A DNA stretch of 64,000 nucleotides from Eubacteriales bacterium (lineage in GTDB: Bacteria > Bacillota > Clostridia > Lachnospirales > Lachnospiraceae): assembly GCA_030536855.1 (NCBI GenBank), contig JAUNPK010000006.1, positions 1 to 64,000 on the forward strand, written 5' to 3'. Position 1 is the stretch's first letter; the number at the start of each line of letters is the position of its first letter. A program made the translations under genes and the position numbers. Positions 1 through 64,000 of the stretch are shown piece by piece. Under the pieces are notes generated by a model, which was not told the DNA's origin, did no database searches, and saw only the letters and a list, made by a program, of their open reading frames with translations.

Positions 1-193
1 CGTTGTTCTGACCGTAAGGATTCTGATTATAGCTGTTATTCTGGCCATAAGTGTTCTGGTTGAAACCGTTTAACTGATTAGTAGTATCCTGCTGTGGATT
101 TGGCGCCTGAGTGCTATTGCTATTGTAGCTGACATCAGGTGCACCATAACCTGCGTTCTGCTGGTTATTTTCATTGTTTGGATAGTTATCCAT
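1..193 (-). CDS. N-terminal part of Asn/Gln-rich protein (runs off window)
   Basis: Reading the minus strand, an ATG at 191-193 follows a good Shine-Dalgarno (TGAGGAGGAT, 201-210). It opens a frame of 64 codons with no stop before the window edge. The peptide is low-complexity and rich in Asn, Gln, Tyr, Gly and Pro (MDNYPNNENNQQNAGYG..., with repeated QN-NPYGQN blocks). Such hydrophilic tails are common in front of membrane domains in Firmicutes proteins, but the domain that would identify this one is outside the window. A TATAAT-like hexamer lies upstream on the same strand, without a convincing -35. The start is supported; the function is not known. Confidence 0.7.
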   Translation of the reverse strand, partial: MDNYPNNENNQQNAGYGAPDVSYNSNSTQAPNPQQDTTNQLNGFNQNTYGQNNSYNQNPYGQNN

Positions 194-307
194 AGTGTAA
201 ATCCTCCTCATATTTGTAAAACTTTTTCCTTTAGTAAGTTCTTTATATGTTATTATATATAAAAAGTCTTGATAAAATTTTAATGTTAAATTATTTGTAC
301 GTCAAGG

Positions 308-365
308 GATAAAAAATAAAAAGGGTGAAGAGTGTGAAGAGATAAAAAATGAAAAGGGTGAAGAG
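308..365 (+). repeat. 25-bp direct repeat duplicating a ribosome-binding region
   Basis: Positions 308-332 and 341-365 are the same 25-mer with one mismatch (a/g at the 11th base), repeating with a period of 33 bp. Each copy carries AAAAGGGTGAAGAG. The second copy ends directly at the ATG of the pseudouridine synthase at 366, so its AGGG is the likely ribosome binding site and the first copy is a duplicated, unused version. Confidence 0.8.
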
Positions 366-1013
366 ATGCTAAAAATTATTTATGAGGATAAAAACAAAAT
401 AATTGTGGATAAACCTGCAGGACAACTTTCACAAAGTGGAAAATCCTTTGATATGGATATTGTGAGTGAGGTTCTTAATTACAGAAGGTCAAAAGGGGAA
501 GAGGCCTATGCTGCTATAATTAACAGATTAGACAGACCGGTAAGCGGCTTGGTTCTTCTGGCAAAGAATAAGAAGGAGGCAGCCAGACTGTCTGAATTGA
601 TGAAATCGGACACATTTGATAAGAGGTACATAGCTTTGGTGAAGGGTAGGCCGGAGAAAGAAAAAGGACATTTTACAGATTTTCTGGTGAAAGATGGAAA
701 AAGTAATATGTCCAGAGTTGCAGAAGAGAAAGACAAAGATGCAAAAAGAGCGGAATTGGAATATGAGCTTATTGATTATGATGAGGTAAAGGATGTTTCA
801 AGAGTGTTAATTCATTTGCTTACAGGAAGACATCATCAGATTAGGGTTCAATTTGCTTCCAGAAATTTTCCTTTGGTTGGCGACGGCAAATATGGGTTAG
901 AGGAAGCATCAAAAAAGGCAGAGGAATTAGGGTTAAAGCGAGGAACAATTGCATTATGTTCTGTTGGACTTTCTGTTGATGGAAAGATGTATGAGACGGA
1001 GCCTGATTTTTAA
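366..1013 (+). CDS. RluA-family pseudouridine synthase (short form)
   Basis: Predicted to isomerise uridine to pseudouridine in an rRNA or tRNA substrate. The family's catalytic motif is present as NRLDRPVSG near residues 53-61, with the catalytic Asp in RLDR. The second conserved block appears as GRHHQIRVQFA near residue 155, where the family usually has GRTHQIRVH. At 215 residues it is shorter than RluC/RluD and has no N-terminal S4 domain, so it resembles the small single-domain RluA-like proteins of Clostridia. The start follows the duplicated AAGGGTGAAGAG leader. It stands alone between the divergent gene at the window start and ytvI. The substrate uridine cannot be told from sequence. 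Confidence 0.9.
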   Translation: MLKIIYEDKNKIIVDKPAGQLSQSGKSFDMDIVSEVLNYRRSKGEEAYAAIINRLDRPVSGLVLLAKNKKEAARLSELMKSDTFDKRYIALVKGRPEKEKGHFTDFLVKDGKSNMSRVAEEKDKDAKRAELEYELIDYDEVKDVSRVLIHLLTGRHHQIRVQFASRNFPLVGDGKYGLEEASKKAEELGLKRGTIALCSVGLSVDGKMYETEPDF

Positions 1014-1057
1014 ACAGTATTTTTAGAGAAGCTGTGTTATAAACAGCATTTTAACCG

Positions 1058-1087
1058 GTATAATCTTTATAAAACCGGACATACTCC
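1058..1087 (+). promoter_or_regulatory. possible sigma-E-type sporulation promoter upstream of ytvI
   Basis: GTATAAT at 1058-1064 and CATACTCC at 1080-1087 are separated by 15 bp. This resembles the B. subtilis sigma-E pattern (KMATATT, 14-15 bp, CATACAHT). It lies about 40 bp before the start of a YtvI homologue, a sporulation-associated family. The match is partial, so this is a suggestion only. Confidence 0.3.
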
Positions 1088-1129
1088 TTATGAGGAGTTT
1101 GGTGCGACACTAGTGCCAAAGAAGGCGGT

Positions 1130-2188
1130 ATGGAATGGGAATTAAAAGATAAAATGAAATTGTTATCAGGTACAGTGATTATAACGGTGGTAGTTTATTT
1201 GTTGTTCAGGTATGTACTTCTGTTAGTCTGGCCGTTTGTTCTTGGAGGACTGATTGCATTAATGATAGAAAACCCTGTTAATAAATTCAGCAGGAAAATT
1301 GGCAGGTTTCCCACCAGAGGTGCTGTTGCAACGGTAATGGTATTCATATTTGTAGGTTTGATTCTTGGAATTGTAAGTGTCATTGTTATTATGGCGGTGA
1401 AAGAAACCTGCAATTTTATAAAAAATTTTGACTACAATATGATAGGAATAAGGCAGGAGGCAGCAAGAATCTGCCTTGATGCAGATGGATGGTTTGGCCT
1501 TAAGGAAGGGCAGTGCCTGGAATGGGTGTGCAATTGTGGAAGCAAGATTGTGTCGTTACTTCCTGAAAAGCTTATTGGTGGCGGAGCCATTGCATTTAAA
1601 AATATTGTGCTGATATTTGGCGGAATTACTGCAAGTTTTATATCAGTTGTGTATATTTCAAGCGATATGGACAGGTTAAGAAAACATAAACGGACAGGCG
1701 TATATTCCAGGGAGCTTGGGGTTATATGGCGTGATTTGAAAGTTCTTGTAAATGTGTATTTTAAAGTGCAGATTAAGATTATTTTGATAAATTCTCTTTT
1801 GTGCGTAGCAGTGCTTTCTATAATTAAAAATCCTTATGCAATTGTTCTTGGATTTCTAATTGGCTTAATAGATGCACTTCCTGTACTGGGAACAGGAACT
1901 GTGTTGATACCCTGGGCTTTACTTGAGGTGTTGTTTAAGAATTACGGAACGGCGGCTCTGTTTATTGCCTTATATGTTGTGACATATTTTGTAAGGGAAA
2001 TAATGGAGTCCAAGTGCATGGGAGAACGTCTTGCAGTAGCACCCTTTACAATGCTTATGGTAACATTTGTTGGACTGCTGGTTTATGGAGTTATGGGGTT
2101 TGTAATTGGTCCTGTTAGTTTTATTATTATTAGGACTCTGGTGCGGATGCTTAAGGAGCATATTGAAAAACCTATGTTAAAGTGTTAA
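1130..2188 (+). CDS. ytvI: YtvI-like sporulation integral membrane protein (AI-2E transporter family)
   Basis: A 352-residue polytopic membrane protein with about seven hydrophobic segments. Two lie at roughly residues 12-45, one at 62-90, and a dense cluster from about 205 to 340. This is the layout of the AI-2E/PerM-like family to which the sporulation protein YtvI belongs. The typical late motif GLIDALPVLGTGTVLIPWA is seen near residues 241-259. The ATG at 1130 is preceded by GAAGG at 1121-1125. A possible sigma-E-like promoter is upstream. The YtvI assignment over other AI-2E permeases rests on overall resemblance; the transported substrate is unknown. Confidence 0.8.
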   Translation: MEWELKDKMKLLSGTVIITVVVYLLFRYVLLLVWPFVLGGLIALMIENPVNKFSRKIGRFPTRGAVATVMVFIFVGLILGIVSVIVIMAVKETCNFIKNFDYNMIGIRQEAARICLDADGWFGLKEGQCLEWVCNCGSKIVSLLPEKLIGGGAIAFKNIVLIFGGITASFISVVYISSDMDRLRKHKRTGVYSRELGVIWRDLKVLVNVYFKVQIKIILINSLLCVAVLSIIKNPYAIVLGFLIGLIDALPVLGTGTVLIPWALLEVLFKNYGTAALFIALYVVTYFVREIMESKCMGERLAVAPFTMLMVTFVGLLVYGVMGFVIGPVSFIIIRTLVRMLKEHIEKPMLKC

Positions 2189-2331
2189 ACTTATCTTCGT
2201 GTCACTTGCGCAAATACCATTGATGGTTAATGGAGCGAATGCGAAAAAGAACACATTTGTTACGATTGAATAAATCGGACATTATAAATATTGAGAGAGC
2301 CACAACCGGAATGTGGTCAGAAGGAGTTTTT

Positions 2332-3771
2332 ATGGCAGAAGACAAGAAATTGGTAGAAGCAATCACATCCATGAATGTTGATTTTGCCCAGTGGTACACA
2401 GACGTTTGTAAAAAAGCAGAGCTTATGTCTTATTCAAGTGTTAAGGGATGCATGATATTCAAACCAGCAGGATATGCTATTTGGGAAAATATCAGAAACG
2501 AGATGGACAGAAGATTTAAGGAAGCGGGAGTTGAGAATGTATATCTTCCTATGTTTATTCCTGAGAGTCTTCTTGAAAGAGAAAAGGATCATGTGGAAGG
2601 TTTTGCGCCGGAAGTTGCATGGGTAACGCAGGGAGGACTTAATCCTCTTCAGGAGAAAATGTGTGTAAGACCTACATCTGAGACTCTTTTCTGTGATTTT
2701 TATAAAGATGAGATACAGTCATACAGAGATTTGCCAAAGGTATATAACCAATGGTGTTCAGTAGTAAGATGGGAGAAGGAGACAAGACCATTCCTTCGTT
2801 CCAGAGAGTTTTTATGGCAGGAGGGTCATACTGCTCATGCTACAGCAGAAGAAGCAGAAGCTCGTACACAACAGATGCTTAATTTATATGCTGCTTTCTG
2901 TGAAGAAGTGCTTGCAATGCCTGTAATTAAGGGCCGTAAGACAGATAAGGAGAAATTCGCCGGAGCAGAAGCTACATATACAATTGAAGCTCTTATGCAT
3001 GATGGAAAAGCTTTGCAGTCAGGAACCAGCCATAATTTTGGTGATGGTTTTGCAAAAGCATTTGGAATTCAGTACACAGATAAGGATAACAAGTTGAAGT
3101 ATGTTCATCAGACTTCATGGGGAACAACAACAAGACTTATTGGAGCGGTAATAATGACTCACGGAGATGATTCAGGACTTGTACTTCCTCCAAGAGTAGC
3201 ACCTGTTCAGGTTGATATAATTCCTATTATGCAGAAGAAGGAAGGCGTTCTTGACAAGGCTTACGAAGTAAGAGATGCCATAAAGAGCGCAGGCTTAAGA
3301 GTTAAGGTTGATGATTCAGATAAGAATCCGGGCTGGAAGTTCTCAGAGCAGGAAATGCGTGGTATTCCTGTAAGAGTTGAGATGGGTCCTAGGGATATTG
3401 AAGCTAATCAGGCAATTATTGTTAGAAGAGACACTAGAGAAAAGGTTACTGTTTCTATTGATGAATTACCTGTAAAACTTCCTGAGATTTTAGATCAGAT
3501 GCAGAAAGATATGCTTGAAAGAGCCAGGGCACATAGAGAAGAACATACATATGTTGCAGCTAATTATGATGAATTTAAGGATATTGCTGCTAATAAGCAG
3601 GGATTCATTAAAGCTATGTGGTGTGGAAATCAGGATTGTGAGGATAAGATTAAAGAGGACACAACCTGTACATCAAGATGTATGCCATTTGAGCAGGAGC
3701 ATTTAAGCGACGTGTGTGTATGTTGCGGAAAACCGGCTAAAACGATGGTATATTGGGGAAAGGCGTATTAG
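2332..3771 (+). CDS. proS: proline--tRNA ligase (archaeal/eukaryote-type)
   Basis: Charges tRNA-Pro with proline in the cytoplasm. It is a class II synthetase of the short (479-residue) archaeal-like type, without the bacterial editing insertion. Visible blocks are motif 2 ([12 protein letters not shown], then [18 protein letters not shown]), motif 3 around [18 protein letters not shown], the anticodon-binding domain, and a C-terminal Cys-rich domain ([21 protein letters not shown]). The frame is open from 2230, but the ATG at 2332 has AGAAGGAG directly upstream and gives the normal N-terminus ([18 protein letters not shown]), so it is preferred. A weak promoter (TTGTTA, 17 bp, CATTAT) lies at 2257-2285. 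No T-box specifier/antiterminator was recognised in the leader. Confidence 0.96.
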
Positions 3772-3786
3772 TAAAAGGTGATGAAA

Positions 3787-3830
3787 GGGGTCAGACCCCA
3801 TAAAATTTTTATAAACTTTTTATGGGGTCT
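3787..3830 (+). repeat. palindromic repeat, internally deleted copy (copy A)
   Basis: It begins with the odd palindrome GGGGTCAGACCCC and continues CATAAAATTTTTATAAACTTTT. It then jumps directly to TATGGGGTCT, so the inner half of the right arm and the last part of the terminal motif are missing compared with the full 73-bp copies at 6525, 10676 and 12778. It lies just after proS in a 197-bp gap that holds no other recognisable feature. Confidence 0.85.
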
Positions 3831-3968
3831 TGCTTCAGCGGTTAAAAATCGTGGAGGCAAGGCCTCATTATGTGCTTCACAGTACATTTGTTTTTGTGTA
3901 AGAGTCCTGATTGGGCTGTTTAACATTGAAGGAAATTGTGTCGCAAGGCGCAGCAAAGAGGAAGTAGA

Positions 3969-4928
3969 ATGAAAAAGAAAAATCATGCGATAGATTTAAT
4001 TGGATTCCTTGCTATACTGCTGGTACTGATAATGGTAAGCTCATATCTTATAAAACCAAAGGAATATGATGCATATAATTTGTCAGTAGTTAGTCTTAAG
4101 ACTAAAGCTTTATCATATGAAGATGAGAATAGTATAGATGTAATATTTGCCGGAAACAGTGAGTCGTGTTATACATTTTCACCGCTGCAGCTGTGGGGAG
4201 AGCATGGCATAACATCTTATGATACAGGGTCAGGAGCACAGAGATTGTGCGATACCTACGCAATTCTTGTTGAGACATTTAAAAGGCAGTCGCCAAAGCT
4301 GGTGGTTTTGGAGACGGATTCGATATTTGAAGAATATCCGGGGATATATAAGGATGATAATGAATTTGATAACATGATGGAAAAGCTTTTCCCTATACTT
4401 CATTATCATTCATTTTATAACGGAATACAGCTTCCGAAGTTTGTATTAAATTTCACAGAAAACAGGCGGAATGAAAGCTTATATAAGGGCTTTCAGGTGC
4501 GTGATACCATAGAAGGATTCGCCGGAGAACCATATGTGTATGATTTTGGTGATTATGTTATTACAGATGAAGGCATTGAATATATTAATAAAATCAAAGA
4601 ACTGTGTAGTGCTAACGGTTCCAGACTGGTTTTAGTCAGTGCACCAAGTGCAATCAACTGGAATGAAAATAAGTATAAAACTATATCTTCATGGGCAGAA
4701 GATAATGGCGTTATGTATGTAGACTTAAACAAGAATAATGAGGAAGTAGGAATAGACTGGACTTACGATACTTACGATGCAGGAGTACATGTTAATATAT
4801 ACGGTTCAATGAAAGCGACTTCATATATAGGTAATATTCTGAAAGAAAATTTTGATTTGGAAGATTACAGGCACAATCCGGCATATAATAAGTGGCATGA
4901 TGATTATAAAAATGCGGGTCTGTACTAA
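3969..4928 (+). CDS. membrane-anchored SGNH/DltD-AlgJ-like acyltransferase partner
   Basis: A single N-terminal membrane segment (about residues 10-28) is followed by an extracytoplasmic domain of roughly 290 residues. Block I of an SGNH-type fold is visible as IFAGNSESCYTF (catalytic Ser candidate in GNS), and a late D-x-G-V-H-VN segment near residue 275 offers the Asp/His pair. Such proteins (DltD, AlgJ/AlgX and relatives) work with an MBOAT protein, and one follows here after 30 bp. The likely role is O-acylation (probably acetylation) of a cell-surface polymer. The frame opens at 3936, but the ATG at 3969 follows AAAGAGGAAG and begins MKKKNHA, a proper signal-anchor start. A paralogous pair sits at 22568-25283. 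The substrate is unknown. Confidence 0.75.
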   Translation: MKKKNHAIDLIGFLAILLVLIMVSSYLIKPKEYDAYNLSVVSLKTKALSYEDENSIDVIFAGNSESCYTFSPLQLWGEHGITSYDTGSGAQRLCDTYAILVETFKRQSPKLVVLETDSIFEEYPGIYKDDNEFDNMMEKLFPILHYHSFYNGIQLPKFVLNFTENRRNESLYKGFQVRDTIEGFAGEPYVYDFGDYVITDEGIEYINKIKELCSANGSRLVLVSAPSAINWNENKYKTISSWAEDNGVMYVDLNKNNEEVGIDWTYDTYDAGVHVNIYGSMKATSYIGNILKENFDLEDYRHNPAYNKWHDDYKNAGLY

Positions 4929-4958
4929 AAAATGCAGTGTGGAGGATAAGAAGAATAT

Positions 4959-6518
4959 ATGTCATATAATTCAATAATGTTCTTTGCAATATTTCTACCC
5001 ATAATAATTATCCTTTATCAGCTATGTAAAGAAAAGTACAGATGGATAGTGTTGTTGGTAGCAGGTTATACATTTTTTATATATGCCAGTGGAGTACTTC
5101 TTTTGTATAACCTTCTTTCTGTTGTTATAACCTATGCAACAGCATGGATTATAGACAAAATATCGCTTGTTAAGGCAGGGGATAAACAGGAAAAAAAGCG
5201 AAATACCATAAGAAGGAAACAGTATCTGGCAGTGGGAATAGTTCTCAACTTTCTTATACTACTTGTCCTTAAATATACTAATTTCTTTGGACAGGGAATA
5301 TCGGGGATGTTAGGACACTTTGGCATTTCCTGGGAACATAAGAATATTTCATTTCTTGTTCCAATTGGAATATCTTATTACACCATGCAGGCTGTATCTT
5401 ACATGATTGATGTGTACAGGGGCACTGTAAAGAGAGAAAAGAATATATTTAAGTTGTCTCTTTATCTTAGCTTTTTTCCAACTATTATGGAGGGACCGAT
5501 TGCGAGATATTCTGATATATCTGATACTATGTTTGCAGGTAATCAGGTAAGCTATGAAAATCTTACAGCCGGCTATAGAAGGATATTGTGGGGATTGTTT
5601 CAGAAGATGGTTATTGCCGATCATATGGCAATAGGTGTTCAGAAAATTTTTGACAGTGGTAATGTGTATGATGGGTCCGTAATACTTTATGGAGCTATTT
5701 TATGCACACTGCAGCTTTATATGGATTTTGCCGGAACTATAGATGTGGTAATAGGAAGCGCAAGAATTTTCGGTATAAAGCTTCCTGAAAATTTCAGGCA
5801 GCCTTTCTTTGCTAAAAATGCAGGTGACTTCTGGCACAGATGGCATATAACGCTGGGTACATGGTTTAAGGACTACATATTCTATCCGATTTCCTTTGCA
5901 AAGCCAATGGCCAAATTATCAAAGAAAGTCAAGAATGTATTTGGCATGGGAGTGAGCAGGATGTTTACTCCTACAGTAGCATTATTCTGTGTATGGATAT
6001 CCAACGGATTGTGGCACGGTCCTAAGGGAACATATATATTTTACGGAATGTATTATTTTGTCCTTATTTTCATAGAAAATCTGTTGGAAAAACCTATTGC
6101 GAAAAAAACTGAACAGTTAAAAATCAACATGGACAGTTTTGCTGTTAGGGCATTTAGATTTGTTAAGCTATTTATAATAGTGGTTATAGGTGAAATGATG
6201 TTCAGGGTTGAGACGGTGGCTGTAGGATTTGATATGTTGAAAAGGATATTTACTGATTTTCATATATCAGCGTTTGTCGGTACGTTATCAGATCTGGTGC
6301 TTGAGCCATACGATTATGCCATAATTTTTTTTGGCATGATTGTAGTGGCAATTGTAAGTATTTTAAGGGAGAAGAAGATTTCTATTTCAGTTAAAATAGG
6401 AGGACTTCCAAAACCTGTAAGATGGGTAATATGGTATGCTGCCATATTTACGGTAATAATATTTGGCGCATATGGACCTGGATTTGATACTATAGCTATG
6501 ATGTATGCAGCATTTTAG
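4959..6518 (+). CDS. MBOAT family O-acyltransferase (AlgI/DltB-like)
   Basis: A 519-residue polytopic membrane protein of the membrane-bound O-acyltransferase family, which moves acyl groups across the membrane onto exported polymers. Family blocks seen are PTIMEGPIARY near residue 173, FWHRWHITLGTWFKDY near 290, and the catalytic-His block SNGLWHGPKGTYIFYG near 350. The N-terminal motif MSYNSIMFFAIFLPI is typical of the AlgI-like branch. It follows the SGNH partner gene after 30 bp, with AGGATAAG before the ATG, so the two form a two-gene module. The stop lies 6 bp before palindromic repeat copy B, which separates it from the convergent cca gene. Confidence 0.9.
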   Translation: MSYNSIMFFAIFLPIIIILYQLCKEKYRWIVLLVAGYTFFIYASGVLLLYNLLSVVITYATAWIIDKISLVKAGDKQEKKRNTIRRKQYLAVGIVLNFLILLVLKYTNFFGQGISGMLGHFGISWEHKNISFLVPIGISYYTMQAVSYMIDVYRGTVKREKNIFKLSLYLSFFPTIMEGPIARYSDISDTMFAGNQVSYENLTAGYRRILWGLFQKMVIADHMAIGVQKIFDSGNVYDGSVILYGAILCTLQLYMDFAGTIDVVIGSARIFGIKLPENFRQPFFAKNAGDFWHRWHITLGTWFKDYIFYPISFAKPMAKLSKKVKNVFGMGVSRMFTPTVALFCVWISNGLWHGPKGTYIFYGMYYFVLIFIENLLEKPIAKKTEQLKINMDSFAVRAFRFVKLFIIVVIGEMMFRVETVAVGFDMLKRIFTDFHISAFVGTLSDLVLEPYDYAIIFFGMIVVAIVSILREKKISISVKIGGLPKPVRWVIWYAAIFTVIIFGAYGPGFDTIAMMYAAF

Positions 6519-6524
6519 ATGAAA

Positions 6525-6597
6525 GGGGTCAGACCCCATAAAATTTTTATAAACTTTTTTGGAAAAAGTTTATAAAATTTTTATGGGGTCTGACCCC
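6525..6597 (+). repeat. 73-bp palindromic repeat (copy B), between convergent genes
   Basis: A near-perfect inverted repeat. The ends are GGGGTCAGACCCC and GGGGTCTGACCCC, and the AT-rich inner arms (ATAAAATTTTTATAAACTTTTTT / AAAAAGTTTATAAAATTTTTAT) meet at a GG-containing loop. It lies exactly between the stop codons of two convergent genes, where a transcript hairpin could stop transcription from both sides. There is no T-run after the stem, so it is not a canonical intrinsic terminator. Copies C and D have the same length. Confidence 0.9.
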
Positions 6598-6605
6598 TCC
6601 CCTTA

Positions 6606-7850
6606 TTATAAATTATCAATTAAAGCTATCAAGGTTGCTTTGTCATTTAGTTTAGGGTTTTCAATGACCACGGACAGCAGATTGTTCATAGTTTTACCGA
6701 TGTCGGCACCGGATAGCCCATATTCCATAAGATCGTTTCCGGTAATATCTAAATCTTTAAGGGTAAAACAATCACCCCTGTCCAGTATATCACGGCATAA
6801 ACGCTTTAATGTAAGAATGTGCTTGCGCTTTGCAGGGTTAGTAATAAATGTTATTTCCTCTCCTGCCTGAATTTCAGCAAAAAGAAATTCAAAAATGTAA
6901 TCCATAAGTTCTTTGCCATATTTGTGAAGGGCTTCGCGGACAGCGGGTTCTGTCTCGCTAATGTCTTCTTTGTGGAACTGTAATATTTTTTTAACAATGT
7001 CAGTGGTCTTGTTATCCATTTTTAAAAGGTGCAATGTCTTTTCAGCTTCCTCCGGCGTGCAACCGGAAAGAATAGCTGCAAATCTTAATGCAGGAATTTT
7101 CTTGATGTATTTCGTGGTCAATAAAATTCTTCTGGCATATCTTCCTGATAAAGTGTCATTGAGAACAGGAAGAATATCTTTGAATAAACCTGTTTCTGCA
7201 TATAGCCTGCATAATTCGGGGTTGTCCGACATAATGGTTTTTCTGAATTCTACGCATACCCGCTCCATGCTTACTTTATTGATGTTAGGCGCAAGGGTTA
7301 AAATTGCCTGATATGTAGATGGATCAATGTCAAAGCCTAATTGAGCGGAAAAACGTATGGCCCGCATCATTCTAAGGGCATCCTCTGTAAAACGTGCAAC
7401 AGGATCACCTACACAACGGATTACTTTATTTTCAAGATCCTTAATTCCTTCATATTCGTCCACAAGACCGGTGGTATCATTGTAGGCCATTGCATTGATT
7501 GTAAAATCCCGTCGACATAAGTCATCTGTCAGGCGAACTGAAAATTCCACTGATTCAGGATGACGGCCATCTTTATATTCTCCGTCAATTCTGTAAGTGG
7601 TGACCTCGTAACCATTTCCATTGAGCATTACGGTTACGGTACCATGGGCAATTCCTGTATCAATTGTTTTTTTGAAAAAAGATTTTATCTGGGCAGGAAG
7701 TGCTGAGGTGGTAATATCCCAGTCATCAGGAGTCTTTCCCAGCAGTGTATCACGTACACATCCTCCTACGGCGTACGCCTGGAGTCCTTTTCTTTCTATC
7801 TCGGAAATTATATATTTTACATCTTCAGGTAATTCTATTTTAAATTCCAC
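6606..7850 (-). CDS. cca: CCA-adding enzyme (tRNA nucleotidyltransferase)
   Basis: Adds or repairs the 3' CCA end of tRNAs. This fits the two tRNA genes in this window, which do not encode CCA. The class II nucleotidyltransferase head is clear near residues 26-45: AVGGCVRDTLLGKTPDDWDI, with the GG-xVRD motif and the metal-binding DxD in DDWDI. The RRDFTINAMAY block near 114 and the RMMRAIRFSAQLGF block near 164 follow. The length of 414 residues is usual. The start is GTG at 7850 with AAAGAGG 6-12 nt upstream on the minus strand, and a possible promoter lies at 7886-7913. It is the only complete cellular gene on the minus strand here. Confidence 0.95.
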   Translation of the reverse strand: MEFKIELPEDVKYIISEIERKGLQAYAVGGCVRDTLLGKTPDDWDITTSALPAQIKSFFKKTIDTGIAHGTVTVMLNGNGYEVTTYRIDGEYKDGRHPESVEFSVRLTDDLCRRDFTINAMAYNDTTGLVDEYEGIKDLENKVIRCVGDPVARFTEDALRMMRAIRFSAQLGFDIDPSTYQAILTLAPNINKVSMERVCVEFRKTIMSDNPELCRLYAETGLFKDILPVLNDTLSGRYARRILLTTKYIKKIPALRFAAILSGCTPEEAEKTLHLLKMDNKTTDIVKKILQFHKEDISETEPAVREALHKYGKELMDYIFEFLFAEIQAGEEITFITNPAKRKHILTLKRLCRDILDRGDCFTLKDLDITGNDLMEYGLSGADIGKTMNNLLSVVIENPKLNDKATLIALIDNL

Positions 7851-7885
7851 TTGATAACCTCTTTACTATAAAATCTCACAAATAA

Positions 7886-7913
7886 ATCTTACAAATTTCC
7901 ATAATTCTATCAA
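7886..7913 (-). promoter_or_regulatory. possible sigma-A promoter for cca
   Basis: On the minus strand, TTGATA (7913-7908) and TAAGAT (7891-7886) are spaced 16 bp apart. This puts a start site about 30 nt before the GTG of cca. Matches are 5/6 and 4/6 to the consensus. Confidence 0.35.
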
Positions 7914-8019
7914 AAAGAAAAAAATAAGGCAAGAATGGAATGGGAAGTTCATTTTTACCCGTATTCATGCATTTTTAGGTAATGATGCTCATAAGATAAG
8001 TAAGATTGATTGGAGGTTT

Positions 8020-9123
8020 ATGGATGTGAATGAGAAATCAGAGAAAGTGTTAGAACAATACGATATCAGCATTAACCGGGTGGTGAGGGGAAGAGGCGGT
8101 CTGATTCTTGGAACTGACAAGGGATGCAAGCTGTTTCTGCCATGTGGTAAATCTGATAAGTTTTATGAACGTGAGGACAGAATAACAAGAGCTCTAAAGG
8201 AAAGGGGCTTCATTAATACAGATACATATATGCGTAACCTGGAGGGTGGGCTCATAAGCGAAGATATAGATGGTCGAAAGTATGTGCTTAAGGATTGGTT
8301 TGATGCCAGGGAAAGTGATGTAAAGAGTCTGGAAGATATGAGTGAGGCTTTAAGGACAATGGCGTCAATGCATAAAGTTTTGAAGGAGATAGGCCCACAG
8401 CTTAAGCAGCAGGAGAACAAAGGAGGGGCTGCGACAGAAAGTAAGGCGGAATCAGAGTCTCAAGAGAATGCGGGAAACGCAGATGCAACATTAAGACCTG
8501 AATTGGCTGCCTGCGGGTCAGCAGGACAGACGGGGCTTAGAGATACTTATGAAAGGCATACCAGAGAGCTTAAAAAAGCATACAATTATCTTCGCACAAA
8601 GAAGGGCAAGCAACATTTTGAACAAATGGCATATAAAAATATAGAAGGATTTTATCAGGAGGCAAGTCAGGCGGTGACGCTGCTTAACAATCCTGAACTG
8701 GACGAAAGGCTGTTAAAGGCGGTATCTGATAATGAATTATGTCATGGAAGTTTTAATTATCATAATGTTTTTCTGGATAATAAAACCAGTTATGTTACTA
8801 ATTTTGACAGATGCAGAAACGAGTGTCAGGTTTGGGATTTGTACCAGTTTATCAGAAAAGTAATGGAGAAACATGATTGGGAAAGCAGTGTGTTTTACAG
8901 GCTTGTGGATGAATATGATAGAGTAAGCAGCATTTGTGAAAATGATTTTTACATATTAGTGGTACTGTTGTCTTACCCGGAAAAGTTCTGGAAAATAATT
9001 AATCAGTATCTTAATGCTAATAAATCGTGGATTCCTGATAAAAATGTTGATAAACTCCAGAAGGTTATATGGCAGAATCAAAGGAGACGAGAATTAATTG
9101 ATAAAATATGCTGTATATGGTAA
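8020..9123 (+). CDS. CotS-family spore coat kinase-like protein
   Basis: A 367-residue protein with the fold signature of aminoglycoside-phosphotransferase/CotS-type kinases. A late HGSFNYHNVFLD block near residue 243 holds the catalytic-loop position, followed by NFDRCRNECQVWDLYQFIRKV, the equivalent of the DFD metal-binding region. Here the aspartate is NFD rather than DFD. The middle (about residues 125-170) is a low-complexity insert rich in Gln, Glu and Ala. CotS relatives sit on the spore coat in Bacillus and are widespread in spore-forming Clostridia. The start is well supported by TTGGAGG before ATG 8020. A sigma-K-like -10 (CATAAGATA, 7990-7998) is upstream. The substrate is unknown. 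Confidence 0.75.
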   Translation: MDVNEKSEKVLEQYDISINRVVRGRGGLILGTDKGCKLFLPCGKSDKFYEREDRITRALKERGFINTDTYMRNLEGGLISEDIDGRKYVLKDWFDARESDVKSLEDMSEALRTMASMHKVLKEIGPQLKQQENKGGAATESKAESESQENAGNADATLRPELAACGSAGQTGLRDTYERHTRELKKAYNYLRTKKGKQHFEQMAYKNIEGFYQEASQAVTLLNNPELDERLLKAVSDNELCHGSFNYHNVFLDNKTSYVTNFDRCRNECQVWDLYQFIRKVMEKHDWESSVFYRLVDEYDRVSSICENDFYILVVLLSYPEKFWKIINQYLNANKSWIPDKNVDKLQKVIWQNQRRRELIDKICCIW

Positions 9124-9186
9124 AATCCCAATAAGAATGCCTATTTATAATGATGGGAATTTTTAATAAAAATATTTGGGATTATT

Positions 9187-10665
9187 ATGAAGAATATAAG
9201 CAATGTTTTTGCAGGACATTCCGGCAGCAAAGCGGCAGGATGCAGTATTATAAAACTCTCCGGCAGCAGAGGGGCGGGAAGCAGAATTACAAGAATAATA
9301 AAAAATATGGTGTGTCTTGGTATGGTGATGGTGTTTATTTTATGCCAGACAGGTTGTGGAGCGGGCTCAAAGACGTCCGGCTCATCAGTAACACCGGGTT
9401 CATCAATAACACCGGCGCCGAAAGGTGATATAAAAGATATAGCCAATGATAAGGGAAATGTGACTTTGACCGGAATCCTGAGTGGTAAGGATGATAGCGG
9501 CAAGAAGCTGCATTTTATAGATATCTCGTCGGGAACGGAGTATTCGGTGCCTTATACGGGTGGCACTGATATTCAGGATGCACACGGTAAAGTTAAAGCT
9601 GTAACTGTTATGGATATAGGTGAGATATATGATGTTTACTGCAACAGCAAGGGAACAGCGGTTAAAATATATGGAAACTCCAACGCGTGGGAGAGAAATG
9701 AAGTTACGAACGCCACTATTGATGAGAACTCAAGGAAGATTACCATCGGGGGAACCAACCTGGTATATGAAAAATATGCACTGGTAACTTCAAAGGATAA
9801 ATTGCTGAGTATAGCTCAGATTGTTAAACAGGATGAACTTACTATTCGTGGAATTGGGGATAAGGCTTACTCAATCGTAGTTGATAAGGGTCATGGATAT
9901 CTCACCCTTACAGGTGTTGATGCCTTTTCAGGAGGCTATGTCAGCCTTGGAAGCAAACAGCTTTACGGAATAACTGATAATATGGTTATTACTGCAAAGG
10001 AAGGAACTTATAGTGTTGAGGTTCAGAATGGCAGCATGGTGGCAAGTAAAACAGTTACAGTTATTAAGGATCAGAGCACTACTTTAGATTTTTCTGAGTA
10101 CAAGACGGAATCAGAGAAAAAGGGCGCAATTAATTTTTCTGTAACACCAACTAACGCAGTTATGACAATTGATGGTGTGGAGGTGGATTATTCAAATCCG
10201 GTTTCCCTCACTTATGGAACTCATTATTTGACACTTTCAGCTAATTATTATACCAGCTATACAGAGACATTTGTGGTGAATTCAGCTTACAAAACCAAGG
10301 TTATTGATATGACATCAACCTCAGCCACAAAATCATCATCAACAACTTCGGCGACAACAGCAGATAAGACCAGAGGTTACTCTGTTAAGGTTACAGCTCC
10401 GGAGGGGGCAAGTTTATATGTGGACAGTGTGTATGTTGGAGTGATTCCTTGTTCTTTTAATAAATCAAGTGGAAATAAGACTATAACATTGACACAAAGT
10501 GGTTATAATACTATCAGTTATACAATAAACATAGCAAATGCAACCGGGGATTTGACATATGCATTTCCGTCTATGGAATCAAGCTCAAGCTCGTCTACTA
10601 CACCGACGGTAGAGACGCCAACGGTTGCAACGCCGACGGCAGCAACAATATCGGGTAACAATTAA
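9187..10665 (+). CDS. PEGA-domain surface lipoprotein, hypothetical
   Basis: The N-terminus has a basic stretch (RITRIIKN), a hydrophobic core and the lipobox ILCQTGC near residue 57, so it is probably a lipoprotein held at the outer face of the membrane. A Gly/Ser/Thr/Pro linker follows. The middle is beta-rich with no recognised domain. Two PEGA-like repeats are visible: about residues 315-378 (AVMTIDGVEVDYSNPVSL...GTHYLTLSA) and 397-452 (GASLYVDSVYVGVIPCSF...NKTITLTQSGY). The C-terminus is a Ser/Thr/Pro tail (TPTVETPTVATPTAAT). The ribosome binding site before ATG 9187 is weak (GGGATT), and a start nearer the hydrophobic core, for example ATG 9307, is possible. PEGA domains often occur in surface proteins; the function is unknown. 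Confidence 0.7.
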   Translation: MKNISNVFAGHSGSKAAGCSIIKLSGSRGAGSRITRIIKNMVCLGMVMVFILCQTGCGAGSKTSGSSVTPGSSITPAPKGDIKDIANDKGNVTLTGILSGKDDSGKKLHFIDISSGTEYSVPYTGGTDIQDAHGKVKAVTVMDIGEIYDVYCNSKGTAVKIYGNSNAWERNEVTNATIDENSRKITIGGTNLVYEKYALVTSKDKLLSIAQIVKQDELTIRGIGDKAYSIVVDKGHGYLTLTGVDAFSGGYVSLGSKQLYGITDNMVITAKEGTYSVEVQNGSMVASKTVTVIKDQSTTLDFSEYKTESEKKGAINFSVTPTNAVMTIDGVEVDYSNPVSLTYGTHYLTLSANYYTSYTETFVVNSAYKTKVIDMTSTSATKSSSTTSATTADKTRGYSVKVTAPEGASLYVDSVYVGVIPCSFNKSSGNKTITLTQSGYNTISYTINIANATGDLTYAFPSMESSSSSSTTPTVETPTVATPTAATISGNN

Positions 10666-10675
10666 AAATAAAAAA

Positions 10676-10748
10676 GGGGTCTGACCCCTTAAAATTTTTA
10701 TAAACTTTTTGAAAAAAAGTTTATAAAAATTTTATGGGGTCAGACCCC
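10676..10748 (+). repeat. 73-bp palindromic repeat (copy C)
   Basis: Full-length copy of the palindrome, in the opposite sense to copies B and D (GGGGTCTGACCCC on the left, GGGGTCAGACCCC on the right). Its right end is only 6 bp from the Shine-Dalgarno (CTGGAGG) of the aminotransferase gene at 10767. The ATGGGGTCAGACCCC inside it creates a false upstream start reading MGSDP. Confidence 0.9.
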
Positions 10749-10766
10749 ATCCCACTGGAGGTAACT

Positions 10767-11969
10767 ATGACAAAGAGAATGAATATACCATTTTCACCCC
10801 CGGATATAACGGAGGAAGAGATCGAAGAGGTAGCAGCAGCGTTAAGATCAGGGTGGATTACAACAGGACCAAGAACTAAAGAACTTGAAAAACAGATGGC
10901 TGAATTTTGTCATACAAAGAGAGGTGCCTGCCTCAATTCAGCTACTGCATGTATGGAGACTGCTCTGAGATTGTTCGAAATCGGACTGGGAGATGAAGTT
11001 ATAGTTCCAGCCTACACATATACAGCATCCGCCAGTGTGGTATGCCATGTTGGTGCTACCCTCAAGCTTATAGATGTTGAGAAGGGTACATTTCATTTGG
11101 ATTATGATGCTTTGTCGGAAGCTATCACTGAGAAAACCAAAGCTGTAATTCCGGTAGATATAGCCGGTGTTATGGTGGATTATGACAGAATCAGAGAAAT
11201 TGTTGAAAGCAAAAAGTCATTATTCAAGCCTGATTCAAAGTTTCAGGAAGCACTGGGAAGAATACTTATTCTCGCTGACTCAGCTCATGGTTACGGGGCC
11301 TCAAGGGGTGGGAAAATGAGCGGGGAATGTGCTGATTTTACTTCATTTTCATTTCATGCAGTGAAAAATTTTACAACTGCTGAAGGTGGAGGACTGGTGT
11401 GGAGAGAACTTCCCGGAGTTGAAGATGAGGAAATATACAAAAAGATAATGCTCCTATCTCTTCACGGACAATCAAAAGATGCCCTTGCGAAGACTAAGCT
11501 GGGAGCCTGGGAATATGATATTGTGGACACCTATTACAAATGCAACATGACTGATGTGGTAGCAAGTCTAGGACTTGTCCAAATGAAGAGATACCCGGGA
11601 CTTCTTGCGAGACGTAAAGAAATAATTCAAAAATACACAGCGGGAATTGAAGCAGAGGATGTATCATGTCTTACTCATTATACTGATGAGTATACATCCA
11701 GCGGGCATCTTATGCTGGTGAGGCTGTTAAAAAAAGACGTAGAGGAACGCAATGCATTTATCACAGCTATGGCAGCGGAAGGTATTGCCACAAATGTACA
11801 TTATAAGCCTCTACCAATGCATACTGCATATAAAAAGCTGGGATTTGATATCAAGGATTTTCCTAATTCTTACGATATGTATAGAAATGAGGTTACATTA
11901 CCTCTCCACACACTTCTTACAGATGAACAGATTGACTATATCATAGAAACATTTAACAGATTAAAATAG
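10767..11969 (+). CDS. DegT/DnrJ/EryC1/StrS sugar aminotransferase (PglE/ArnB-like)
   Basis: A PLP-dependent enzyme of about 400 residues that transaminates a nucleotide-linked keto-sugar. The PLP-lysine block FSFHAVKNFTTAEGGG is clear near residue 200, and the family's N-terminal pattern PPDITEEEIEEVAAALRSGWITTGP is present. With a PglF-like 4,6-dehydratase (13878) and a small phosphoglycosyl transferase (12052) close by, the likely substrate is UDP-4-keto-6-deoxy-GlcNAc, giving a 4-amino-4,6-dideoxy sugar. ArnB acting on UDP-Ara4O is the main alternative. ATG 10767 with CTGGAGG is chosen over ATG 10734, which lies inside the palindromic repeat. Confidence 0.88.
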   Translation: MTKRMNIPFSPPDITEEEIEEVAAALRSGWITTGPRTKELEKQMAEFCHTKRGACLNSATACMETALRLFEIGLGDEVIVPAYTYTASASVVCHVGATLKLIDVEKGTFHLDYDALSEAITEKTKAVIPVDIAGVMVDYDRIREIVESKKSLFKPDSKFQEALGRILILADSAHGYGASRGGKMSGECADFTSFSFHAVKNFTTAEGGGLVWRELPGVEDEEIYKKIMLLSLHGQSKDALAKTKLGAWEYDIVDTYYKCNMTDVVASLGLVQMKRYPGLLARRKEIIQKYTAGIEAEDVSCLTHYTDEYTSSGHLMLVRLLKKDVEERNAFITAMAAEGIATNVHYKPLPMHTAYKKLGFDIKDFPNSYDMYRNEVTLPLHTLLTDEQIDYIIETFNRLK

Positions 11970-12051
11970 TTATGAAACCGGGAGTGCGGCTGACGGAGTG
12001 TGTTAAGGAAAATGTATTCCGTCACATTGATTTGTATTATGGAGATTAATT

Positions 12052-12762
12052 ATGGAATTACGCAGATGGAACGACTTGCCACCTAAAATGAGGAACAGGG
12101 AAGTCAGAAAATATTACAATATCTTATGCAGACATACAGGATGGCTCAGGGTTAAGAGAATATTTGACGTATTAGTTGCAACTATTATGTTGATTGTTCT
12201 TGCCATTCCTATGGCTGTAATTGCGGTGCTTATAAAGCTGGATTCTCCGGGACCTGTGTTGTTTAAGCAGAAGAGAGTGACACAATATGGACGAATATTT
12301 GAGATATATAAATTCAGAACTATGTGTGACAATGCCAGTAGTATGGGTGCTTCTGTAACAGTGGACAAGGATATGAGAATTACGAAAATTGGTGCGAAGT
12401 TGAGAAAAATAAGAGCTGACGAGTTTCCTCAGGTGTTTAACATTATTGCAGGTGACATGACACTGATTGGCACAAGACCTGAGGTTCCTGAATATGTAAG
12501 ACAGTACACTGACGAAATGTATGCCACACTTCTGCTTCCGGCAGGGCTTACTTCAAGGACAAGCATTGCTTACAAGGATGAGGACAAGATTTTAGGACAG
12601 GCAGAAGATCCTGATAAGGCATATATTGAGGAAGTTCTTCCTATGAAAATGAAGTATAATCTGGAAAGTTTAAGAAGATTCGGAATTAGGGAAGAAAGTA
12701 AAGTACTATGGGATACATTTGCATCGGTTGTTGGAAGCGAAAAACTTACGGTTAAGAAATAA
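12052..12762 (+). CDS. small phosphoglycosyl transferase (PglC/bacterial sugar transferase family)
   Basis: A monotopic bacterial sugar transferase of 236 residues. It has one hydrophobic segment (about residues 36-60) followed by the conserved core: SPGPVLFKQKRV, IYKFRTM, RADEFPQVFNIIAGDM, IGTRPE. It transfers a sugar-1-phosphate from a UDP-sugar to undecaprenyl phosphate and so starts lipid-linked glycan assembly. The size fits the PglC-like minimal form plus a short N-terminal extension, and not the large WbaP/WcaJ form found later at 52085. It lies between the aminotransferase and the GT2/dehydratase genes. Palindromic repeat copy D follows its stop codon. Confidence 0.9.
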   Translation: MELRRWNDLPPKMRNREVRKYYNILCRHTGWLRVKRIFDVLVATIMLIVLAIPMAVIAVLIKLDSPGPVLFKQKRVTQYGRIFEIYKFRTMCDNASSMGASVTVDKDMRITKIGAKLRKIRADEFPQVFNIIAGDMTLIGTRPEVPEYVRQYTDEMYATLLLPAGLTSRTSIAYKDEDKILGQAEDPDKAYIEEVLPMKMKYNLESLRRFGIREESKVLWDTFASVVGSEKLTVKK

Positions 12763-12777
12763 CTTTTGGGAAGGGGA

Positions 12778-12850
12778 GGGGTCAGACCCCGGAAAATTTT
12801 TATAAACTTTTTGCAAAAAAGTTTATAAAAATTTTATGGGGTCTGACCCC
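12778..12850 (+). repeat. 73-bp palindromic repeat (copy D)
   Basis: Full-length copy in the same sense as copy B (GGGGTCAGACCCC...GGGGTCTGACCCC). It lies between two same-strand genes and ends 12 bp before the ATG at 12863. As in copy C, an ATG within it (12836) makes a false MGSDP extension of the next gene. Confidence 0.9.
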
Positions 12851-12862
12851 ACATCGTGGAAT

Positions 12863-13900
12863 ATGTTCATTACGGTATGCGTTATTGCTTATAACGAAGA
12901 GAAATCGATTAACAGAATATTGGAGGATATAAGCAACCAGGATTATGCTCACAGTGATATGGAGGTGGTTCTGGTTGATGGTGCGTCAGGCGACAGAACA
13001 AAATGTATTATGGAAAAATACGCCGCGGACAATAACGATAGTCCGGACCCCTTCAGAAGAGTGGTGGTGCTTGATAATCCTAAGAGAACCCTTCCAAGTG
13101 GGTGGAATGTAGCCCTTAAAGAATACAAGGGAGATGCCATCATTAAGGTGGATGCCCATGCACAGATTCCTAAGGATTTTGTAAGTAAAAATGTCAAAGT
13201 GCTGGAATCAGGGGAATATATCTGTGGAGGTGTGCGTCCTACAATTCTGGATGAATCAACACCATGGAGAGAGACCCTTCTTCTTGCGGAGAACAGTATG
13301 TTTGGTTCCAGTATAGCACCATACAGGAACAATCCCGGAAGGTCATACGTTAAGTCAATGTTTCATGCTGCATACAGACGTGAAGTGTTTGATAAGGTGG
13401 GATTTTTCAATGAGGAATTGGTAAGAACAGAGGATAACGAGATACATTACAGGATGAGAAAGGCGGGGTATAAGCTTTGCTTTGATCCTGATATTATTTC
13501 GTATCAGCATATACGAAGCAGCCTTCCTAAAATGCTTAAACAGAAGTATTCCAATGGATACTGGATTGGCGTCACAAGCATGGTATGTCCCGAATGTCTG
13601 TCAATATATCATTTTGTTCCATTTGCCTTTGTAACAGCAATTGCTGCCACAACAGTGGGACAGGCATTCAGAAAGACATGTAAAATAGCTTCCATAACGG
13701 CAAAACTTATGTGGGGAGCATATGCTTCTCTTGCTGTGGGAATGTCGGTGCTATCATCTGTTAAAGCAAAGGATAGGAGAAATAGGACAAATTTATTACT
13801 GCCGGTGTTGTTTTTGTTGTTACATTTAAGCTACGGAATAGGAACTGTAGCAGGTTTACTGAAAGGAAGTCAAAGTTATGGAAGAAACAAGAAAAGATAA
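12863..13900 (+). CDS. family 2 glycosyltransferase (ExoA-like)
   Basis: An inverting GT-A glycosyltransferase. The N-terminus is VCVIAYNEEKSINRIL, the nucleotide-binding Asp is in VDGASGDRT, and the DxD-like region is IIKVDAHAQIP near residue 101. The acceptor-loop RTEDNEIHYRMRKAGY block follows near residue 187. Two or three hydrophobic segments after about residue 245 anchor it to the membrane, as in ExoA of succinoglycan synthesis. It probably adds the second sugar on the lipid-linked intermediate. ATG 12863 is used; the longer frame from 12836 would start inside palindromic repeat copy D. It overlaps the next gene by 23 bp. Confidence 0.88.
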   Translation: MFITVCVIAYNEEKSINRILEDISNQDYAHSDMEVVLVDGASGDRTKCIMEKYAADNNDSPDPFRRVVVLDNPKRTLPSGWNVALKEYKGDAIIKVDAHAQIPKDFVSKNVKVLESGEYICGGVRPTILDESTPWRETLLLAENSMFGSSIAPYRNNPGRSYVKSMFHAAYRREVFDKVGFFNEELVRTEDNEIHYRMRKAGYKLCFDPDIISYQHIRSSLPKMLKQKYSNGYWIGVTSMVCPECLSIYHFVPFAFVTAIAATTVGQAFRKTCKIASITAKLMWGAYASLAVGMSVLSSVKAKDRRNRTNLLLPVLFLLLHLSYGIGTVAGLLKGSQSYGRNKKR

Positions 13901-15740
13901 ATTACAGCTTCTTGTAAGAAGAATTTTCTTGATAATTACAGATATTATATTAGTAAACGGAAGCTTGCTTCTTGCACTTCTCATGAGATTTGATGTGAGA
14001 TTGGAAGCCATTGAGCCCCAATACCTGGAGACCTATAAAGATACATTTTTACCATATACTATAATCACACTTTTGATATTCTGGTGTTTCAGGATGTATC
14101 ACAGTTTGTGGCAGTATGCAAGTATTGCGGAGCTGTATAAGATTGCGGAAGCCTGTGTGGTAGCGGAAATTTTATATCTGGGATTAACTGCCATACTGGG
14201 AGAAATGATGCCAAGATCCTGCTATTTTACAGCAGGAGTATTTCTGTTAGTTGCCATGAGCGCCAGCCGTTTCATGTATCGTATTTTAAGAACGGCCATA
14301 CAGAACTACAGACATACATCAGAGCAGATTAAGATTATGATTATAGGTGCAGGTGAGGCAACTAATGCATTGATGAGGGAAATCCAGAACTCCAGATATC
14401 TGGATAACTCTAAGGTTGTAGCAATTATTGATGATGATCCTAAGAAAATCGGAAAATATATAAGAGGTGTGAAGGTAGTTGGTACAAGGCATAACATTAA
14501 AGAGTATGCAAGATACTACAGCATTGATGAAATAATCTTTGCCATACCGTCAGCGTCACAGGACACAAAAAGGGAAATCCTTAACATTTGTAAAGAGACA
14601 CCATGTAACTTGAAAATCATACCGGGTATGTACCAGATGATGGATGGGGAAATCAACATTAACGATATCAGAAATGTTGATGTTACCGATCTTTTGGGAA
14701 GGGACCCTATTTCAGTTGATTTAGAGTCCATCATGGGATATGTATCCAATAAGGTTGTAATGGTAACTGGCGGTGGCGGCTCTATTGGTTCTGAGCTTTG
14801 CAGACAGCTTGTAAAACACAATCCGAAGTGTCTTATCATATTTGATATATATGAGAATAATGCCTACGATATACAGCAGGAATTAGAGATGGATTATCCG
14901 GATGCTAATGTCGTAACACTTATAGGCTCAGTAAGAAATCAATCCCGACTGGAGGATGTGTTTGCAATATATAAACCTGATATAGTATATCATGCAGCAG
15001 CCCATAAGCATGTTCCCCTTATGGAGATAAGTCCTAATGAGGCTATTAAAAATAATGTGTGTGGCACATGGAATGTTGCTAAGATGGCTGATAAGTATAA
15101 AACTAAGAGATTTGTAATGATTAGTACAGATAAGGCTGTTAATCCAACCAATGTAATGGGAGCAACCAAGCGAATCTGTGAAATGATTATCCAGTACTAT
15201 AACGAAATTTCCGAAACAGAATTTGTGGCTGTAAGGTTCGGTAATGTACTTGGAAGTAATGGTTCAGTCATTCCGCTATTTAAGAAACAGATTGAAGCCG
15301 GAGGACCTGTAACAGTCACACATCCTGACATTATACGATATTTTATGACAATACCGGAAGCGGTATCCCTGGTTATTCAGGCGGGAGCTTACGCAAAAGG
15401 CGGAGAAATATTTATTCTTGACATGGGAGATCCTGTTAAAATAGATGACCTTGCCAAGAACCTTATAAGACTTTCGGGATATACACTGGGAGTTAATATG
15501 GAAATCAAGTATACAGGACTTCGTCCGGGAGAGAAGTTATATGAAGAACTTCTTATGGACGAAGAGGGATTGCAGGATACAGCCAATAAGCTTATCCATA
15601 TAGGTAAGCCAATAGAGTTTGATAAAGAACATTTTGCAGAAAGAATAGAGAAGCTTAAAGATTATGCATACTCTGAATCAGAGCAGGATGTAAGAGATTA
15701 CGTAAAGTTTATGGTACCAACATATAAACCCAAAAATTAA
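13878..15740 (+). CDS. membrane-bound nucleotide-sugar 4,6-dehydratase (PglF/CapD/FlaA1 family)
   Basis: A 620-residue protein with four N-terminal membrane segments (to about residue 130), a CoA-binding/Rossmann-like domain (IIGAGEATNAL near 153) and a C-terminal SDR domain with VTGGGGSIGSELCRQ near 295. The active-site block reads STDKAVNPTNVMGATKR. As in PglF/FlaA1 dehydratases, the catalytic Tyr position is Met and the Asp-Lys pair is kept, so it should make UDP-4-keto-6-deoxy-GlcNAc. The product would feed the aminotransferase at 10767 and the phosphoglycosyl transferase at 12052. No PglD-like acetyltransferase is seen in the window. Confidence 0.9.
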   Translation: MEETRKDKLQLLVRRIFLIITDIILVNGSLLLALLMRFDVRLEAIEPQYLETYKDTFLPYTIITLLIFWCFRMYHSLWQYASIAELYKIAEACVVAEILYLGLTAILGEMMPRSCYFTAGVFLLVAMSASRFMYRILRTAIQNYRHTSEQIKIMIIGAGEATNALMREIQNSRYLDNSKVVAIIDDDPKKIGKYIRGVKVVGTRHNIKEYARYYSIDEIIFAIPSASQDTKREILNICKETPCNLKIIPGMYQMMDGEININDIRNVDVTDLLGRDPISVDLESIMGYVSNKVVMVTGGGGSIGSELCRQLVKHNPKCLIIFDIYENNAYDIQQELEMDYPDANVVTLIGSVRNQSRLEDVFAIYKPDIVYHAAAHKHVPLMEISPNEAIKNNVCGTWNVAKMADKYKTKRFVMISTDKAVNPTNVMGATKRICEMIIQYYNEISETEFVAVRFGNVLGSNGSVIPLFKKQIEAGGPVTVTHPDIIRYFMTIPEAVSLVIQAGAYAKGGEIFILDMGDPVKIDDLAKNLIRLSGYTLGVNMEIKYTGLRPGEKLYEELLMDEEGLQDTANKLIHIGKPIEFDKEHFAERIEKLKDYAYSESEQDVRDYVKFMVPTYKPKN

Positions 15741-15782
15741 ACGACTCGGAATGGGTTGCTATATTTCGGAATGGTGATTAGT

Positions 15783-16877
15783 ATGAAATATATTATTAAT
15801 GGTAATTTTTTGTATGGATCTGTGCTTGGTGTGCAGCGTTATGGAAGAGAGATTACACATGAGTTGGATAAGTTAATAAAAGATAAACCGTATAATGTTG
15901 AAATCGTTATGCCCACTATTGATTCTGATGGTACATCAGTATTTATAGAGAAGTATCAGAGCCTGTATGAAAATATCAAGATTGTTGTAATAGAAGGCAA
16001 GGCAGGAAGAAAATGGGATCAATTTAGTTTTAATAAGTATGTAAAATCCCAAAACAGGAATGGAGAGATTGCAAAACCCATATATTTGTGTAACGAAGTT
16101 TCTTTGTTTATGAAAGACGGAATTGCAGTTATTCATGATATTGCATTTAAAACACATCCTGATTTTTTCATAGAGCCAGGAGACTGGCATGAAATTATCT
16201 TCAGAAGAATGATGTATAGGCGAGCGTTTAAGAAGGCGGCTTATATATTAACAGTGAGTGAATTCTCAAAAAAAGAAATATTAGATAATTATCAATTGAA
16301 AAATCCCCACATAATTGTTGCGGGTAATGGGTGGCAGCATTTTGATACAAAGAATATAGATGAGTTGGTATTCGACCAATACGCCACAAGGCTTAAGAGG
16401 GGTGAGTATTATTTTTATCTGGCATCACTGGCACCTAATAAGAACCTGAGATGGATATTGGAGAATGCAAAGGAAAATCCTGACACGATATATGTAATTG
16501 CAGGTAAATCACTGGGAGACGATTCCGGGATAGAGAAGATGCCTAACGTAATATATTTGGGATATACGTCAGATGAGACATCTAAAGCACTTATGAAATA
16601 TTGCAAAGCATTCTTATTTCCATCAACATATGAGGGATTTGGAATACCGCCAATGGAAGCACTATGTATGGGAGCAAGAATTATTCTTGGGGATATACCG
16701 GTGCTTCGCGAAATATATGGAAATGCAGCCAAGTATGTAGACTGCAAAAATCCATATATCAATCTTGATGAAATGGTTGAGAGTTGGGAAATAGAAGACG
16801 GTGCAGTGAAAGAAGTTCTTAATAATAATTCATGGGCTAAGTCGGCCGGAAAATTGATGGAGGTTATGGATAAGTGA
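15783..16877 (+). CDS. group 1 (GT4) glycosyltransferase
   Basis: A retaining GT-B glycosyltransferase of 364 residues. The C-terminal donor-binding signature is YEGFGIPPMEALCMGARI (E-x7-E pattern), and GNGWQHF lies at the domain junction. The frame is open from 15756, but ATG 15783 gives the clean MKYIINGNF N-terminus. It is paralogous to 21485-22543: both share GNGWQHF, NLCNEV/YLCNEV, YEGFGIPPMEAL, and even the leader GAATGG-GATTAGT before the ATG. Its stop overlaps the next gene's GTG by 4 bp (GTGA), indicating translational coupling. The sugar donor is unknown. Confidence 0.88.
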   Translation: MKYIINGNFLYGSVLGVQRYGREITHELDKLIKDKPYNVEIVMPTIDSDGTSVFIEKYQSLYENIKIVVIEGKAGRKWDQFSFNKYVKSQNRNGEIAKPIYLCNEVSLFMKDGIAVIHDIAFKTHPDFFIEPGDWHEIIFRRMMYRRAFKKAAYILTVSEFSKKEILDNYQLKNPHIIVAGNGWQHFDTKNIDELVFDQYATRLKRGEYYFYLASLAPNKNLRWILENAKENPDTIYVIAGKSLGDDSGIEKMPNVIYLGYTSDETSKALMKYCKAFLFPSTYEGFGIPPMEALCMGARIILGDIPVLREIYGNAAKYVDCKNPYINLDEMVESWEIEDGAVKEVLNNNSWAKSAGKLMEVMDK

Positions 16878-17965
16878 AGATAGCCGTAGATGCACGTACA
16901 TTGGGCAGCAGACCCAGTGGAGTTGGCATGTATCTTAATGATTTTCTAAAACAGCTTGTTAAGTATGACGAATTGGAATTTGTGCTTATCTCAGATGTTG
17001 CTGAAAGTGAATATATAAAAGCATTTGAAAAAATGGGAATTACTGTTCTTACACAGGGAAAACAGATATATAAGAGTGTTGGCGTTTACGGATACTTTAT
17101 GTTTGTTCAAAAAATGCTGGACAGGGTTAAACCGGATATATTCTGGGAAGTGAATACAGTTATTCCTATTAAACTTAAAGGCAACTTTAAGACAATGATC
17201 ACAATTCATGATATGTTTCCTATTGAATATGTTCAGTATTTTGGACGGGTTTACAGTACGTATTTTAAGAAAAACCTTAAAATGACATTGAAAAATACGG
17301 ACATGATTTTATATAACTCTGAACAGACTAAGAGAACCACAGAGATATATTTTCCGGAGGCTAAAGAAATCAACAATTGCAATGCATATATCATTTCAAA
17401 TCCCCTTAAAGATAAGTGGGTAACAATGGATGATGATTATTTTCTTTATGTTGGGAATATGGAAAAACGTAAAGGTGTAGACCTTCTTTTAAAGGGGTAT
17501 ACAAGATACAGACAACTTGGGGGAAACAAGAAACTTATTCTTGCCGGCAAGATGCAGGAAGAAGAAATAAGAAAGCAGTTAGATGAAACAATGAAACGTA
17601 CTAAGGGTATCACATATCTTGATTATGTGACCCATGACAAGAAGCATGAATTGTATGCCAGTATGTCAGCATTTGTGTTCCCATCAAAGGCAGAAGGTTT
17701 TGGTATGCCAATAATTGAGGTTATGAAGTTTAATAAGCCAATCATTGCAAGTAATCTTCCTATATTCTATGAGATAGCAGATGATAATATTAATACATTT
17801 TCATTGATTGGATGTAATGAATATGAACAGACAGAGAATCTTGCTCAGGCAATGATTAATTATAATGATAATGTGGATGTGAATTCATACAAAGAAATTG
17901 TTGCCAGATTTGCCCCGGAAAAACTGGGAAGGAAAGTGTACGAATTTATATTAGGGGTGCGTTAA
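16874..17965 (+). CDS. group 1 (GT4) glycosyltransferase
   Basis: A 363-residue GT-B enzyme. N-terminal MKIAVDARTLGSRPSGVGMYL carries the Gly-rich acceptor-side loop, ITIHDMFPIEY follows near residue 112, and the donor site is FPSKAEGFGMPIIEVMKF near residue 271. It starts at GTG 16874, overlapping the previous stop by 4 bp. It belongs to the same GT4 subgroup as mannosyl- and rhamnosyltransferases of polysaccharide clusters, but the donor cannot be read from the sequence. GDP-rhamnose or GDP-mannose made by the downstream genes are candidates. Confidence 0.87.
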   Translation: MKIAVDARTLGSRPSGVGMYLNDFLKQLVKYDELEFVLISDVAESEYIKAFEKMGITVLTQGKQIYKSVGVYGYFMFVQKMLDRVKPDIFWEVNTVIPIKLKGNFKTMITIHDMFPIEYVQYFGRVYSTYFKKNLKMTLKNTDMILYNSEQTKRTTEIYFPEAKEINNCNAYIISNPLKDKWVTMDDDYFLYVGNMEKRKGVDLLLKGYTRYRQLGGNKKLILAGKMQEEEIRKQLDETMKRTKGITYLDYVTHDKKHELYASMSAFVFPSKAEGFGMPIIEVMKFNKPIIASNLPIFYEIADDNINTFSLIGCNEYEQTENLAQAMINYNDNVDVNSYKEIVARFAPEKLGRKVYEFILGVR

Positions 17966-17988
17966 TTTTATAAATAAGAGGGCAATTT

Positions 17989-19287
17989 ATGAGTTTTACT
18001 AAAAAAATACTGGATATCGCAGAAAAAGTAAGGCCGGTGATAGTCAAAGTAGTTCCGCAAAGCGTACTTAGCAGAATGAAAGCAAAGGTGATTCACAGTG
18101 GAGCCAAAGATATTGAGAGTATTAAGTTTGAGCCTTTTTCGAAAGATGAGTTTCCGGTGGGAGTTAATCTTATAGGTGATATACGAGTTGATACCGGTCT
18201 TGGACAGAGTATGAGATATGTATCTAATGTGCTTGAACACAGTGATTATAATCATCTTATATATAATTATTATGTTCCGCCGGGATACAATATGACAGAT
18301 CATTCCTGCGATAAATGGATCTCGGACAAGATTAAGTATGGTATCAACATTTTCCATATTAATGCCAGCGAAATGCCGGTGGGATTTATGGCGCTTGGAA
18401 GAGAGTTCTGGGATAAGCATTATAATATAGGCTTCTGGCTGTGGGAAATGCAGGAATTTCCGGAAGAGTGGATGCCAAGTTTTAACCTTGTGGATGAACT
18501 CTGGGTTCCATCAGATTATATCGCTGATTGTTTAAGGAAATATACGGATAAACCAATTATCACAATGCCATATCCGGTGGTTGCTCCATATGAAGAATCC
18601 TGCGACAGGGATTTCTTTAATCTTCCAAAAGATAAGTTCATGTTCCTTATGATGTATGATGGTGGAAGCGGAATGGCAAGAAAGAATCCTCTGGCAGTTA
18701 TTGAGAGCTTCAAGATGGCGTTTGGTCCGGAAAGAGACGATGTGTGTCTTGTCATTAAACTTAAGGAAAATAGTGATAAAGATATTGCCTATATTAAGGA
18801 AAATATGAAGGGATATGGCAATGTTTATTTTGTGGATAAGAATCTCTCAAGGACAGAGGTTAACAGTCTTATGAAAATTGCAGATGTGTATGTGTCGCTG
18901 CACAGAGCAGAAGGATTTGGACTTACATGTGCGGAGTCTATGGTTCTTGGAACACCGGTTATAGCCACTAACTATTCATCAAATGTGGAATTTATGACAG
19001 ATGTGTCAGTCAGGAAAACCAATGATTTGGATGAAAATTCTTTAGCATGTCTTGTGGATTATAAGTTAATTCCTCTTGAAACAGATATACCTCCATATAA
19101 GAGGGGGTATATGTGGGCAGATGCAGATGTTAAGCAGGCAAGCACATTTATGAGAAGATTAGTTGATGATAAAGAATTATATGATATAATGAAAGACAAT
19201 GCCTTTAGATTTATCAATACAAAATTAAGTATGGATAAAGTTAAGGATATTATGAATAAGAGAATTTCAGAAATTATGGAAAGCTAG
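17989..19287 (+). CDS. group 1 (GT4) glycosyltransferase with N-terminal extension
   Basis: A 432-residue GT-B enzyme. The first 55 residues are extra compared with neighbouring GT4 proteins, then comes GVNLIGDIRVDTGLGQSMR, a typical acceptor-domain opening. The donor half shows SLHRAEGFGLTCAESMVLGTPVIA near residue 303. FWLWEMQEFPEEW near residue 148 is characteristic of a subgroup found in long polysaccharide clusters. AGAGGGCAA precedes the ATG. It is the last gene before the ABC exporter, so it probably completes part of the main chain. The donor and linkage are unknown. Confidence 0.85.
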   Translation: MSFTKKILDIAEKVRPVIVKVVPQSVLSRMKAKVIHSGAKDIESIKFEPFSKDEFPVGVNLIGDIRVDTGLGQSMRYVSNVLEHSDYNHLIYNYYVPPGYNMTDHSCDKWISDKIKYGINIFHINASEMPVGFMALGREFWDKHYNIGFWLWEMQEFPEEWMPSFNLVDELWVPSDYIADCLRKYTDKPIITMPYPVVAPYEESCDRDFFNLPKDKFMFLMMYDGGSGMARKNPLAVIESFKMAFGPERDDVCLVIKLKENSDKDIAYIKENMKGYGNVYFVDKNLSRTEVNSLMKIADVYVSLHRAEGFGLTCAESMVLGTPVIATNYSSNVEFMTDVSVRKTNDLDENSLACLVDYKLIPLETDIPPYKRGYMWADADVKQASTFMRRLVDDKELYDIMKDNAFRFINTKLSMDKVKDIMNKRISEIMES

Positions 19288-19363
19288 TTTGTGTCATGTT
19301 AAATATTGTTTTAAGACGTTGAAACAGTAAGGTGGCGAGTACTGGACTTAAGGAGGAAATCAA

Positions 19364-20149
19364 GTGAAGCATTTAAAAGAACTGTATAATTACAGAGAAA
19401 TGATATTCAGCCTTGTGCGAAAAGACTTAAGAGGACGATACAAGGGTTCTGTTTTAGGCTTTTTGTGGACATTCATTAATCCTTTATTACAGTTGGTTGT
19501 CTATACATTAGTGTTTTCCATTGTGATGAGAGCAGGATATGATAAGTATTATATGTTTCTGTTTGTGGCATTAGTTCCGTGGATGTTCTTTGCATCAAGT
19601 GTACAGGATGGTTCTATTGCTATATTAAAAGAAAAGGATATGGTAAAAAAGATATATTTTCCCCGTGAGGTCATGCCAATTGCGACAGTTACCAGTGGTT
19701 TTGTGAACATGCTTCTTACATTCATTGTTATTTTTCTGGTTTTAATTGTTACCAACTTTGGAGTGAACTTCAAGGCACTTCTTTGCTTGCCGGTGGTTAT
19801 GATAGTGGAATACATATTGTGCCTGGGAGTTGCTCTTATTGTATCGGCTCTTACGGTATATTTAAGAGATCTTCAGTATGTTTTGGGTATTCTGACTATG
19901 GCGTTACAGTATGGAACACCGGTTATGTATGGATTTGAAAAAATTCCGGAGGGATATGGATGGGTTAATACATTACTTAATCTTAATCCCATGACACCTA
20001 TAATCACAATTTACAGACAGATTCTTTATTATAAAGAAGTTCCTAATATGATTTCACTTCTTTATGTATTGGGACTGGGCATTGTGTTCATCATTATTGG
20101 TTTCGCAATATTTAATAAGCTTCAGAAGGGATTTGCAGAGAATTTCTAA
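19364..20149 (+). CDS. wzm: ABC-2 type polysaccharide export permease (Wzm-like)
   Basis: A 261-residue membrane protein with about six hydrophobic segments and the family opening FSLVRKDLRGRYKGSVLGFLWTFINPLLQL. It forms the channel through which a finished lipid-linked glycan crosses the cytoplasmic membrane. It starts at GTG 19364 with a strong AAGGAGG at 19350-19356. The ATPase partner follows after 82 bp. This makes locus 1 an ABC-transporter-dependent pathway, in contrast to the Wzy-type second locus. Confidence 0.93.
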   Translation: MKHLKELYNYREMIFSLVRKDLRGRYKGSVLGFLWTFINPLLQLVVYTLVFSIVMRAGYDKYYMFLFVALVPWMFFASSVQDGSIAILKEKDMVKKIYFPREVMPIATVTSGFVNMLLTFIVIFLVLIVTNFGVNFKALLCLPVVMIVEYILCLGVALIVSALTVYLRDLQYVLGILTMALQYGTPVMYGFEKIPEGYGWVNTLLNLNPMTPIITIYRQILYYKEVPNMISLLYVLGLGIVFIIIGFAIFNKLQKGFAENF

Positions 20150-20231
20150 GAGTTAACAATTCGATAAAATTATTTTGTTTGGGATAAAATAAGCTGTGTA
20201 AGCACCGGGTGGTGCAAGAATGGAGTAAAGA

Positions 20232-21458
20232 ATGATAGATTCTAACAATGCGATTGAAGTAAGAGGCGTAACTAAGAAGTTTAAGGTCTTTTACGACAAG
20301 GGAAGCGAATTAAAGGAAAAAATGCTGTTCTGGAAGAGAAATAAGTATGAAAACAGAACAGTTCTTGATAATATAAGTTTTTCAGTTAAGAAGGGGGAAG
20401 CAATTGGTCTGGTTGGACGTAATGGCTGCGGTAAGAGTACAACTCTTAAACTTCTTACAAAGATTATCTATCCTAATAGCGGAGAGATAGAAATGCAGGG
20501 ACGGGTTTCAAGTCTTATTGAGCTTGGAGCAGGGTTTCATCCGGATATGAGCGGAAGAGAGAATATTTATACTAATGCAGCTATATTTGGATTAAAGAGA
20601 AAAGAGATTGATGCAAGACTTGATGATATTATTGCATTTTCAGAATTGGAACAGTTTATTGATAATCCGGTTCGTACATATTCATCAGGTATGTACACCA
20701 GACTTGCATTTTCTGTAGCAATTAATGTGGATGCAGATATTCTTCTTATTGATGAAATACTTGCTGTTGGCGATGCAAATTTTCAGGCTAAATGTTTTAA
20801 CAAGTTAAGAGAAATTAAAGCAAGTGGAACTACAATCGTAATTGTATCCCATTCATTGGGTCAGATTGAGCAGATTTGTGACAGATCTATATGGATTAAA
20901 GATGGACATATCGAGATGGAAGGTATGCCGAAAGATGTTCACCTGGAGTATCTTAACTATATGAGTGAAGAGCGTATGGACCAGCAGGAAAAAGAGCAGA
21001 TAAGAAACCAGCAGAATGAATTGAAACAGCGAATCAAGAGGTATGGTACTCAGGATGCAACGTTTACAGAAAAGAAAATGATTGGGGATGATGGACAGGA
21101 AAAGACCACATTTAAGACCGGTGAAGGTATGACATTAGAACTTGATTATCAGGTTAAGAAAAAGGTGGTAGATGCCGTATTTGGATATGGAATATTCAGA
21201 AGTGATGGACTTTGGGTTTATGGTACCAACACACGAATTGACCGAATGGATAACTTTGATATAGATAAGGATGGACATATAACAATAAGTATGCCGCATC
21301 TTGATCTTATACCGGGGCAGTACTGGATTGATATTACTATAGAATTTGGTGAAGGCAATCCGGTTGACTATTATAAAGAAGCGTTAAAGTTTGAAGTTGT
21401 TTCCAACATAACAGATGTGGGAGTTTCAAGAGTTGAACATAGCTGGAAATTGAGTTGA
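20232..21458 (+). CDS. wzt: polysaccharide ABC exporter ATP-binding protein with C-terminal domain (Wzt-like)
   Basis: The ATPase domain has Walker A GLVGRNGCGKST (about residues 59-70), signature YSSGMYTRLAFS near 157 and Walker B ILLIDEILAVGD near 178. After a charged, Gln-rich linker (about residues 235-265) there is a beta-rich C-terminal domain of about 140 residues (FGYGIFRSDGLWVYGTN, SMPHLDLIPGQYWID). Wzt proteins with such a domain use it to recognise the modified end of the glycan before export. This suggests that the chain carries a terminating or branching modification. It pairs with the permease at 19364. Confidence 0.93.
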   Translation: MIDSNNAIEVRGVTKKFKVFYDKGSELKEKMLFWKRNKYENRTVLDNISFSVKKGEAIGLVGRNGCGKSTTLKLLTKIIYPNSGEIEMQGRVSSLIELGAGFHPDMSGRENIYTNAAIFGLKRKEIDARLDDIIAFSELEQFIDNPVRTYSSGMYTRLAFSVAINVDADILLIDEILAVGDANFQAKCFNKLREIKASGTTIVIVSHSLGQIEQICDRSIWIKDGHIEMEGMPKDVHLEYLNYMSEERMDQQEKEQIRNQQNELKQRIKRYGTQDATFTEKKMIGDDGQEKTTFKTGEGMTLELDYQVKKKVVDAVFGYGIFRSDGLWVYGTNTRIDRMDNFDIDKDGHITISMPHLDLIPGQYWIDITIEFGEGNPVDYYKEALKFEVVSNITDVGVSRVEHSWKLS

Positions 21459-21484
21459 CTAAAGTTCTCAGAATGGGGATTAGT

Positions 21485-22543
21485 ATGAAAAGATATTGCA
21501 TAGACGGAAGGTTTCTATCCTCCATGACAACAGGGGTGGATAGATACGCTTATCAAATATTAAGAGAATTAGATAAGATTGCTACAGGGATGGATATATC
21601 TATCCTTGTACCTTCCAATGCCAAAATAATACCGGAATATAAAAACATCACCGTGATTAAAAGCAAACGAAGCCGCTTTTGGACACAGGTGGTGTTTGCG
21701 TCGTTTACGAGGATACATGGAATGATACCGATTAATCTGTGTAATGAAGTTTCGGTAGGAGCCAAAAAAGGAATCGTTGCAATTCATGATGTGTTCTACG
21801 CAGAAGACCCGGATAAATATCCCCAGATAAAAGAATATCCCAAAGGAGAGGTAGAATGGTTTAAAAAAATATATCGAAGAGCTGCAAAACATGCTGATAA
21901 GATAATTACGGTATCTGAGTTTTCTAAGTCAAGAATAGTAGAATTACTGGGAGTTGCCGCGGATAGAATCATTGTGATAGGCAACGGATGGCAGCATTTT
22001 GAAGAGGTGCAGGTAAAAGAGTTGGCATGTGAATATTCGGAAAAACAACAGAATAAGCTATTCCAATCTTTACAGGATAAATCTTATTATTTTACAATGG
22101 CATCAGCTAATAAAAATAAAAATGTAAGGTGGGTTTTCGAGTGTGCAAAGCACAATGCCGAAAGCGTGTTTGTTGTGGCAGGAGGCGGATTACAGTCGCT
22201 GGTTGACGAAATGAACTGTGGTAATGTAATATACGTGGGATATGTTAGTGATGAATTGGCGAAAACTCTGATGAAACATTGCAAGGCATTTATTTTTCCA
22301 TCATACTACGAGGGATTTGGAATTCCACCAATGGAAGCATTAAGCACAGGATGTAAGATTGTAATTTCCGACAGGGCGAGTCTTCCTGAGATATTTTCAG
22401 ATGCGGCATATTATATTAACCCGGATAATGCTGATGTAGATATTGATAAATTATTAGAACAGAATGTAGCAGACAGAAAAAAAGTGCTTGAAACGTACAG
22501 TTGGAAGAGAAGTGCATTTCAATTGAAACAGTTGCTTATATGA
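21485..22543 (+). CDS. group 1 (GT4) glycosyltransferase, paralogue of the 15783 gene
   Basis: A 352-residue GT-B enzyme: MKRYCIDGRFLSSMTTGVDRYA at the N-terminus, VIGNGWQHF near residue 165, and PSYYEGFGIPPMEALSTG near residue 270. It has the same motif set as the gene at 15783, and both share the leader GAATGG-GATTAGT directly before the ATG, so the two probably arose by duplication. The frame opens at 21455 inside the wzt stop, but ATG 21485 gives the aligned N-terminus. The donor is unknown. Confidence 0.87.
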   Translation: MKRYCIDGRFLSSMTTGVDRYAYQILRELDKIATGMDISILVPSNAKIIPEYKNITVIKSKRSRFWTQVVFASFTRIHGMIPINLCNEVSVGAKKGIVAIHDVFYAEDPDKYPQIKEYPKGEVEWFKKIYRRAAKHADKIITVSEFSKSRIVELLGVAADRIIVIGNGWQHFEEVQVKELACEYSEKQQNKLFQSLQDKSYYFTMASANKNKNVRWVFECAKHNAESVFVVAGGGLQSLVDEMNCGNVIYVGYVSDELAKTLMKHCKAFIFPSYYEGFGIPPMEALSTGCKIVISDRASLPEIFSDAAYYINPDNADVDIDKLLEQNVADRKKVLETYSWKRSAFQLKQLLI

Positions 22544-22567
22544 CATTATTAGATTTGGAGGATAAAA

Positions 22568-23650
22568 ATGAAAGAAAAGATAATACCTTGGATAAGGAAT
22601 ATAATCTTTATGGCAGGGCTTGTCGTGGTAGTTTTCGTGTGTGATTTTTTATTTGCACAACAGGGATATATAAGATATATTCTTCAGGATGTTAATAATG
22701 AACAGAATAACTATGATGGTATTATACTTGGAGCATCTCATGCAAGAAGTGCTATTAATCCTCAGAAGATTGATAACTATGATGATACCAATACCCTTAG
22801 TCTTGCGATACCAAATGAAACGCTTAAAGATTCAGTATATGTTCTTGAGGAAGCCTGTAATTCACAAAATATTAAGCGGGTAATTCTTGATGTGGATTAT
22901 CAGTACTGGTTTATCAAAACTACTGAAGGGTATTATAACGAAGCCTTTATATACAATCAAATGTCATGGGAATCACCAACCAAGTGGGAATATCTTTTCA
23001 ATAATTTGGGAAATCTCGATATTAGAAATGCATTTTCACAGATTATATCTTATGATGTTACACCGGAAACGGTAGTTAATAACGTAAAGCAAAAAACATC
23101 CCAGGACTACCGGGATGGAAATATATACTCCCTTACAGTTGGAGATGCCAATGGTCCATATGTTGGTAAGGGATTCTTCTCAAGAGAATTAAGCGGAGGA
23201 TTGCCGGGGGGATTGGAATATGTGGAACATTTTTCTGACCTTGTGGATGATGGAATATCAGACTATGCATATAAGTATTTTGAAAAGTTAAAAGAATATT
23301 GTGACAGCAAGGGTATAGAACTTATATGTGTTACATCACCGATTACACCAAGTACATTGAAGATTCAGTCAATGGACAGAGTGCATGATATATTCAAAGA
23401 ATATTTTGACAGCAAAGGTGTAACATATCTTGACTTTAATATGGCCAGACTGGATGTGTTGCCAAGAACTGATTACGATTACGGCGATATGGAAGGCCAT
23501 ATGGGTGGAGAACCGGCTGAGCGCTACTCAGATGTTCTTGGACAAGTATTAAAAAAATACGAAGATAAAGAATTGGATATGAATCAGTATTTTTATTCAA
23601 CATTTGATGAGTTATACAAGGAACTTGATGGGACTACATCAGGAAAGTAG
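22568..23650 (+). CDS. membrane-anchored SGNH-like acyltransferase partner (second copy)
   Basis: A 360-residue protein with one N-terminal membrane segment (about residues 11-30), then an extracytoplasmic domain. SGNH block I is IILGASHARSAINP near residue 53 (Ser in GAS), and a late D-x-EGHMG near residue 308 supplies the Asp/His candidates. It is related in design to the protein at 3969 and, like it, is followed by an MBOAT gene. It very probably O-acylates the exported polysaccharide or a lipid-linked intermediate. GGAGGATAAA precedes the ATG. The acyl group and acceptor are unknown. Confidence 0.75.
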   Translation: MKEKIIPWIRNIIFMAGLVVVVFVCDFLFAQQGYIRYILQDVNNEQNNYDGIILGASHARSAINPQKIDNYDDTNTLSLAIPNETLKDSVYVLEEACNSQNIKRVILDVDYQYWFIKTTEGYYNEAFIYNQMSWESPTKWEYLFNNLGNLDIRNAFSQIISYDVTPETVVNNVKQKTSQDYRDGNIYSLTVGDANGPYVGKGFFSRELSGGLPGGLEYVEHFSDLVDDGISDYAYKYFEKLKEYCDSKGIELICVTSPITPSTLKIQSMDRVHDIFKEYFDSKGVTYLDFNMARLDVLPRTDYDYGDMEGHMGGEPAERYSDVLGQVLKKYEDKELDMNQYFYSTFDELYKELDGTTSGK

Positions 23651-23696
23651 AGCAGAATATAGATTATACCAAGGCAAAAGCCATATGGAGGGTAAA

Positions 23697-25283
23697 ATGT
23701 CATTTTCGACAGTCGCATATTTTTTATTTTTAATAATTGGAATAGTAGTGTATTACGTGATACCACGCAAGTATCAGTGGATATGGCTGCTTATAATGAG
23801 TTACGGATATTACTTCACATTTGATGTAAAAACATCGTTATTCATGGTGTATGCCACGGTGACCATATATGTGTGTGGACTTGTATTAGACAATATCAGA
23901 GTAAAGTCGGATACATACCTTAAAAACAACAAAGAAACGCTGACTAAAGAAGAAAAGAAAAAGTACAAAGAAAGCGTTAAGAGAAAGAAAAGACTTGTGC
24001 TTACTGCGGGGGTTATTTTAGACTTTGGTATGCTTGCAGTAATGAAATATACTAATTTTGCCATAGAAAATCTTAATTCCATTATAACAAGATTGGGAGG
24101 TGAACCTATAGCACTTGTAAAGTGGGTGCTTCCCATAGGAATATCATTTTTCACATTTCAGGCAGTTTCGTATATTGTAGATGTATATCAGGGTAAGTAT
24201 GAAGCACAGAAAAATCCATTTAAACTAGGACTTTTTGTTTCGTTCTTCCCACAGATAATGCAGGGACCAATTGGAAGATATGACAAACTTATGCCACAGT
24301 TTTTGGAGGGCAGAAAATTTAATCTTATCAATGTACAGTTTGGCTTGCAGAGAATCGGCTGGGGTCTTGCAAAGAAAATGATACTTGCGGACAGGGCAGC
24401 AGTGGTTGTTATGGAGGTGTTCCAGCATTATGAGATGTACAGCGGATTGCATTATATCCTTGGCGTGCTTATGTACACAATCCAGTTATATATGGATTTT
24501 TCAGGAGGAATTGATATTGTAATTGGTTCTGCAGAAATGTTTGGAATAACTATGGACGAGAATTTCAGACAGCCATTTTTCTCTAAATCCATTGGTGAAT
24601 TCTGGCGCAGGTGGCATATAAGTCTGGGTGCATGGATGAAGGATTATATATTTTATCCAATGTCTCTTTCAAAAGCTATGAACAAGTTTGGTAAATGGGG
24701 TAAGAAGCATATTGGTAACACGGTAGGAAAGACGCTTCCTATATGTTTTGCCAATATGGTAATCTTCTTTATTGTTGGTATATGGCATGGCCCAGCGTGG
24801 AAATTTATTATATATGGAATATACAATGGATTTATAATTGCGGTGAGTAACCTATTAGAGCCGGTTTACAAAAAGGGTCTGGAGAAATGTCATATCAACG
24901 GAGATGGAAAGGCTTGGACAGCATTTAAGGTGTTTAGAACATTTGTCCTTGTTGTTATCGGATTCTATTTCGATATGAGCAACAGTGTAAGCCAGGCATT
25001 GTGTATGATAAAGTGGTCAATAATAGGAATCAGGCCGACACAGTTTAATCTGAGAGACACGCTTGCAATAGGACTTGATGTTAAGGATTATGTAATAATA
25101 CTTATGGGATGTATAGTAATACTCATTGTAAGTATTATGAAAGAGAAGGGAATTAAAGTAAGAGAAGCACTTGCAAAGAAACCGTTACCTGTCAGATGGC
25201 TGGTATATTATGGAATAGTTGTGTTAATACTATTGTTTAGTTATCCGGGTGCAACACAGGGATTCCTGTATGCTAATTTCTAA
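23697..25283 (+). CDS. MBOAT family O-acyltransferase (second copy)
   Basis: A 528-residue polytopic membrane protein of the AlgI/DltB type. Conserved blocks are PQIMQGPIGRYD near residue 187, FWRRWHISLGAWMKDYIFYP near 303 and the catalytic-His block GIWHGPAWKFIIYG near 361. Between segments there is a Lys-rich cytoplasmic loop (about residues 70-105). The frame is open from 23604, overlapping the previous gene, but ATG 23697 with TGGAGGGTAAA gives the family's standard MSFSTVAYF start. It forms a module with 22568 and is embedded in the glycosyltransferase locus, so its substrate is most likely the locus 1 glycan. Confidence 0.92.
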   Translation: MSFSTVAYFLFLIIGIVVYYVIPRKYQWIWLLIMSYGYYFTFDVKTSLFMVYATVTIYVCGLVLDNIRVKSDTYLKNNKETLTKEEKKKYKESVKRKKRLVLTAGVILDFGMLAVMKYTNFAIENLNSIITRLGGEPIALVKWVLPIGISFFTFQAVSYIVDVYQGKYEAQKNPFKLGLFVSFFPQIMQGPIGRYDKLMPQFLEGRKFNLINVQFGLQRIGWGLAKKMILADRAAVVVMEVFQHYEMYSGLHYILGVLMYTIQLYMDFSGGIDIVIGSAEMFGITMDENFRQPFFSKSIGEFWRRWHISLGAWMKDYIFYPMSLSKAMNKFGKWGKKHIGNTVGKTLPICFANMVIFFIVGIWHGPAWKFIIYGIYNGFIIAVSNLLEPVYKKGLEKCHINGDGKAWTAFKVFRTFVLVVIGFYFDMSNSVSQALCMIKWSIIGIRPTQFNLRDTLAIGLDVKDYVIILMGCIVILIVSIMKEKGIKVREALAKKPLPVRWLVYYGIVVLILLFSYPGATQGFLYANF

Positions 25284-25323
25284 CAGGTATATATTTTAGT
25301 TTATACGAGAAAGGGAAAATGTG

Positions 25324-25725
25324 ATGGACGTAAATGTTGAGAATATAATGCAGGAAATAAAAAATGAAATAAAGGCTAAGGGATATAGTAACGATATGTT
25401 AAGCTTTGACGACATAATCATTGATTCAAGTTCAATGAATGTTACAAAGTTTGATAAGATTAAGTTTGAAGAAAATCTTTATGACGCCAATCATGAGTGG
25501 CAGGTTAATTCCTACAGAATGATTCAGGGAAATAAGGTATCAGTGTTCTTTAAGAAGGTACTCAGAAAATGTATGTATTTCTTTGTTGACCCTATTGTTA
25601 ATTCACAGAACGGATTTAACGCTTCCCTTGTGAGAATGATGAATCAGATGAGCTGTTATATAGACGAACAGAATAAGGAAATTGAGGAACTTAAGAAGAG
25701 AATAGATAAACTGGAAGGTAAGTAA
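25324..25725 (+). CDS. small coiled-coil protein of polysaccharide loci, function unknown
   Basis: A 133-residue soluble protein. The N-terminus DVNVENIMQEIKNEIKAKG resembles the short N-terminal segments seen on methyltransferase- and glycosyltransferase-associated proteins in clostridial polysaccharide clusters. The C-terminus (DEQNKEIEELKKRIDKLEG) is a short coiled coil. No catalytic domain is visible, so it may be a scaffold or a chain-length/partner protein. GTG 25321 and ATG 25324 are adjacent; the ATG is preferred, with AAGGG 8 bp upstream. It is followed after 2 bp by the next glycosyltransferase. Confidence 0.7.
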   Translation: MDVNVENIMQEIKNEIKAKGYSNDMLSFDDIIIDSSSMNVTKFDKIKFEENLYDANHEWQVNSYRMIQGNKVSVFFKKVLRKCMYFFVDPIVNSQNGFNASLVRMMNQMSCYIDEQNKEIEELKKRIDKLEGK

Positions 25726-25727
25726 AT

Positions 25728-26804
25728 ATGCGTGTAATACAGATGTTATCCACAATTGCATATGGTGATGCTGTGAGCAATGATGCTATGGCATTGGAAA
25801 CTGTTATAAAAAGTATGAATTATAACACAAGAATATATGCAGAGAGCATTGTTTCACCATTGGATAAAAAGAATGCACTTCCCATTGATCAGATAGGGAC
25901 ATTGAAGGATGATGATGTTGTTATATACCATTTTTCAACAGGTTCTGAATTAAATTTCAGGTTTGGTAATCTCAAGTGCCGTAAAATTCTCGTATATCAT
26001 AATGTTACGCCGCCGGAATTCTTTAAAAATAATGATGAAGGGTTTATGGGTGTATGTCAGTTTGGGTTGGATGGAATAAAGTATTTAGCTGATAAGGTGG
26101 ATTATTGTATTGCAGATTCAGAGTTTAACAAGCAGGATCTTATTAATTACGGCTTTAAGTGTAAGATAGATGTCCTTCCAATAATAATCCCCATGGAGGA
26201 TTATGAAAAAAAACCTGATAAGAAAACAATGAGAGAAATGTCTGATGGGAAAACTAATATCCTTTTTACAGGAAGAGTTGCACCTAATAAGAAGCATGAG
26301 GATATTATTGCAGCTTTTTATTATTATAAAAGGTTATACAATCCCAATTCCAGATTGATTCTTGCAGGTTCATTTAAAGAAACTGATTCCTATTATATAA
26401 GATTGGACAAGTTTGTAAAAAGGCTGGGGTTGGTAAGGGACGAAGATTTCATATTCACAGGACACACTAAGTTCAACAAAATAATAGCTTATTACAAATG
26501 TGCAGATGCATTTTTATGTATGAGTGAACATGAAGGATTCTGCGTTCCTGTTGTGGAGTCAATGATATACGGTGTTCCTGTTGTGGCTTATGCATCAACA
26601 GCAGTTCCTGATACTATGGGAAAGGGAACCATGGTTATCAATGATAAGAATCCTGTAGTTGTAGCGGGATGCATTGATAAGGTTATGAGAGATACACAAT
26701 TGAGGAATTCACTAATTGCGAATCAGAAGGAGCGATTAAAGGATTTTTCCTATGACAAGGTTTCAGACATGTTTAAAAAATATTTGTCTGAATTTTTAGG
26801 ATAG
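25728..26804 (+). CDS. group 1 (GT4) glycosyltransferase
   Basis: A 358-residue GT-B enzyme. Opening MRVIQMLSTIAYGDAVSNDA is followed by VYHNVTPPEFF near residue 94, ILFTGRVAPNKKHEDII near 183, and the donor site CMSEHEGFCVPVVESMIYGVPVVAY near 264. This pattern is frequent among mannosyl- and rhamnosyltransferases in rhamnan-type clusters, although the donor is not proven by sequence. It starts 2 bp after the small coiled-coil gene, so the two are probably translated together. Confidence 0.88.
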   Translation: MRVIQMLSTIAYGDAVSNDAMALETVIKSMNYNTRIYAESIVSPLDKKNALPIDQIGTLKDDDVVIYHFSTGSELNFRFGNLKCRKILVYHNVTPPEFFKNNDEGFMGVCQFGLDGIKYLADKVDYCIADSEFNKQDLINYGFKCKIDVLPIIIPMEDYEKKPDKKTMREMSDGKTNILFTGRVAPNKKHEDIIAAFYYYKRLYNPNSRLILAGSFKETDSYYIRLDKFVKRLGLVRDEDFIFTGHTKFNKIIAYYKCADAFLCMSEHEGFCVPVVESMIYGVPVVAYASTAVPDTMGKGTMVINDKNPVVVAGCIDKVMRDTQLRNSLIANQKERLKDFSYDKVSDMFKKYLSEFLG

Positions 26805-26831
26805 GATTTCAACTATTACATGGAGGATGGC

Positions 26832-28019
26832 ATGAGAAAGATAGGATTTGTTATTCCATGGTTTCACAAGGATATACCGGGTGGAGCAGAGGCAGAACTT
26901 AGAGGAATAGTTAAACATCTTCATGAAAGTGGAGTGGATGTTGAGATAATTACAACTTGTGTCAAGGAATTTACAGCAGACTGGACTGAGAATTACTTCA
27001 AGGAAGGTATTGAAGTGATCGATGAAATTCCGGTGAGAAGATTTAAAGTAAGAAAAGGTAATATGGCAGAATTCCATAAGGTTAATGCTAAGCTTATGCG
27101 TGGTGAGAATATTTCTTATGATGAAGAAGAGGTATTTCTTACAGAGATGGTTAACAGTCCGGATATGTATGATTACCTGAGAGAGCACAGTGAAGAGTAT
27201 CACAGATATGTGTTCATTCCATACATGTTTGGCACAACTTACAATGGAATTAAAGCATGTCCGTTTAAGTCAATACTTATACCATGTCTTCACGATGAAA
27301 GCTATGCATATATGAAACATTTTAAAGAATTATTTCCATCATTAAGAGGAATAATCTTTCACGCAGAACCGGAATACGAGTTGGCGAATAGAATATATGA
27401 TTTATCTAACGTCAATCAACAGATACTTGGAGAAGGTGTTGAGACTGAATTTGAGTATGATGCAGATAGATTTGCTAAAAAGTATGGGATTACAGACCCA
27501 TATATTGTATATGCCGGACGAAAAGATTCTGCAAAAAATGTAGATACACTTGTCACATATTTTAATGAATATAAGAAACGTCAGCCGGAAAGCAGGTTAA
27601 AGCTGGTGCTTCTCGGTGGCGGAACCCTTGAGATACCAAAAGAAATAGAAAAAGATGTATGTGATTTGGGATTTGTGGACATACAGGATAAGTATGATGC
27701 TTGTGCCGGAGCAAAGTTATTATGTCAGCCATCTAAAAATGAAAGCTTTTCCATAGTAATTATGGAGAGCTGGTTATGTGAAAGACCTGTACTTGTGCAT
27801 AGTCAGTGTAATGTTACAAGTAATTTTGTCAGGGAATCTAATGCGGGACTTAATTTTGGAAACTACTTTGAATTTGAAGGATGTGTTAATTATTTATTGA
27901 ATAATTCGGACATTGCTGATGAGATGGGGCGTATTGGAAGAAAGTTTGTGTTAAACAATTTCCGATGGGAAGTGATGATAGAGAAGTTTCTTAAGTTTTT
28001 CAGGGAAGAAAAGGAGTAA
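26832..28019 (+). CDS. group 1 (GT4) glycosyltransferase
   Basis: A 395-residue GT-B enzyme. The N-terminus FVIPWFHKDIPGGAEAELRG carries the Gly-rich acceptor loop, the hinge is VYAGRKDSAKN near residue 231, and the donor site is PSKNESFSIVIMESW near residue 305. ATG 26832 is preferred over 26820 because GGAGG at 26822-26826 lies 5 bp upstream. It is paralogous to the next gene: both keep the EYKKR stretch, a Glu-rich donor site of the type ES(F/L)S and the NYFEFEGCVNY segment. The two genes are 2 bp apart. Confidence 0.87.
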   Translation: MRKIGFVIPWFHKDIPGGAEAELRGIVKHLHESGVDVEIITTCVKEFTADWTENYFKEGIEVIDEIPVRRFKVRKGNMAEFHKVNAKLMRGENISYDEEEVFLTEMVNSPDMYDYLREHSEEYHRYVFIPYMFGTTYNGIKACPFKSILIPCLHDESYAYMKHFKELFPSLRGIIFHAEPEYELANRIYDLSNVNQQILGEGVETEFEYDADRFAKKYGITDPYIVYAGRKDSAKNVDTLVTYFNEYKKRQPESRLKLVLLGGGTLEIPKEIEKDVCDLGFVDIQDKYDACAGAKLLCQPSKNESFSIVIMESWLCERPVLVHSQCNVTSNFVRESNAGLNFGNYFEFEGCVNYLLNNSDIADEMGRIGRKFVLNNFRWEVMIEKFLKFFREEKE

Positions 28020-28021
28020 AG

Positions 28022-29218
28022 ATGAAAAAGAAGATTGCTATTATTAATCAGCGATATGGTCTTGAAGTTAATGGCGGTTCTGAATTATATACAAGACAGA
28101 TAGCAGAGAGACTTAAAGAAAGATATGATGTAGAAGTGCTTACTTCATGTGCGGTGGAATATGTTAAATGGGCTAATCATTATAATGAAGGCGTGGAGAC
28201 AATCAACGGAGTGACAGTAAGAAGATTCAAGACGCTTCATGAAAGAGTCCCAAGAATATTTTCAGCACTTGATGGAGAAATGCTTGCACATCCGGATGCT
28301 GATAGGGATCTTTCGGACAGGTGGATTGAGCATATGGGTCCATACTGCCCTCAGCTTGTTGATTATGTGGATGAGCATCAGGATGAATATGAGGTAGTTA
28401 TTGTTGTAACATACCTTTATTATCTTGCAGTTAAGAGTATTGTAAGAATCAAGGATAAAGCAATCTTTATACCTACTGCACATCAGGAGCCTTTTATACA
28501 TTTTAAGATGTATAAGGAAGTTTTTGGAGCAGCAGATGCGTTTATCTTTCTCACAGATGAGGAAAAGGATTTAGTACATTCTATATTCCATAATGAAGAT
28601 GTTCCTTATGATGTTATGGGTGTCGGCGTTGATGTTCCTGAGGACGTCAGCGCAGAAAGATTTAAGAAAAAATACGGATATGATAACTATGTAATCTATG
28701 TTGGACGTATTGATGAAGGAAAAGACTGCCCTAGATTGTTTAAGTATTTTATGGAATATAAAAAGAGAAATAATAATAATCTTAAGCTCATTCTTATGGG
28801 TAAGGCTGTCTGTGAAATACCTAAACATCCGGACATTATAAGCCTCGGATTTGTCAGTGATGAAGATAAATTTGATGGAATCAAGGGATCAAAGGCACTT
28901 ATACTTCCATCTAAGTTTGAAAGTCTTTCAATTTCTGTACTTGAAGCCATGACGCTTTCCAAACCGGTTATTGTCAATGGTATATGTGACGTATTAAAGG
29001 GACACTGCGTTAAGAGTAATGGTGGACTTTATTACAAGAATTATTTTGAGTTTGAAGGATGCGTAAATTATATGCTTAACCATCCGGATGAATATGAGGT
29101 AATGTGTAAGAATGCCAGAAAGTATGTAGAAGACTACTTCCAGTGGGATGATATTATGGATAAGTTTGATAAGATGATTGAAAAGGTAGGAGCTAACAGT
29201 GAAAGGAAACATCAGTAA
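28022..29218 (+). CDS. group 1 (GT4) glycosyltransferase, paralogue of the preceding gene
   Basis: A 398-residue GT-B enzyme that starts 2 bp after its paralogue. N-terminus IAIINQRYGLEVNGGSELY, hinge IYVGRIDEGKDCP near residue 228, donor site PSKFESLSISVLEAMTLSKPV near residue 299, and the shared NYFEFEGCVNYML near residue 342. AAGGAGTAAAG precedes the ATG. Its end overlaps the next gene by 20 bp. A tandem pair of such enzymes often builds successive linkages with the same sugar; this is inference. Confidence 0.87.
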   Translation: MKKKIAIINQRYGLEVNGGSELYTRQIAERLKERYDVEVLTSCAVEYVKWANHYNEGVETINGVTVRRFKTLHERVPRIFSALDGEMLAHPDADRDLSDRWIEHMGPYCPQLVDYVDEHQDEYEVVIVVTYLYYLAVKSIVRIKDKAIFIPTAHQEPFIHFKMYKEVFGAADAFIFLTDEEKDLVHSIFHNEDVPYDVMGVGVDVPEDVSAERFKKKYGYDNYVIYVGRIDEGKDCPRLFKYFMEYKKRNNNNLKLILMGKAVCEIPKHPDIISLGFVSDEDKFDGIKGSKALILPSKFESLSISVLEAMTLSKPVIVNGICDVLKGHCVKSNGGLYYKNYFEFEGCVNYMLNHPDEYEVMCKNARKYVEDYFQWDDIMDKFDKMIEKVGANSERKHQ

Positions 29219-30977
29219 ACATTTTAAAAGAGCCTGGAAAGAGTATGTGTGTGTGGGCATAATTATCGTTTCGATGTGTTTATTGTTAACATATGCATTC
29301 GGTTTGTATAACGCGGATCTTAGCTATCCAATGAACTACGGCGGTGGTGATGAGATGTCACAGCTTATGATTTCAAAAATGCTGACCCAGCAGAATTGGA
29401 GTCTGTCAACGGATAGATTGGGTACTCCCGGAAGTGCAGAGTTTTATGATTTTTCAGCCAATATGCTTCATAATGTGGAAACTATTATTACAAAGTTCTT
29501 TGCCATGGTAACAGGCAGTGCTCCTATGGCGTTAAATCTTACTTTTTTAAGTATGTTTATAATGTCAGCTTTAATCTCTTATTTTGTTATGAGGGAGTTA
29601 AAGATTAAGAATTGGATATCAGTTATATGTTCCCTGGCTTATGGAATGACTCCATATGCCCTTATGAGAAATATACATCATCAGGTGCTTGCAGAGTGCT
29701 ACTTTATTCCTCTTTCAATACTAATATGTATATGGATTTATGAGAGGGAGGACATACTTAATTTTGATAAATCATTTTTTAAGAATCCGAGAAATTACCT
29801 TGTGTTTATATTTACAATTCTTATCGCTAATAACGGAATTGCATATTATCCTTTCTTTACGTGTTTTCTTTTAGTGGTAACTGCAATATCCAAAGTGGCT
29901 AAGACAGGAAAGTTTAAGTATGCAGTAAAATGTATTGTTACAATAGCAAGCATTTGTTTTTTTGTAGTGCTTGCCATGCTTCCGGGAATTGTATATCACA
30001 TGAAAAATGGAGTTAATCCTCTTGCGGTTGTTAGAGGCGGTCCGGGGGAGAGTGAGATATATGGACTTAAAATAATCCAGTTACTGCTTCCCATAAATTC
30101 ACATGGAAATTCTCTGGTTGATAAGATTATTAACGGCTATAATACGTCAACAGAGTATCTTAATGAGAATATAACCTCATATATCGGAGTGCTTAGTGTT
30201 ATTGGATTTGTGATACTTATGATTGTTCTGTTTATGAGAAAGAATAACCAAAAGATGTTAAGACTTGGTTTTTTGTCAGAGATGAACCTTATGCTCATTC
30301 TTCTTGGAACAATCGGTGGATTCTCCGCAATATTTTCACTGCTTGTCTCCGATATGTTAAGAGCCTACAACAGAATATCTATTGTTATATGTTATGTATG
30401 CCTGCTGGCATTTGCTATAGTGGCAGATACATTTTTTGACAGCCGGAGGATGAAGAAGGCTAACAGGTACGTATCATTGGGACTTGCAGGATTGACAGTT
30501 TTTGTTGGACTCTTTGCTATATGGGAAGGTATTCCGGAATCATCAGTGCCGGATTATGAAGCTATAAAAGCAGCTTATGACAGCGATGATGAGTTTGTTA
30601 AAAGAATTGAGGGCAGTGTTCCCGAGGGGGCTAAGATATTTACACTTCCGTATCATGAATATCCGGAGGGCGGAGATGAAAACGCTATGGAAGATTACCA
30701 TTTGTTCATCGGGTTTATTCATTCGGATAAGCTAAAGTGGAGCTATGGTTGTATTAAGGGAAGAGACGGAGATGACTGGTATAAGACAATGGCGTCGTAT
30801 AAGGAACCTAAGATGGTGGAAGAACTTAAGGCAGCCGGCTTCAGCGGTATATATATAGATAGAAGAGCTTATACAGAAGATGATTTAACAGAGCTTGAGA
30901 GCAACTTGGAAGCTGCGACGGGTAATACATTTATAGAAAGTAACAATAAAAATCTAAGCTTTATTTCCTTCAAGTAA
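29199..30977 (+). CDS. polytopic membrane protein, YfhO/GT-C-like
   Basis: A 592-residue membrane protein with roughly twelve hydrophobic segments and a soluble C-terminal domain of about 110 residues (from about 480). The first extracytoplasmic loop has GGGDEMSQLMISKML (acidic, GT-C-like position), and the tail carries GFSGIYIDRRAYTEDDLTELE. The layout is that of YfhO-like and related lipid-phosphosugar-dependent glycosyltransferases, which add side-chain sugars on the outer membrane face. It starts at GTG 29199 inside the previous gene, with TAGGAG upstream. A short relic of a homologous C-terminus lies at 32923-33045. The sugar is unknown. Confidence 0.7.
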   Translation: MKGNISKHFKRAWKEYVCVGIIIVSMCLLLTYAFGLYNADLSYPMNYGGGDEMSQLMISKMLTQQNWSLSTDRLGTPGSAEFYDFSANMLHNVETIITKFFAMVTGSAPMALNLTFLSMFIMSALISYFVMRELKIKNWISVICSLAYGMTPYALMRNIHHQVLAECYFIPLSILICIWIYEREDILNFDKSFFKNPRNYLVFIFTILIANNGIAYYPFFTCFLLVVTAISKVAKTGKFKYAVKCIVTIASICFFVVLAMLPGIVYHMKNGVNPLAVVRGGPGESEIYGLKIIQLLLPINSHGNSLVDKIINGYNTSTEYLNENITSYIGVLSVIGFVILMIVLFMRKNNQKMLRLGFLSEMNLMLILLGTIGGFSAIFSLLVSDMLRAYNRISIVICYVCLLAFAIVADTFFDSRRMKKANRYVSLGLAGLTVFVGLFAIWEGIPESSVPDYEAIKAAYDSDDEFVKRIEGSVPEGAKIFTLPYHEYPEGGDENAMEDYHLFIGFIHSDKLKWSYGCIKGRDGDDWYKTMASYKEPKMVEELKAAGFSGIYIDRRAYTEDDLTELESNLEAATGNTFIESNNKNLSFISFK

Positions 30978-31076
30978 ATCATTAGGATGTAAAGATTAGT
31001 GCTTCTATAAGATTGGAAAACGATGAACTTTTGATAGAGCGGATCAGGCTGGGATAATTCTTAAGAGAGGTGGATT

Positions 31077-32885
31077 ATGATTAAAATCCTTAAAGAATGG
31101 ATGGAAGATGAGAACAATAGGAAACAGATATATGTTATGCATGGTCTTATGCTATTGTTTTACATATTCACATTTTATGTGGTGTGTGAAAGTGGATATT
31201 CAGGAGATGATATATATAATTCATGTGCATTAGGCTTGAAGTATATTCCGGGGAGAGGGGTATGGACAACAGTGGCTAATGCGTATGTTGACTGGTTGAA
31301 TGTTGGAAGATTCTTCCCATTTTCCGAGTATTGTTTATTAATGTTTTATTATATTCCATCAAGATTAGGATATAAGATAGCAATATTAGTGATTTCGTAT
31401 ATAGTAAGTGTATTGTTTGGCATGTGCATCAATAAGGTATCCGGAAACAGATATATGGGATATGCAACAATGCTTTTATTCCCGCTGTGCACACAACTTA
31501 CAAGCAATTTTGACAGCGCGCTATATAGTTTTCATGCATTAATACAGATGACTTTTTTGTGGGTATTATTGTCACTCTGGTGCATAATAAAATGCGTAGA
31601 GTTAGAAAAAAAGTGGGCTAAGATTGTTACATGGATATTGTCAGGAGTGTTTCTGTTTTTTGCACTTGGATCTTATGAAGTGGCCTTTGTGCTTGCTGTA
31701 TTTGTTGGACTTGCAGTATGGGGGTATACAGGTAATTTTTTAAGAACGCTTAAACTTCTTATTCCCGACTTTATAGCATACGGAGTAGCTGTAGCTATTA
31801 ATCTGTATCTGCGTATGAATATTCATACGGTGGGATATGATGGAATATCTATAAATCTTGAACCAATAGCAATTATCAAAACATTTATTATTGAGATAAC
31901 AGCAACATTTCCGCTACGCAGAATGCTGTACTGGAATTCAATGGTAGAAAATGCAGGAATATCCACATATATCAGTAATATTAGATTTACAGATGTTTTA
32001 ATGGTTCTTCTGTTTATAGCAATTCTCGTATATATAGTTAAGAAGTTATATAAGACACTGGATAATATAAAGGCTTTGCTGTTCTTATTTCTGGGAGGAG
32101 TAAGTCTTATGGTACTTCCTGCAATGCTTATAGCTGTATCCTTTATGTATCAGCAGACGCTTGATATAGGAACAGGACATCTTTGTCTTTATGTACAGAG
32201 CTTTGGCCTTATACTTATAGTACTTAGCATGCTTATACTTATTATGAGAAAATGCAGTAAAAAGGCAAGCCTGATAATAATTACAATTCTTGCAGTTATC
32301 AGTGTTCCGGTTATGGTTTTACAGGAAGCTGATGCCAGAGTATCTGTAGAGGAAAAGAATGAGTATTATCAGCGTCCGGTTAATAATGTGTCGGATGCAA
32401 TTCATGATGGAGTATTAGACATGGTAGGGGATGAAGACATTCTTGTGGGTGTGTCTGATTATTACTATGATGTAACTAATACGGAAGCATTTTATGCAAG
32501 ATACGCGTACAGGCATATTAACACCATTGATAATGATGTTGTTAAGGACAAGGGTGATATATATATGAGTAATCTTGTTAACAACGGAAGATTGTATATT
32601 ACCAATAGCAATTATGGTGGAAAAGATGGTGTGGGTAATTTCGTTCTGGCAGCTAAAGCAACGGGTATGACGAAAGATTCTTCGGCCATAGGGTATAATT
32701 TTACGGCAGACAAAGTGACAGTATATGTTTCGGGAGGCAAGGTATCACAGGTTAATTACACGGATGATTCAGTTAACAAATCGGTAAAGGTTGATATGAG
32801 CAATGCCCGTAAAACTTCTAAAGGCTACACGATAGTTGAACTTGAAGGAACCAATATAGACGTAAAATCAGTTAATCTTAACTAG
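31077..32885 (+). CDS. polytopic membrane protein, GT-C-like, unknown function
   Basis: A 602-residue protein with about eleven hydrophobic segments up to roughly residue 420, then a soluble C-terminal domain of about 180 residues (DILVGVSDYYYDVTNTEAFYARYAY, later beta-rich). The first outer loop contains CESGYSGDDIYNSC, an acidic position comparable to GT-C active-site loops. No family was recognised with certainty. GAGAGG precedes the ATG. It lies among similar large membrane proteins (29199, 33113), so a role in adding outer-face side-chain sugars is a reasonable guess. Confidence 0.65.
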   Translation: MIKILKEWMEDENNRKQIYVMHGLMLLFYIFTFYVVCESGYSGDDIYNSCALGLKYIPGRGVWTTVANAYVDWLNVGRFFPFSEYCLLMFYYIPSRLGYKIAILVISYIVSVLFGMCINKVSGNRYMGYATMLLFPLCTQLTSNFDSALYSFHALIQMTFLWVLLSLWCIIKCVELEKKWAKIVTWILSGVFLFFALGSYEVAFVLAVFVGLAVWGYTGNFLRTLKLLIPDFIAYGVAVAINLYLRMNIHTVGYDGISINLEPIAIIKTFIIEITATFPLRRMLYWNSMVENAGISTYISNIRFTDVLMVLLFIAILVYIVKKLYKTLDNIKALLFLFLGGVSLMVLPAMLIAVSFMYQQTLDIGTGHLCLYVQSFGLILIVLSMLILIMRKCSKKASLIIITILAVISVPVMVLQEADARVSVEEKNEYYQRPVNNVSDAIHDGVLDMVGDEDILVGVSDYYYDVTNTEAFYARYAYRHINTIDNDVVKDKGDIYMSNLVNNGRLYITNSNYGGKDGVGNFVLAAKATGMTKDSSAIGYNFTADKVTVYVSGGKVSQVNYTDDSVNKSVKVDMSNARKTSKGYTIVELEGTNIDVKSVNLN

Positions 32886-32922
32886 AAATGCGGTAATATA
32901 CTTTTATTTGAAAGGTTAGTAA

Positions 32923-33045
32923 TTAATAGATACAAGAGCATACACGAAAGATGAGTTTGACAAATTAAGGGATGAGCTTGAAACAGAACTTAGAAAAGAA
33001 ATGAGTATAAGTAACAATGGAAATCTGGCATTTATAAAATTATAA
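32923..33045 (+). pseudogene. C-terminal relic of a YfhO-like membrane protein
   Basis: In the gap between two large membrane-protein genes there is a frame of 40 codons without a start, closed upstream by TAA (32920-32922) and ending at TAA 33043-33045. It reads IDTRAYTKDEFDKLRDELE... then SNNGNLAFIKL. This matches the last residues of the 29199 gene product (IDRRAYTEDDLTELESNLE...SNNKNLSFISF). It is best explained as the surviving tail of a second, deleted copy. Confidence 0.75.
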
Positions 33046-33112
33046 ATTACGTGAAGCTTCAGGTGAATTATAAATGGTTAGACAGATCATGTTATGAAAG
33101 AGGAAGTAAAAT

Positions 33113-35089
33113 ATGGAAGAGAGAAGAACAAAAAACGTGTTGTCATTTGGCATATCTATAATGATATCACTTATCCTTACTGTATGTTTGATTAACATAG
33201 ATAACAGATTTGTAAATAATTGGAATTCCAATGTAATATATGTTGGTTTTATATTATTGTTTATAATATTATCCATTATAACTCAGTGGATTTTTGGAAA
33301 AATACAGATAAATTTTAACAATAAGAATGTAAAAATAGTATTAGGGGTATTAAAGATATTGGTGATTGTAATAACAATAGTTACGTTGTTTTTATGCTAT
33401 CATAACTCCTTGAATTTATATGATGCGCCGGAGGAAACAAAACTGACATATAGAAGTTTTGGTATGATGACATACGTTAGTATGGTGGTAATTTTTTTGT
33501 TATCAGTAATTCTGGTATACAAAGATAAGAACTATGTATCGGATAAAAAGGTAGCGGTATTTGAGTATCTTTTTGCTGCTGTTCTTGGCATTTGGCTTGT
33601 ATATACTATGTACACTCCTAATATTTTTGAAGAGGTATATGAATATTATCATGCTAATGCATACTTTACATCAGTGTATAATACTATGTGTGGAGCACCA
33701 AGAAGCGCTCTTAACAGCAGTGTGTACGGATTTTATGGATTTCTTATCGCGCCTGTACTGAAATTGTTGGGAGGTTCGTTTAGTACATTTGTTAAGATTA
33801 TGGGTGGATTAACTTTCATAGCATATTTGTGTTGTGTATATGTAGTTAATAACATGACTAAAAGAACATGCGTAAGAATTATCGCAAGTATGTCCATGGT
33901 CATAATTCCTACGGCTTATACATGGAGCACATATTATCAGTTGATACCACATAGAATATTATTTGGAAGTATATTAATGGCCTATGTTGTATTTATCAGT
34001 AAGCATAGGATGAAGAATTGGCTATCAATACTAATTGGGTATTTAATATGTGGGCTTGCTATGATATGGAATTTTGAAACGGGAATTGTTTGTCTGGTTG
34101 CCTGGGGTGCATATGGTATGAGTGATGCTGCAATTAAGTATGGCTTGAAAGAAAAGAAATTGTATCTAAAAGTGTTGATGGAAGTTTTTTATATGTTTAT
34201 CACTCTTGCTTGCAGTTATGGATTTGTTAATATTGTTAATCTTATATTAGGTGGAAACTTTTTATCATTTAAGGTGTTCATATTTCCAATTATGAATGAA
34301 ACTTCTTACTTTTCAGGATCCTTAACATTACCACTGCAAAAGGGTGCCGTATTGTGGTACTTCATTGCGGCAGCAGCACTTCTTTTTGTTGGGAATATGA
34401 TAAGCAAGACTAAGTTTAGTCCCTTGTCAAAGGGCATTGATACAGAAAAATGCATATATGCGAAGCAGTTGTTTTTATTAAGCATTGTTATTCTTGGTGA
34501 GATGGAATATTACATTAACAGATCTGCATGGGGAAACTTAAAGATAGTCACATTTTTTGCAGTTGTTGCAGCTGCAATAATTGCAGATAAATGCATAACA
34601 ATAGCACAGAGCCATAGAAGGGATGTATTATATAAGGGAATGGCATCAATAATAATTGCACTTATGCTTAATATGAGTGTAGGTGGATTATATATAATGA
34701 GTGATACCAATGAAATGGCTAAAAGGAAGAAAGATATCACGCCTTTCTCGGATTATGAAAGTGTTATAAAGAGTACACTTGAATCCTGGGGAGAAAACAA
34801 TGTTAAAGCAATAGGACTTTATATACCAATGATTTATGCTGATATTGGATGGGATAGTGGATATCATACTATAGATATGGCAGATCTTGGAGTATATACA
34901 CAGTCTTATGATTATTACGCAGATGAACTTAATAATAGCCTAAACGAACCGGTGCTTATTCAGGAGGGATTTATTGAAGAACTGGAGTCCAAAGGCTACG
35001 ATATGTCCAAGTTTTTTACACGGTTTGAGAATATTAATGATTTTGCGATGTATGGAACATGGCTTTCTTATTATGAGCCTAGAAATTGA
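33113..35089 (+). CDS. polytopic membrane protein, unknown (GT-C-like)
   Basis: A 658-residue protein with about fourteen hydrophobic segments and a soluble C-terminus from about residue 555 (NNVKAIGLYIPMIYADIGWDSGYH). An outer-face loop near residues 170-190 contains EEVYEYYHANAYFTSVYN. No family motif was recognised. GAGGAAG precedes the ATG. Its position directly after the deleted YfhO-like copy and before the GDP-sugar genes fits a role in side-chain transfer or polymer handling, but nothing in the sequence proves it. Confidence 0.65.
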   Translation: MEERRTKNVLSFGISIMISLILTVCLINIDNRFVNNWNSNVIYVGFILLFIILSIITQWIFGKIQINFNNKNVKIVLGVLKILVIVITIVTLFLCYHNSLNLYDAPEETKLTYRSFGMMTYVSMVVIFLLSVILVYKDKNYVSDKKVAVFEYLFAAVLGIWLVYTMYTPNIFEEVYEYYHANAYFTSVYNTMCGAPRSALNSSVYGFYGFLIAPVLKLLGGSFSTFVKIMGGLTFIAYLCCVYVVNNMTKRTCVRIIASMSMVIIPTAYTWSTYYQLIPHRILFGSILMAYVVFISKHRMKNWLSILIGYLICGLAMIWNFETGIVCLVAWGAYGMSDAAIKYGLKEKKLYLKVLMEVFYMFITLACSYGFVNIVNLILGGNFLSFKVFIFPIMNETSYFSGSLTLPLQKGAVLWYFIAAAALLFVGNMISKTKFSPLSKGIDTEKCIYAKQLFLLSIVILGEMEYYINRSAWGNLKIVTFFAVVAAAIIADKCITIAQSHRRDVLYKGMASIIIALMLNMSVGGLYIMSDTNEMAKRKKDITPFSDYESVIKSTLESWGENNVKAIGLYIPMIYADIGWDSGYHTIDMADLGVYTQSYDYYADELNNSLNEPVLIQEGFIEELESKGYDMSKFFTRFENINDFAMYGTWLSYYEPRN

Positions 35090-35212
35090 CAAATGTTTCA
35101 GGGGAATATATAATTTATGAGATATGATCATATATCATTTGCCAGCTTGTGAAAAGATATCAATATATTAATCGTATTGCGAATGAGATTATGTTCGAGA
35201 ATGGAGTATGTT

Positions 35213-36283
35213 ATGAAGAAAACAGCATTGATTATGGCAGGTGGTAAAGGAGAGAGATTCTGGCCAAGAAGCCGTGTTAATCTTCCAAAGCAGTTCCTGT
35301 CTTTAACAGATGATGGAAAGACAATGATTCAGCTTACAGTAGAAAGAATAAGTCCATTGGTTGATATAAAGGATGTATATATTGCAACTAATGAGAATTA
35401 TAGAGAATTGGTAAAGCAACAGCTTCCTAATCTTCCGGAGAAAAATATCCTTTGTGAACCGATTGGAAGAAATACAGCACCATGTATCGGACTTGGTGCC
35501 GTTCATGTAGCTAAGAAGGATGAAGATGCTATTATGATAGTTCTTCCTTCAGATCATCTTATTAAGAGTAATGACATATTTAAAGAAACATTTGCTAATG
35601 CCTGCGATATAGCAGAACAAGGTCCTAATCTTGTTACAGTAGGCATTACACCAAACTATCCGGAGACAGGTTACGGTTATATTAAGTATACCAAGGACAA
35701 TAAGCTCGGTGAGAGTTACGCAGTAGAAAAGTTTGTAGAAAAGCCGGATCTTCAAACTGCTAAAGAATATCTTGAAGATGGAACTTATCTTTGGAATTCA
35801 GGAATGTTTGTATGGAAGACATCAACAATCCTTGACTGCTTTAAGGAGTTTATGTCCTCTACCTATGAAGGTCTTCTAAAGATAAAAGATTCAATTGGAA
35901 CTGAAGAATATCAGAAAGTACTTGAAACAGAATTTCCAAATCTTGAGTCCCAATCAGTTGACTACGGAATTATGGAGAAAGCATCTAATATCTACACACT
36001 TGCAGGCAATTTTGGATGGGATGATGTAGGCTCATGGCTTGCCGTGGGTAGAATCAAAGAGAATGACAGCCAGGGGAATGTTGTTAATGGTAATGTCGTA
36101 ACCGTTAACACAAAGGATTGTGTTATTGAAGGTTCAGATAAACTCATTGCAACAGTGGGTTTAAGAGATATAATTGTAGTGGATACTAAGGATGCAACAC
36201 TTATCTCAACTAAGGAGAATGCCGGAGAGATTAAAAAAGTGCTTGCAAGTCTTAGAGAATCAGGTAAGACTCAGTACTTATAA
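35213..36283 (+). CDS. manC: mannose-1-phosphate guanylyltransferase
   Basis: Makes GDP-mannose from mannose-1-phosphate and GTP. The nucleotidyltransferase signature IMAGGKGERFWPRSR begins at residue 6, FVEKP lies near residue 171, and LWNSGMFVWK near residue 190. At 356 residues it is the single-domain form without a fused isomerase. The frame opens at 35177, but ATG 35213 (TGGAG upstream) gives the standard MKKTALIMAGGKG start. It begins the GDP-D-rhamnose block: manC, gmd, rmd. Confidence 0.95.
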   Translation: MKKTALIMAGGKGERFWPRSRVNLPKQFLSLTDDGKTMIQLTVERISPLVDIKDVYIATNENYRELVKQQLPNLPEKNILCEPIGRNTAPCIGLGAVHVAKKDEDAIMIVLPSDHLIKSNDIFKETFANACDIAEQGPNLVTVGITPNYPETGYGYIKYTKDNKLGESYAVEKFVEKPDLQTAKEYLEDGTYLWNSGMFVWKTSTILDCFKEFMSSTYEGLLKIKDSIGTEEYQKVLETEFPNLESQSVDYGIMEKASNIYTLAGNFGWDDVGSWLAVGRIKENDSQGNVVNGNVVTVNTKDCVIEGSDKLIATVGLRDIIVVDTKDATLISTKENAGEIKKVLASLRESGKTQYL

Positions 36284-36359
36284 TTAAGAATAAAAACTTG
36301 ATTATAGGATGATGTTAACTAGGCTGAGTATTACAAGGGAAACAAAGAATTAAGAATAA

Positions 36360-37418
<1,059 letters not shown>

Positions 37419-37430
37419 TAATGATTTGAT

Positions 37431-37494
37431 AAAAGTTTGCGCTTATATTGTAATCTAGATTAAATTTAGTCCAGTGTTATAAGTGCAAACTTTT
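37431..37494 (+). promoter_or_regulatory. stem-loop between gmd and rmd
   Basis: AAAAGTTTGCGCTTATA (37431-37447) pairs with TATAAGTGCAAACTTTT (37478-37494), a 17-bp stem with one G-U pair and a 30-nt loop. The right arm ends in TTTT, so it could act as a weak or two-way terminator or as an mRNA processing/stability hairpin that sets different levels of gmd and rmd. Confidence 0.65.
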
Positions 37495-37532
37495 AGTTAT
37501 ACTTTGCTGTTAAACAGCAGATAGGGGATTGA

Positions 37533-38474
37533 ATGAAAGCATTAGTAGTTGGTGGGGGCGGATTTGTAGGACCTTATCTTGTAAGCCATTTAACAAAGGA
37601 GCTTGGATACGAGGTTAACGTTACCAAGACGCAAAAAGAGATTCTTAATATTGCAGATGTTGGAATCTATGATTTGGATATACTTGATATAGAGCAGATT
37701 AAAGAGTTACTTAACAACTTAAGACCTGATTATATATTTCATCTTGCAGCACAGTCATCAGTTGCGTATTCATGGAAGAATCCTGCACTTACTATAGATG
37801 TTAACATTAAGGGGTGCGTTAATCTTCTGGATGCCATAAAGGAACTTGATTATAAACCAAGAGTTCTTCTCATTGGCTCAGGGGAAGAGTATGGACATAT
37901 AAAACAGGATGAATGCCCTATAGTTGAGGATAATGTTCTTCGTCCGGGAAATATATATGCGGCAACAAAATCCTGCCAGAATATGCTGGGCAAGATATAT
38001 GCAGATGCATACGGCTTGGATATTATGATGGTTAGAGCGTTTAATCATATTGGACCGAATCAGACACCTACCTTTGTTGTGGCAGATTTTTGTAAACAGG
38101 TAGCAGAGATTGAAAAGGGTATAAAAGAGCCAATTATGCATGTTGGGAATCTGGCTGCCAAGAGAGATTTTACAGATGTGAGAGATGTTGTAAAGGCATA
38201 TGCATTGTTAGTAAAGGGCGGTAAGCATGGAGAAACTTACAACGTTGGAAGTGGACATGCTATAGCTATAGAGGAAATCCTTAATAAAATCATAGATCTT
38301 TCAGATAGGGATATTAAGGTTGAGGTGGATCCGAATAAATTAAGACCTGTGGATGTACCAATTATTGAACCTGATATTACCAAGATCAATGAAGCAGTTG
38401 GCTGGAAACCTGAGATAAAACTTGAAACTACTTTAAAAGAAACTCTGGAATATTGGAGGAATCAAGGTGATTAG
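37533..38474 (+). CDS. rmd: GDP-6-deoxy-D-mannose reductase
   Basis: An SDR enzyme expected to reduce GDP-4-keto-6-deoxy-D-mannose to GDP-D-rhamnose. Nucleotide motif GGGGFVGPYL near residue 7, YAATK active-site pair near residue 144, and the family's AFNHIGPNQTPTFVVADFCKQ near residue 168, which is typical of Rmd rather than of GDP-L-fucose synthase. The length of 313 residues is normal. It directly follows gmd, which fixes the pathway. AGGGGATT precedes the ATG. Confidence 0.92.
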   Translation: MKALVVGGGGFVGPYLVSHLTKELGYEVNVTKTQKEILNIADVGIYDLDILDIEQIKELLNNLRPDYIFHLAAQSSVAYSWKNPALTIDVNIKGCVNLLDAIKELDYKPRVLLIGSGEEYGHIKQDECPIVEDNVLRPGNIYAATKSCQNMLGKIYADAYGLDIMMVRAFNHIGPNQTPTFVVADFCKQVAEIEKGIKEPIMHVGNLAAKRDFTDVRDVVKAYALLVKGGKHGETYNVGSGHAIAIEEILNKIIDLSDRDIKVEVDPNKLRPVDVPIIEPDITKINEAVGWKPEIKLETTLKETLEYWRNQGD

Positions 38475-38480
38475 AAAAGG

Positions 38481-39755
38481 TTGGTAACTAATGGACAAGA
38501 TAAAAAAATATTACAGTCAAAGAAGTTCTATGAAATAGCATTTATATCTACCGGAATTGCCGCATTTGTATTGTGGGTTATTGGATTGTTACTAAACGGT
38601 GAAAATAGTACTCAGATGCAGATCTTTTTTGGTAATTGCAATGACACTTTTGCAGATACGACTAATGTGGTCGGATATTCAGCACAAAAGGACGTATATC
38701 ATAACATGAATTACCAGGGGTTAGAAGAAAAAGCATACCCGCCGCTTACTTATATGCTTATGTACTTCTTCTCCAAGTTCGTAGATATGGACTGGTACTA
38801 TTCCCGTGACTGGTTTGCTGATATGTACACTGATGAGCAGTTCCTTATAGTTTTTTTGATTGTAACATTTATCATAGGTCTATTCATATACGAGACAGTT
38901 AGAAGTTTTAAAGATGGCTCCAATGCCATGAAAGTGTTGATTGCACTTGTTGTGTGTGTAAGTAATCCTATGTTGTTTTCTTTTCAAAGAGGCAACACGA
39001 TAATGCTTGTACTGGCATTAGAGATGTTATATATATTCTGGTACGACAGTGATAACAAGATAAAGAGAGAGGTTGCACTTATAAGCCTTGCATTAATGGT
39101 TGCGTTTAAACTAACGCCGGCGGTGTTGGGAATTCTTCTTTTGTTTAATAAGCAATGGAAGGACGCTGTAAAAGCGGTTATATATGGTTTTCTGGTTGGT
39201 TTTCTTCCGTTTTTGTTCTTTAAGGGAGGATTTAGTAATTTCTTTCAAATGCTTTCAAATATGCAGGCAAATGTGGAATCTTACGGAAGTGGACATGGAA
39301 CTACCCTTACAGCCGCTCTTGTTTACTTTGGAGTAATAGAAGGAACAACTGTACAGGGAAATATATTGCAGTATATTACGTATATTCTATGTGTAATTAT
39401 ACTTGTTGGCGCATTATTTTTTAAGAAAAGATGGGAACGTGTAGTTGCAATCACAACGGTACTTGTTGTTGCTATGTCTCATTCAGAGTATTACAATATA
39501 TTATATCTTGTACCGGGATGGATAGTTTTTCTTAATGAAGAAGAGCATAGGGCAGGAGATGTAGTAATGCTTATATCTATGATGCTGATAATTAACGATT
39601 TCCAGACAACCATAGTTGACAAGTTACTTAACTATCATCTAGCATTAATTATATTAATTGTGTTCATTTTGATAAAAGCAATGAGGACTATAGTTCAAGC
39701 AATTAAAACAAAAAATACAGGAAATGCGGTTTTACAGAAGGGAGATAAGGTATGA
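38481..39755 (+). CDS. polytopic GT-C-like membrane glycosyltransferase (GT87/DUF2029-like)
   Basis: A 424-residue protein with about ten hydrophobic segments. Features of the GT87/DUF2029-type mannosyltransferases are visible: an outer loop with NDTFADT near residue 50, YPPLTYMLMYFF near residue 83, and FQRGNTIMLVLALE near residue 166. The only start in frame is TTG 38481, 6 bp after rmd. The ATG at 38491 is out of frame. AAGGTGA lies 10 bp upstream. It overlaps rfbF by 4 bp (ATGA). It probably uses a polyprenyl-linked sugar on the outer face. Confidence 0.75.
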   Translation: MVTNGQDKKILQSKKFYEIAFISTGIAAFVLWVIGLLLNGENSTQMQIFFGNCNDTFADTTNVVGYSAQKDVYHNMNYQGLEEKAYPPLTYMLMYFFSKFVDMDWYYSRDWFADMYTDEQFLIVFLIVTFIIGLFIYETVRSFKDGSNAMKVLIALVVCVSNPMLFSFQRGNTIMLVLALEMLYIFWYDSDNKIKREVALISLALMVAFKLTPAVLGILLLFNKQWKDAVKAVIYGFLVGFLPFLFFKGGFSNFFQMLSNMQANVESYGSGHGTTLTAALVYFGVIEGTTVQGNILQYITYILCVIILVGALFFKKRWERVVAITTVLVVAMSHSEYYNILYLVPGWIVFLNEEEHRAGDVVMLISMMLIINDFQTTIVDKLLNYHLALIILIVFILIKAMRTIVQAIKTKNTGNAVLQKGDKV

Positions 39756-40528
39756 AGGTAGTAATTCTCGCGGGAGGATTAGGAACAAGAATAAGCGAAG
39801 AGAGTCAGTATAAGCCAAAGCCTATGATAGAGATTGGCGGAAAGCCTATACTTTGGCATATTATGAAAGAGTATTCATATTATGGGTTCAACGATTTTAT
39901 TATATGTGCAGGATATAAGCAGTATGTAATAAAGGAATGGTTTGCTGATTATTTCCTTCATAACAGTGATGTTACATTTGATTTTACAAGTGGCAAAAAT
40001 GATATGATTATTCACGAACAGCACTGTGAGCCATGGAAAGTTACAGTGGTTGATACAGGACTTAATACTATGACCGGCGGACGTATTAAGAGAATTCAGA
40101 AGTACGTTGGCAATGAACCGTTTATGATGACTTATGGAGATGGTGTATGTGATGTAGACATTTCGAAGCTTGCAGAATTTCATAAGAGCCATGGAAAGAT
40201 TGCAACACTTACAGCGGTTATGCTTGAGCAGCAAAAAGGTATTCTGGATATTGGGGGAGATAATGCAGTTAAATCCTTCAGAGAGAAGAGTCATAATGAT
40301 GGTGCACCTATAAATGCAGGATATATGGTACTTAATCCGGAGATATTTGATTATATCGAAGGAGATGAAACGGTATTTGAAAGAGAACCTCTTGAGAAGC
40401 TGGTTGCCGATGGAGAGCTTATGTCATATATGCACAAAGGCTTTTGGCAGTGTATGGATACTAAGAGAGAGATGGACATGCTTGAGAAATACCTCAAGAC
40501 TAATACGGCACCATGGAAAAAGTGGTAG
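39752..40528 (+). CDS. rfbF: glucose-1-phosphate cytidylyltransferase
   Basis: Makes CDP-glucose from glucose-1-phosphate and CTP, the first step of CDP-3,6-dideoxyhexose synthesis. The nucleotidyltransferase signature is VILAGGLGTRISEESQYKPKPM at the N-terminus, followed by the RfbF-specific ADYFLHNSDVTFDF near residue 70 and MMTYGDGVCDVDI near residue 126. The length of 258 residues is normal. It begins within the stop of the preceding gene (ATGA). rfbG and rfbH follow. Confidence 0.96.
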   Translation: MKVVILAGGLGTRISEESQYKPKPMIEIGGKPILWHIMKEYSYYGFNDFIICAGYKQYVIKEWFADYFLHNSDVTFDFTSGKNDMIIHEQHCEPWKVTVVDTGLNTMTGGRIKRIQKYVGNEPFMMTYGDGVCDVDISKLAEFHKSHGKIATLTAVMLEQQKGILDIGGDNAVKSFREKSHNDGAPINAGYMVLNPEIFDYIEGDETVFEREPLEKLVADGELMSYMHKGFWQCMDTKREMDMLEKYLKTNTAPWKKW

Positions 40529-40559
40529 TAGATATTGAATGGAGATAGTGTAAGAGATT

Positions 40560-41615
40560 ATGTTAGATTTATCTTTTTATAAGGGTAAGAAAGTTCTGGT
40601 AACAGGACATACCGGATTTAAAGGGTCATGGATGTGCAGGATTCTTGTTAATGCAGGAGCACAGGTGACAGGATATTCACTGGAGCCCCCAACCAAGCCT
40701 AATCTGTTCTCAATGGCAGATATTGAAGGAAGAATGAATTCTGTTATAGGTGATATAAGAGATTTGCCACATCTTAAAAAGGTGTTTGAAGAGACCCGGC
40801 CGGAGATAGTATTTCACCTGGCAGCGCAGCCAATTGTAAGGGATTCCTATAAGGATCCTGTTTACACATATGAGACTAACGTGATGGGCACGGTAAATAT
40901 ATGTGAATGCGTGAGACTCAATCCTTGTGTTAAGTCTTTCCTTAATGTGACAACAGATAAGGTATACCACAATAATGAATGGGCATGGGGATACAGAGAA
41001 GATGAGCCGCTTGACGGATATGATCCATATTCTAACTCAAAGTCATGTTCAGAGCTTGTTACTCACAGCTATATAAATTCATTTTTTAATGATATGGATG
41101 TAGCTGTTTCTACATCAAGAGCCGGAAATGTAATTGGTGGCGGAGATTTTGCCAATGACAGAATTGTTCCCGATTGTGTGAGAGCAGCCATAAAAAAAGA
41201 GGATATAATCGTAAGAAATCCTCATTCAACAAGACCATACCAGCATGTATTGGAGCCTGTAGCAGCTTACCTTATGATAGGAATGAAACAATTCGAAGAT
41301 AAGACTTATGCCAACTTCTACAATGTGGGACCTGATGAATGTGATTGTATAACAACAGGCGATCTTGTAGATGTATTCTGTAAATATTGGGGAGAGGGTA
41401 TCAAGTGGATTAACAAGTATGACGGAGGTCCGCACGAAGCCAATTTCCTGAAGCTGGATTGTTCAAGACTTAAGACAACTTTTAACTGGAAACCAAGGTG
41501 GAACTTTGATACAGCTATTAAGAAGACTGTAGAATGGTCAAAGGTCTACGCAGCAGGTGGAGATGTTGTGGAATGTATGGACAAACAGATAGAAGAATTT
41601 TTTACTGTGGAATAA
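40560..41615 (+). CDS. rfbG: CDP-glucose 4,6-dehydratase
   Basis: Converts CDP-glucose to CDP-4-keto-6-deoxyglucose. SDR motif VTGHTGFKGSWMCRIL begins near residue 13, HLAAQPIVRDSY lies near residue 83, and the active-site Tyr-xxx-Lys is YDPYSNSKSCSEL near residue 157. The length of 351 residues is normal. The ribosome binding site is weak (AAGAG). It lies between rfbF and rfbH, as in 3,6-dideoxyhexose clusters of Gram-negative bacteria. Confidence 0.95.
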   Translation: MLDLSFYKGKKVLVTGHTGFKGSWMCRILVNAGAQVTGYSLEPPTKPNLFSMADIEGRMNSVIGDIRDLPHLKKVFEETRPEIVFHLAAQPIVRDSYKDPVYTYETNVMGTVNICECVRLNPCVKSFLNVTTDKVYHNNEWAWGYREDEPLDGYDPYSNSKSCSELVTHSYINSFFNDMDVAVSTSRAGNVIGGGDFANDRIVPDCVRAAIKKEDIIVRNPHSTRPYQHVLEPVAAYLMIGMKQFEDKTYANFYNVGPDECDCITTGDLVDVFCKYWGEGIKWINKYDGGPHEANFLKLDCSRLKTTFNWKPRWNFDTAIKKTVEWSKVYAAGGDVVECMDKQIEEFFTVE

Positions 41616-41684
41616 TAATCCAATAAATTATGTAATCTCAGAAATTAAATGAATTTATGAATTAGTAGAGAAAGGAAATGTTCT

Positions 41685-43022
41685 ATGTTTGAGAATAAGA
41701 ATGAGAATGAAGCAAGAGAAGAAATACTTGGAATGGTTGATGAGTATTGTAAGAAATATCATAATCAGAAGCAGTACAAGGAAGGAGACCGAATTCCTTA
41801 TGCCAGCCGTGTATATGACAGCAAAGAGATGATGAATCTTGTGGATTCCGCATTGGAATTCTGGCTTACTTCAGGTCGATATACAGATGAGTTTGAGAAG
41901 AAGCTTGGGGAGTATCTTGGTGTTAAGTACGTGTCAGTGGTTAACTCAGGTTCATCTGCCAACCTTAATGCTTTTATGGCACTTACTTCTCCGTTATTAG
42001 GAGATCAGAGAATTAAAAGGGGTGATGAAATTATCACTGTTGCAGCAGGATTCCCTACAACTGTTACACCGGCAATTCAGTATGGTGCAGTCCCTGTTTT
42101 CGTAGATGTTACAATTCCTCAATACAATATAGATGTTACAAAGCTTGAAGAGGCTTATTCCGATAAGACTAAGGCAGTTATGATTGCCCATACTTTAGGT
42201 AATCCTTTTGACTTATCAGAGGTAAGAGCATTCTGTGACAGACATGGTTTATGGCTGGTTGAAGATAACTGTGATGCTTTGGGCTCTAAGTATACAATCG
42301 GAGGAGTAGAGAAATTTACCGGTACAATCGGTGACATCGGAACAAGCAGCTTTTATCCACCACACCACATGACAATGGGTGAAGGTGGTGCTGTATATAC
42401 TAATAATCCATTACTTAATAAGTGTATAAGATCTTTCAGGGATTGGGGACGTGATTGTGTATGTCCATCAGGACGTGATAATCTGTGCGGACACAGATTT
42501 GATAAGCAGTATGGTGAACTTCCTTTAGGATATGATCATAAGTATGTATATTCTCACTTCGGATATAATCTCAAGGCTACAGATATGCAGACAGCGGTAG
42601 GTTGTGCCCAGCTTGAGAAGTTCCCATCATTTGTTGAGAGAAGAAGACATAATTTCGACAGATTAAAGGCTGCATTAGCGCCAATCGAAGATAAGGTTAT
42701 CCTTCCTGTTCCTGTTGAGAATTCAAAACCAAGCTGGTTTGGTTTCTTAATCACAGTAAAAGAAGGTTTAGACAGAAAGTCAATAGTTGAATATATAGAA
42801 AATCATGGTGTTCAGACAAGAAATCTTTTTGCCGGAAATTTAATTAAGCATCCATGTTTTGATGAGATGAGAGCAACCGGTGAGGGATATAGAGTGGTTG
42901 GAACCCTTGAAAATACAGACAGAATTATGAGAGATACATTCTGGGTAGGAGTGTATCCGGGAATGACAGATGAAATGATTGATTATATGGCAAAGACAAT
43001 CATTGAGGCTGTTAATCAGTAA
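41685..43022 (+). CDS. rfbH: CDP-4-keto-6-deoxyglucose-3-dehydratase (E1)
   Basis: A PMP-dependent, iron-sulfur enzyme of the DegT fold that removes the C3 hydroxyl. The usual PLP-lysine is replaced by His in SSFYPPHHMTMGEGG near residue 221, the hallmark of E1 enzymes. The [2Fe-2S] ligand pattern RDCVCPSGRDNLCG is present near residue 258. At 445 residues the length is normal. Its reductase partner (RfbI/DdhD, E3) is not found in the window and would have to be encoded elsewhere. The CDP-3,6-dideoxy-4-ketohexose product feeds the unusual genes that follow. Confidence 0.95.
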   Translation: MFENKNENEAREEILGMVDEYCKKYHNQKQYKEGDRIPYASRVYDSKEMMNLVDSALEFWLTSGRYTDEFEKKLGEYLGVKYVSVVNSGSSANLNAFMALTSPLLGDQRIKRGDEIITVAAGFPTTVTPAIQYGAVPVFVDVTIPQYNIDVTKLEEAYSDKTKAVMIAHTLGNPFDLSEVRAFCDRHGLWLVEDNCDALGSKYTIGGVEKFTGTIGDIGTSSFYPPHHMTMGEGGAVYTNNPLLNKCIRSFRDWGRDCVCPSGRDNLCGHRFDKQYGELPLGYDHKYVYSHFGYNLKATDMQTAVGCAQLEKFPSFVERRRHNFDRLKAALAPIEDKVILPVPVENSKPSWFGFLITVKEGLDRKSIVEYIENHGVQTRNLFAGNLIKHPCFDEMRATGEGYRVVGTLENTDRIMRDTFWVGVYPGMTDEMIDYMAKTIIEAVNQ

Positions 43023-43077
43023 TTAAGATTTGATTATAGTTGGAAGAATTGTAAATAGTTAAAGTGGAAGGATTATA

Positions 43078-44688
43078 ATGGGTGATATTAAGCTTTTGGA
43101 CTGTACGCTCAGAGATGGCGGATACGTTAATGACTGGGAGTTTGGTCGGGATAATTTAATAAGCGTTTTTGAAAGACTTGTTAGCGCAGGTGTGGATGTT
43201 ATCGAAGTTGGTTTCATAGATGATAGAAGGCCATTTGATATTAATAGAAGTATTCTTCCTGATACAAAGAGCTTCGAGAAAATATATGGAGGATTGGATC
43301 ATAAAGACACTATGGTTGTTGGAATGATTGATTATGGCACATGTAAACTGGAAAATATTCAGCCATGTGAAGATTCTATACTTGATGGCATCAGAGTTAT
43401 TTTTAAAAAACATAAGAGAAAAGAAGCAATCGCATATTGCTCAGAACTTAAGAAACTGGGATATAAAGTATTTGTACAATTGGTTTCTATTACAAGTTAT
43501 AGTGACGAGGAACTGAGGGATTTAATTGGTCTTGCCAATGAATTGGAACCTTATGCGGTATCAATGGTAGACACCTATGGATTATTACAGAAAGAGAACC
43601 TGTTACATTATTTTACCGTTTTGAACGAAGAGTTGAAAGAATCAATTGCGTTAGGTTATCATTCACATAATAACTTTCAAAGAGCATTTGCGAATTGCGA
43701 AGAGATGCTTTCTAATCCGGTTGAAAGAGACCTTTTAGTAGACGCTACAATTTATGGAATGGGAAAGAGTGCAGGAAATTGTCCAATTGAGCTTCTTGCG
43801 ATGCATCTAAATGATCGGTTTAATAAGAATTACCATATAAGCCAGATTTTAGAGGCATTGGATGCTAATATTATGAACATATACAGAGTTAAACCTTGGG
43901 GATACACTATGTTCTTTTATATAGCAGCTCTCAATAATTGCCATCCTAGTTATGTATCTTATCTTATGGATAAAAGAACGCTTTCTGTTAAGCAGATTAA
44001 TGAAATTCTTGCAAAACTTAAAGATTACGGTGATAAACAGCTTTTATATGATCAGGAACTTATAGAACATTTATATCGGGATTATCAGAAAAAGATAAGT
44101 ATAAATGATGAGAGTGATGTTGAAAAGTTGAAATCCGAATTTGCAGGAAGAAATGTATTATTGCTTGGTCCAGGTAAAACAATTGAAAGAGACAAGAAGG
44201 ATATTATTAAATTTATTCAGGATAAGAATCCGATAGTAGTTTCGGTTAACTTTATTTCAGACGATATTCCTACAGATTATATCTTTTTAAGTAATGCAAA
44301 AAGATATGTTATGCTTGCAACGGCGCTGACCAAAAAAAGCAGTACTCTTAAAATTATATCTACAAGCAATGTTACTGCAACAGATGGAGAAAGTTTTGAT
44401 TATACATTAGATATATCATCGCTTTTGGATGAAAATGCAGAGATTGTTGACAATTCATTTGTAATGCTGCTTAAAGTTATGATAAAAATTGGCGTTAAAG
44501 AAGTTGCATTAGGTGGATTTGACGGATATTCGGGAAAAAAGAACAAAGATTATATTGATGCAAGAATGGAATATACCTTCACGAAAGAGCAAGCCACCGG
44601 TCTCAATCAGTATGTTTCAGAAGTTATAGAGAGTCTTGGAAATAGTATCATAATGAAATTTATAACAGAGTCATTGTATGTAAAATAG
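43078..44688 (+). CDS. two-domain DRE-TIM aldolase fusion protein
   Basis: Residues 1 to about 330 form an HMGL-like DRE-TIM barrel similar to 4-hydroxy-2-oxovalerate aldolase: LDCTLRDGGYVND (metal Asp and Arg-Asp, residues 7-19), VDTYGLL near 164, and the metal-binding GYHSHNN (His195, His197). Residues from about 350 on form a second, Rossmann-like domain (NVLLLGPGKTIERDKKDI; later VKEVALGGFDGYSGKKNKDY) that I do not recognise with certainty. DRE-TIM aldolases make or break C-C bonds next to pyruvate-type keto acids. Set between rfbH and a HAD phosphatase/ThDP enzyme, it may supply an unusual 2-keto acid for a branched-chain sugar. That role is inference. Confidence 0.82.
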   Translation: MGDIKLLDCTLRDGGYVNDWEFGRDNLISVFERLVSAGVDVIEVGFIDDRRPFDINRSILPDTKSFEKIYGGLDHKDTMVVGMIDYGTCKLENIQPCEDSILDGIRVIFKKHKRKEAIAYCSELKKLGYKVFVQLVSITSYSDEELRDLIGLANELEPYAVSMVDTYGLLQKENLLHYFTVLNEELKESIALGYHSHNNFQRAFANCEEMLSNPVERDLLVDATIYGMGKSAGNCPIELLAMHLNDRFNKNYHISQILEALDANIMNIYRVKPWGYTMFFYIAALNNCHPSYVSYLMDKRTLSVKQINEILAKLKDYGDKQLLYDQELIEHLYRDYQKKISINDESDVEKLKSEFAGRNVLLLGPGKTIERDKKDIIKFIQDKNPIVVSVNFISDDIPTDYIFLSNAKRYVMLATALTKKSSTLKIISTSNVTATDGESFDYTLDISSLLDENAEIVDNSFVMLLKVMIKIGVKEVALGGFDGYSGKKNKDYIDARMEYTFTKEQATGLNQYVSEVIESLGNSIIMKFITESLYVK

Positions 44689-44696
44689 GAGATGTT

Positions 44697-45353
44697 ATGA
44701 AAAAATATGAAATAGCTGTATTTGATGTGGATGGCACTTTGCTTGATACAACAGAAGGAGTTCTTGCTTCTGTAAAGTATACAATAAATAAAATGGGATT
44801 TAAACCATTAAGTGAAGATGTGTTAAAGACATTTATAGGACCTCCGATTCAAGATTCATTTGCTAAAGCATATAATCTTGAAGGCTCAATTCTACAGGAG
44901 ATAGCAACGTGTTTCAGAAACAGGTATAAGGATTATGAATTATTAAAGGCCGTTCCGTATGAAGGAATATATGATGTTTTTGATGAGCTTAGTGACAGAG
45001 GTGTAAAGCTGGCGGTTGCAACATATAAGAGACAAGATTATGCCGAAGCTATATTAAAACATTTTGGGTTCGATAGATATACAAATATTCTTTATGGTGC
45101 AGATCATGAGAATAAATTAAAAAAAGTTGATATTATTGAAAAGTGCATGATTGATTTAGGAGTTACAGATTATTCCAACGCAGTGATGGTTGGTGATAGT
45201 AGTCACGATGCAATAGGAGCTGAGAAAATTGGTATGGATTTTATTGGTGTGACATATGGATTTGATTTTAGGACGCCTGAGGATGTAGCAAAATTTAATT
45301 CAATTGGAGTTGCGACAAAACCGATTGAATTGTTAGATATAATATTAAGATAA
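44697..45353 (+). CDS. HAD-family phosphatase (Gph-like)
   Basis: A 218-residue haloacid dehalogenase-type hydrolase. Motif I is FDVDGTLLDTTEG (nucleophile and acid/base Asp, residues 9-21), motif II/III is VATYKRQDY near 103, and motif IV is MVGDSSHDAIGAE near 165. It looks like a phosphoglycolate-phosphatase relative with a helical cap. It starts 8 bp after the aldolase gene with AGGAG upstream, so the two are coupled. In this setting it could dephosphorylate the product of the aldolase; the substrate is not known. Confidence 0.85.
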   Translation: MKKYEIAVFDVDGTLLDTTEGVLASVKYTINKMGFKPLSEDVLKTFIGPPIQDSFAKAYNLEGSILQEIATCFRNRYKDYELLKAVPYEGIYDVFDELSDRGVKLAVATYKRQDYAEAILKHFGFDRYTNILYGADHENKLKKVDIIEKCMIDLGVTDYSNAVMVGDSSHDAIGAEKIGMDFIGVTYGFDFRTPEDVAKFNSIGVATKPIELLDIILR

Positions 45354-45383
45354 GTATAGTACATTAGAAGGATGGAAACGGCT

Positions 45384-47204
45384 ATGAGAATGAAAGTTGC
45401 TAAGTATATATCAGAGTTCTTTGTTAAACAGGGAGTAACTGATATGTTTATGATTACCGGTGGTGCAGCAATGCACCTTAATGATGCATTTGGACATCAG
45501 GAAGGATTAAAGTTAACATATAATCACCATGAGCAGGCCTGCACAATGGCAGCAGAGGGATATACACGCCAGACAGGTAAGATTGCACCTGTATGTGTTA
45601 CAGGAGGACCTGGCGGAACTAATGCCATAACCGGAGTCTTTGGAGCATATGTGGATTCGATTCCAATGTTTGTCGTTACAGGACAGGCAAAAAGGGAAAC
45701 TACAGTATGGTCCACCAATTTACCTCTTCGCCAGTTAGGTGACCAAGAAGTTAACATTACAGATGCAGTAAAGACAATGACAAAATATTCTAAAATGGTA
45801 ACAAATCCTATGAGTATCAGAAAGGAAGTTGAGAAGGCATGGTTCCTTATGCTCAATGGAAGACCGGGACCTGTATGGCTTGATATTCCCGGAGATGTTG
45901 CGTCTTCGTTTGTTGAAACGGATGATCTTGAACCGTTTGATGAACAAGGATATATTGATGAACATTGGGCATTATTCCACCAGGATAATCCTGTGTATGA
46001 TGAGAATCTTACAAAAGAAGTACTTGATAAAATAAAAGCAGCAAAGCGTCCTGTTATTCTTGCAGGTACAGCAATTAGACATTCCGGACAGCAGGAAGAA
46101 TTCTTACAGTGTATAGATAAACTGGGAATTCCGGTTGTTACAGCGTGGGATGCACATGACATTTTATGGGATGAACATCCTTTATATTGTGGAAGACCTG
46201 GGTCAGTAGGAACACGAGCAGGTAATTTTATTATACAGAATGCAGATTTATTAGTAGTATTTGGATGTAGAATGAATATCCGAATGATAGGATTCAATTT
46301 CGGTGATTTCGGTAAAAATGCATATAAGATTGTGGTTGATATTGATGATGCAGAACTTCATAAACCAACAGTTAAAGTAGATTTACCTGTACATGCCGAC
46401 TTAAGAGATTTCTTTAAATCCGTAAATGCTGCAGAATATGAGAAAAATGCTGAACATGCATCATGGGTAGAATGGTGCAGACAGTTAGATAAAAAATATC
46501 CTGCGACTCTTCCTGAGTATTATGAGGATGAAAATGGATTGAACCCTTATGCATTTACAACTGAACTGTTTAAAGAATTGAATTCCGAAGACAGTGTTGT
46601 GTGCAGTAATGGTGCGGCTTGTGTTATTACATTTCAGGCAGCTAATATTAAAAAAGGTCAGAGACTTTATACAAATTCCGGCTGTGCAGCCATGGGATAT
46701 GGTCTTCCGGCGGCAGTTGGAGCCTGTGTATCCCAACCGGATAAAAGAATAATATGCGTTGAGGGTGATGGAAGTTTTATGATGAATATTCAGGAACTTC
46801 AGACCATTGTATATAATAATCTTAATATGAAGATTTTTCTTATAAATAATAATGGTTATCATTCAATAAGACAGACCCAGACCAATTTATTTAAGGGACA
46901 GCCATATGTAGGTATAGGCGGTGGATACGGATTAAGTATGCCGGACTTTTCAAAGGTGTTGCCAGCGTTTGGAATTCCATATTACAAAATAGACAGTCTT
47001 GATAACATTAATAAAAATATTGATGAAGTATTAAATCATGATGGTCCTGTATTCTGTGAAGTAGTGGTTGATTGGCATCAGAATTTTGCACCTAAGTCAA
47101 GTTCGAAGGTTCTTCCGGATGGAAAGATTGTATCTGCAGCAGTAGATGATATGGCTCCATTTCTTGATAGAGATGAATATGAAGCTAACCATATTAATCA
47201 ATAA
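45384..47204 (+). CDS. thiamine-diphosphate-dependent enzyme (acetolactate synthase/YerE-like)
   Basis: About 606 residues with the three-domain layout of acetolactate-synthase-type ThDP enzymes. The activating Glu is in NHHEQACTMAAEGY near residue 50 and the ThDP motif is GDGSFMMNIQELQT...INNNGYHS near residue 460. In 3,6-dideoxysugar pathways a homologous enzyme (YerE) transfers an acetyl unit from pyruvate to C4 of CDP-3,6-dideoxy-4-ketoglucose to make yersiniose. Here it follows rfbFGH plus an aldolase and a HAD phosphatase. ATG 45372 touches the AGAAGG, so ATG 45384 (12 bp spacing) is slightly preferred; the start is uncertain. Confidence 0.85.
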   Translation: MRMKVAKYISEFFVKQGVTDMFMITGGAAMHLNDAFGHQEGLKLTYNHHEQACTMAAEGYTRQTGKIAPVCVTGGPGGTNAITGVFGAYVDSIPMFVVTGQAKRETTVWSTNLPLRQLGDQEVNITDAVKTMTKYSKMVTNPMSIRKEVEKAWFLMLNGRPGPVWLDIPGDVASSFVETDDLEPFDEQGYIDEHWALFHQDNPVYDENLTKEVLDKIKAAKRPVILAGTAIRHSGQQEEFLQCIDKLGIPVVTAWDAHDILWDEHPLYCGRPGSVGTRAGNFIIQNADLLVVFGCRMNIRMIGFNFGDFGKNAYKIVVDIDDAELHKPTVKVDLPVHADLRDFFKSVNAAEYEKNAEHASWVEWCRQLDKKYPATLPEYYEDENGLNPYAFTTELFKELNSEDSVVCSNGAACVITFQAANIKKGQRLYTNSGCAAMGYGLPAAVGACVSQPDKRIICVEGDGSFMMNIQELQTIVYNNLNMKIFLINNNGYHSIRQTQTNLFKGQPYVGIGGGYGLSMPDFSKVLPAFGIPYYKIDSLDNINKNIDEVLNHDGPVFCEVVVDWHQNFAPKSSSKVLPDGKIVSAAVDDMAPFLDRDEYEANHINQ

Positions 47205-47252
47205 ATTGTGCAAAATATATAATTATATATTATTACAAGAATGGAAAATGAT

Positions 47253-48170
47253 ATGAAAAGAGCAGTTATTACAGGACCTACAGGAGCGATAGGTCTGGCA
47301 CTTATTGAATTCCTGGAGAATGCAGGGGTAGATGTAGTTGCAGTGGTAAGACCCGGTTCTAAAAGAGCGGACAGAATTAAAGAAACCAGCCATGTCCGAA
47401 TTGTTCAATGCGATCTTAATAATCTTAAAGAGTTAAGGACACTTGTGCCGGAGGGAGCAGATACATTTTATCATTTCGGATGGGATGGTACATTTGGCAA
47501 CAGCCGTAACAATATGTATGGTCAGAATGATAATATCAGATATGCCCTTGATGCAGTTAATGCAGCAAAGGAGTTGGGATGCGATACATTTATCGGTGCG
47601 GGCTCTCAGGCGGAATATGGAAGAGTTGAAGGAAAGCTTAATGACAGGACACCTGTATTTCCTGAGAATGGATATGGAATGGCAAAGCTTTGCGCCGGAC
47701 AGATGACAAGAGTTATGTGTCAGGATTATGGTATCAGACATATCTGGACAAGAATTCTTAGTATATATGGTCCCTTCGACGGAGATAAAACCATGATTAT
47801 GAGTACTATAGATAGTCTTCTTAAACAGGAAAGACCATCCTGTACCAAAGGAGAACAGATGTGGGATTATCTATACTCTAAGGATGCAGGAAGAGCTTTT
47901 GCAGCTTTGGGAGAGTCGGGAATTGACGGGAAAGTATATTGCATAGGAAGCGGAACAGCCAGACCTCTTAAGGAATATATAGAGATTATGAGAGATACAA
48001 TCAATCCTGAACTTTCCATTGGTTTTGGGGACATACCATACGGACCAAAGCAGGTTATGTATCTTTGCGCCGATATAGAGGAACTTACAAAGGATACAGG
48101 TTTTGTGCCTTGCTATACATTTGAGGAAGGTATAAATGAAACCATTGACTGGTGTAAAAATAAAGTATAG
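47253..48170 (+). CDS. NAD(P)-dependent epimerase/reductase (SDR), YerF-like role possible
   Basis: An extended SDR of about 305 residues. Nucleotide motif VITGPTGAIGLALIEFL at the N-terminus, GAGSQAEYGRVEG near residue 116 and YGMAKLCAGQ near 142 (Tyr-xxx-Lys). In the yersiniose pathway a reductase (YerF) acts after the ThDP enzyme, and this gene has exactly that position. Alternatives are a 4-keto reductase giving paratose or abequose. ATG 47241 and ATG 47253 are both possible; neither has a strong ribosome binding site. Confidence 0.85.
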   Translation: MKRAVITGPTGAIGLALIEFLENAGVDVVAVVRPGSKRADRIKETSHVRIVQCDLNNLKELRTLVPEGADTFYHFGWDGTFGNSRNNMYGQNDNIRYALDAVNAAKELGCDTFIGAGSQAEYGRVEGKLNDRTPVFPENGYGMAKLCAGQMTRVMCQDYGIRHIWTRILSIYGPFDGDKTMIMSTIDSLLKQERPSCTKGEQMWDYLYSKDAGRAFAALGESGIDGKVYCIGSGTARPLKEYIEIMRDTINPELSIGFGDIPYGPKQVMYLCADIEELTKDTGFVPCYTFEEGINETIDWCKNKV

Positions 48171-48254
48171 AATAACGTGGTCATAGAGGATTTAGGTTCT
48201 CAAGTAACAGGCAGGATCGGTAGAATTGCGAAGAGATATAAAAGAGGTATAAAT

Positions 48255-49205
48255 ATGAAGAAAATAAGCATTATGGTACCTTGCTATAATGAAGAAGATA
48301 ATGTAATTCCTTTGTCAGAAGCATTGATTGATATGTTCGCAAAGGATCTTCCACAGTATGATTATGATATTCTTTTTATAGATAATGATTCTTCGGACAC
48401 AACAAGAGTGAAACTGAGAATGTTGTGTGAGAAGAACCCTAAGATTAAAGCAATCTTTAATGCAAAGAATTTTGGACAGTTTAATTCGCCTTATTACGGA
48501 ATTCTTCAGACAGATGGGGATTGTACAATTCCGGTGTGCGCTGATTTTCAGGACCCTATAGATGTAATTCCGAGACTGGTTAAAGAGTGGGAGAACGGGG
48601 CAAAGATAGTTTGTGCTGTTAAGACTAAAAGCAAGGAAAGCAAGATAATGTATTTCCTGCGTTCGATATATTATAAGATTATTAAGAAGATGTCCTCAGT
48701 TGAACAGATAGAGCATTTTACGGGCTTCGGATTATATGATAAGTCTTTTGTTAAGGTTCTTAAGGATCTTAAGGACCCAATTCCGTTTATCAGAGGAATT
48801 GTAGGAGAATTGGGATTTAAGAGGGTAGAGATAGAATATACCCAGGCTCAAAGAAGAGCCGGTAAGACTCATAACAATTTCTTTACACTTTATGATGCGG
48901 CAATGTTAAGTTTTACATCATACACTAAGATTGGACTTAGACTTGCAACATTTATAGGAGCTTTTGTAGGGTTTGCAAGTATCGTAGTAGCAATAGTTTA
49001 TCTTGTGCTTAAGCTTATTTACTGGGACAGATTTGCAGCGGGTATGACGCCTCTTATTATCCTTGTGAGTTTTCTTGGGTCATTACAGTTATTCTTTATT
49101 GGTCTTCAGGGTGAGTATATACTCAGCATGAATAGGAGACTTATGAACAGACCTCTTGTGGTAGAAGAGGAGAGAATTAACTTCGATATAGAAGAGAAAG
49201 AATAA
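48255..49205 (+). CDS. family 2 glycosyltransferase, GtrB/polyprenyl-phosphate type
   Basis: A 316-residue GT2 enzyme of the DPM1/GtrB branch, which charges undecaprenyl phosphate with a sugar for use on the outer membrane face. N-terminus ISIMVPCYNEEDNVIPLSEAL, Asp site IDNDSSDTTR, DxD-like CADFQDPIDVIP near residue 95, QRRAGKTHNNFFTLYDAA near residue 197, then two C-terminal membrane segments. The frame is open from 48177, but ATG 48255 has AAGAGG upstream. It would provide the polyprenyl-linked donor for the GT-C-like proteins of this locus. Confidence 0.9.
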   Translation: MKKISIMVPCYNEEDNVIPLSEALIDMFAKDLPQYDYDILFIDNDSSDTTRVKLRMLCEKNPKIKAIFNAKNFGQFNSPYYGILQTDGDCTIPVCADFQDPIDVIPRLVKEWENGAKIVCAVKTKSKESKIMYFLRSIYYKIIKKMSSVEQIEHFTGFGLYDKSFVKVLKDLKDPIPFIRGIVGELGFKRVEIEYTQAQRRAGKTHNNFFTLYDAAMLSFTSYTKIGLRLATFIGAFVGFASIVVAIVYLVLKLIYWDRFAAGMTPLIILVSFLGSLQLFFIGLQGEYILSMNRRLMNRPLVVEEERINFDIEEKE

Positions 49206-49230
49206 ATATGTAGTGTAATTGGAGATGTTT

Positions 49231-50409
49231 GTGAGAGAGAAGATTAAAACTGTATGGGAGAAAATATTTACCAAAGAGAATATTGAAATAATGAAAAAAG
49301 TTCTTCTGATTCTTGTTATATCCAGAATGTTTTATATATTCATCGGATGTGTGACAGATTCAGCTTTTGGAAACAACATAAAGTTTGCTAAAATGTTCTT
49401 AGGCGGTGATGCCGACTGGTATGTTAATATAGCTAAGAACGGATATGTTCTTTCTGATTATGTGTATGCAGGAGACGGACAGGCAAACTGGGCATTTTTT
49501 CCATTATTTCCAATATCTATAAGAATCTTTAAATACATTTTCTTTTTCTTAAGTTTTGAGCAGGCGGGAATAATTCTCAGCACCATTTATGTGTATATTA
49601 CAGGAATATTTCTGGTTAAGACATTAAGGCTTATAAAGCCGGGACACAGAGGATATATGGCCGTGGTTCTTTTGTATATGGGACCATATACATTTTATCT
49701 GACCTGCGTATATTCAGAGACATTATTTATGATGCTTCTTTCTATCTTTTTCTATTACCTTAGAAAAAGTAATTACAAGATAGCTGCTGTAGTTGCCATG
49801 TTTGCAAGCTGCACAAGAATCGTGGGAGTTATACTTGTATTTTCTCTTGCATTACAGATGTATCTTGATAATTTTCCGGGAAGGATCAGCTTCAGGAAGA
49901 TATGGGATTACATAAAATGGATGTTTAAGAATCCGGTTAATCTGGCGTTAATCTTTATGTGTCCACTGGGAATATTCGTGAATATGCTTCATCTGTATAT
50001 TCGTGTGGGAGATGCCTGGGCATTTTCAAGCGTGCAGAGAGCATGGAGAAATGATGGAGCCGGATATATAGGCAATATGACATGGGATTTCTTTAATAAT
50101 GTTTATCCGGAGAGATATTGGATTCCTATCGTTATTATTATGGTGTTGTTCATATATATCTATATGCTCAGAAAAAAGTATTACACGGAAGTGATATTTG
50201 CTCTAATTACTTTAATTATTCCGTTAACAAGCGGTGTAATGTCTATGTGTAGATTTATTGTAGGAAGCTATGTTATATTTCTTGGCGTATATGAATATCT
50301 TGCTGATAAGACGGAGTATAAGATACTTACGACAGTTGTAGGAATTGTGGCGGAAGCATTTTTGATATGGCTGTGGTTTACTGCCGGTGTAAATGCTTTC
50401 ACAGCATAA
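49231..50409 (+). CDS. PIG-V-like GT-C membrane glycosyltransferase
   Basis: A 392-residue membrane protein with about nine hydrophobic segments. The first outer loop holds FLGGDADWYVNIAKNGY (acidic DxD-like site) and QANWAFFPLFP near residue 87, both characteristic of PIG-V-like mannosyltransferases. GTG 49231 lies 6 bp after GGAG; ATG 49225 and TTG 49219 are also in frame but too close to it. It follows a GtrB-like gene, a common pairing in which one makes the polyprenyl-linked sugar and the other transfers it. The acceptor is unknown. Confidence 0.78.
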   Translation: MREKIKTVWEKIFTKENIEIMKKVLLILVISRMFYIFIGCVTDSAFGNNIKFAKMFLGGDADWYVNIAKNGYVLSDYVYAGDGQANWAFFPLFPISIRIFKYIFFFLSFEQAGIILSTIYVYITGIFLVKTLRLIKPGHRGYMAVVLLYMGPYTFYLTCVYSETLFMMLLSIFFYYLRKSNYKIAAVVAMFASCTRIVGVILVFSLALQMYLDNFPGRISFRKIWDYIKWMFKNPVNLALIFMCPLGIFVNMLHLYIRVGDAWAFSSVQRAWRNDGAGYIGNMTWDFFNNVYPERYWIPIVIIMVLFIYIYMLRKKYYTEVIFALITLIIPLTSGVMSMCRFIVGSYVIFLGVYEYLADKTEYKILTTVVGIVAEAFLIWLWFTAGVNAFTA

Positions 50410-50492
50410 ATACAAATGGGTTTTTGGATATATTGTTGAACTGATTTCTGACTGAAATTCTGTTGGAATAAAGGGATATAGAAAGGATAAAT

Positions 50493-51443
50493 ATGAAGAA
50501 AAGAAAAACATTAGTTAATGTAGCTTCGTATGTTGTTATTATATGTCTGGCAATATTCTATATGGGAGTATTAGTGTTAGGCCAGAAGAGGGATGTATCA
50601 GAGGAATATAGATTATTCTATCTGGATAACGAATTGTCTATGTGGCCGGGAGAAGAAGGCCTTGATTATATTATGGGAACCAGTGAGGTATATGATTTCT
50701 ATACACTGGAAGAATATAAGAAATTTCTTGAAGAAGAAAAGTTGTATGGAAATATTTCCGGTGATAAGGATTCTTCTGAAAATCAGGAGGATGATGGGGA
50801 TTCGCAGGGGATTCCCGGTGGTGAACATAAGGTGGAGTCTAACAGAGAGTCTGCTCTTGAAAAATTCTTCGTAAAGATGGCGTATACAGATAATAAATCC
50901 GGTATTGATACGGTGGATATTTCGGATGATGATGAGAACGGTGATAAAAGATCTGATGATACAGGAGCAACGTCAAAAAATAAAAATTCACTTACTATAC
51001 CCTACAGATATACCAAGGGATTCATCTCTCTTCATTCAGGACTGTACACAAATAACTCTAATGAAGCAAGTTTATACTATAGATTTAAAAAAGGTATAAA
51101 CAAGGATATAATGGTAGAGTTGTATGGCGCAAGTTATAATACAGCTACAAATGTGTATGTTAATGATGAACTTGTGGGAACCATAGAAGCGTACGGCGAT
51201 GTGTCGAATGCGGTGTTCTATTATAAGGACGAGTATGGGGACAAACAACGTGTAGACAGAGTTAATGAAAATAAAAACCTGATAAAGATACCTGCATCTT
51301 TAATACCGGAAGACGGACTTGTGAAGATAACATTTAAACCGGAAGAGGCTAGTGATGTGTATAAGTATAGCACAGATATCAGTGAAGATGACTTTACCAA
51401 GTACAAGGGATTCAGAATTACGGCTATTAATATGAGTTATTAA
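50493..51443 (+). CDS. membrane-anchored protein with acidic linker and beta-rich domain, unknown
   Basis: A 316-residue protein. A basic N-terminus (MKKRKTLVN) and one membrane segment (about residues 8-28) point to a signal anchor. Residues 90-165 form an acidic, Ser/Asp/Gly-rich linker (SGDKDSSENQEDDGDSQG and ISDDDENGDKRSDD). From about residue 180 a beta-rich domain follows (GLYTNNSNEASLYYRF, NVYVNDELVGTIEAYGD, GLVKITFKPEEASD). No family was recognised. As the last gene of locus 1 it may be a surface component or a glycan-binding accessory protein. GAAAGGATAA precedes the ATG. Confidence 0.7.
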   Translation: MKKRKTLVNVASYVVIICLAIFYMGVLVLGQKRDVSEEYRLFYLDNELSMWPGEEGLDYIMGTSEVYDFYTLEEYKKFLEEEKLYGNISGDKDSSENQEDDGDSQGIPGGEHKVESNRESALEKFFVKMAYTDNKSGIDTVDISDDDENGDKRSDDTGATSKNKNSLTIPYRYTKGFISLHSGLYTNNSNEASLYYRFKKGINKDIMVELYGASYNTATNVYVNDELVGTIEAYGDVSNAVFYYKDEYGDKQRVDRVNENKNLIKIPASLIPEDGLVKITFKPEEASDVYKYSTDISEDDFTKYKGFRITAINMSY

Positions 51444-51508
51444 AGTGATGTGATAATTTAACAGCTTTGTGCTTCAAATTGAATACTGCAGAGTACTGAA
51501 AAAAATGC

Positions 51509-51537
51509 TTGCAAATTGCTTTTATATATGATAGACT
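51509..51537 (+). promoter_or_regulatory. promoter for the tRNA-Tyr/tRNA-Leu genes
   Basis: TTGCAA (51509-51514) and TAGACT (51532-51537) are spaced by 17 bp. Transcription would start near 51544, about 45 bp before tRNA-Tyr. Confidence 0.5.
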
Positions 51538-51588
51538 TCATGGAGTTCGTAGGAACAGAAACTATTTATGCATTAGTTTCGTATATAT

Positions 51589-51670
51589 GGGTGGATTCCC
51601 GAGTGGCCAAAGGGGACAGACTGTAAATCTGCTGGCACTGCCTTCGAAGGTTCGAATCCTTCTCCGCCCA
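51589..51670 (+). tRNA. tRNA-Tyr (GTA)
   Basis: An 82-nt type II tRNA. Acceptor arms GGGTGGA and TCCGCCC pair (one G-U), the anticodon loop is CTGTAAA with anticodon GTA, and a long variable arm and the T-arm GGTTCGAATCC follow. The discriminator is A and CCA is not encoded. It resembles known bacterial tRNA-Tyr closely. Confidence 0.95.
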
Positions 51671-51751
51671 TTCTACATAACATTGACTTGCAGGAAGTAA
51701 AGTCATATAGCTTAGACTTCGCCAAGCCATGTTATGTATTCAAATACAATC

Positions 51752-51838
51752 GCCGGTGTGGCGGAACTGGCAGACGCACAGGACTTAAAATCCTGCGGGA
51801 CTTATACTCCCATACGGGTTCGATTCCCGTTGCCGGCA
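51752..51838 (+). tRNA. tRNA-Leu (TAA)
   Basis: An 87-nt type II tRNA with acceptor GCCGGTG/TGCCGGC, the D-arm GGCGGAACTGGCAGACGC, anticodon loop CTTAAAA (anticodon TAA), a long variable arm and T-arm GGGTTCGATTCCC. The discriminator is A and no CCA is encoded. It lies 81 bp after tRNA-Tyr and is probably co-transcribed. Confidence 0.95.
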
Positions 51839-51861
51839 TAATAAGGCTTGATAAGGTCACT

Positions 51862-51896
51862 AAAGGGCTTCTCTCCTGGTTGGAGAGGAGCCCTTT
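51862..51896 (+). terminator. stem-loop terminator after the tRNA genes
   Basis: AAAGGGCTTCTCTCC and GGAGAGGAGCCCTTT form a 15-bp stem (one G-U) around the loop TGGTT. It is followed by AAGTTTGGG, so the T-run is short. It ends the tRNA transcript 24 bp after tRNA-Leu. Confidence 0.75.
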
Positions 51897-51971
51897 AAGT
51901 TTGGGGCGTGACTATCATTAACATAAAGAAAAAAATGTACTGAAATGCTATAGATTGGAAATCGACTTTCT

Positions 51972-52001
51972 TTGACATAATAGTGTATATAGGTGTAAAA
52001 T
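51972..52001 (+). promoter_or_regulatory. sigma-A promoter for the second polysaccharide locus
   Basis: A perfect TTGACA (51972-51977) and TAAAAT (51996-52001) with 18-bp spacing lie about 85 bp upstream of the initiating transferase gene at 52085. It is the clearest housekeeping-type promoter in the window. Confidence 0.65.
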
Positions 52002-52084
52002 ATACAAAATGCCTTATTAGCGCATGTTAAGATAATATTTAATTGGAGATAAGCTAAATTAGAATTTAGCAATGATAAAAATAT

Positions 52085-53515
52085 ATGTTTAATTATGTTA
52101 ACAGAACAAGGGATGGCGTTCAGAATATAATATTGTTTTTTACTGATTCTATATGTATCTTTTTGGCGTATTACCTTTCAGGATTTATATGGCTTGTGTA
52201 TTATAAGAAATATGGTGTTGAATATACCATGAACGAGCTTGGCATTAATTTTGTCAGCGTATTGGTAGCGGCACTTATAACAGCTCTGTTTACTAATGTG
52301 ACTTCTGACTTTGTAGTAAGGGGAAAGTTTGAAGAGCTTAAGTCCGTAGTAAGGAAAATGTTCGTATTTGGTGCAGCTATAGCTATGTATGAACTTTTGA
52401 AAAGAGACACGGAGATTCCAAGAGGTATATATGTAATTACTGTTGTTGGTGGGGGATTACTAATATATCTCACCAGATTTATTGTAAAATGGTATCTTCT
52501 GGCAAGGGGACGTAGCCGAGCCAAAGCCAACAGAGTCATTGTAGTTACCATGAAGGATCGTGCAGAAAGTACAATGAAGCAGATAGACAAGAGTGAGGAC
52601 TGGGTAAGAACTGTTGCAGGAATCATTATACTGGATGAGGATATGATTGGTGAGGAGTTTGGCAATGTTAATGTAGTTGCCAATGCTCACACCATGATGA
52701 GATACATAAAAAATGAAGTTGTTGATGAGGTGTACATAGATGTAAATTATCAGCTTCGTGAACAGATAAAGTCTATGGTTATGGAACTGGAGGATATGGG
52801 TGTTACAGTACATCTTAAGCTTGAGGTTCTTGACAGCTATAAAGATTTCGATACCACGCTGGGACATCTTGGCACAATACCTGTTGTTACGTTTGCCAAC
52901 AGAATATTTGATTATAAAGAGTTGTTTATCAAAAGAATCTTTGATATATGTGGGGCTTTGATTGGAATAATGATAATGCTTATAGCTATGATTTTCGTTG
53001 CGCCTGCTATAAAGCTGGAGTCTAAGGGACCATTATTTTTCAAACAGAAGAGAGTTGGAAAGAACGGAAGATATTTCTATATATATAAGTTCAGGTCTAT
53101 GTATGTAGATGCAGAGGACAGGCTCAAGGAGCTTATGGAAAAGAATGAAATGTCCGGTCTTATGTTTAAGATGACAGATGACCCAAGAATAACCAGGACG
53201 GGTAAGTTCATCAGAAAGACAAGCATAGATGAATTGCCACAGTTTATCAATGTATTAAAGGGTGATATGAGTCTTGTGGGAACAAGACCGCCAACGGTTA
53301 ATGAATTTAAACAATATGAGGGACATCACAAGAGAAGACTTTCCATGAAACCCGGAATTACAGGTATGTGGCAGGCATATGGAAGGAATTCGGTTCAGGA
53401 TTTTGAGGATGTTGTAAGAATGGATCTTGATTATATAGATCATTGGAATCTGGGATTAGATATGAAAATCATTGGAAAGACAATCGTAACTGTGTTTACC
53501 AATGGGGGAAAGTGA
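52085..53515 (+). CDS. undecaprenyl-phosphate sugar phosphotransferase (WbaP/WcaJ-like)
   Basis: A 476-residue polyprenyl glycosylphosphotransferase of the large type. It has four N-terminal membrane segments, a middle CoA-binding-like domain (about 130-260), a fifth membrane segment near residue 285 and the catalytic PF02397-type core: SKGPLFFKQKRVG, IYKFRSMYVDAEDR, TSIDELPQFINVLKGDMSLVG, TRPPTVNEF and PGITGMWQAYGRN. It starts lipid-linked assembly, probably with glucose- or galactose-1-phosphate. It is the second initiating transferase in the window and opens the second locus, downstream of a strong promoter. Confidence 0.95.
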   Translation: MFNYVNRTRDGVQNIILFFTDSICIFLAYYLSGFIWLVYYKKYGVEYTMNELGINFVSVLVAALITALFTNVTSDFVVRGKFEELKSVVRKMFVFGAAIAMYELLKRDTEIPRGIYVITVVGGGLLIYLTRFIVKWYLLARGRSRAKANRVIVVTMKDRAESTMKQIDKSEDWVRTVAGIIILDEDMIGEEFGNVNVVANAHTMMRYIKNEVVDEVYIDVNYQLREQIKSMVMELEDMGVTVHLKLEVLDSYKDFDTTLGHLGTIPVVTFANRIFDYKELFIKRIFDICGALIGIMIMLIAMIFVAPAIKLESKGPLFFKQKRVGKNGRYFYIYKFRSMYVDAEDRLKELMEKNEMSGLMFKMTDDPRITRTGKFIRKTSIDELPQFINVLKGDMSLVGTRPPTVNEFKQYEGHHKRRLSMKPGITGMWQAYGRNSVQDFEDVVRMDLDYIDHWNLGLDMKIIGKTIVTVFTNGGK

Positions 53516-53567
53516 TTGAATATATTAATACAGCAATAATATAGGAATTAATTAAAGAGGTTTAATA

Positions 53568-53606
53568 ATGAGTAATCAAAAAACAGCTGATGTCAGTACA
53601 AATTAG
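53568..53606 (+). pseudogene. 5' end of a gene cut off by the IS3-family element
   Basis: AGAGG at 53556-53560 is followed by ATG 53568 and the reading MSNQKTADVST, which hits TAG at 53604 inside the IS left end. The spacing after the initiating transferase gene is typical of the next gene of an operon. The rest of the gene is not found downstream of the element, so its identity is unknown. Confidence 0.45.
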
Positions 53607-53625
53607 TGGACACGAAAAGTGCGAC
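53604..53625 (+). repeat. left terminal inverted repeat of the IS3-family element
   Basis: 22 bases matching the inverted right end at 54802-54823 at about 17 positions, ending in the shared AAAGTGCGAC. Confidence 0.75.
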
Positions 53626-53661
53626 ACATTAAAATTTATTTTAGAAAGGGTGTGTTTCACT

Positions 53662-53939
53662 ATGGCTCAAAACGGTAAAAGATACACCGAAGAATTCAAA
53701 CGACAAATCATCGATTTATACCTAGCAGGTAAACCTGTTGTACAGCTCGTAGATGAATATGGCTTAGTTGAGCAAACAATTTACAAATGGAAGAAGTTCT
53801 ATGCCCTATCAATCAAGGTTGATGAGAACCAGACAGTTTCACTCAAGGATTACAGGGGTGGCAGTAAAGGATGCAACAGCTTGAAATATAGAATTAAATA
53901 TTAAAAAAAGCTGTAGCCATATTCGCCAGAAAACAGTAG
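53662..53939 (+). pseudogene. IS3-family orfA, frameshifted with stops
   Basis: ATG 53662, with AAAGGG upstream, begins MAQNGKRYTEEFKRQIIDLYLAG, the helix-turn-helix domain of IS3/IS150 orfA. It continues to about LKDYR (near 53853). The expected C-terminus is then found in another frame: MQQLEI, stop, N, stop, ILKKAVAIFARKQ, stop at 53937. So there is one frameshift and two premature stops (53889 and 53895). Confidence 0.85.
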
Positions 53940-54799
53940 ATGAAATTGTATCTTTCATAACGAAATATCAAGACCGTTATCTTTTAAGATCATGTGTAAG
54001 GTCCTTGGAATTAACCGCAGTACTTACTACAAATGTCTTGACCATAAAATATCTAACCGAGATATTGAAAACCAGAAGCTCGATAAGGATGTTTTGGCGA
54101 TTTATTATGACACAAAGAGACGTTATGGAGCACCTATGATTCATCCTGCATTACTCGAAAAAGGTTGGTATGCCAACCTAAAAAGAGTTCAGCTAAGAAT
54201 GGCACTACTTGGCATTCATTCAATTGTAATAAAAAAATATCGTCACTTTTCGGACAACAAACCAGTTGCCAAAAAGTAAAATATATTGAAACAAGACTTT
54301 ACAGCCACTGGAATCAATCAAAAATGGTGCACTGATATCACATGTGTCCATACACAGAAGGATGGGTAGACATATCTTGCATCAGTAATGGATTTCTATA
54401 GCAGAAAGATTATTGGTTGTGCTTATGGAACAACTACGACCGCAGAACTTGCTGTCAAAGTTGTTGAAAATGCCTGTTTAAATGTAAACAATCCATCAGG
54501 AATCATCTTACATAGTGATTTAGGAACACAGTATACAAGCGACCAAATCGAAAAATATCTTTCAAAAAGAAAATCTATCATTTATTTAGCCGTAAGAGAT
54601 GCCCTTACGATAATTCCGCATAGAATCATTTCATTCTGTCTTGAAGAAGGAAGAAGTCTATCGCAGAGTGTACAAAGATTTAGATGATGCTTATAACAGC
54701 ATTTTTGAATACATTGAGTCCTAGAACAGTTACCGAAGAGCTCACTGTAGTTTTGGCTACAAGACACAGGATGCAGTACATGCAAAAGGTATGGCATAA
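53930..54799 (+). pseudogene. IS3-family orfB (rve integrase domain), multiply broken
   Basis: The frame begins KTVDEIVSFITKYQDRYLLR and shifts at about 53992 to MCKVLGINRSTYYKCLDHK. It continues with stops TAA 54277 and TAG 54367 through NQKWCTDITCVHT (first catalytic Asp) and GIILHSDLGTQYTS (second Asp). Near 54570 it shifts again, and the region of the third catalytic residue reads CPYDNSA-stop-NHF, so the Glu is lost. The tail EEVYRRVYKDLDDAYNSIFEYIES-stop-NSYRRAHCSFGY ends at TAA 54797. It is clearly inactive. Confidence 0.85.
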
Positions 54800-54801
54800 A
54801 A

Positions 54802-54823
54802 GTCGCACTTTCGGTGCCTGCTA
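54802..54823 (-). repeat. right terminal inverted repeat of the IS3-family element
   Basis: GTCGCACTTTCGGTGCCTGCTA is the inverted partner of the left repeat at 53604-53625. Confidence 0.75.
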
Positions 54824-54830
54824 TATTGAC

Positions 54831-54977
54831 TTAAGACCAAATATCGGAGCTAATGCTGAATTAAGTACTATTATCTATAGTATTGTAAAGAACGCAAAGA
54901 CCAACAATTTGAAGCTTTATAATTATTATGAATATCTTTTGGAAGAAATTATGAAACATATGGAAAACATGACATAA
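54831..54977 (+). pseudogene. C-terminal fragment of an IS66-family transposase
   Basis: Directly after the IS3 right end the frame reads LRPNIGANAELSTIIYSIVKNAKTNNLKLYNYYEYLLEEIMKH, ending at a stop at 54975-54977. The pattern GA-x-A-(x)4-IYSI-x-x-(N/T)AK-x-N-x-L-x-x-Y-x-YLEYLL is typical of the C-terminal end of IS66 TnpC transposases. The rest of that transposase is absent, so this is a remnant of a second insertion element. Confidence 0.7.
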
Positions 54978-55386
54978 GTTTGCAGAAGAATGTGCTATCG
55001 TAGTTAGATAAACTTACTATGGAATGCGGGAAGCGATTAAAAAGACAGATCGATTTTTTGGGGAGGAGAATACTTGTGTGTTGCGTGTGGCGGCTACTAT
55101 GAGACGTTTATGCGAGAACTACTAAATAGAAACTATTAATGACTTCAAATGGAATAACTTGCATTTTTAATGAGTTGATTGCAACGTCGGATAGAATGAG
55201 ATTGTCAAAAGCAAGTATGTCATAAATGATATAAGTAGTAAATAATTACTGGTGTTTAGAAAGATTTGTGCATATTTAAACAACAAATTATAAATTTTTG
55301 TTTTAAAGTATAGGTGTTTAATATATAAAATGCGATAGTGTAAATGACAAGTGTTTATTCATATTTTTCGGCAATAAATTATCCAT

Positions 55387-55420
55387 AAAAGGCAGATAAA
55401 GTTAAAAATCTGTCTTTTTT
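55387..55420 (+). terminator. intrinsic terminator
   Basis: AAAAGGCAGAT and ATCTGTCTTTT form a stem of about 10-11 bp (one G-U) around AAAGTTAAAA. The right arm runs into TTTTTT. No intact gene is left directly upstream, so it probably ended a gene that was lost when the insertion elements arrived. Confidence 0.7.
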
Positions 55421-55439
55421 ACACACGGATATCAAAAAC

Positions 55440-55468
55440 TTTTAATTATATTTTATATGTGATATAAT
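55440..55468 (+). promoter_or_regulatory. extended -10 promoter for the 55616 operon
   Basis: TGATATAAT (55460-55468) is a TGn-extended, perfect TATAAT -10 box. The -35 region 17 bp upstream (TTTTAA) is weak, as is usual for extended -10 promoters. It gives a leader of about 140 nt and would let the glycosyltransferase genes be transcribed despite the insertion elements upstream. Confidence 0.55.
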
Positions 55469-55615
55469 TTTGTACAAAATTCAGCTAGTATATTCAGAAG
55501 AATTGGTATCCAGAATAATATCAATAAACAATGACAGTTGAGCATATATGGAAAATAATTAAAGTATTTTTTATAATTAAAGATTATTTTAAAGTGTATT
55601 TAGAAAGGGTCTATT

Positions 55616-56818
55616 ATGCAACATGTTTTTATAGTTGGAGCAAAGGGATTTACCTATGGAGGTTATGAAACATTTATAGATAAATTAACAGAATATCATC
55701 AAAATATAGATGATGTTAAATATCATATTGCATGCAAGGCAAATGGGTCAGGTTTAACAGATGAGACTAAACTTAAGGGGGTTAAGGTTCTATCATCCAA
55801 TGAGTATGAATACCATAATGCACATTGCTTTAAAATTAAATCGCCAGATATAGGTAAAGCACAGGCAATATTATATGATGTACTTGCATTGAAGTATTGT
55901 ATTACATATATAAAGACAAATAAAATTGAACATCCCATTATATATGTGTTGTCGTCAAGAGTAGGGCCATTTATGGGATATTTTACAAAGCAAATACATA
56001 AATTGGGAGGTCAGTATTATAATAATCCAGATGGAAGAGAAAGCCTTAGGTCACATGGAAAATATGTGAAGAAATATTGGGAGTTATCAGAAAGAGGAAT
56101 GGTAAAACATAGTGATCTTGTAATATGTGATAGCAAGAATATAGAAAAATATATTAAAGAAAAATATGAAGTATATAATCCCAAAACTATATTTATAGCA
56201 TACGGATCTGAGATTAAACCATCTGGATTAAGGGATGATGATGAAAAATATCAAAACTGGATAAAGAAGCATGATATAAGTCCTTTCGGTATGTTTACAT
56301 GTATATTAAGATGTGTAAGAGAAAATAATATAGATATTATAGTACGAGAATACATGATGAGTAATACAAAAAAGGATTTGGTGATTATTACCAATCAAGA
56401 TGAAGTGATGTTGAAAGAAATGGAGGGAAAATATCATTATAGTACAGATAAAAGAATTAAATTTGTTGGGACGGTGTATGATCAAGAACTTTTAAAAAAG
56501 ATTAGGGAAAATGCATACGGATACATTCATGGTCATTCAGTTGGGGGAACGAATCCCTCTTTATTGGAAGCTCTTGGATCCACAAAATTGAATTTGTTAT
56601 TTGATGTTGAATTTAATAGAGAGGTTGCAGAGGATGCGGCGTTTTACTGGAATAAAACTGAAGGAAATCTTTCTAAATTAATTGATGGTATAGATAAGTT
56701 AAAAGATGATTGTATTTCAAAATATGGAAATGCTGCTCAAAATCGTGTTAAAGAGTTTTATTCATGGGAATTCATATCAAATTGTTATTATGATGTCTGG
56801 CTAAACCAAAATAAGTAA
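55616..56818 (+). CDS. DUF1972/Cps2T-like rhamnosyltransferase
   Basis: A 400-residue GT4 enzyme. The N-terminus HVFIVGAKGFTYGGYETFIDKL carries the GGYETF block that marks the DUF1972 family, represented by Cps2T, a beta-1,4-rhamnosyltransferase of pneumococcal capsule. PDGRESLRSHGKYVKKYWELSERG near residue 140 and HGHSVGGTNPSLLEALGSTKLNL near residue 302 are further family marks. In Wzy-type clusters this enzyme adds the second sugar after the initiating transferase. AGAAAGGG precedes the ATG. The donor (dTDP-L-rhamnose) is inferred from the family; no rml genes are in the window. Confidence 0.88.
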   Translation: MQHVFIVGAKGFTYGGYETFIDKLTEYHQNIDDVKYHIACKANGSGLTDETKLKGVKVLSSNEYEYHNAHCFKIKSPDIGKAQAILYDVLALKYCITYIKTNKIEHPIIYVLSSRVGPFMGYFTKQIHKLGGQYYNNPDGRESLRSHGKYVKKYWELSERGMVKHSDLVICDSKNIEKYIKEKYEVYNPKTIFIAYGSEIKPSGLRDDDEKYQNWIKKHDISPFGMFTCILRCVRENNIDIIVREYMMSNTKKDLVIITNQDEVMLKEMEGKYHYSTDKRIKFVGTVYDQELLKKIRENAYGYIHGHSVGGTNPSLLEALGSTKLNLLFDVEFNREVAEDAAFYWNKTEGNLSKLIDGIDKLKDDCISKYGNAAQNRVKEFYSWEFISNCYYDVWLNQNK

Positions 56819-56853
56819 GATACGGTTATATAGTATGAGGAAAATATTTAGTT

Positions 56854-57990
56854 ATGAAAGTATTAATGCAAAGTAGAAAAAATTTTTTTGAGTTAAAAGG
56901 TGGGGATACAATACAATTGTTGAAAACAAAGTCTGAGTTAGAAAAATTAGGTGTTCAAGTTGACATTAGCTTAGAGTATGATACAGATTTATCATCCTAT
57001 GATGTTGTGCATTTATCAAATGTCACACGTATTCAAGAAACTTATATGCATGTTATTAATGCAAAGAAATATGGGACGCCTATTGTTTTGTCAACTATCT
57101 ATTGGCCTATGGATGAGTTTGAAAAGAATGGTCAGATTGGTATTAGAAGAATTATTAATAAATATGTAAATATTGATAATGAAGAGAGGATTAAAGCTTT
57201 TGCAAGAATGATTAAGGATAAATGTTTTAATGACAAAGCTATGCAAAAGCTTTTGTTGTTAGGCTATTCTAAAATGCAGAAGTACGTTGTAGATAACGTT
57301 GATTTTTTTCTGCCAAATTCAGAGATGGAAATGGAAATGTTGAGCAAGAATTTTGGGATTGAAAAAGAAAAATATATGGTAATACCGAATGCAATAGATA
57401 AAAACATTGCAACGATGGGGAACGATTCAAATGAATTGGATGAATTTGATAAATATAAAGATGCTATTATATGCGTGGGAAGAATCGAACCAAGAAAAAA
57501 TCAGTTGTCATTAGTAAGAGCTTTGGATGGATTGGGCTATAAGTTATTACTGGTTGGAGAGGTTTCTGATAATCAAAAAGATTATTTCAATGAGATTAAA
57601 AAAATTATTGATAAGAATGAATATTTTTATTACATACCTAGAATTGAAAATGAAAAGTTATATAAATTGTTCAGCATTTGTAGAGTTAGTGTCCTTCCCA
57701 GTTGGCTGGATACACCCGGTTTAGTGAGTTTAGAGGCAGCCGTTATGGGTTGTAATTTAGCAATTAGTTCTAAAGGTTCTACAAAAGAGTATTTCGAAGA
57801 TTATGCGGAATATTGTTTGCCAGACGATTTGGAGAGTATAAAAAGGTCTGTTATCAATGCCTATAATAAGGAGCAAAATGATAATTTAAAGAACAGAATA
57901 TTAGAAAAATACACTTGGGAAATTGCTGCACAGAAAACATTGGAAGCATATAAAATTGTGACTAATAATGTGAGTGGGAGAAGAAAATGA
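56854..57990 (+). CDS. group 1 (GT4) glycosyltransferase
   Basis: A 378-residue GT-B enzyme: MKVLMQSRKNFFELKGGDTIQLLKT at the N-terminus, IICVGRIEPRKNQLSLVRAL near residue 207, and SWLDTPGLVSLEAAVMGCNLAIS near residue 284 as the donor site. The acceptor loop with KGGDT is of the type found in exopolysaccharide GT4 enzymes. Its stop overlaps the start of wecB by 4 bp (ATGA). Codons are more A/T-ending than in locus 1. The donor is unknown. Confidence 0.88.
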   Translation: MKVLMQSRKNFFELKGGDTIQLLKTKSELEKLGVQVDISLEYDTDLSSYDVVHLSNVTRIQETYMHVINAKKYGTPIVLSTIYWPMDEFEKNGQIGIRRIINKYVNIDNEERIKAFARMIKDKCFNDKAMQKLLLLGYSKMQKYVVDNVDFFLPNSEMEMEMLSKNFGIEKEKYMVIPNAIDKNIATMGNDSNELDEFDKYKDAIICVGRIEPRKNQLSLVRALDGLGYKLLLVGEVSDNQKDYFNEIKKIIDKNEYFYYIPRIENEKLYKLFSICRVSVLPSWLDTPGLVSLEAAVMGCNLAISSKGSTKEYFEDYAEYCLPDDLESIKRSVINAYNKEQNDNLKNRILEKYTWEIAAQKTLEAYKIVTNNVSGRRK

Positions 57991-59093
57991 AAAAGATAAT
58001 GTTGGTTTTTGGTACAAGACCAGAGGCAATAAAAATGTGTCCTCTAGTTTTGGAGCTAAAAAAAAGAAAGAATATTAAAACAATAGTCTGCGTTACAGGG
58101 CAGCATAGACAGATGCTTGATCAGGTTTTGAAGACGTTTGGTGTAGTTCCAGATTATGATTTGTCTATAATGAAAAAACAGCAAACATTATTTGATATAA
58201 CAATTAATATTTTGGAAGGTATTAAAGATGTTTTGGAATGTGAAAAACCAGATGTTTGTTTAGTGCATGGTGATACATCAACAACTTTTGCGACTGCATT
58301 AGCTTGTTTTTATATGCAAATCGCAATAGGACATGTTGAGGCTGGATTAAGAACATACAACAAATTCTCACCTTATCCGGAGGAATTTAATAGACAAGCT
58401 GTAGGAATTGTAAGCGATTATAATTTTGCCCCAACTTATAAAGCAAGATCGAATTTGTTAAAGGAAGGGAAAAATGAAAAAACAATTTTTGTAACAGGAA
58501 ACACTGTCATAGATGCTATGAAATATACAGTTACTGACAAATATACTCATCCAGAATTGCAATGGGTCGGAGATTCTAGGATGATACTAATAACAGCTCA
58601 TAGACGGGAGAACATTGGGGAACCAATGAGGAATATGTTTAGAGCTATTAGGAGGGTTTTGGATGAAAATCCAGATGTGAAGGCAATTTACCCAATACAT
58701 ATGAATCCGATTGTAAGAAAAATTGCTGATGAAGAATTAGGTGATTGTAATCGGATTCATATTATTGAGCCTATAGACGTATTTGATTGTCATAATTTTG
58801 AGGCAAGATGTTTTTTGTGTTTAACAGATTCTGGTGGCATACAGGAAGAATGTCCATCATATGGCAAACCGGTATTGGTTATGCGTGATACAACGGAGCG
58901 CCCGGAGGGTGTAGAGGCAGGAACATTAAAATTGGTGGGTACTGAAGAAGAGAATATTTATAAGAATTTTACATTACTGTTAAATGATATAAATGAGTAT
59001 AATAAGATGGCAAAAGCAGTGAATCCGTATGGTGATGGACATGCATGTGAGAGGATTGCAGATATTCTTGAATTTGGAGTTACACATATATAG
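57987..59093 (+). CDS. wecB: UDP-N-acetylglucosamine 2-epimerase
   Basis: Interconverts UDP-GlcNAc and UDP-ManNAc. The N-terminus MLVFGTRPEAIKMCPLVLELK, VHGDTSTTFATALACF near residue 93, GHVEAGLRTYNKFSPYPEEFNRQ near residue 114, TAHRRENIGEP near residue 205 and TDSGGIQEECPSYGKPVLVMRDTTERPE near residue 284 are all diagnostic of the non-hydrolysing epimerases. The length of 368 residues is normal. It starts within the previous stop (ATGA). No UDP-ManNAc dehydrogenase (WecC) is found nearby, so ManNAc itself is the likely component of the second glycan. Confidence 0.96.
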   Translation: MKKIMLVFGTRPEAIKMCPLVLELKKRKNIKTIVCVTGQHRQMLDQVLKTFGVVPDYDLSIMKKQQTLFDITINILEGIKDVLECEKPDVCLVHGDTSTTFATALACFYMQIAIGHVEAGLRTYNKFSPYPEEFNRQAVGIVSDYNFAPTYKARSNLLKEGKNEKTIFVTGNTVIDAMKYTVTDKYTHPELQWVGDSRMILITAHRRENIGEPMRNMFRAIRRVLDENPDVKAIYPIHMNPIVRKIADEELGDCNRIHIIEPIDVFDCHNFEARCFLCLTDSGGIQEECPSYGKPVLVMRDTTERPEGVEAGTLKLVGTEEENIYKNFTLLLNDINEYNKMAKAVNPYGDGHACERIADILEFGVTHI

Positions 59094-59110
59094 GGATAAT
59101 AGGGAAGCAT

Positions 59111-60241
59111 ATGATTAATTCAGTTATACAAGCGTTAATGTTTACATTAAAATTCGTATTAGGTGGAGGGGGGAATTTAGATTTATATTATTTTTATGCA
59201 ATGTTGGTATTTGTTTTTTATGTCTGTAAAAGAACCAAGTTGTTAAATAAGATAATAAAGATATGGGCTTTCTTAATTTGTGTGCATATAGTAATTATTT
59301 TGTTCAATGGAATAGAGCAAGAGGTTATAAGAAATATTGTGTCTATTTCAAAGTTATTCATAAACATAGTATTAATGATGTTTGTGGCTGATAATTTTAA
59401 AAAATGGAATTTAGGACAAATAATAAATTGTATTAGTCTAGTGTTATTCATCGAGATTATTTTTGCAATTATATTTCGAGAGTCAATATTATGGAGACAC
59501 AATGATATAATAAACGTATATAGTAAAACAAGATTGCAGTTACTATACATTGAACCAAGTGAATTATCATTGCATTGTGCCTTAGTATTAATTTTGATAA
59601 TGATTTGTGTTGTGGAAAAAGGATTTAAAAGAATATTTTTACTTGATTCAATGGTTTGTATTGTTGCATTAATTTTATCAGCGGGTATGTCAGGAATTGC
59701 ATGTTTAGTAATTTCTGTTTGCATTTTTTATATATATAAAGTGTTACGTGATAAAAGAATATTAAAAAAAACATATAAATTAATATTGATAGCTATTGTT
59801 TCAGTTATTGCATTATTTTTTATAAAAAAATCGCTTTTTTTAAGAGTTGTTGCAATTTTAAGTGGAAAAGATGGCTCGTTCTATGCTAGAATTTATGGAC
59901 CAGTCAAGGTTTTATTGAATGTTTTAAAAGGTAGTAATTATATGGGTTTAGGCGCTGGAATGTTAAATACTGATATAGGATTTCAGATGACAGGATTATA
60001 TTACAAATTTCCTAATTCTTATATGTATATGATAGCTGAGTATGGTCTATTTGGAATAATTACCATGATTGGTTTCTTGTGGTATTTGTTTAGGATAGCT
60101 TTTAAAAAAGCAGATTATGTCTTAATTTTATTAATGTTTTTGGTTGTATTTCAAATGATAGGAGGATACTTTAGCAATCCAATATTTTGGTTTGGTTATG
60201 GTATTATTTTATCTTATAAAAGAGATACGAAAGAGATATAA
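59111..60241 (+). CDS. O-antigen/capsule polymerase (Wzy-like)
   Basis: A 376-residue protein with about ten hydrophobic segments and a large outer loop near residues 255-310, which contains DGSFYARIYGPVKVLLNVL and GLGAGMLNT...YKFPNSYMYMIAEYGLFGI. This layout is typical of Wzy polymerases and the O-antigen ligase superfamily, which share little sequence. In a cluster with a WbaP-like transferase and several glycosyltransferases it most likely joins the repeat units on the outer face of the membrane. GGGAAG precedes the ATG. A ligase role is the alternative. Confidence 0.8.
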   Translation: MINSVIQALMFTLKFVLGGGGNLDLYYFYAMLVFVFYVCKRTKLLNKIIKIWAFLICVHIVIILFNGIEQEVIRNIVSISKLFINIVLMMFVADNFKKWNLGQIINCISLVLFIEIIFAIIFRESILWRHNDIINVYSKTRLQLLYIEPSELSLHCALVLILIMICVVEKGFKRIFLLDSMVCIVALILSAGMSGIACLVISVCIFYIYKVLRDKRILKKTYKLILIAIVSVIALFFIKKSLFLRVVAILSGKDGSFYARIYGPVKVLLNVLKGSNYMGLGAGMLNTDIGFQMTGLYYKFPNSYMYMIAEYGLFGIITMIGFLWYLFRIAFKKADYVLILLMFLVVFQMIGGYFSNPIFWFGYGIILSYKRDTKEI

Positions 60242-60262
60242 GAAAGGATTTTATACCTAGAT

Positions 60263-61366
60263 ATGAAAGTGATAATAGTTGAACCACATCCGTATCATTA
60301 TGAAGTTGTAGCAGGTGTATTGGAGTATTTTTATGATTTGGGGTATGAGACAACTATCTATGTACGAGAGAATTTTGATGAGAAAGATGTTCTTTGTAGA
60401 TATGGTAGAAATGTTATTGTTGAAAAGTATAAGGGTGATACTGAGTTAAAGAATAAAATGAAGGATGTATCTGTTTCTGAATATGATTTAGTTTTTTTCT
60501 CAAGTCTAGAGTATTATCATGAAGATAAAAAGGAAAGCATTTTGAAATTTTTGGGTGAGATACCTAAAACAAAATATGGTTTTCTGGGGATATATCATAA
60601 TTTAGATATAATATCTGAGGATGAGATGAAGTATTTAAAAGAGGGAAGAATTTTCACTTTGTCAGAATTTGAATATAAAGGGATTAAAACAAGCATATTA
60701 AGTGCACATGCATTTGGAAAGATTTCTATTAAAAAAGAACTCAATGATAATAGGAAAATAGTTTTAATAGGATTAAGCAATAGGAGAATGCTTATTGAAA
60801 ATGCTGTAGAAAAACTAATGTCAGAGGGAGAATACAATGGTTTAGATATTGTTGTTATTGGACAGTTAAAGTGGTATAAGGATTTTGTTAAGAGATTTAT
60901 AAGTAACATCATATATAAGTTATGTAAATTATGTAAATTAAAAACACCTTATGAAAAATGCACAATTCGCTCGTGGAAACAAGTAAAATTAATTGGAAAA
61001 ATTAGTTTTGAAAAGATGTTTTCTTTAATCGAAGAATGCGATTTCATTGGAATAATATTAGATTACGAAGATTATCAAACAAAGGCGTTTCTTAAATATA
61101 AGACATCAGGTTCAAAACAATTGGCATATGGCTTTTGTAAGCCGGTTATTATTAGTTCGCAATATGCTAAATGTTACGGATTTAATGAAAATAATAGTAT
61201 TGTTTATGAAGGAAATGATGTTTATGATGCTTTGACAAAAGTAAAATACATCAATAACAATGATTATTATGGTTTAGTGGACTGCTTAAAGAAGGACTCT
61301 GATGAGTTGTACAAAAAATCAATATATAACTTACGGAAAGCAATTGAAGGAATAGAGGAATTATAA
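60263..61366 (+). CDS. putative GT-B-like glycosyltransferase, family not recognised
   Basis: A 367-residue protein. The N-terminus VIIVEPHPYHYEVVAGVLEYFYDLGYETTIYV looks like a GT-B acceptor domain, and the C-terminal half (CDFIGIILDYEDYQTKAFLKYKTSGSKQLAYGFCKPVIIS) has the shape of a donor domain that ends in a Ser-x-Lys-x-x-x-Ala-x-Gly-x-Pro-Val motif. No standard GT4 E-x7-E site is present. Its place between the polymerase and a GT4 gene supports a role in the same glycan. It ends directly before the next ATG (61367). Confidence 0.6.
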   Translation: MKVIIVEPHPYHYEVVAGVLEYFYDLGYETTIYVRENFDEKDVLCRYGRNVIVEKYKGDTELKNKMKDVSVSEYDLVFFSSLEYYHEDKKESILKFLGEIPKTKYGFLGIYHNLDIISEDEMKYLKEGRIFTLSEFEYKGIKTSILSAHAFGKISIKKELNDNRKIVLIGLSNRRMLIENAVEKLMSEGEYNGLDIVVIGQLKWYKDFVKRFISNIIYKLCKLCKLKTPYEKCTIRSWKQVKLIGKISFEKMFSLIEECDFIGIILDYEDYQTKAFLKYKTSGSKQLAYGFCKPVIISSQYAKCYGFNENNSIVYEGNDVYDALTKVKYINNNDYYGLVDCLKKDSDELYKKSIYNLRKAIEGIEEL

Positions 61367-62437
61367 ATGAATATAATATTTGATGCGAGTGTATTGAACA
61401 ATAGTTTCACAGGGGTTGCAAAAACATTGTTATATTTATACAAATCTTGTAAGGAAATAGACGATTCATTTCATGCATATGGTATTTATTGTACTTCGAA
61501 TGTTGAATTCGAAGAGTACGGTATTACATTAATTAATATAAATGAAATAAGGGGAAACTCGTTGAAAAAAAAAATAGAAAATTTTATCCTTGAAAAAGAT
61601 ATTAAAATATTTCATTATCCTAATAATTATGGAATTAGATATAACTTTAAAAATGTAAAAAATGTGTTAACGCTACATGATGTAATACCTTTAGAAAACA
61701 AGAATGCTATAAGAAATCCACTGAAAAAAATATATTATTTAATGAACTTGTATTCAAGTATAAAAATGTCAGATTGTATATTTACTGTTTCAAAATATTC
61801 CCGAAATGCTATAACAAAAAGATTTAATTGTAAAGACAAAATAAATGTTATACATTGGGGAGCAACCTTACCTGATAATTACAAAGAAAGTGAATTGATT
61901 GCTGATAGATATTATTTATATGTAGGGGGATTTGATAAGAGAAAAGGTATAGATATACTTGTTAAAACATATATGAAGATGGTGAAGGAAAAGCAGACAG
62001 ATTCCAAACTAGTTTTATTAGGTAAAAAGGCTAGTTTAGGTAAAGAAACGGATGATTTAATATTAGAAGGTATTAATCAAGGTAATATTATTGTGACAGG
62101 ATACGTTACAGATGAAGAAGTATGCTGCTACTTAAAGCATGCAATTTGTTTGCTGTATTTATCATATTATGAGGGATTTGGTTTGCCAATTATTGAAGGG
62201 TTTAAAAATGATTGTCCTGTAATAACAACAAAAGGAACCTGTTTGCCAGAAATTGCAGGGGATGCTGTTTTATATGTTGATAGAGAGGATGAGAGCACAA
62301 TTATTAGTGCCATGAAAGAAATGGAGTTTGACAATAATTCACGTAATGAAATAATAATGAAAGGAAAAAAAAGATTAGCAGTGTATGATTGGGAAAAGAC
62401 AGCATCTAATTTTTTGAAAATAATTAATAAATTATGA
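61367..62437 (+). CDS. group 1 (GT4) glycosyltransferase
   Basis: A 356-residue GT-B enzyme: MNIIFDASVLNNSFTGVAKTLLYL at the N-terminus, LTLHDVIPLENKNA near residue 101, YLYVGGFDKRKGIDILVKTY near residue 183 and the donor site SYYEGFGLPIIEGFKNDCPVITT near residue 266. It follows the previous gene without a gap and overlaps the next by 4 bp (ATGA), so the end of this locus is tightly coupled. The donor is unknown. Confidence 0.9.
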   Translation: MNIIFDASVLNNSFTGVAKTLLYLYKSCKEIDDSFHAYGIYCTSNVEFEEYGITLININEIRGNSLKKKIENFILEKDIKIFHYPNNYGIRYNFKNVKNVLTLHDVIPLENKNAIRNPLKKIYYLMNLYSSIKMSDCIFTVSKYSRNAITKRFNCKDKINVIHWGATLPDNYKESELIADRYYLYVGGFDKRKGIDILVKTYMKMVKEKQTDSKLVLLGKKASLGKETDDLILEGINQGNIIVTGYVTDEEVCCYLKHAICLLYLSYYEGFGLPIIEGFKNDCPVITTKGTCLPEIAGDAVLYVDREDESTIISAMKEMEFDNNSRNEIIMKGKKRLAVYDWEKTASNFLKIINKL

Positions 62438-63408
62438 ATGATGATTTGGTAAGCGTTATAGTTCCGGTGTATATGGTTGAGGATTATTTGAAAGAATGTA
62501 TTGATTCAATAATAAATCAATCATACAAAAATTTAGAAATAATTCTTGTTGATGATGGTTCAAAAGATAAAAGCAGTGAAATATGTGATGAGTATGCCCT
62601 TAATGATTGTCGAGTTAGAGTAGTACATAAAAAAAATGGTGGACTATCTAGCGCACGAAATGCAGGATTGGATATTTGCAGGGGAGAATATATTGCATTT
62701 GTAGATTCCGATGATTTTATACATAGAGAGTTTATTAATGCAGCAATCTATGCATTTAAAAAATTTGATAACATTGATATTGTTCAGGAAAAGTATGTTT
62801 CTTTCAAATGTACCCCAGAAAACAAAGTTAAGAATGTTTCGTTGGATGATATATTAATATTTTCAAAAAATGAAGCAAAAATATCATTGGCGAAATATAT
62901 TGATAAGATAACAAATATTTCTTGGGATAAAGTATACAAAAGGGAGTTGTTTTCAAATATCAGGTTTCCAGAAGGGAGAATTCATGAAGATGAATTTACA
63001 ACATACAAGCTATTGGAATTGGTAGAAAATGTCGCATATATAAATCAGGAATTATATTTTTATAGACAAAGGGAAAATAGTATTAAAAATGAAAAATTTA
63101 ACCTCAAACGACTAGACACTCTAATTGCTTTCGAAGAACGATTGGAGTACTATTTAACATCGAACCAAATGGATTTATATACTCTGACTTTAAGAAGATA
63201 TTTGGACTTGCTAATATATAGTTATTTCTCGATGAAAAAGGCTCGGTGTGACGATTTAAAAGAGTATATTATAATTGAAAAGAAAATTAGGAAATGCGTT
63301 TATACAAAAATGAACTATATAGGTGTTAAATGTTTTATTAAGGGAAATATATTCCTTATTTTTAGAAACATATATTTTAAGATATGGAGAAAGAAATGTA
63401 ACTATTGA
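62434..63408 (+). CDS. family 2 glycosyltransferase
   Basis: A 324-residue inverting GT-A enzyme: VSVIVPVYMVEDYLKECIDSII at the N-terminus, VDDGSKDKS near residue 39, the GGLSSARNAGLD block near residue 69 and the metal-binding FVDSDDF near residue 90. The C-terminal part (from about 230) is basic and partly hydrophobic. It begins in the stop of the preceding gene. It is the last gene before the IS110-type element. No Wzx flippase is present in this cluster up to the window edge. Confidence 0.92.
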   Translation: MNDDLVSVIVPVYMVEDYLKECIDSIINQSYKNLEIILVDDGSKDKSSEICDEYALNDCRVRVVHKKNGGLSSARNAGLDICRGEYIAFVDSDDFIHREFINAAIYAFKKFDNIDIVQEKYVSFKCTPENKVKNVSLDDILIFSKNEAKISLAKYIDKITNISWDKVYKRELFSNIRFPEGRIHEDEFTTYKLLELVENVAYINQELYFYRQRENSIKNEKFNLKRLDTLIAFEERLEYYLTSNQMDLYTLTLRRYLDLLIYSYFSMKKARCDDLKEYIIIEKKIRKCVYTKMNYIGVKCFIKGNIFLIFRNIYFKIWRKKCNY

Positions 63409-63541
63409 GACCAGCTATGAAAAGTCAAGCATAAATTAGTTGGAAATTTCAAAATTCTTTTTATGGTAAAAATGGGTAACCTTAACAAAGCTCACGAAAA
63501 GCCCTTTTTCAAAATCTACTATTGATTGATATACAGACCTC

Positions 63542-64000
63542 TTACTCGAGGTTAAATTCTACAGTGTCAGTAAGCATCTTCCAGATGACCCTGACTAGCT
63601 TGCCGGCACAATGCCCAAGTGCATTGTAGTGAGACCGGCCTTCAGCCCTCTTGGCATCATAGTAAGCCTTGAAGGTTGCGTTGTTTCTAACAACGTTCCA
63701 AGCTGCATTGACAAGAGCGTATCTTAGAACGCGAGAGCCACGTTTGGACATACGAGTTGTTTTAGCCTGAAAGTTACCAGACTGGTAAACAGACGGATCC
63801 AAACCAGCAAAAGCAAGCAGCTTATTCGGATTGGAGAAACGGTGAATATCACCAATTTCACCAAGAATCATTCCACCATTGATGTATCCGATACCAGGAA
63901 TGGTCATGATGACAGAATCGTTGTATTTCATGATTTCAGTCATCTCAGCTTCAATCTTTTCTAATTGGCTATCCAGTAACTCGATTTGTTGGATTGTCTG
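63542..64000 (-). CDS. IS110-family transposase, C-terminal part (runs off window)
   Basis: The minus-strand frame is open from the window edge (64000) to TAA at 63542-63544. It contains the Transposase_20-type helix-hairpin-helix region typical of IS110/IS1111: IMTIPGIGYINGGMILGEIGDIHRF, then LLAFAGLDPSVYQSGNF, RMSKRGSRVLRYALVNAAW and HYNALGHCAGKLVRVIWKML. A coiled-coil piece (QLEKIEAEMTEIM) precedes it. The N-terminal DEDD catalytic half lies outside the window. The 130 bp between it and the last glycosyltransferase gene (63409-63541) contain no gene; they probably hold one end of the element. Confidence 0.9.
   Translation of the reverse strand, partial: QTIQQIELLDSQLEKIEAEMTEIMKYNDSVIMTIPGIGYINGGMILGEIGDIHRFSNPNKLLAFAGLDPSVYQSGNFQAKTTRMSKRGSRVLRYALVNAAWNVVRNNATFKAYYDAKRAEGRSHYNALGHCAGKLVRVIWKMLTDTVEFNLE
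63542..64000 (-). mobile_element. IS110-family insertion element, partial
   Basis: Only the transposase C-terminal half is within the window. One element end should lie between 63409 and 63541. IS110 elements have no strong terminal inverted repeats, so the exact border cannot be read here. Confidence 0.7.

Follow-up and report, generated by a model that had tools for sequence, protein, structure and literature searches.

Gene content of the locus

The window analysed here, a 64,000-nucleotide stretch of a Lachnospiraceae genome (contig JAUNPK010000006.1), contains the following genes from position 39752 onwards.

39752..40528, plus strand: rfbF, glucose-1-phosphate cytidylyltransferase (TIGR02623, 375.6 bits against a cut-off of 300.25)
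40560..41615, plus strand: rfbG, CDP-glucose 4,6-dehydratase (TIGR02622, 443.6 bits against a cut-off of 278.45)
41685..43022, plus strand: rfbH, CDP-6-deoxy-4-hexulose 3-dehydrase (NF011936, 716.1 bits against a cut-off of 423; CxCx7C and PPHHM)
43078..44688, plus strand: DRE-TIM (HMGL-like) pyruvate-type aldolase with a C-terminal domain (PF00682 at 4-260; DCTLRDG, HSHNN)
44697..45353, plus strand: HAD phosphatase, HAD_2 (PF13419; DVDGT at 10, GDSSHD at 166)
45372..47204, plus strand: YerE-like ThDP lyase, proposed branch former (three TPP domains; best PDB match 8rph)
47241..48170, plus strand: SDR reductase, proposed to act on the branch ketone (PF01370; GPTGAIG, YGMAK)
48258..49205, plus strand: GT2 glycosyltransferase (PF00535)

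The originally described run from rfbF to the SDR gene on one strand was confirmed, with gaps of 31, 69, 55, 8, 18 and 36 bases between successive open reading frame calls. When the neighbourhood was sought elsewhere the identical gene set was seen again in many genomes, related ones included, and the operon is thus not a chance grouping. A GT2 gene also recurs near the ThDP and SDR genes in many loci, and at 40 of 81 ThDP loci a related SDR gene lies within 6 kb in the same orientation.

RfbF, RfbG and RfbH all score above the curated NCBIfam equivalog cut-offs, so that the core set for a CDP-3,6-dideoxyhexose is present, and their joint formation of CDP-3,6-dideoxy-4-ketoglucose is established chemistry. 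RfbH carries PPHHM at 225 and CxCx7C at 258-268, as we would expect of a [2Fe-2S] 3-dehydrase. The reported absence of an RfbI/DdhD-type reductase from the window holds and extends further: PF00970 (FAD_binding_6), a profile positive in 8 of 14 control genomes, matched nothing anywhere in the 99%-complete genome. Either another electron donor must therefore serve RfbH or the step differs.

The aldolase displays both the DRE-TIM motif (DCTLRDG at 8) and HxH (HSHNN at 195), and D8, H195 and H197 are invariant in an alignment of 38 members. Its C-terminal part has no Pfam match. A profile of this part matched SteA-like, GT42 sialyltransferase and MptE-type pyrophosphokinase entries in the PDB, all weakly (E 0.05-0.58), and the domain was weakly MptE-like in 3 of the 38 members; a firm family assignment was accordingly rejected. 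Among ten full-length aldolase fusions, seven adjoin a CMP-sugar synthetase, one has a ThDP gene nearby and two have neither. As the aldolase family also occurs without a ThDP enzyme, adjoining CMP-sugar synthetases, branched sugars are not its only setting.

In a PDB sequence search the ThDP enzyme matched 8rph at 378 bits and the best acetolactate synthase at 234 bits. The entry 5ahk, labelled acetolactate synthase and presumably PpYerE, reached only 212 bits, and closeness to YerE-like enzymes over acetolactate synthases is thus seen against one reference. HHEQ at 52 provides the catalytic glutamate, and GDG at 465 with NN downstream forms the ThDP motif. The closest solved structure by sequence, 8rph, has CDG at this motif and is JanthE, a YerE-like lyase active on 2-keto acids of chain lengths from short to long, including the pairing of 4-hydroxy-2-oxovalerate with benzaldehyde (PMC12188165). 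A plasmid search with the ThDP protein revealed no recognisable YerE-like locus among the best 30 of 35 matches; these shared at most 32.4% identity and were annotated as acetolactate synthase or unannotated.

A putative route to a long-branched sugar and its precedents

We consider it likely, judging by comparison with other genomes, that the aldolase and the HAD phosphatase supply a longer 2-keto acid, that the ThDP enzyme grafts the resulting chain onto the CDP sugar, and that the SDR completes the product by reduction. RfbF, RfbG and RfbH would, by family assignment, provide CDP-3,6-dideoxy-4-ketoglucose. The aldolase would join pyruvate and an aldehyde, the latter probably a sugar phosphate, and removal of the phosphate by the HAD enzyme would leave a free ulosonic-type 3-deoxy-2-keto acid. 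Decarboxylation of this acid by the ThDP enzyme would leave an acyl chain for transfer to C4 of the CDP sugar, with the new ketone then reduced by the SDR. The predicted product, similar in kind to caryophyllose, is a CDP-activated 3,6-dideoxy-4-C-(2'-deoxy-polyhydroxyalkyl)-hexose, which a neighbouring glycosyltransferase may place in a surface glycan; the GT2 protein at 48258..49205 is a candidate for this transfer.

The yersiniose pathway (YerE/YerF) likewise combines CDP-3,6-dideoxy-4-ketoglucose with a ThDP lyase, and it also employs an SDR-type reductase. To our knowledge it involves neither an aldolase nor a phosphatase, and we know of no genes for long-keto-acid supply beside YerE; the window differs in holding an aldolase and a HAD gene within the operon. 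The preferred donor of YerE is pyruvate (PMC12247030).

The grafting chemistry itself is already known in a few other bacteria, through ErwE for erwiniose and MMAR_2332 for caryophyllose. ErwE, from Pectobacterium atrosepticum, is described in PMC12247030 as a YerE-like ThDP lyase preferring longer hydroxylated 2-keto acids, 4-hydroxy-2-oxopentanoate among them. Its proposed acceptor is CDP-4-keto-3,6-dideoxyglucose, the in vitro proof having been obtained with a sugar analogue (PMC12247030). Since YerE-like enzymes acting with longer hydroxylated keto acids on the same CDP sugar have been reported there, the description of the window's operon as a new pathway was too strong. Erwiniose has ten carbons (PMC8657720), which implies a four-carbon branch. 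The window differs from the ErwE system, here compared by enzyme and sugar rather than by gene cluster, in its different aldolase, the extra domain and the HAD gene.

Caryophyllose is 3,6-dideoxy-4-C-(1,3,4,5-tetrahydroxyhexyl)-xylo-hexose (PMC5706390). This sugar of a Mycobacterium marinum lipooligosaccharide is, like the proposed product, a C4-branched 3,6-dideoxyhexose; its own chain has six carbons and is hydroxylated. C2' of caryophyllose bears no hydroxyl group (PMC5706390), as an aldol reaction with pyruvate predicts. The donor preference of MMAR_2332 is said to resemble that of ErwE (PMC12247030), and the likeness to the window concerns sugar and enzyme, not the donor-making genes. A further parallel is the supply of Kdo- or Kdn-like ulosonic acids by an aldolase or NeuB, a KdsC-type phosphatase and a CMP-synthetase, in which the same aldolase family adjoins a phosphatase; in the window, a decarboxylating ThDP enzyme takes the place of the CMP-synthetase.

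Putative donor-supply genes beside YerE-like genes in other genomes

Among 397 genomes of the same family, rfbH was found in 134, a YerE-like ThDP gene in 130 and both in 118 (Fisher p 8e-68, calculated as if genomes were independent, an independence which this value and the shuffles given below overstate owing to shared ancestry). The ThDP genes are thereby linked to those for CDP-3,6-dideoxy-4-ketoglucose, and branched sugars of this sort may be ordinary, overlooked parts of the cell surface.

Loci were selected by similarity to the window's ThDP enzyme, and in 159 of them the keto-acid makers near the ThDP gene comprised 41 DRE-TIM aldolases, 36 NeuB-type synthases, 13 DmpFG pairs and 13 HpcH/HpaI aldolases. 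Two kinds occurred together at a single locus, where 19 such loci were expected and the lowest of 5000 shuffles gave 9. NeuB-type synthases (in L102 beside a HAD-SIS fusion), DmpFG and HpcH/HpaI aldolases thus replace the DRE-TIM aldolase near other ThDP genes, and an 84-row ThDP tree requires three changes between aldolase and NeuB labels. A control of 16 rfbH loci lacking a ThDP gene, a small sample with several loci on short contigs, contained one NeuB but neither a DRE-TIM nor an HpcH aldolase, and lacked a HAD of the window's type.

The joint conservation of the aldolase, HAD and ThDP genes in unrelated settings lacking rfbFGH, named in the original prediction as evidence to the contrary, was not encountered among the loci examined. 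Ten aldolase-ThDP loci of set 1 have no rfb genes in the fetched stretch; nine of these are in genomes searched for rfbH, which was present elsewhere in seven (the exceptions being G809 and G716), and the tenth, L048, lies outside the genomes searched. In the named-genome set, rfb genes lay in the stretch at all nine DRE-TIM loci. The 80 loci kept from the named-genome scan, for which the L106 enzyme was the first query, included none from Pectobacterium or Mycobacterium.

These data bear on the donor. Other donors, pyruvate included, appear to be common, since set 1 has 32 ThDP loci out of 81 (10 cut), and set 2 has 25 out of 78 (8 cut), at which no known keto-acid maker was seen. The window's ThDP enzyme might likewise use pyruvate, as YerE does, and yield yersiniose, with the aldolase and HAD serving another sugar of the same glycan. 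The occurrence of the aldolase family without ThDP enzymes would suit this arrangement, as would the presence of a related SDR in module-free loci such as L091. We nevertheless judge it unlikely. The window's ThDP clade (31 rows, support 100) has a pyruvate-aldolase-type gene at 28 loci, 27 of them DRE-TIM and one HpcH/HpaI (L283), with two (L146 and L281, the latter a locus of isolate C-53) from one genome; the other three (L157, L159 and L165) are cut by contig ends, and at the end of L159 an aldolase fusion is represented by its C-terminal half. Module-free enzymes belong mainly to another clade, of 17 rows, in which 14 have no module, one has an aldolase and two are cut. Finally, the window's genome has no CMP-ulosonate synthetase by which the keto acid could be used otherwise, the single CTP_transf_3 match (19.9 bits) falling below the cut-off of 22.6.

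An erwiniose-type donor, 4-hydroxy-2-oxopentanoate formed from pyruvate and acetaldehyde with no phosphate, has the precedent of ErwE (PMC12247030). Locus L106 holds rfbFGH, an acetylating acetaldehyde dehydrogenase (TIGR03215), a 4-hydroxy-2-oxovalerate aldolase (TIGR03217), a ThDP gene and an SDR gene, so that curated models show a keto-acid supply line there, in favour of longer donors for YerE-like enzymes in general, and DmpF and DmpG were recognised by similarity in L222-L224, L226, L227, L229, L231, L232 and L236. For the window itself we regard such a donor as improbable. No acetaldehyde dehydrogenase is encoded among the ten proteins of 38481-50409, the aldolase scores 65.4 bits against the TIGR03217 cut-off of 286 and lacks DmpG_comm (PF07836) in the Pfam search, and the operon includes a HAD gene. 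Moreover, the window's ThDP enzyme groups with aldolase-fusion rows, whereas that of L106 groups with DmpG rows.

Thirdly, the 4-ketone of the CDP sugar could itself be the site at which the aldolase adds pyruvate, with the ThDP enzyme acting later or elsewhere. The branch of shewanellose suggests just such an addition, the aldolase belongs to the pyruvate-aldolase superfamily, and adjoining genes make the CDP-4-keto sugar. Under this scheme the HAD would be left without a role, and neither the exchange of the aldolase for NeuB, DmpFG or HpcH near the same ThDP family nor its adjacency to CMP-sugar synthetases would be explained; we give it little credence, and it is less favoured, as are the pyruvate-only and acetaldehyde-derived donors, than a longer keto acid supplied by the aldolase and HAD. 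The aldolase half of that proposal, contained in the original prediction, is backed by the comparative genomics. The phosphate half is weaker: of the 29 loci in set 1 that combine aldolase and ThDP genes, 19 have a HAD gene (one KdsC-like), and one is labelled in 1 of 9 in the named-genome set; the phosphate step may therefore not be general. The locus of Clostridium thailandense PL3 (L278), for example, shows an aldolase, a ThDP gene and an SDR gene with no HAD labelled.

Pocket residues and wider distribution

Residues lining the active-site pocket were mapped from the JanthE paper (PMC12188165). Phenylalanine occupies the position of JanthE F564 in 31 of 43 enzymes accompanied by a DRE-TIM aldolase, tryptophan in 9 of 16 from the module-free clade, leucine in 10 of 13 accompanied by DmpFG, and valine or threonine in 18 of 36 accompanied by NeuB; these differences between module groups follow the tree and prove nothing.

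A broader reading, which we offer tentatively and rate at somewhat under an even chance, is that ulosonic acids made by DRE-TIM, HpcH or NeuB enzymes, often with a phosphatase, are decarboxylated by a YerE-like enzyme instead of being activated with CTP, and are grafted on C4 of a CDP sugar, so that chemistry of the sialic-acid and Kdo type would have come to serve sugar branching. Lachnospiraceae and many other phyla would then hold a large class of C10-C15 monosaccharides still to be explored. Because the supply gene beside a ThDP gene hints at the likely donor, donor choice by these C-C bond-forming biocatalysts becomes directly testable, and the enzymes are candidates for placing large polyhydroxylated chains on ketones.

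The operon and its neighbourhood in related genomes

ORF calls bore out the coordinates and single strand of the seven genes originally predicted at 39752-48170 (forward strand): rfbF, rfbG, rfbH, an aldolase with a fused C-terminal domain, a HAD phosphatase, a YerE-like ThDP lyase and an SDR, separated by gaps of 8 to 69 bases. RfbF, RfbG and RfbH all scored over the cut-offs of curated models. A PF00682 match at 4-260 marks the aldolase as a DRE-TIM protein; its D8, H195 and H197 are invariant in an alignment of 38, and a Pfam search of its C-terminal part gave no family. The PDB entry closest to the ThDP enzyme is 8rph (378 bits), described in PMC12188165 as the YerE-like lyase JanthE, followed by an acetolactate synthase (234 bits); the genome encodes one further TPP_enzyme_N protein (C32). 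Just upstream (35177-38474) lie genes for what may be a GDP-6-deoxy sugar, resembling, by eye, those of ManC, Gmd and a reductase of the RMD type.

The ThDP protein was matched in 29 of 196 genomes of the order (1e-75) and 130 of 397 of the family (1e-85), own genome included. Our first set of 82 loci joined 22 neighbourhoods from the order search (which matched 28 other genomes) to 60 of the 142 family stretches listed, namely the best-scoring and then mostly those at 32-42%, with those at 43-52% mostly omitted. In 81 of these the ThDP gene was found again, the ORF filter being the probable cause of its loss in L164. An rfbF, G or H gene (≥150 bits) was present in 54 of the 81. The neighbourhood recurs: L146, L152 and L154 keep the complete gene order, as do L140 (same genus) and L142 apart from a single unlabelled ORF that follows rfbH. 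A YerE-like gene (39%) also occurs on two IMG/VR contigs classed as viral (L219, L220).

Association with the ThDP gene rather than with rfbH

Among the 397 family genomes, rfbH occurred in 134, a YerE-like gene in 130 and both in 118. As a control, we inspected 18 rfbH loci from 16 genomes without a ThDP match at the search threshold. Two do carry a ThDP gene (L202, and L215, which is cut by a contig end); the remaining 16, several on short contigs, contained neither a DRE-TIM or HpcH aldolase nor a window-type HAD, and one (L217) held a NeuB-like gene. What the aldolase tracks is thus the ThDP gene rather than rfbH itself. In L208 and L212, stretches with no YerE-like gene, similarity labels place the two halves (N and C) of a split transketolase, along with an SDR, next to rfb genes, possibly reflecting transketolase-type branching of the same sugar. 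The lack of RfbI/DdhD first noted for the window extends to the entire genome, where no FAD_binding_6 protein was found, so that RfbH appears there without a reductase of this type.

In an 84-row ThDP tree (quick LG+G4, with program warnings on the long JanthE and acetolactate-synthase branches and on the joining of L048 with L199), the window's enzyme fell in a supported clade of 27. Twenty-two had an aldolase on the same strand within 6 kb, our supply-gene rule for the first set; the rest comprised one short aldolase (L155), one aldolase just beyond 6 kb (L156) and three loci cut by contig ends. The neighbouring clade of 17 held 14 loci with no supply gene, one with an aldolase and two cut. 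In a larger FastTree phylogeny including loci from named genomes, the window's clade had 31 rows, 28 with a pyruvate-aldolase-type gene, namely 27 DRE-TIM and, in L283, one HpcH. The remaining rows are the three loci cut by contig ends; one of them, L159, shows at its contig end an aldolase fusion reduced to the C-terminal half.

Exchange of supply genes

By the 6-kb rule, the 81 first-set loci carried an aldolase fusion or full-length-like aldolase (28), a short DRE-TIM aldolase (4), NeuB (16) or DmpG (1), with none of these in 32. The second set, the best 80 of at least 593 stretches from a scan of named genomes (78 labelled, either strand), yielded NeuB in 20, DmpFG in 12, DRE-TIM aldolases in 9 and HpcH/HpaI, counted anywhere in the stretch, in 13, one locus being counted twice; 25 had no supply gene. 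L281 and L146, one from each set, are from the same genome. Since loci were selected by likeness to the window's ThDP enzyme, these shares are not to be read as those of all YerE-like genes. Two kinds of supply gene occurred together in 1 of 159 loci, against a mean of 19.0 and never fewer than 9 in label shuffles, in which shared ancestry remains; on the 84-row tree, three changes between aldolase and NeuB labels suffice.

Pfam/NCBIfam checks covered example loci, the remaining labels resting on similarity. They confirmed HpcH/HpaI in L245, L276 and L283, NeuB in L101, and NeuB together with a HAD-SIS fusion in L102; both the acetaldehyde dehydrogenase and the 4-hydroxy-2-oxovalerate aldolase of L106 exceeded equivalog cut-offs. 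NeuB-family synthases adjoin YerE-like genes in L101, L102, L190, L238, L246 and others, and PEP-derived ulosonic acids may be further donors. HpcH/HpaI-type aldolases accompany YerE-like genes in L241, L245, L264, L269, L273, L276, L280, L282, L283, L284, L287, L296 and L300, and NagD-like HADs occur in L241, L259 (Pfam-checked), L264 and L269. A dehydroquinate-synthase-like cyclase lies near the YerE-like gene in L289 (Bradyrhizobium canariense BTA-1) and L240, both Pfam-checked, and in L245, L273, L280 and L159; at a guess, it may have to do with carbocyclic sugars like bradyrhizose.

Donor chemistry and other settings of the aldolase

In the proposed mechanism, the aldolase would join pyruvate to a (phospho-)aldehyde, the HAD would dephosphorylate the resulting keto acid, and the ThDP enzyme would convert it, with loss of CO2, to an acyl-ThDP whose acyl unit would be added to C4 of CDP-3,6-dideoxy-4-ketoglucose before reduction by the SDR. 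According to PMC12247030, YerE transfers pyruvate's two-carbon unit to this sugar, and YerE-like relatives use longer keto acids. ErwE prefers hydroxylated ones, the in vitro evidence coming from an analogue of the substrate; the donor preference of MMAR_2332 (caryophyllose) resembles it, judged from tests in which a derivative of benzaldehyde was the acceptor; and MygE (gastriose) accepts C3-C8 keto acids with benzaldehyde as acceptor. The core of the original prediction, a donor longer than pyruvate, is therefore an already known kind of chemistry. Its phosphate step may not be general: of the 29 first-set loci with aldolase and ThDP genes, 10 had no HAD in the stretch. HAD was likewise labelled in only one of nine DRE-TIM loci of the second set (best 80 of at least 593), which leaves two readings, a phosphatase encoded elsewhere or free aldehydes as the substrates of many such aldolases. 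By the pyruvate-aldol mechanism the branch should lack OH at C2', the pattern given for caryophyllose in PMC5706390. Among the papers listed by a literature search of limited reach, none had a title or opening that placed aldolase-HAD or NeuB modules next to YerE-like enzymes, but an earlier description is possible.

Homologue searches with the aldolase yielded ten full-length fusions, whose neighbours we labelled. A CMP-sugar synthetase lies directly beside seven (L042, L044, L046, L047, L049, L050 and L051; Pfam-checked in L042 and L044), a ThDP gene near one (L048), and neither near L043 or L045. A KdsC-type phosphatase follows the fusion in L046, L047, L049 and L051 (NCBIfam-checked in L046 and L049), and a window-type HAD accompanies it in L043, L044, L045 and L048. 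These synthetase and phosphatase neighbours fit an aldolase making ulosonic-type keto acids, often as phosphates. The window's genome has no CTP_transf_3 protein above cut-off, so a free ulosonic acid would be without its usual activation route there. In L166, a ThDP setting, a KdsC-like gene (63% to that of L049) replaces the window-type HAD. In L048, FkbM and a GNAT-looking gene stand together with aldolase, HAD and ThDP, and over 19 kb no match to rfbF, G or H exceeds 150 bits. The window's genome also encodes a second, short DRE-TIM aldolase (32% identity; G000:C19:4981-5880, locus L056), with no ThDP or CMP-synthetase gene labelled in a stretch of 15 kb.
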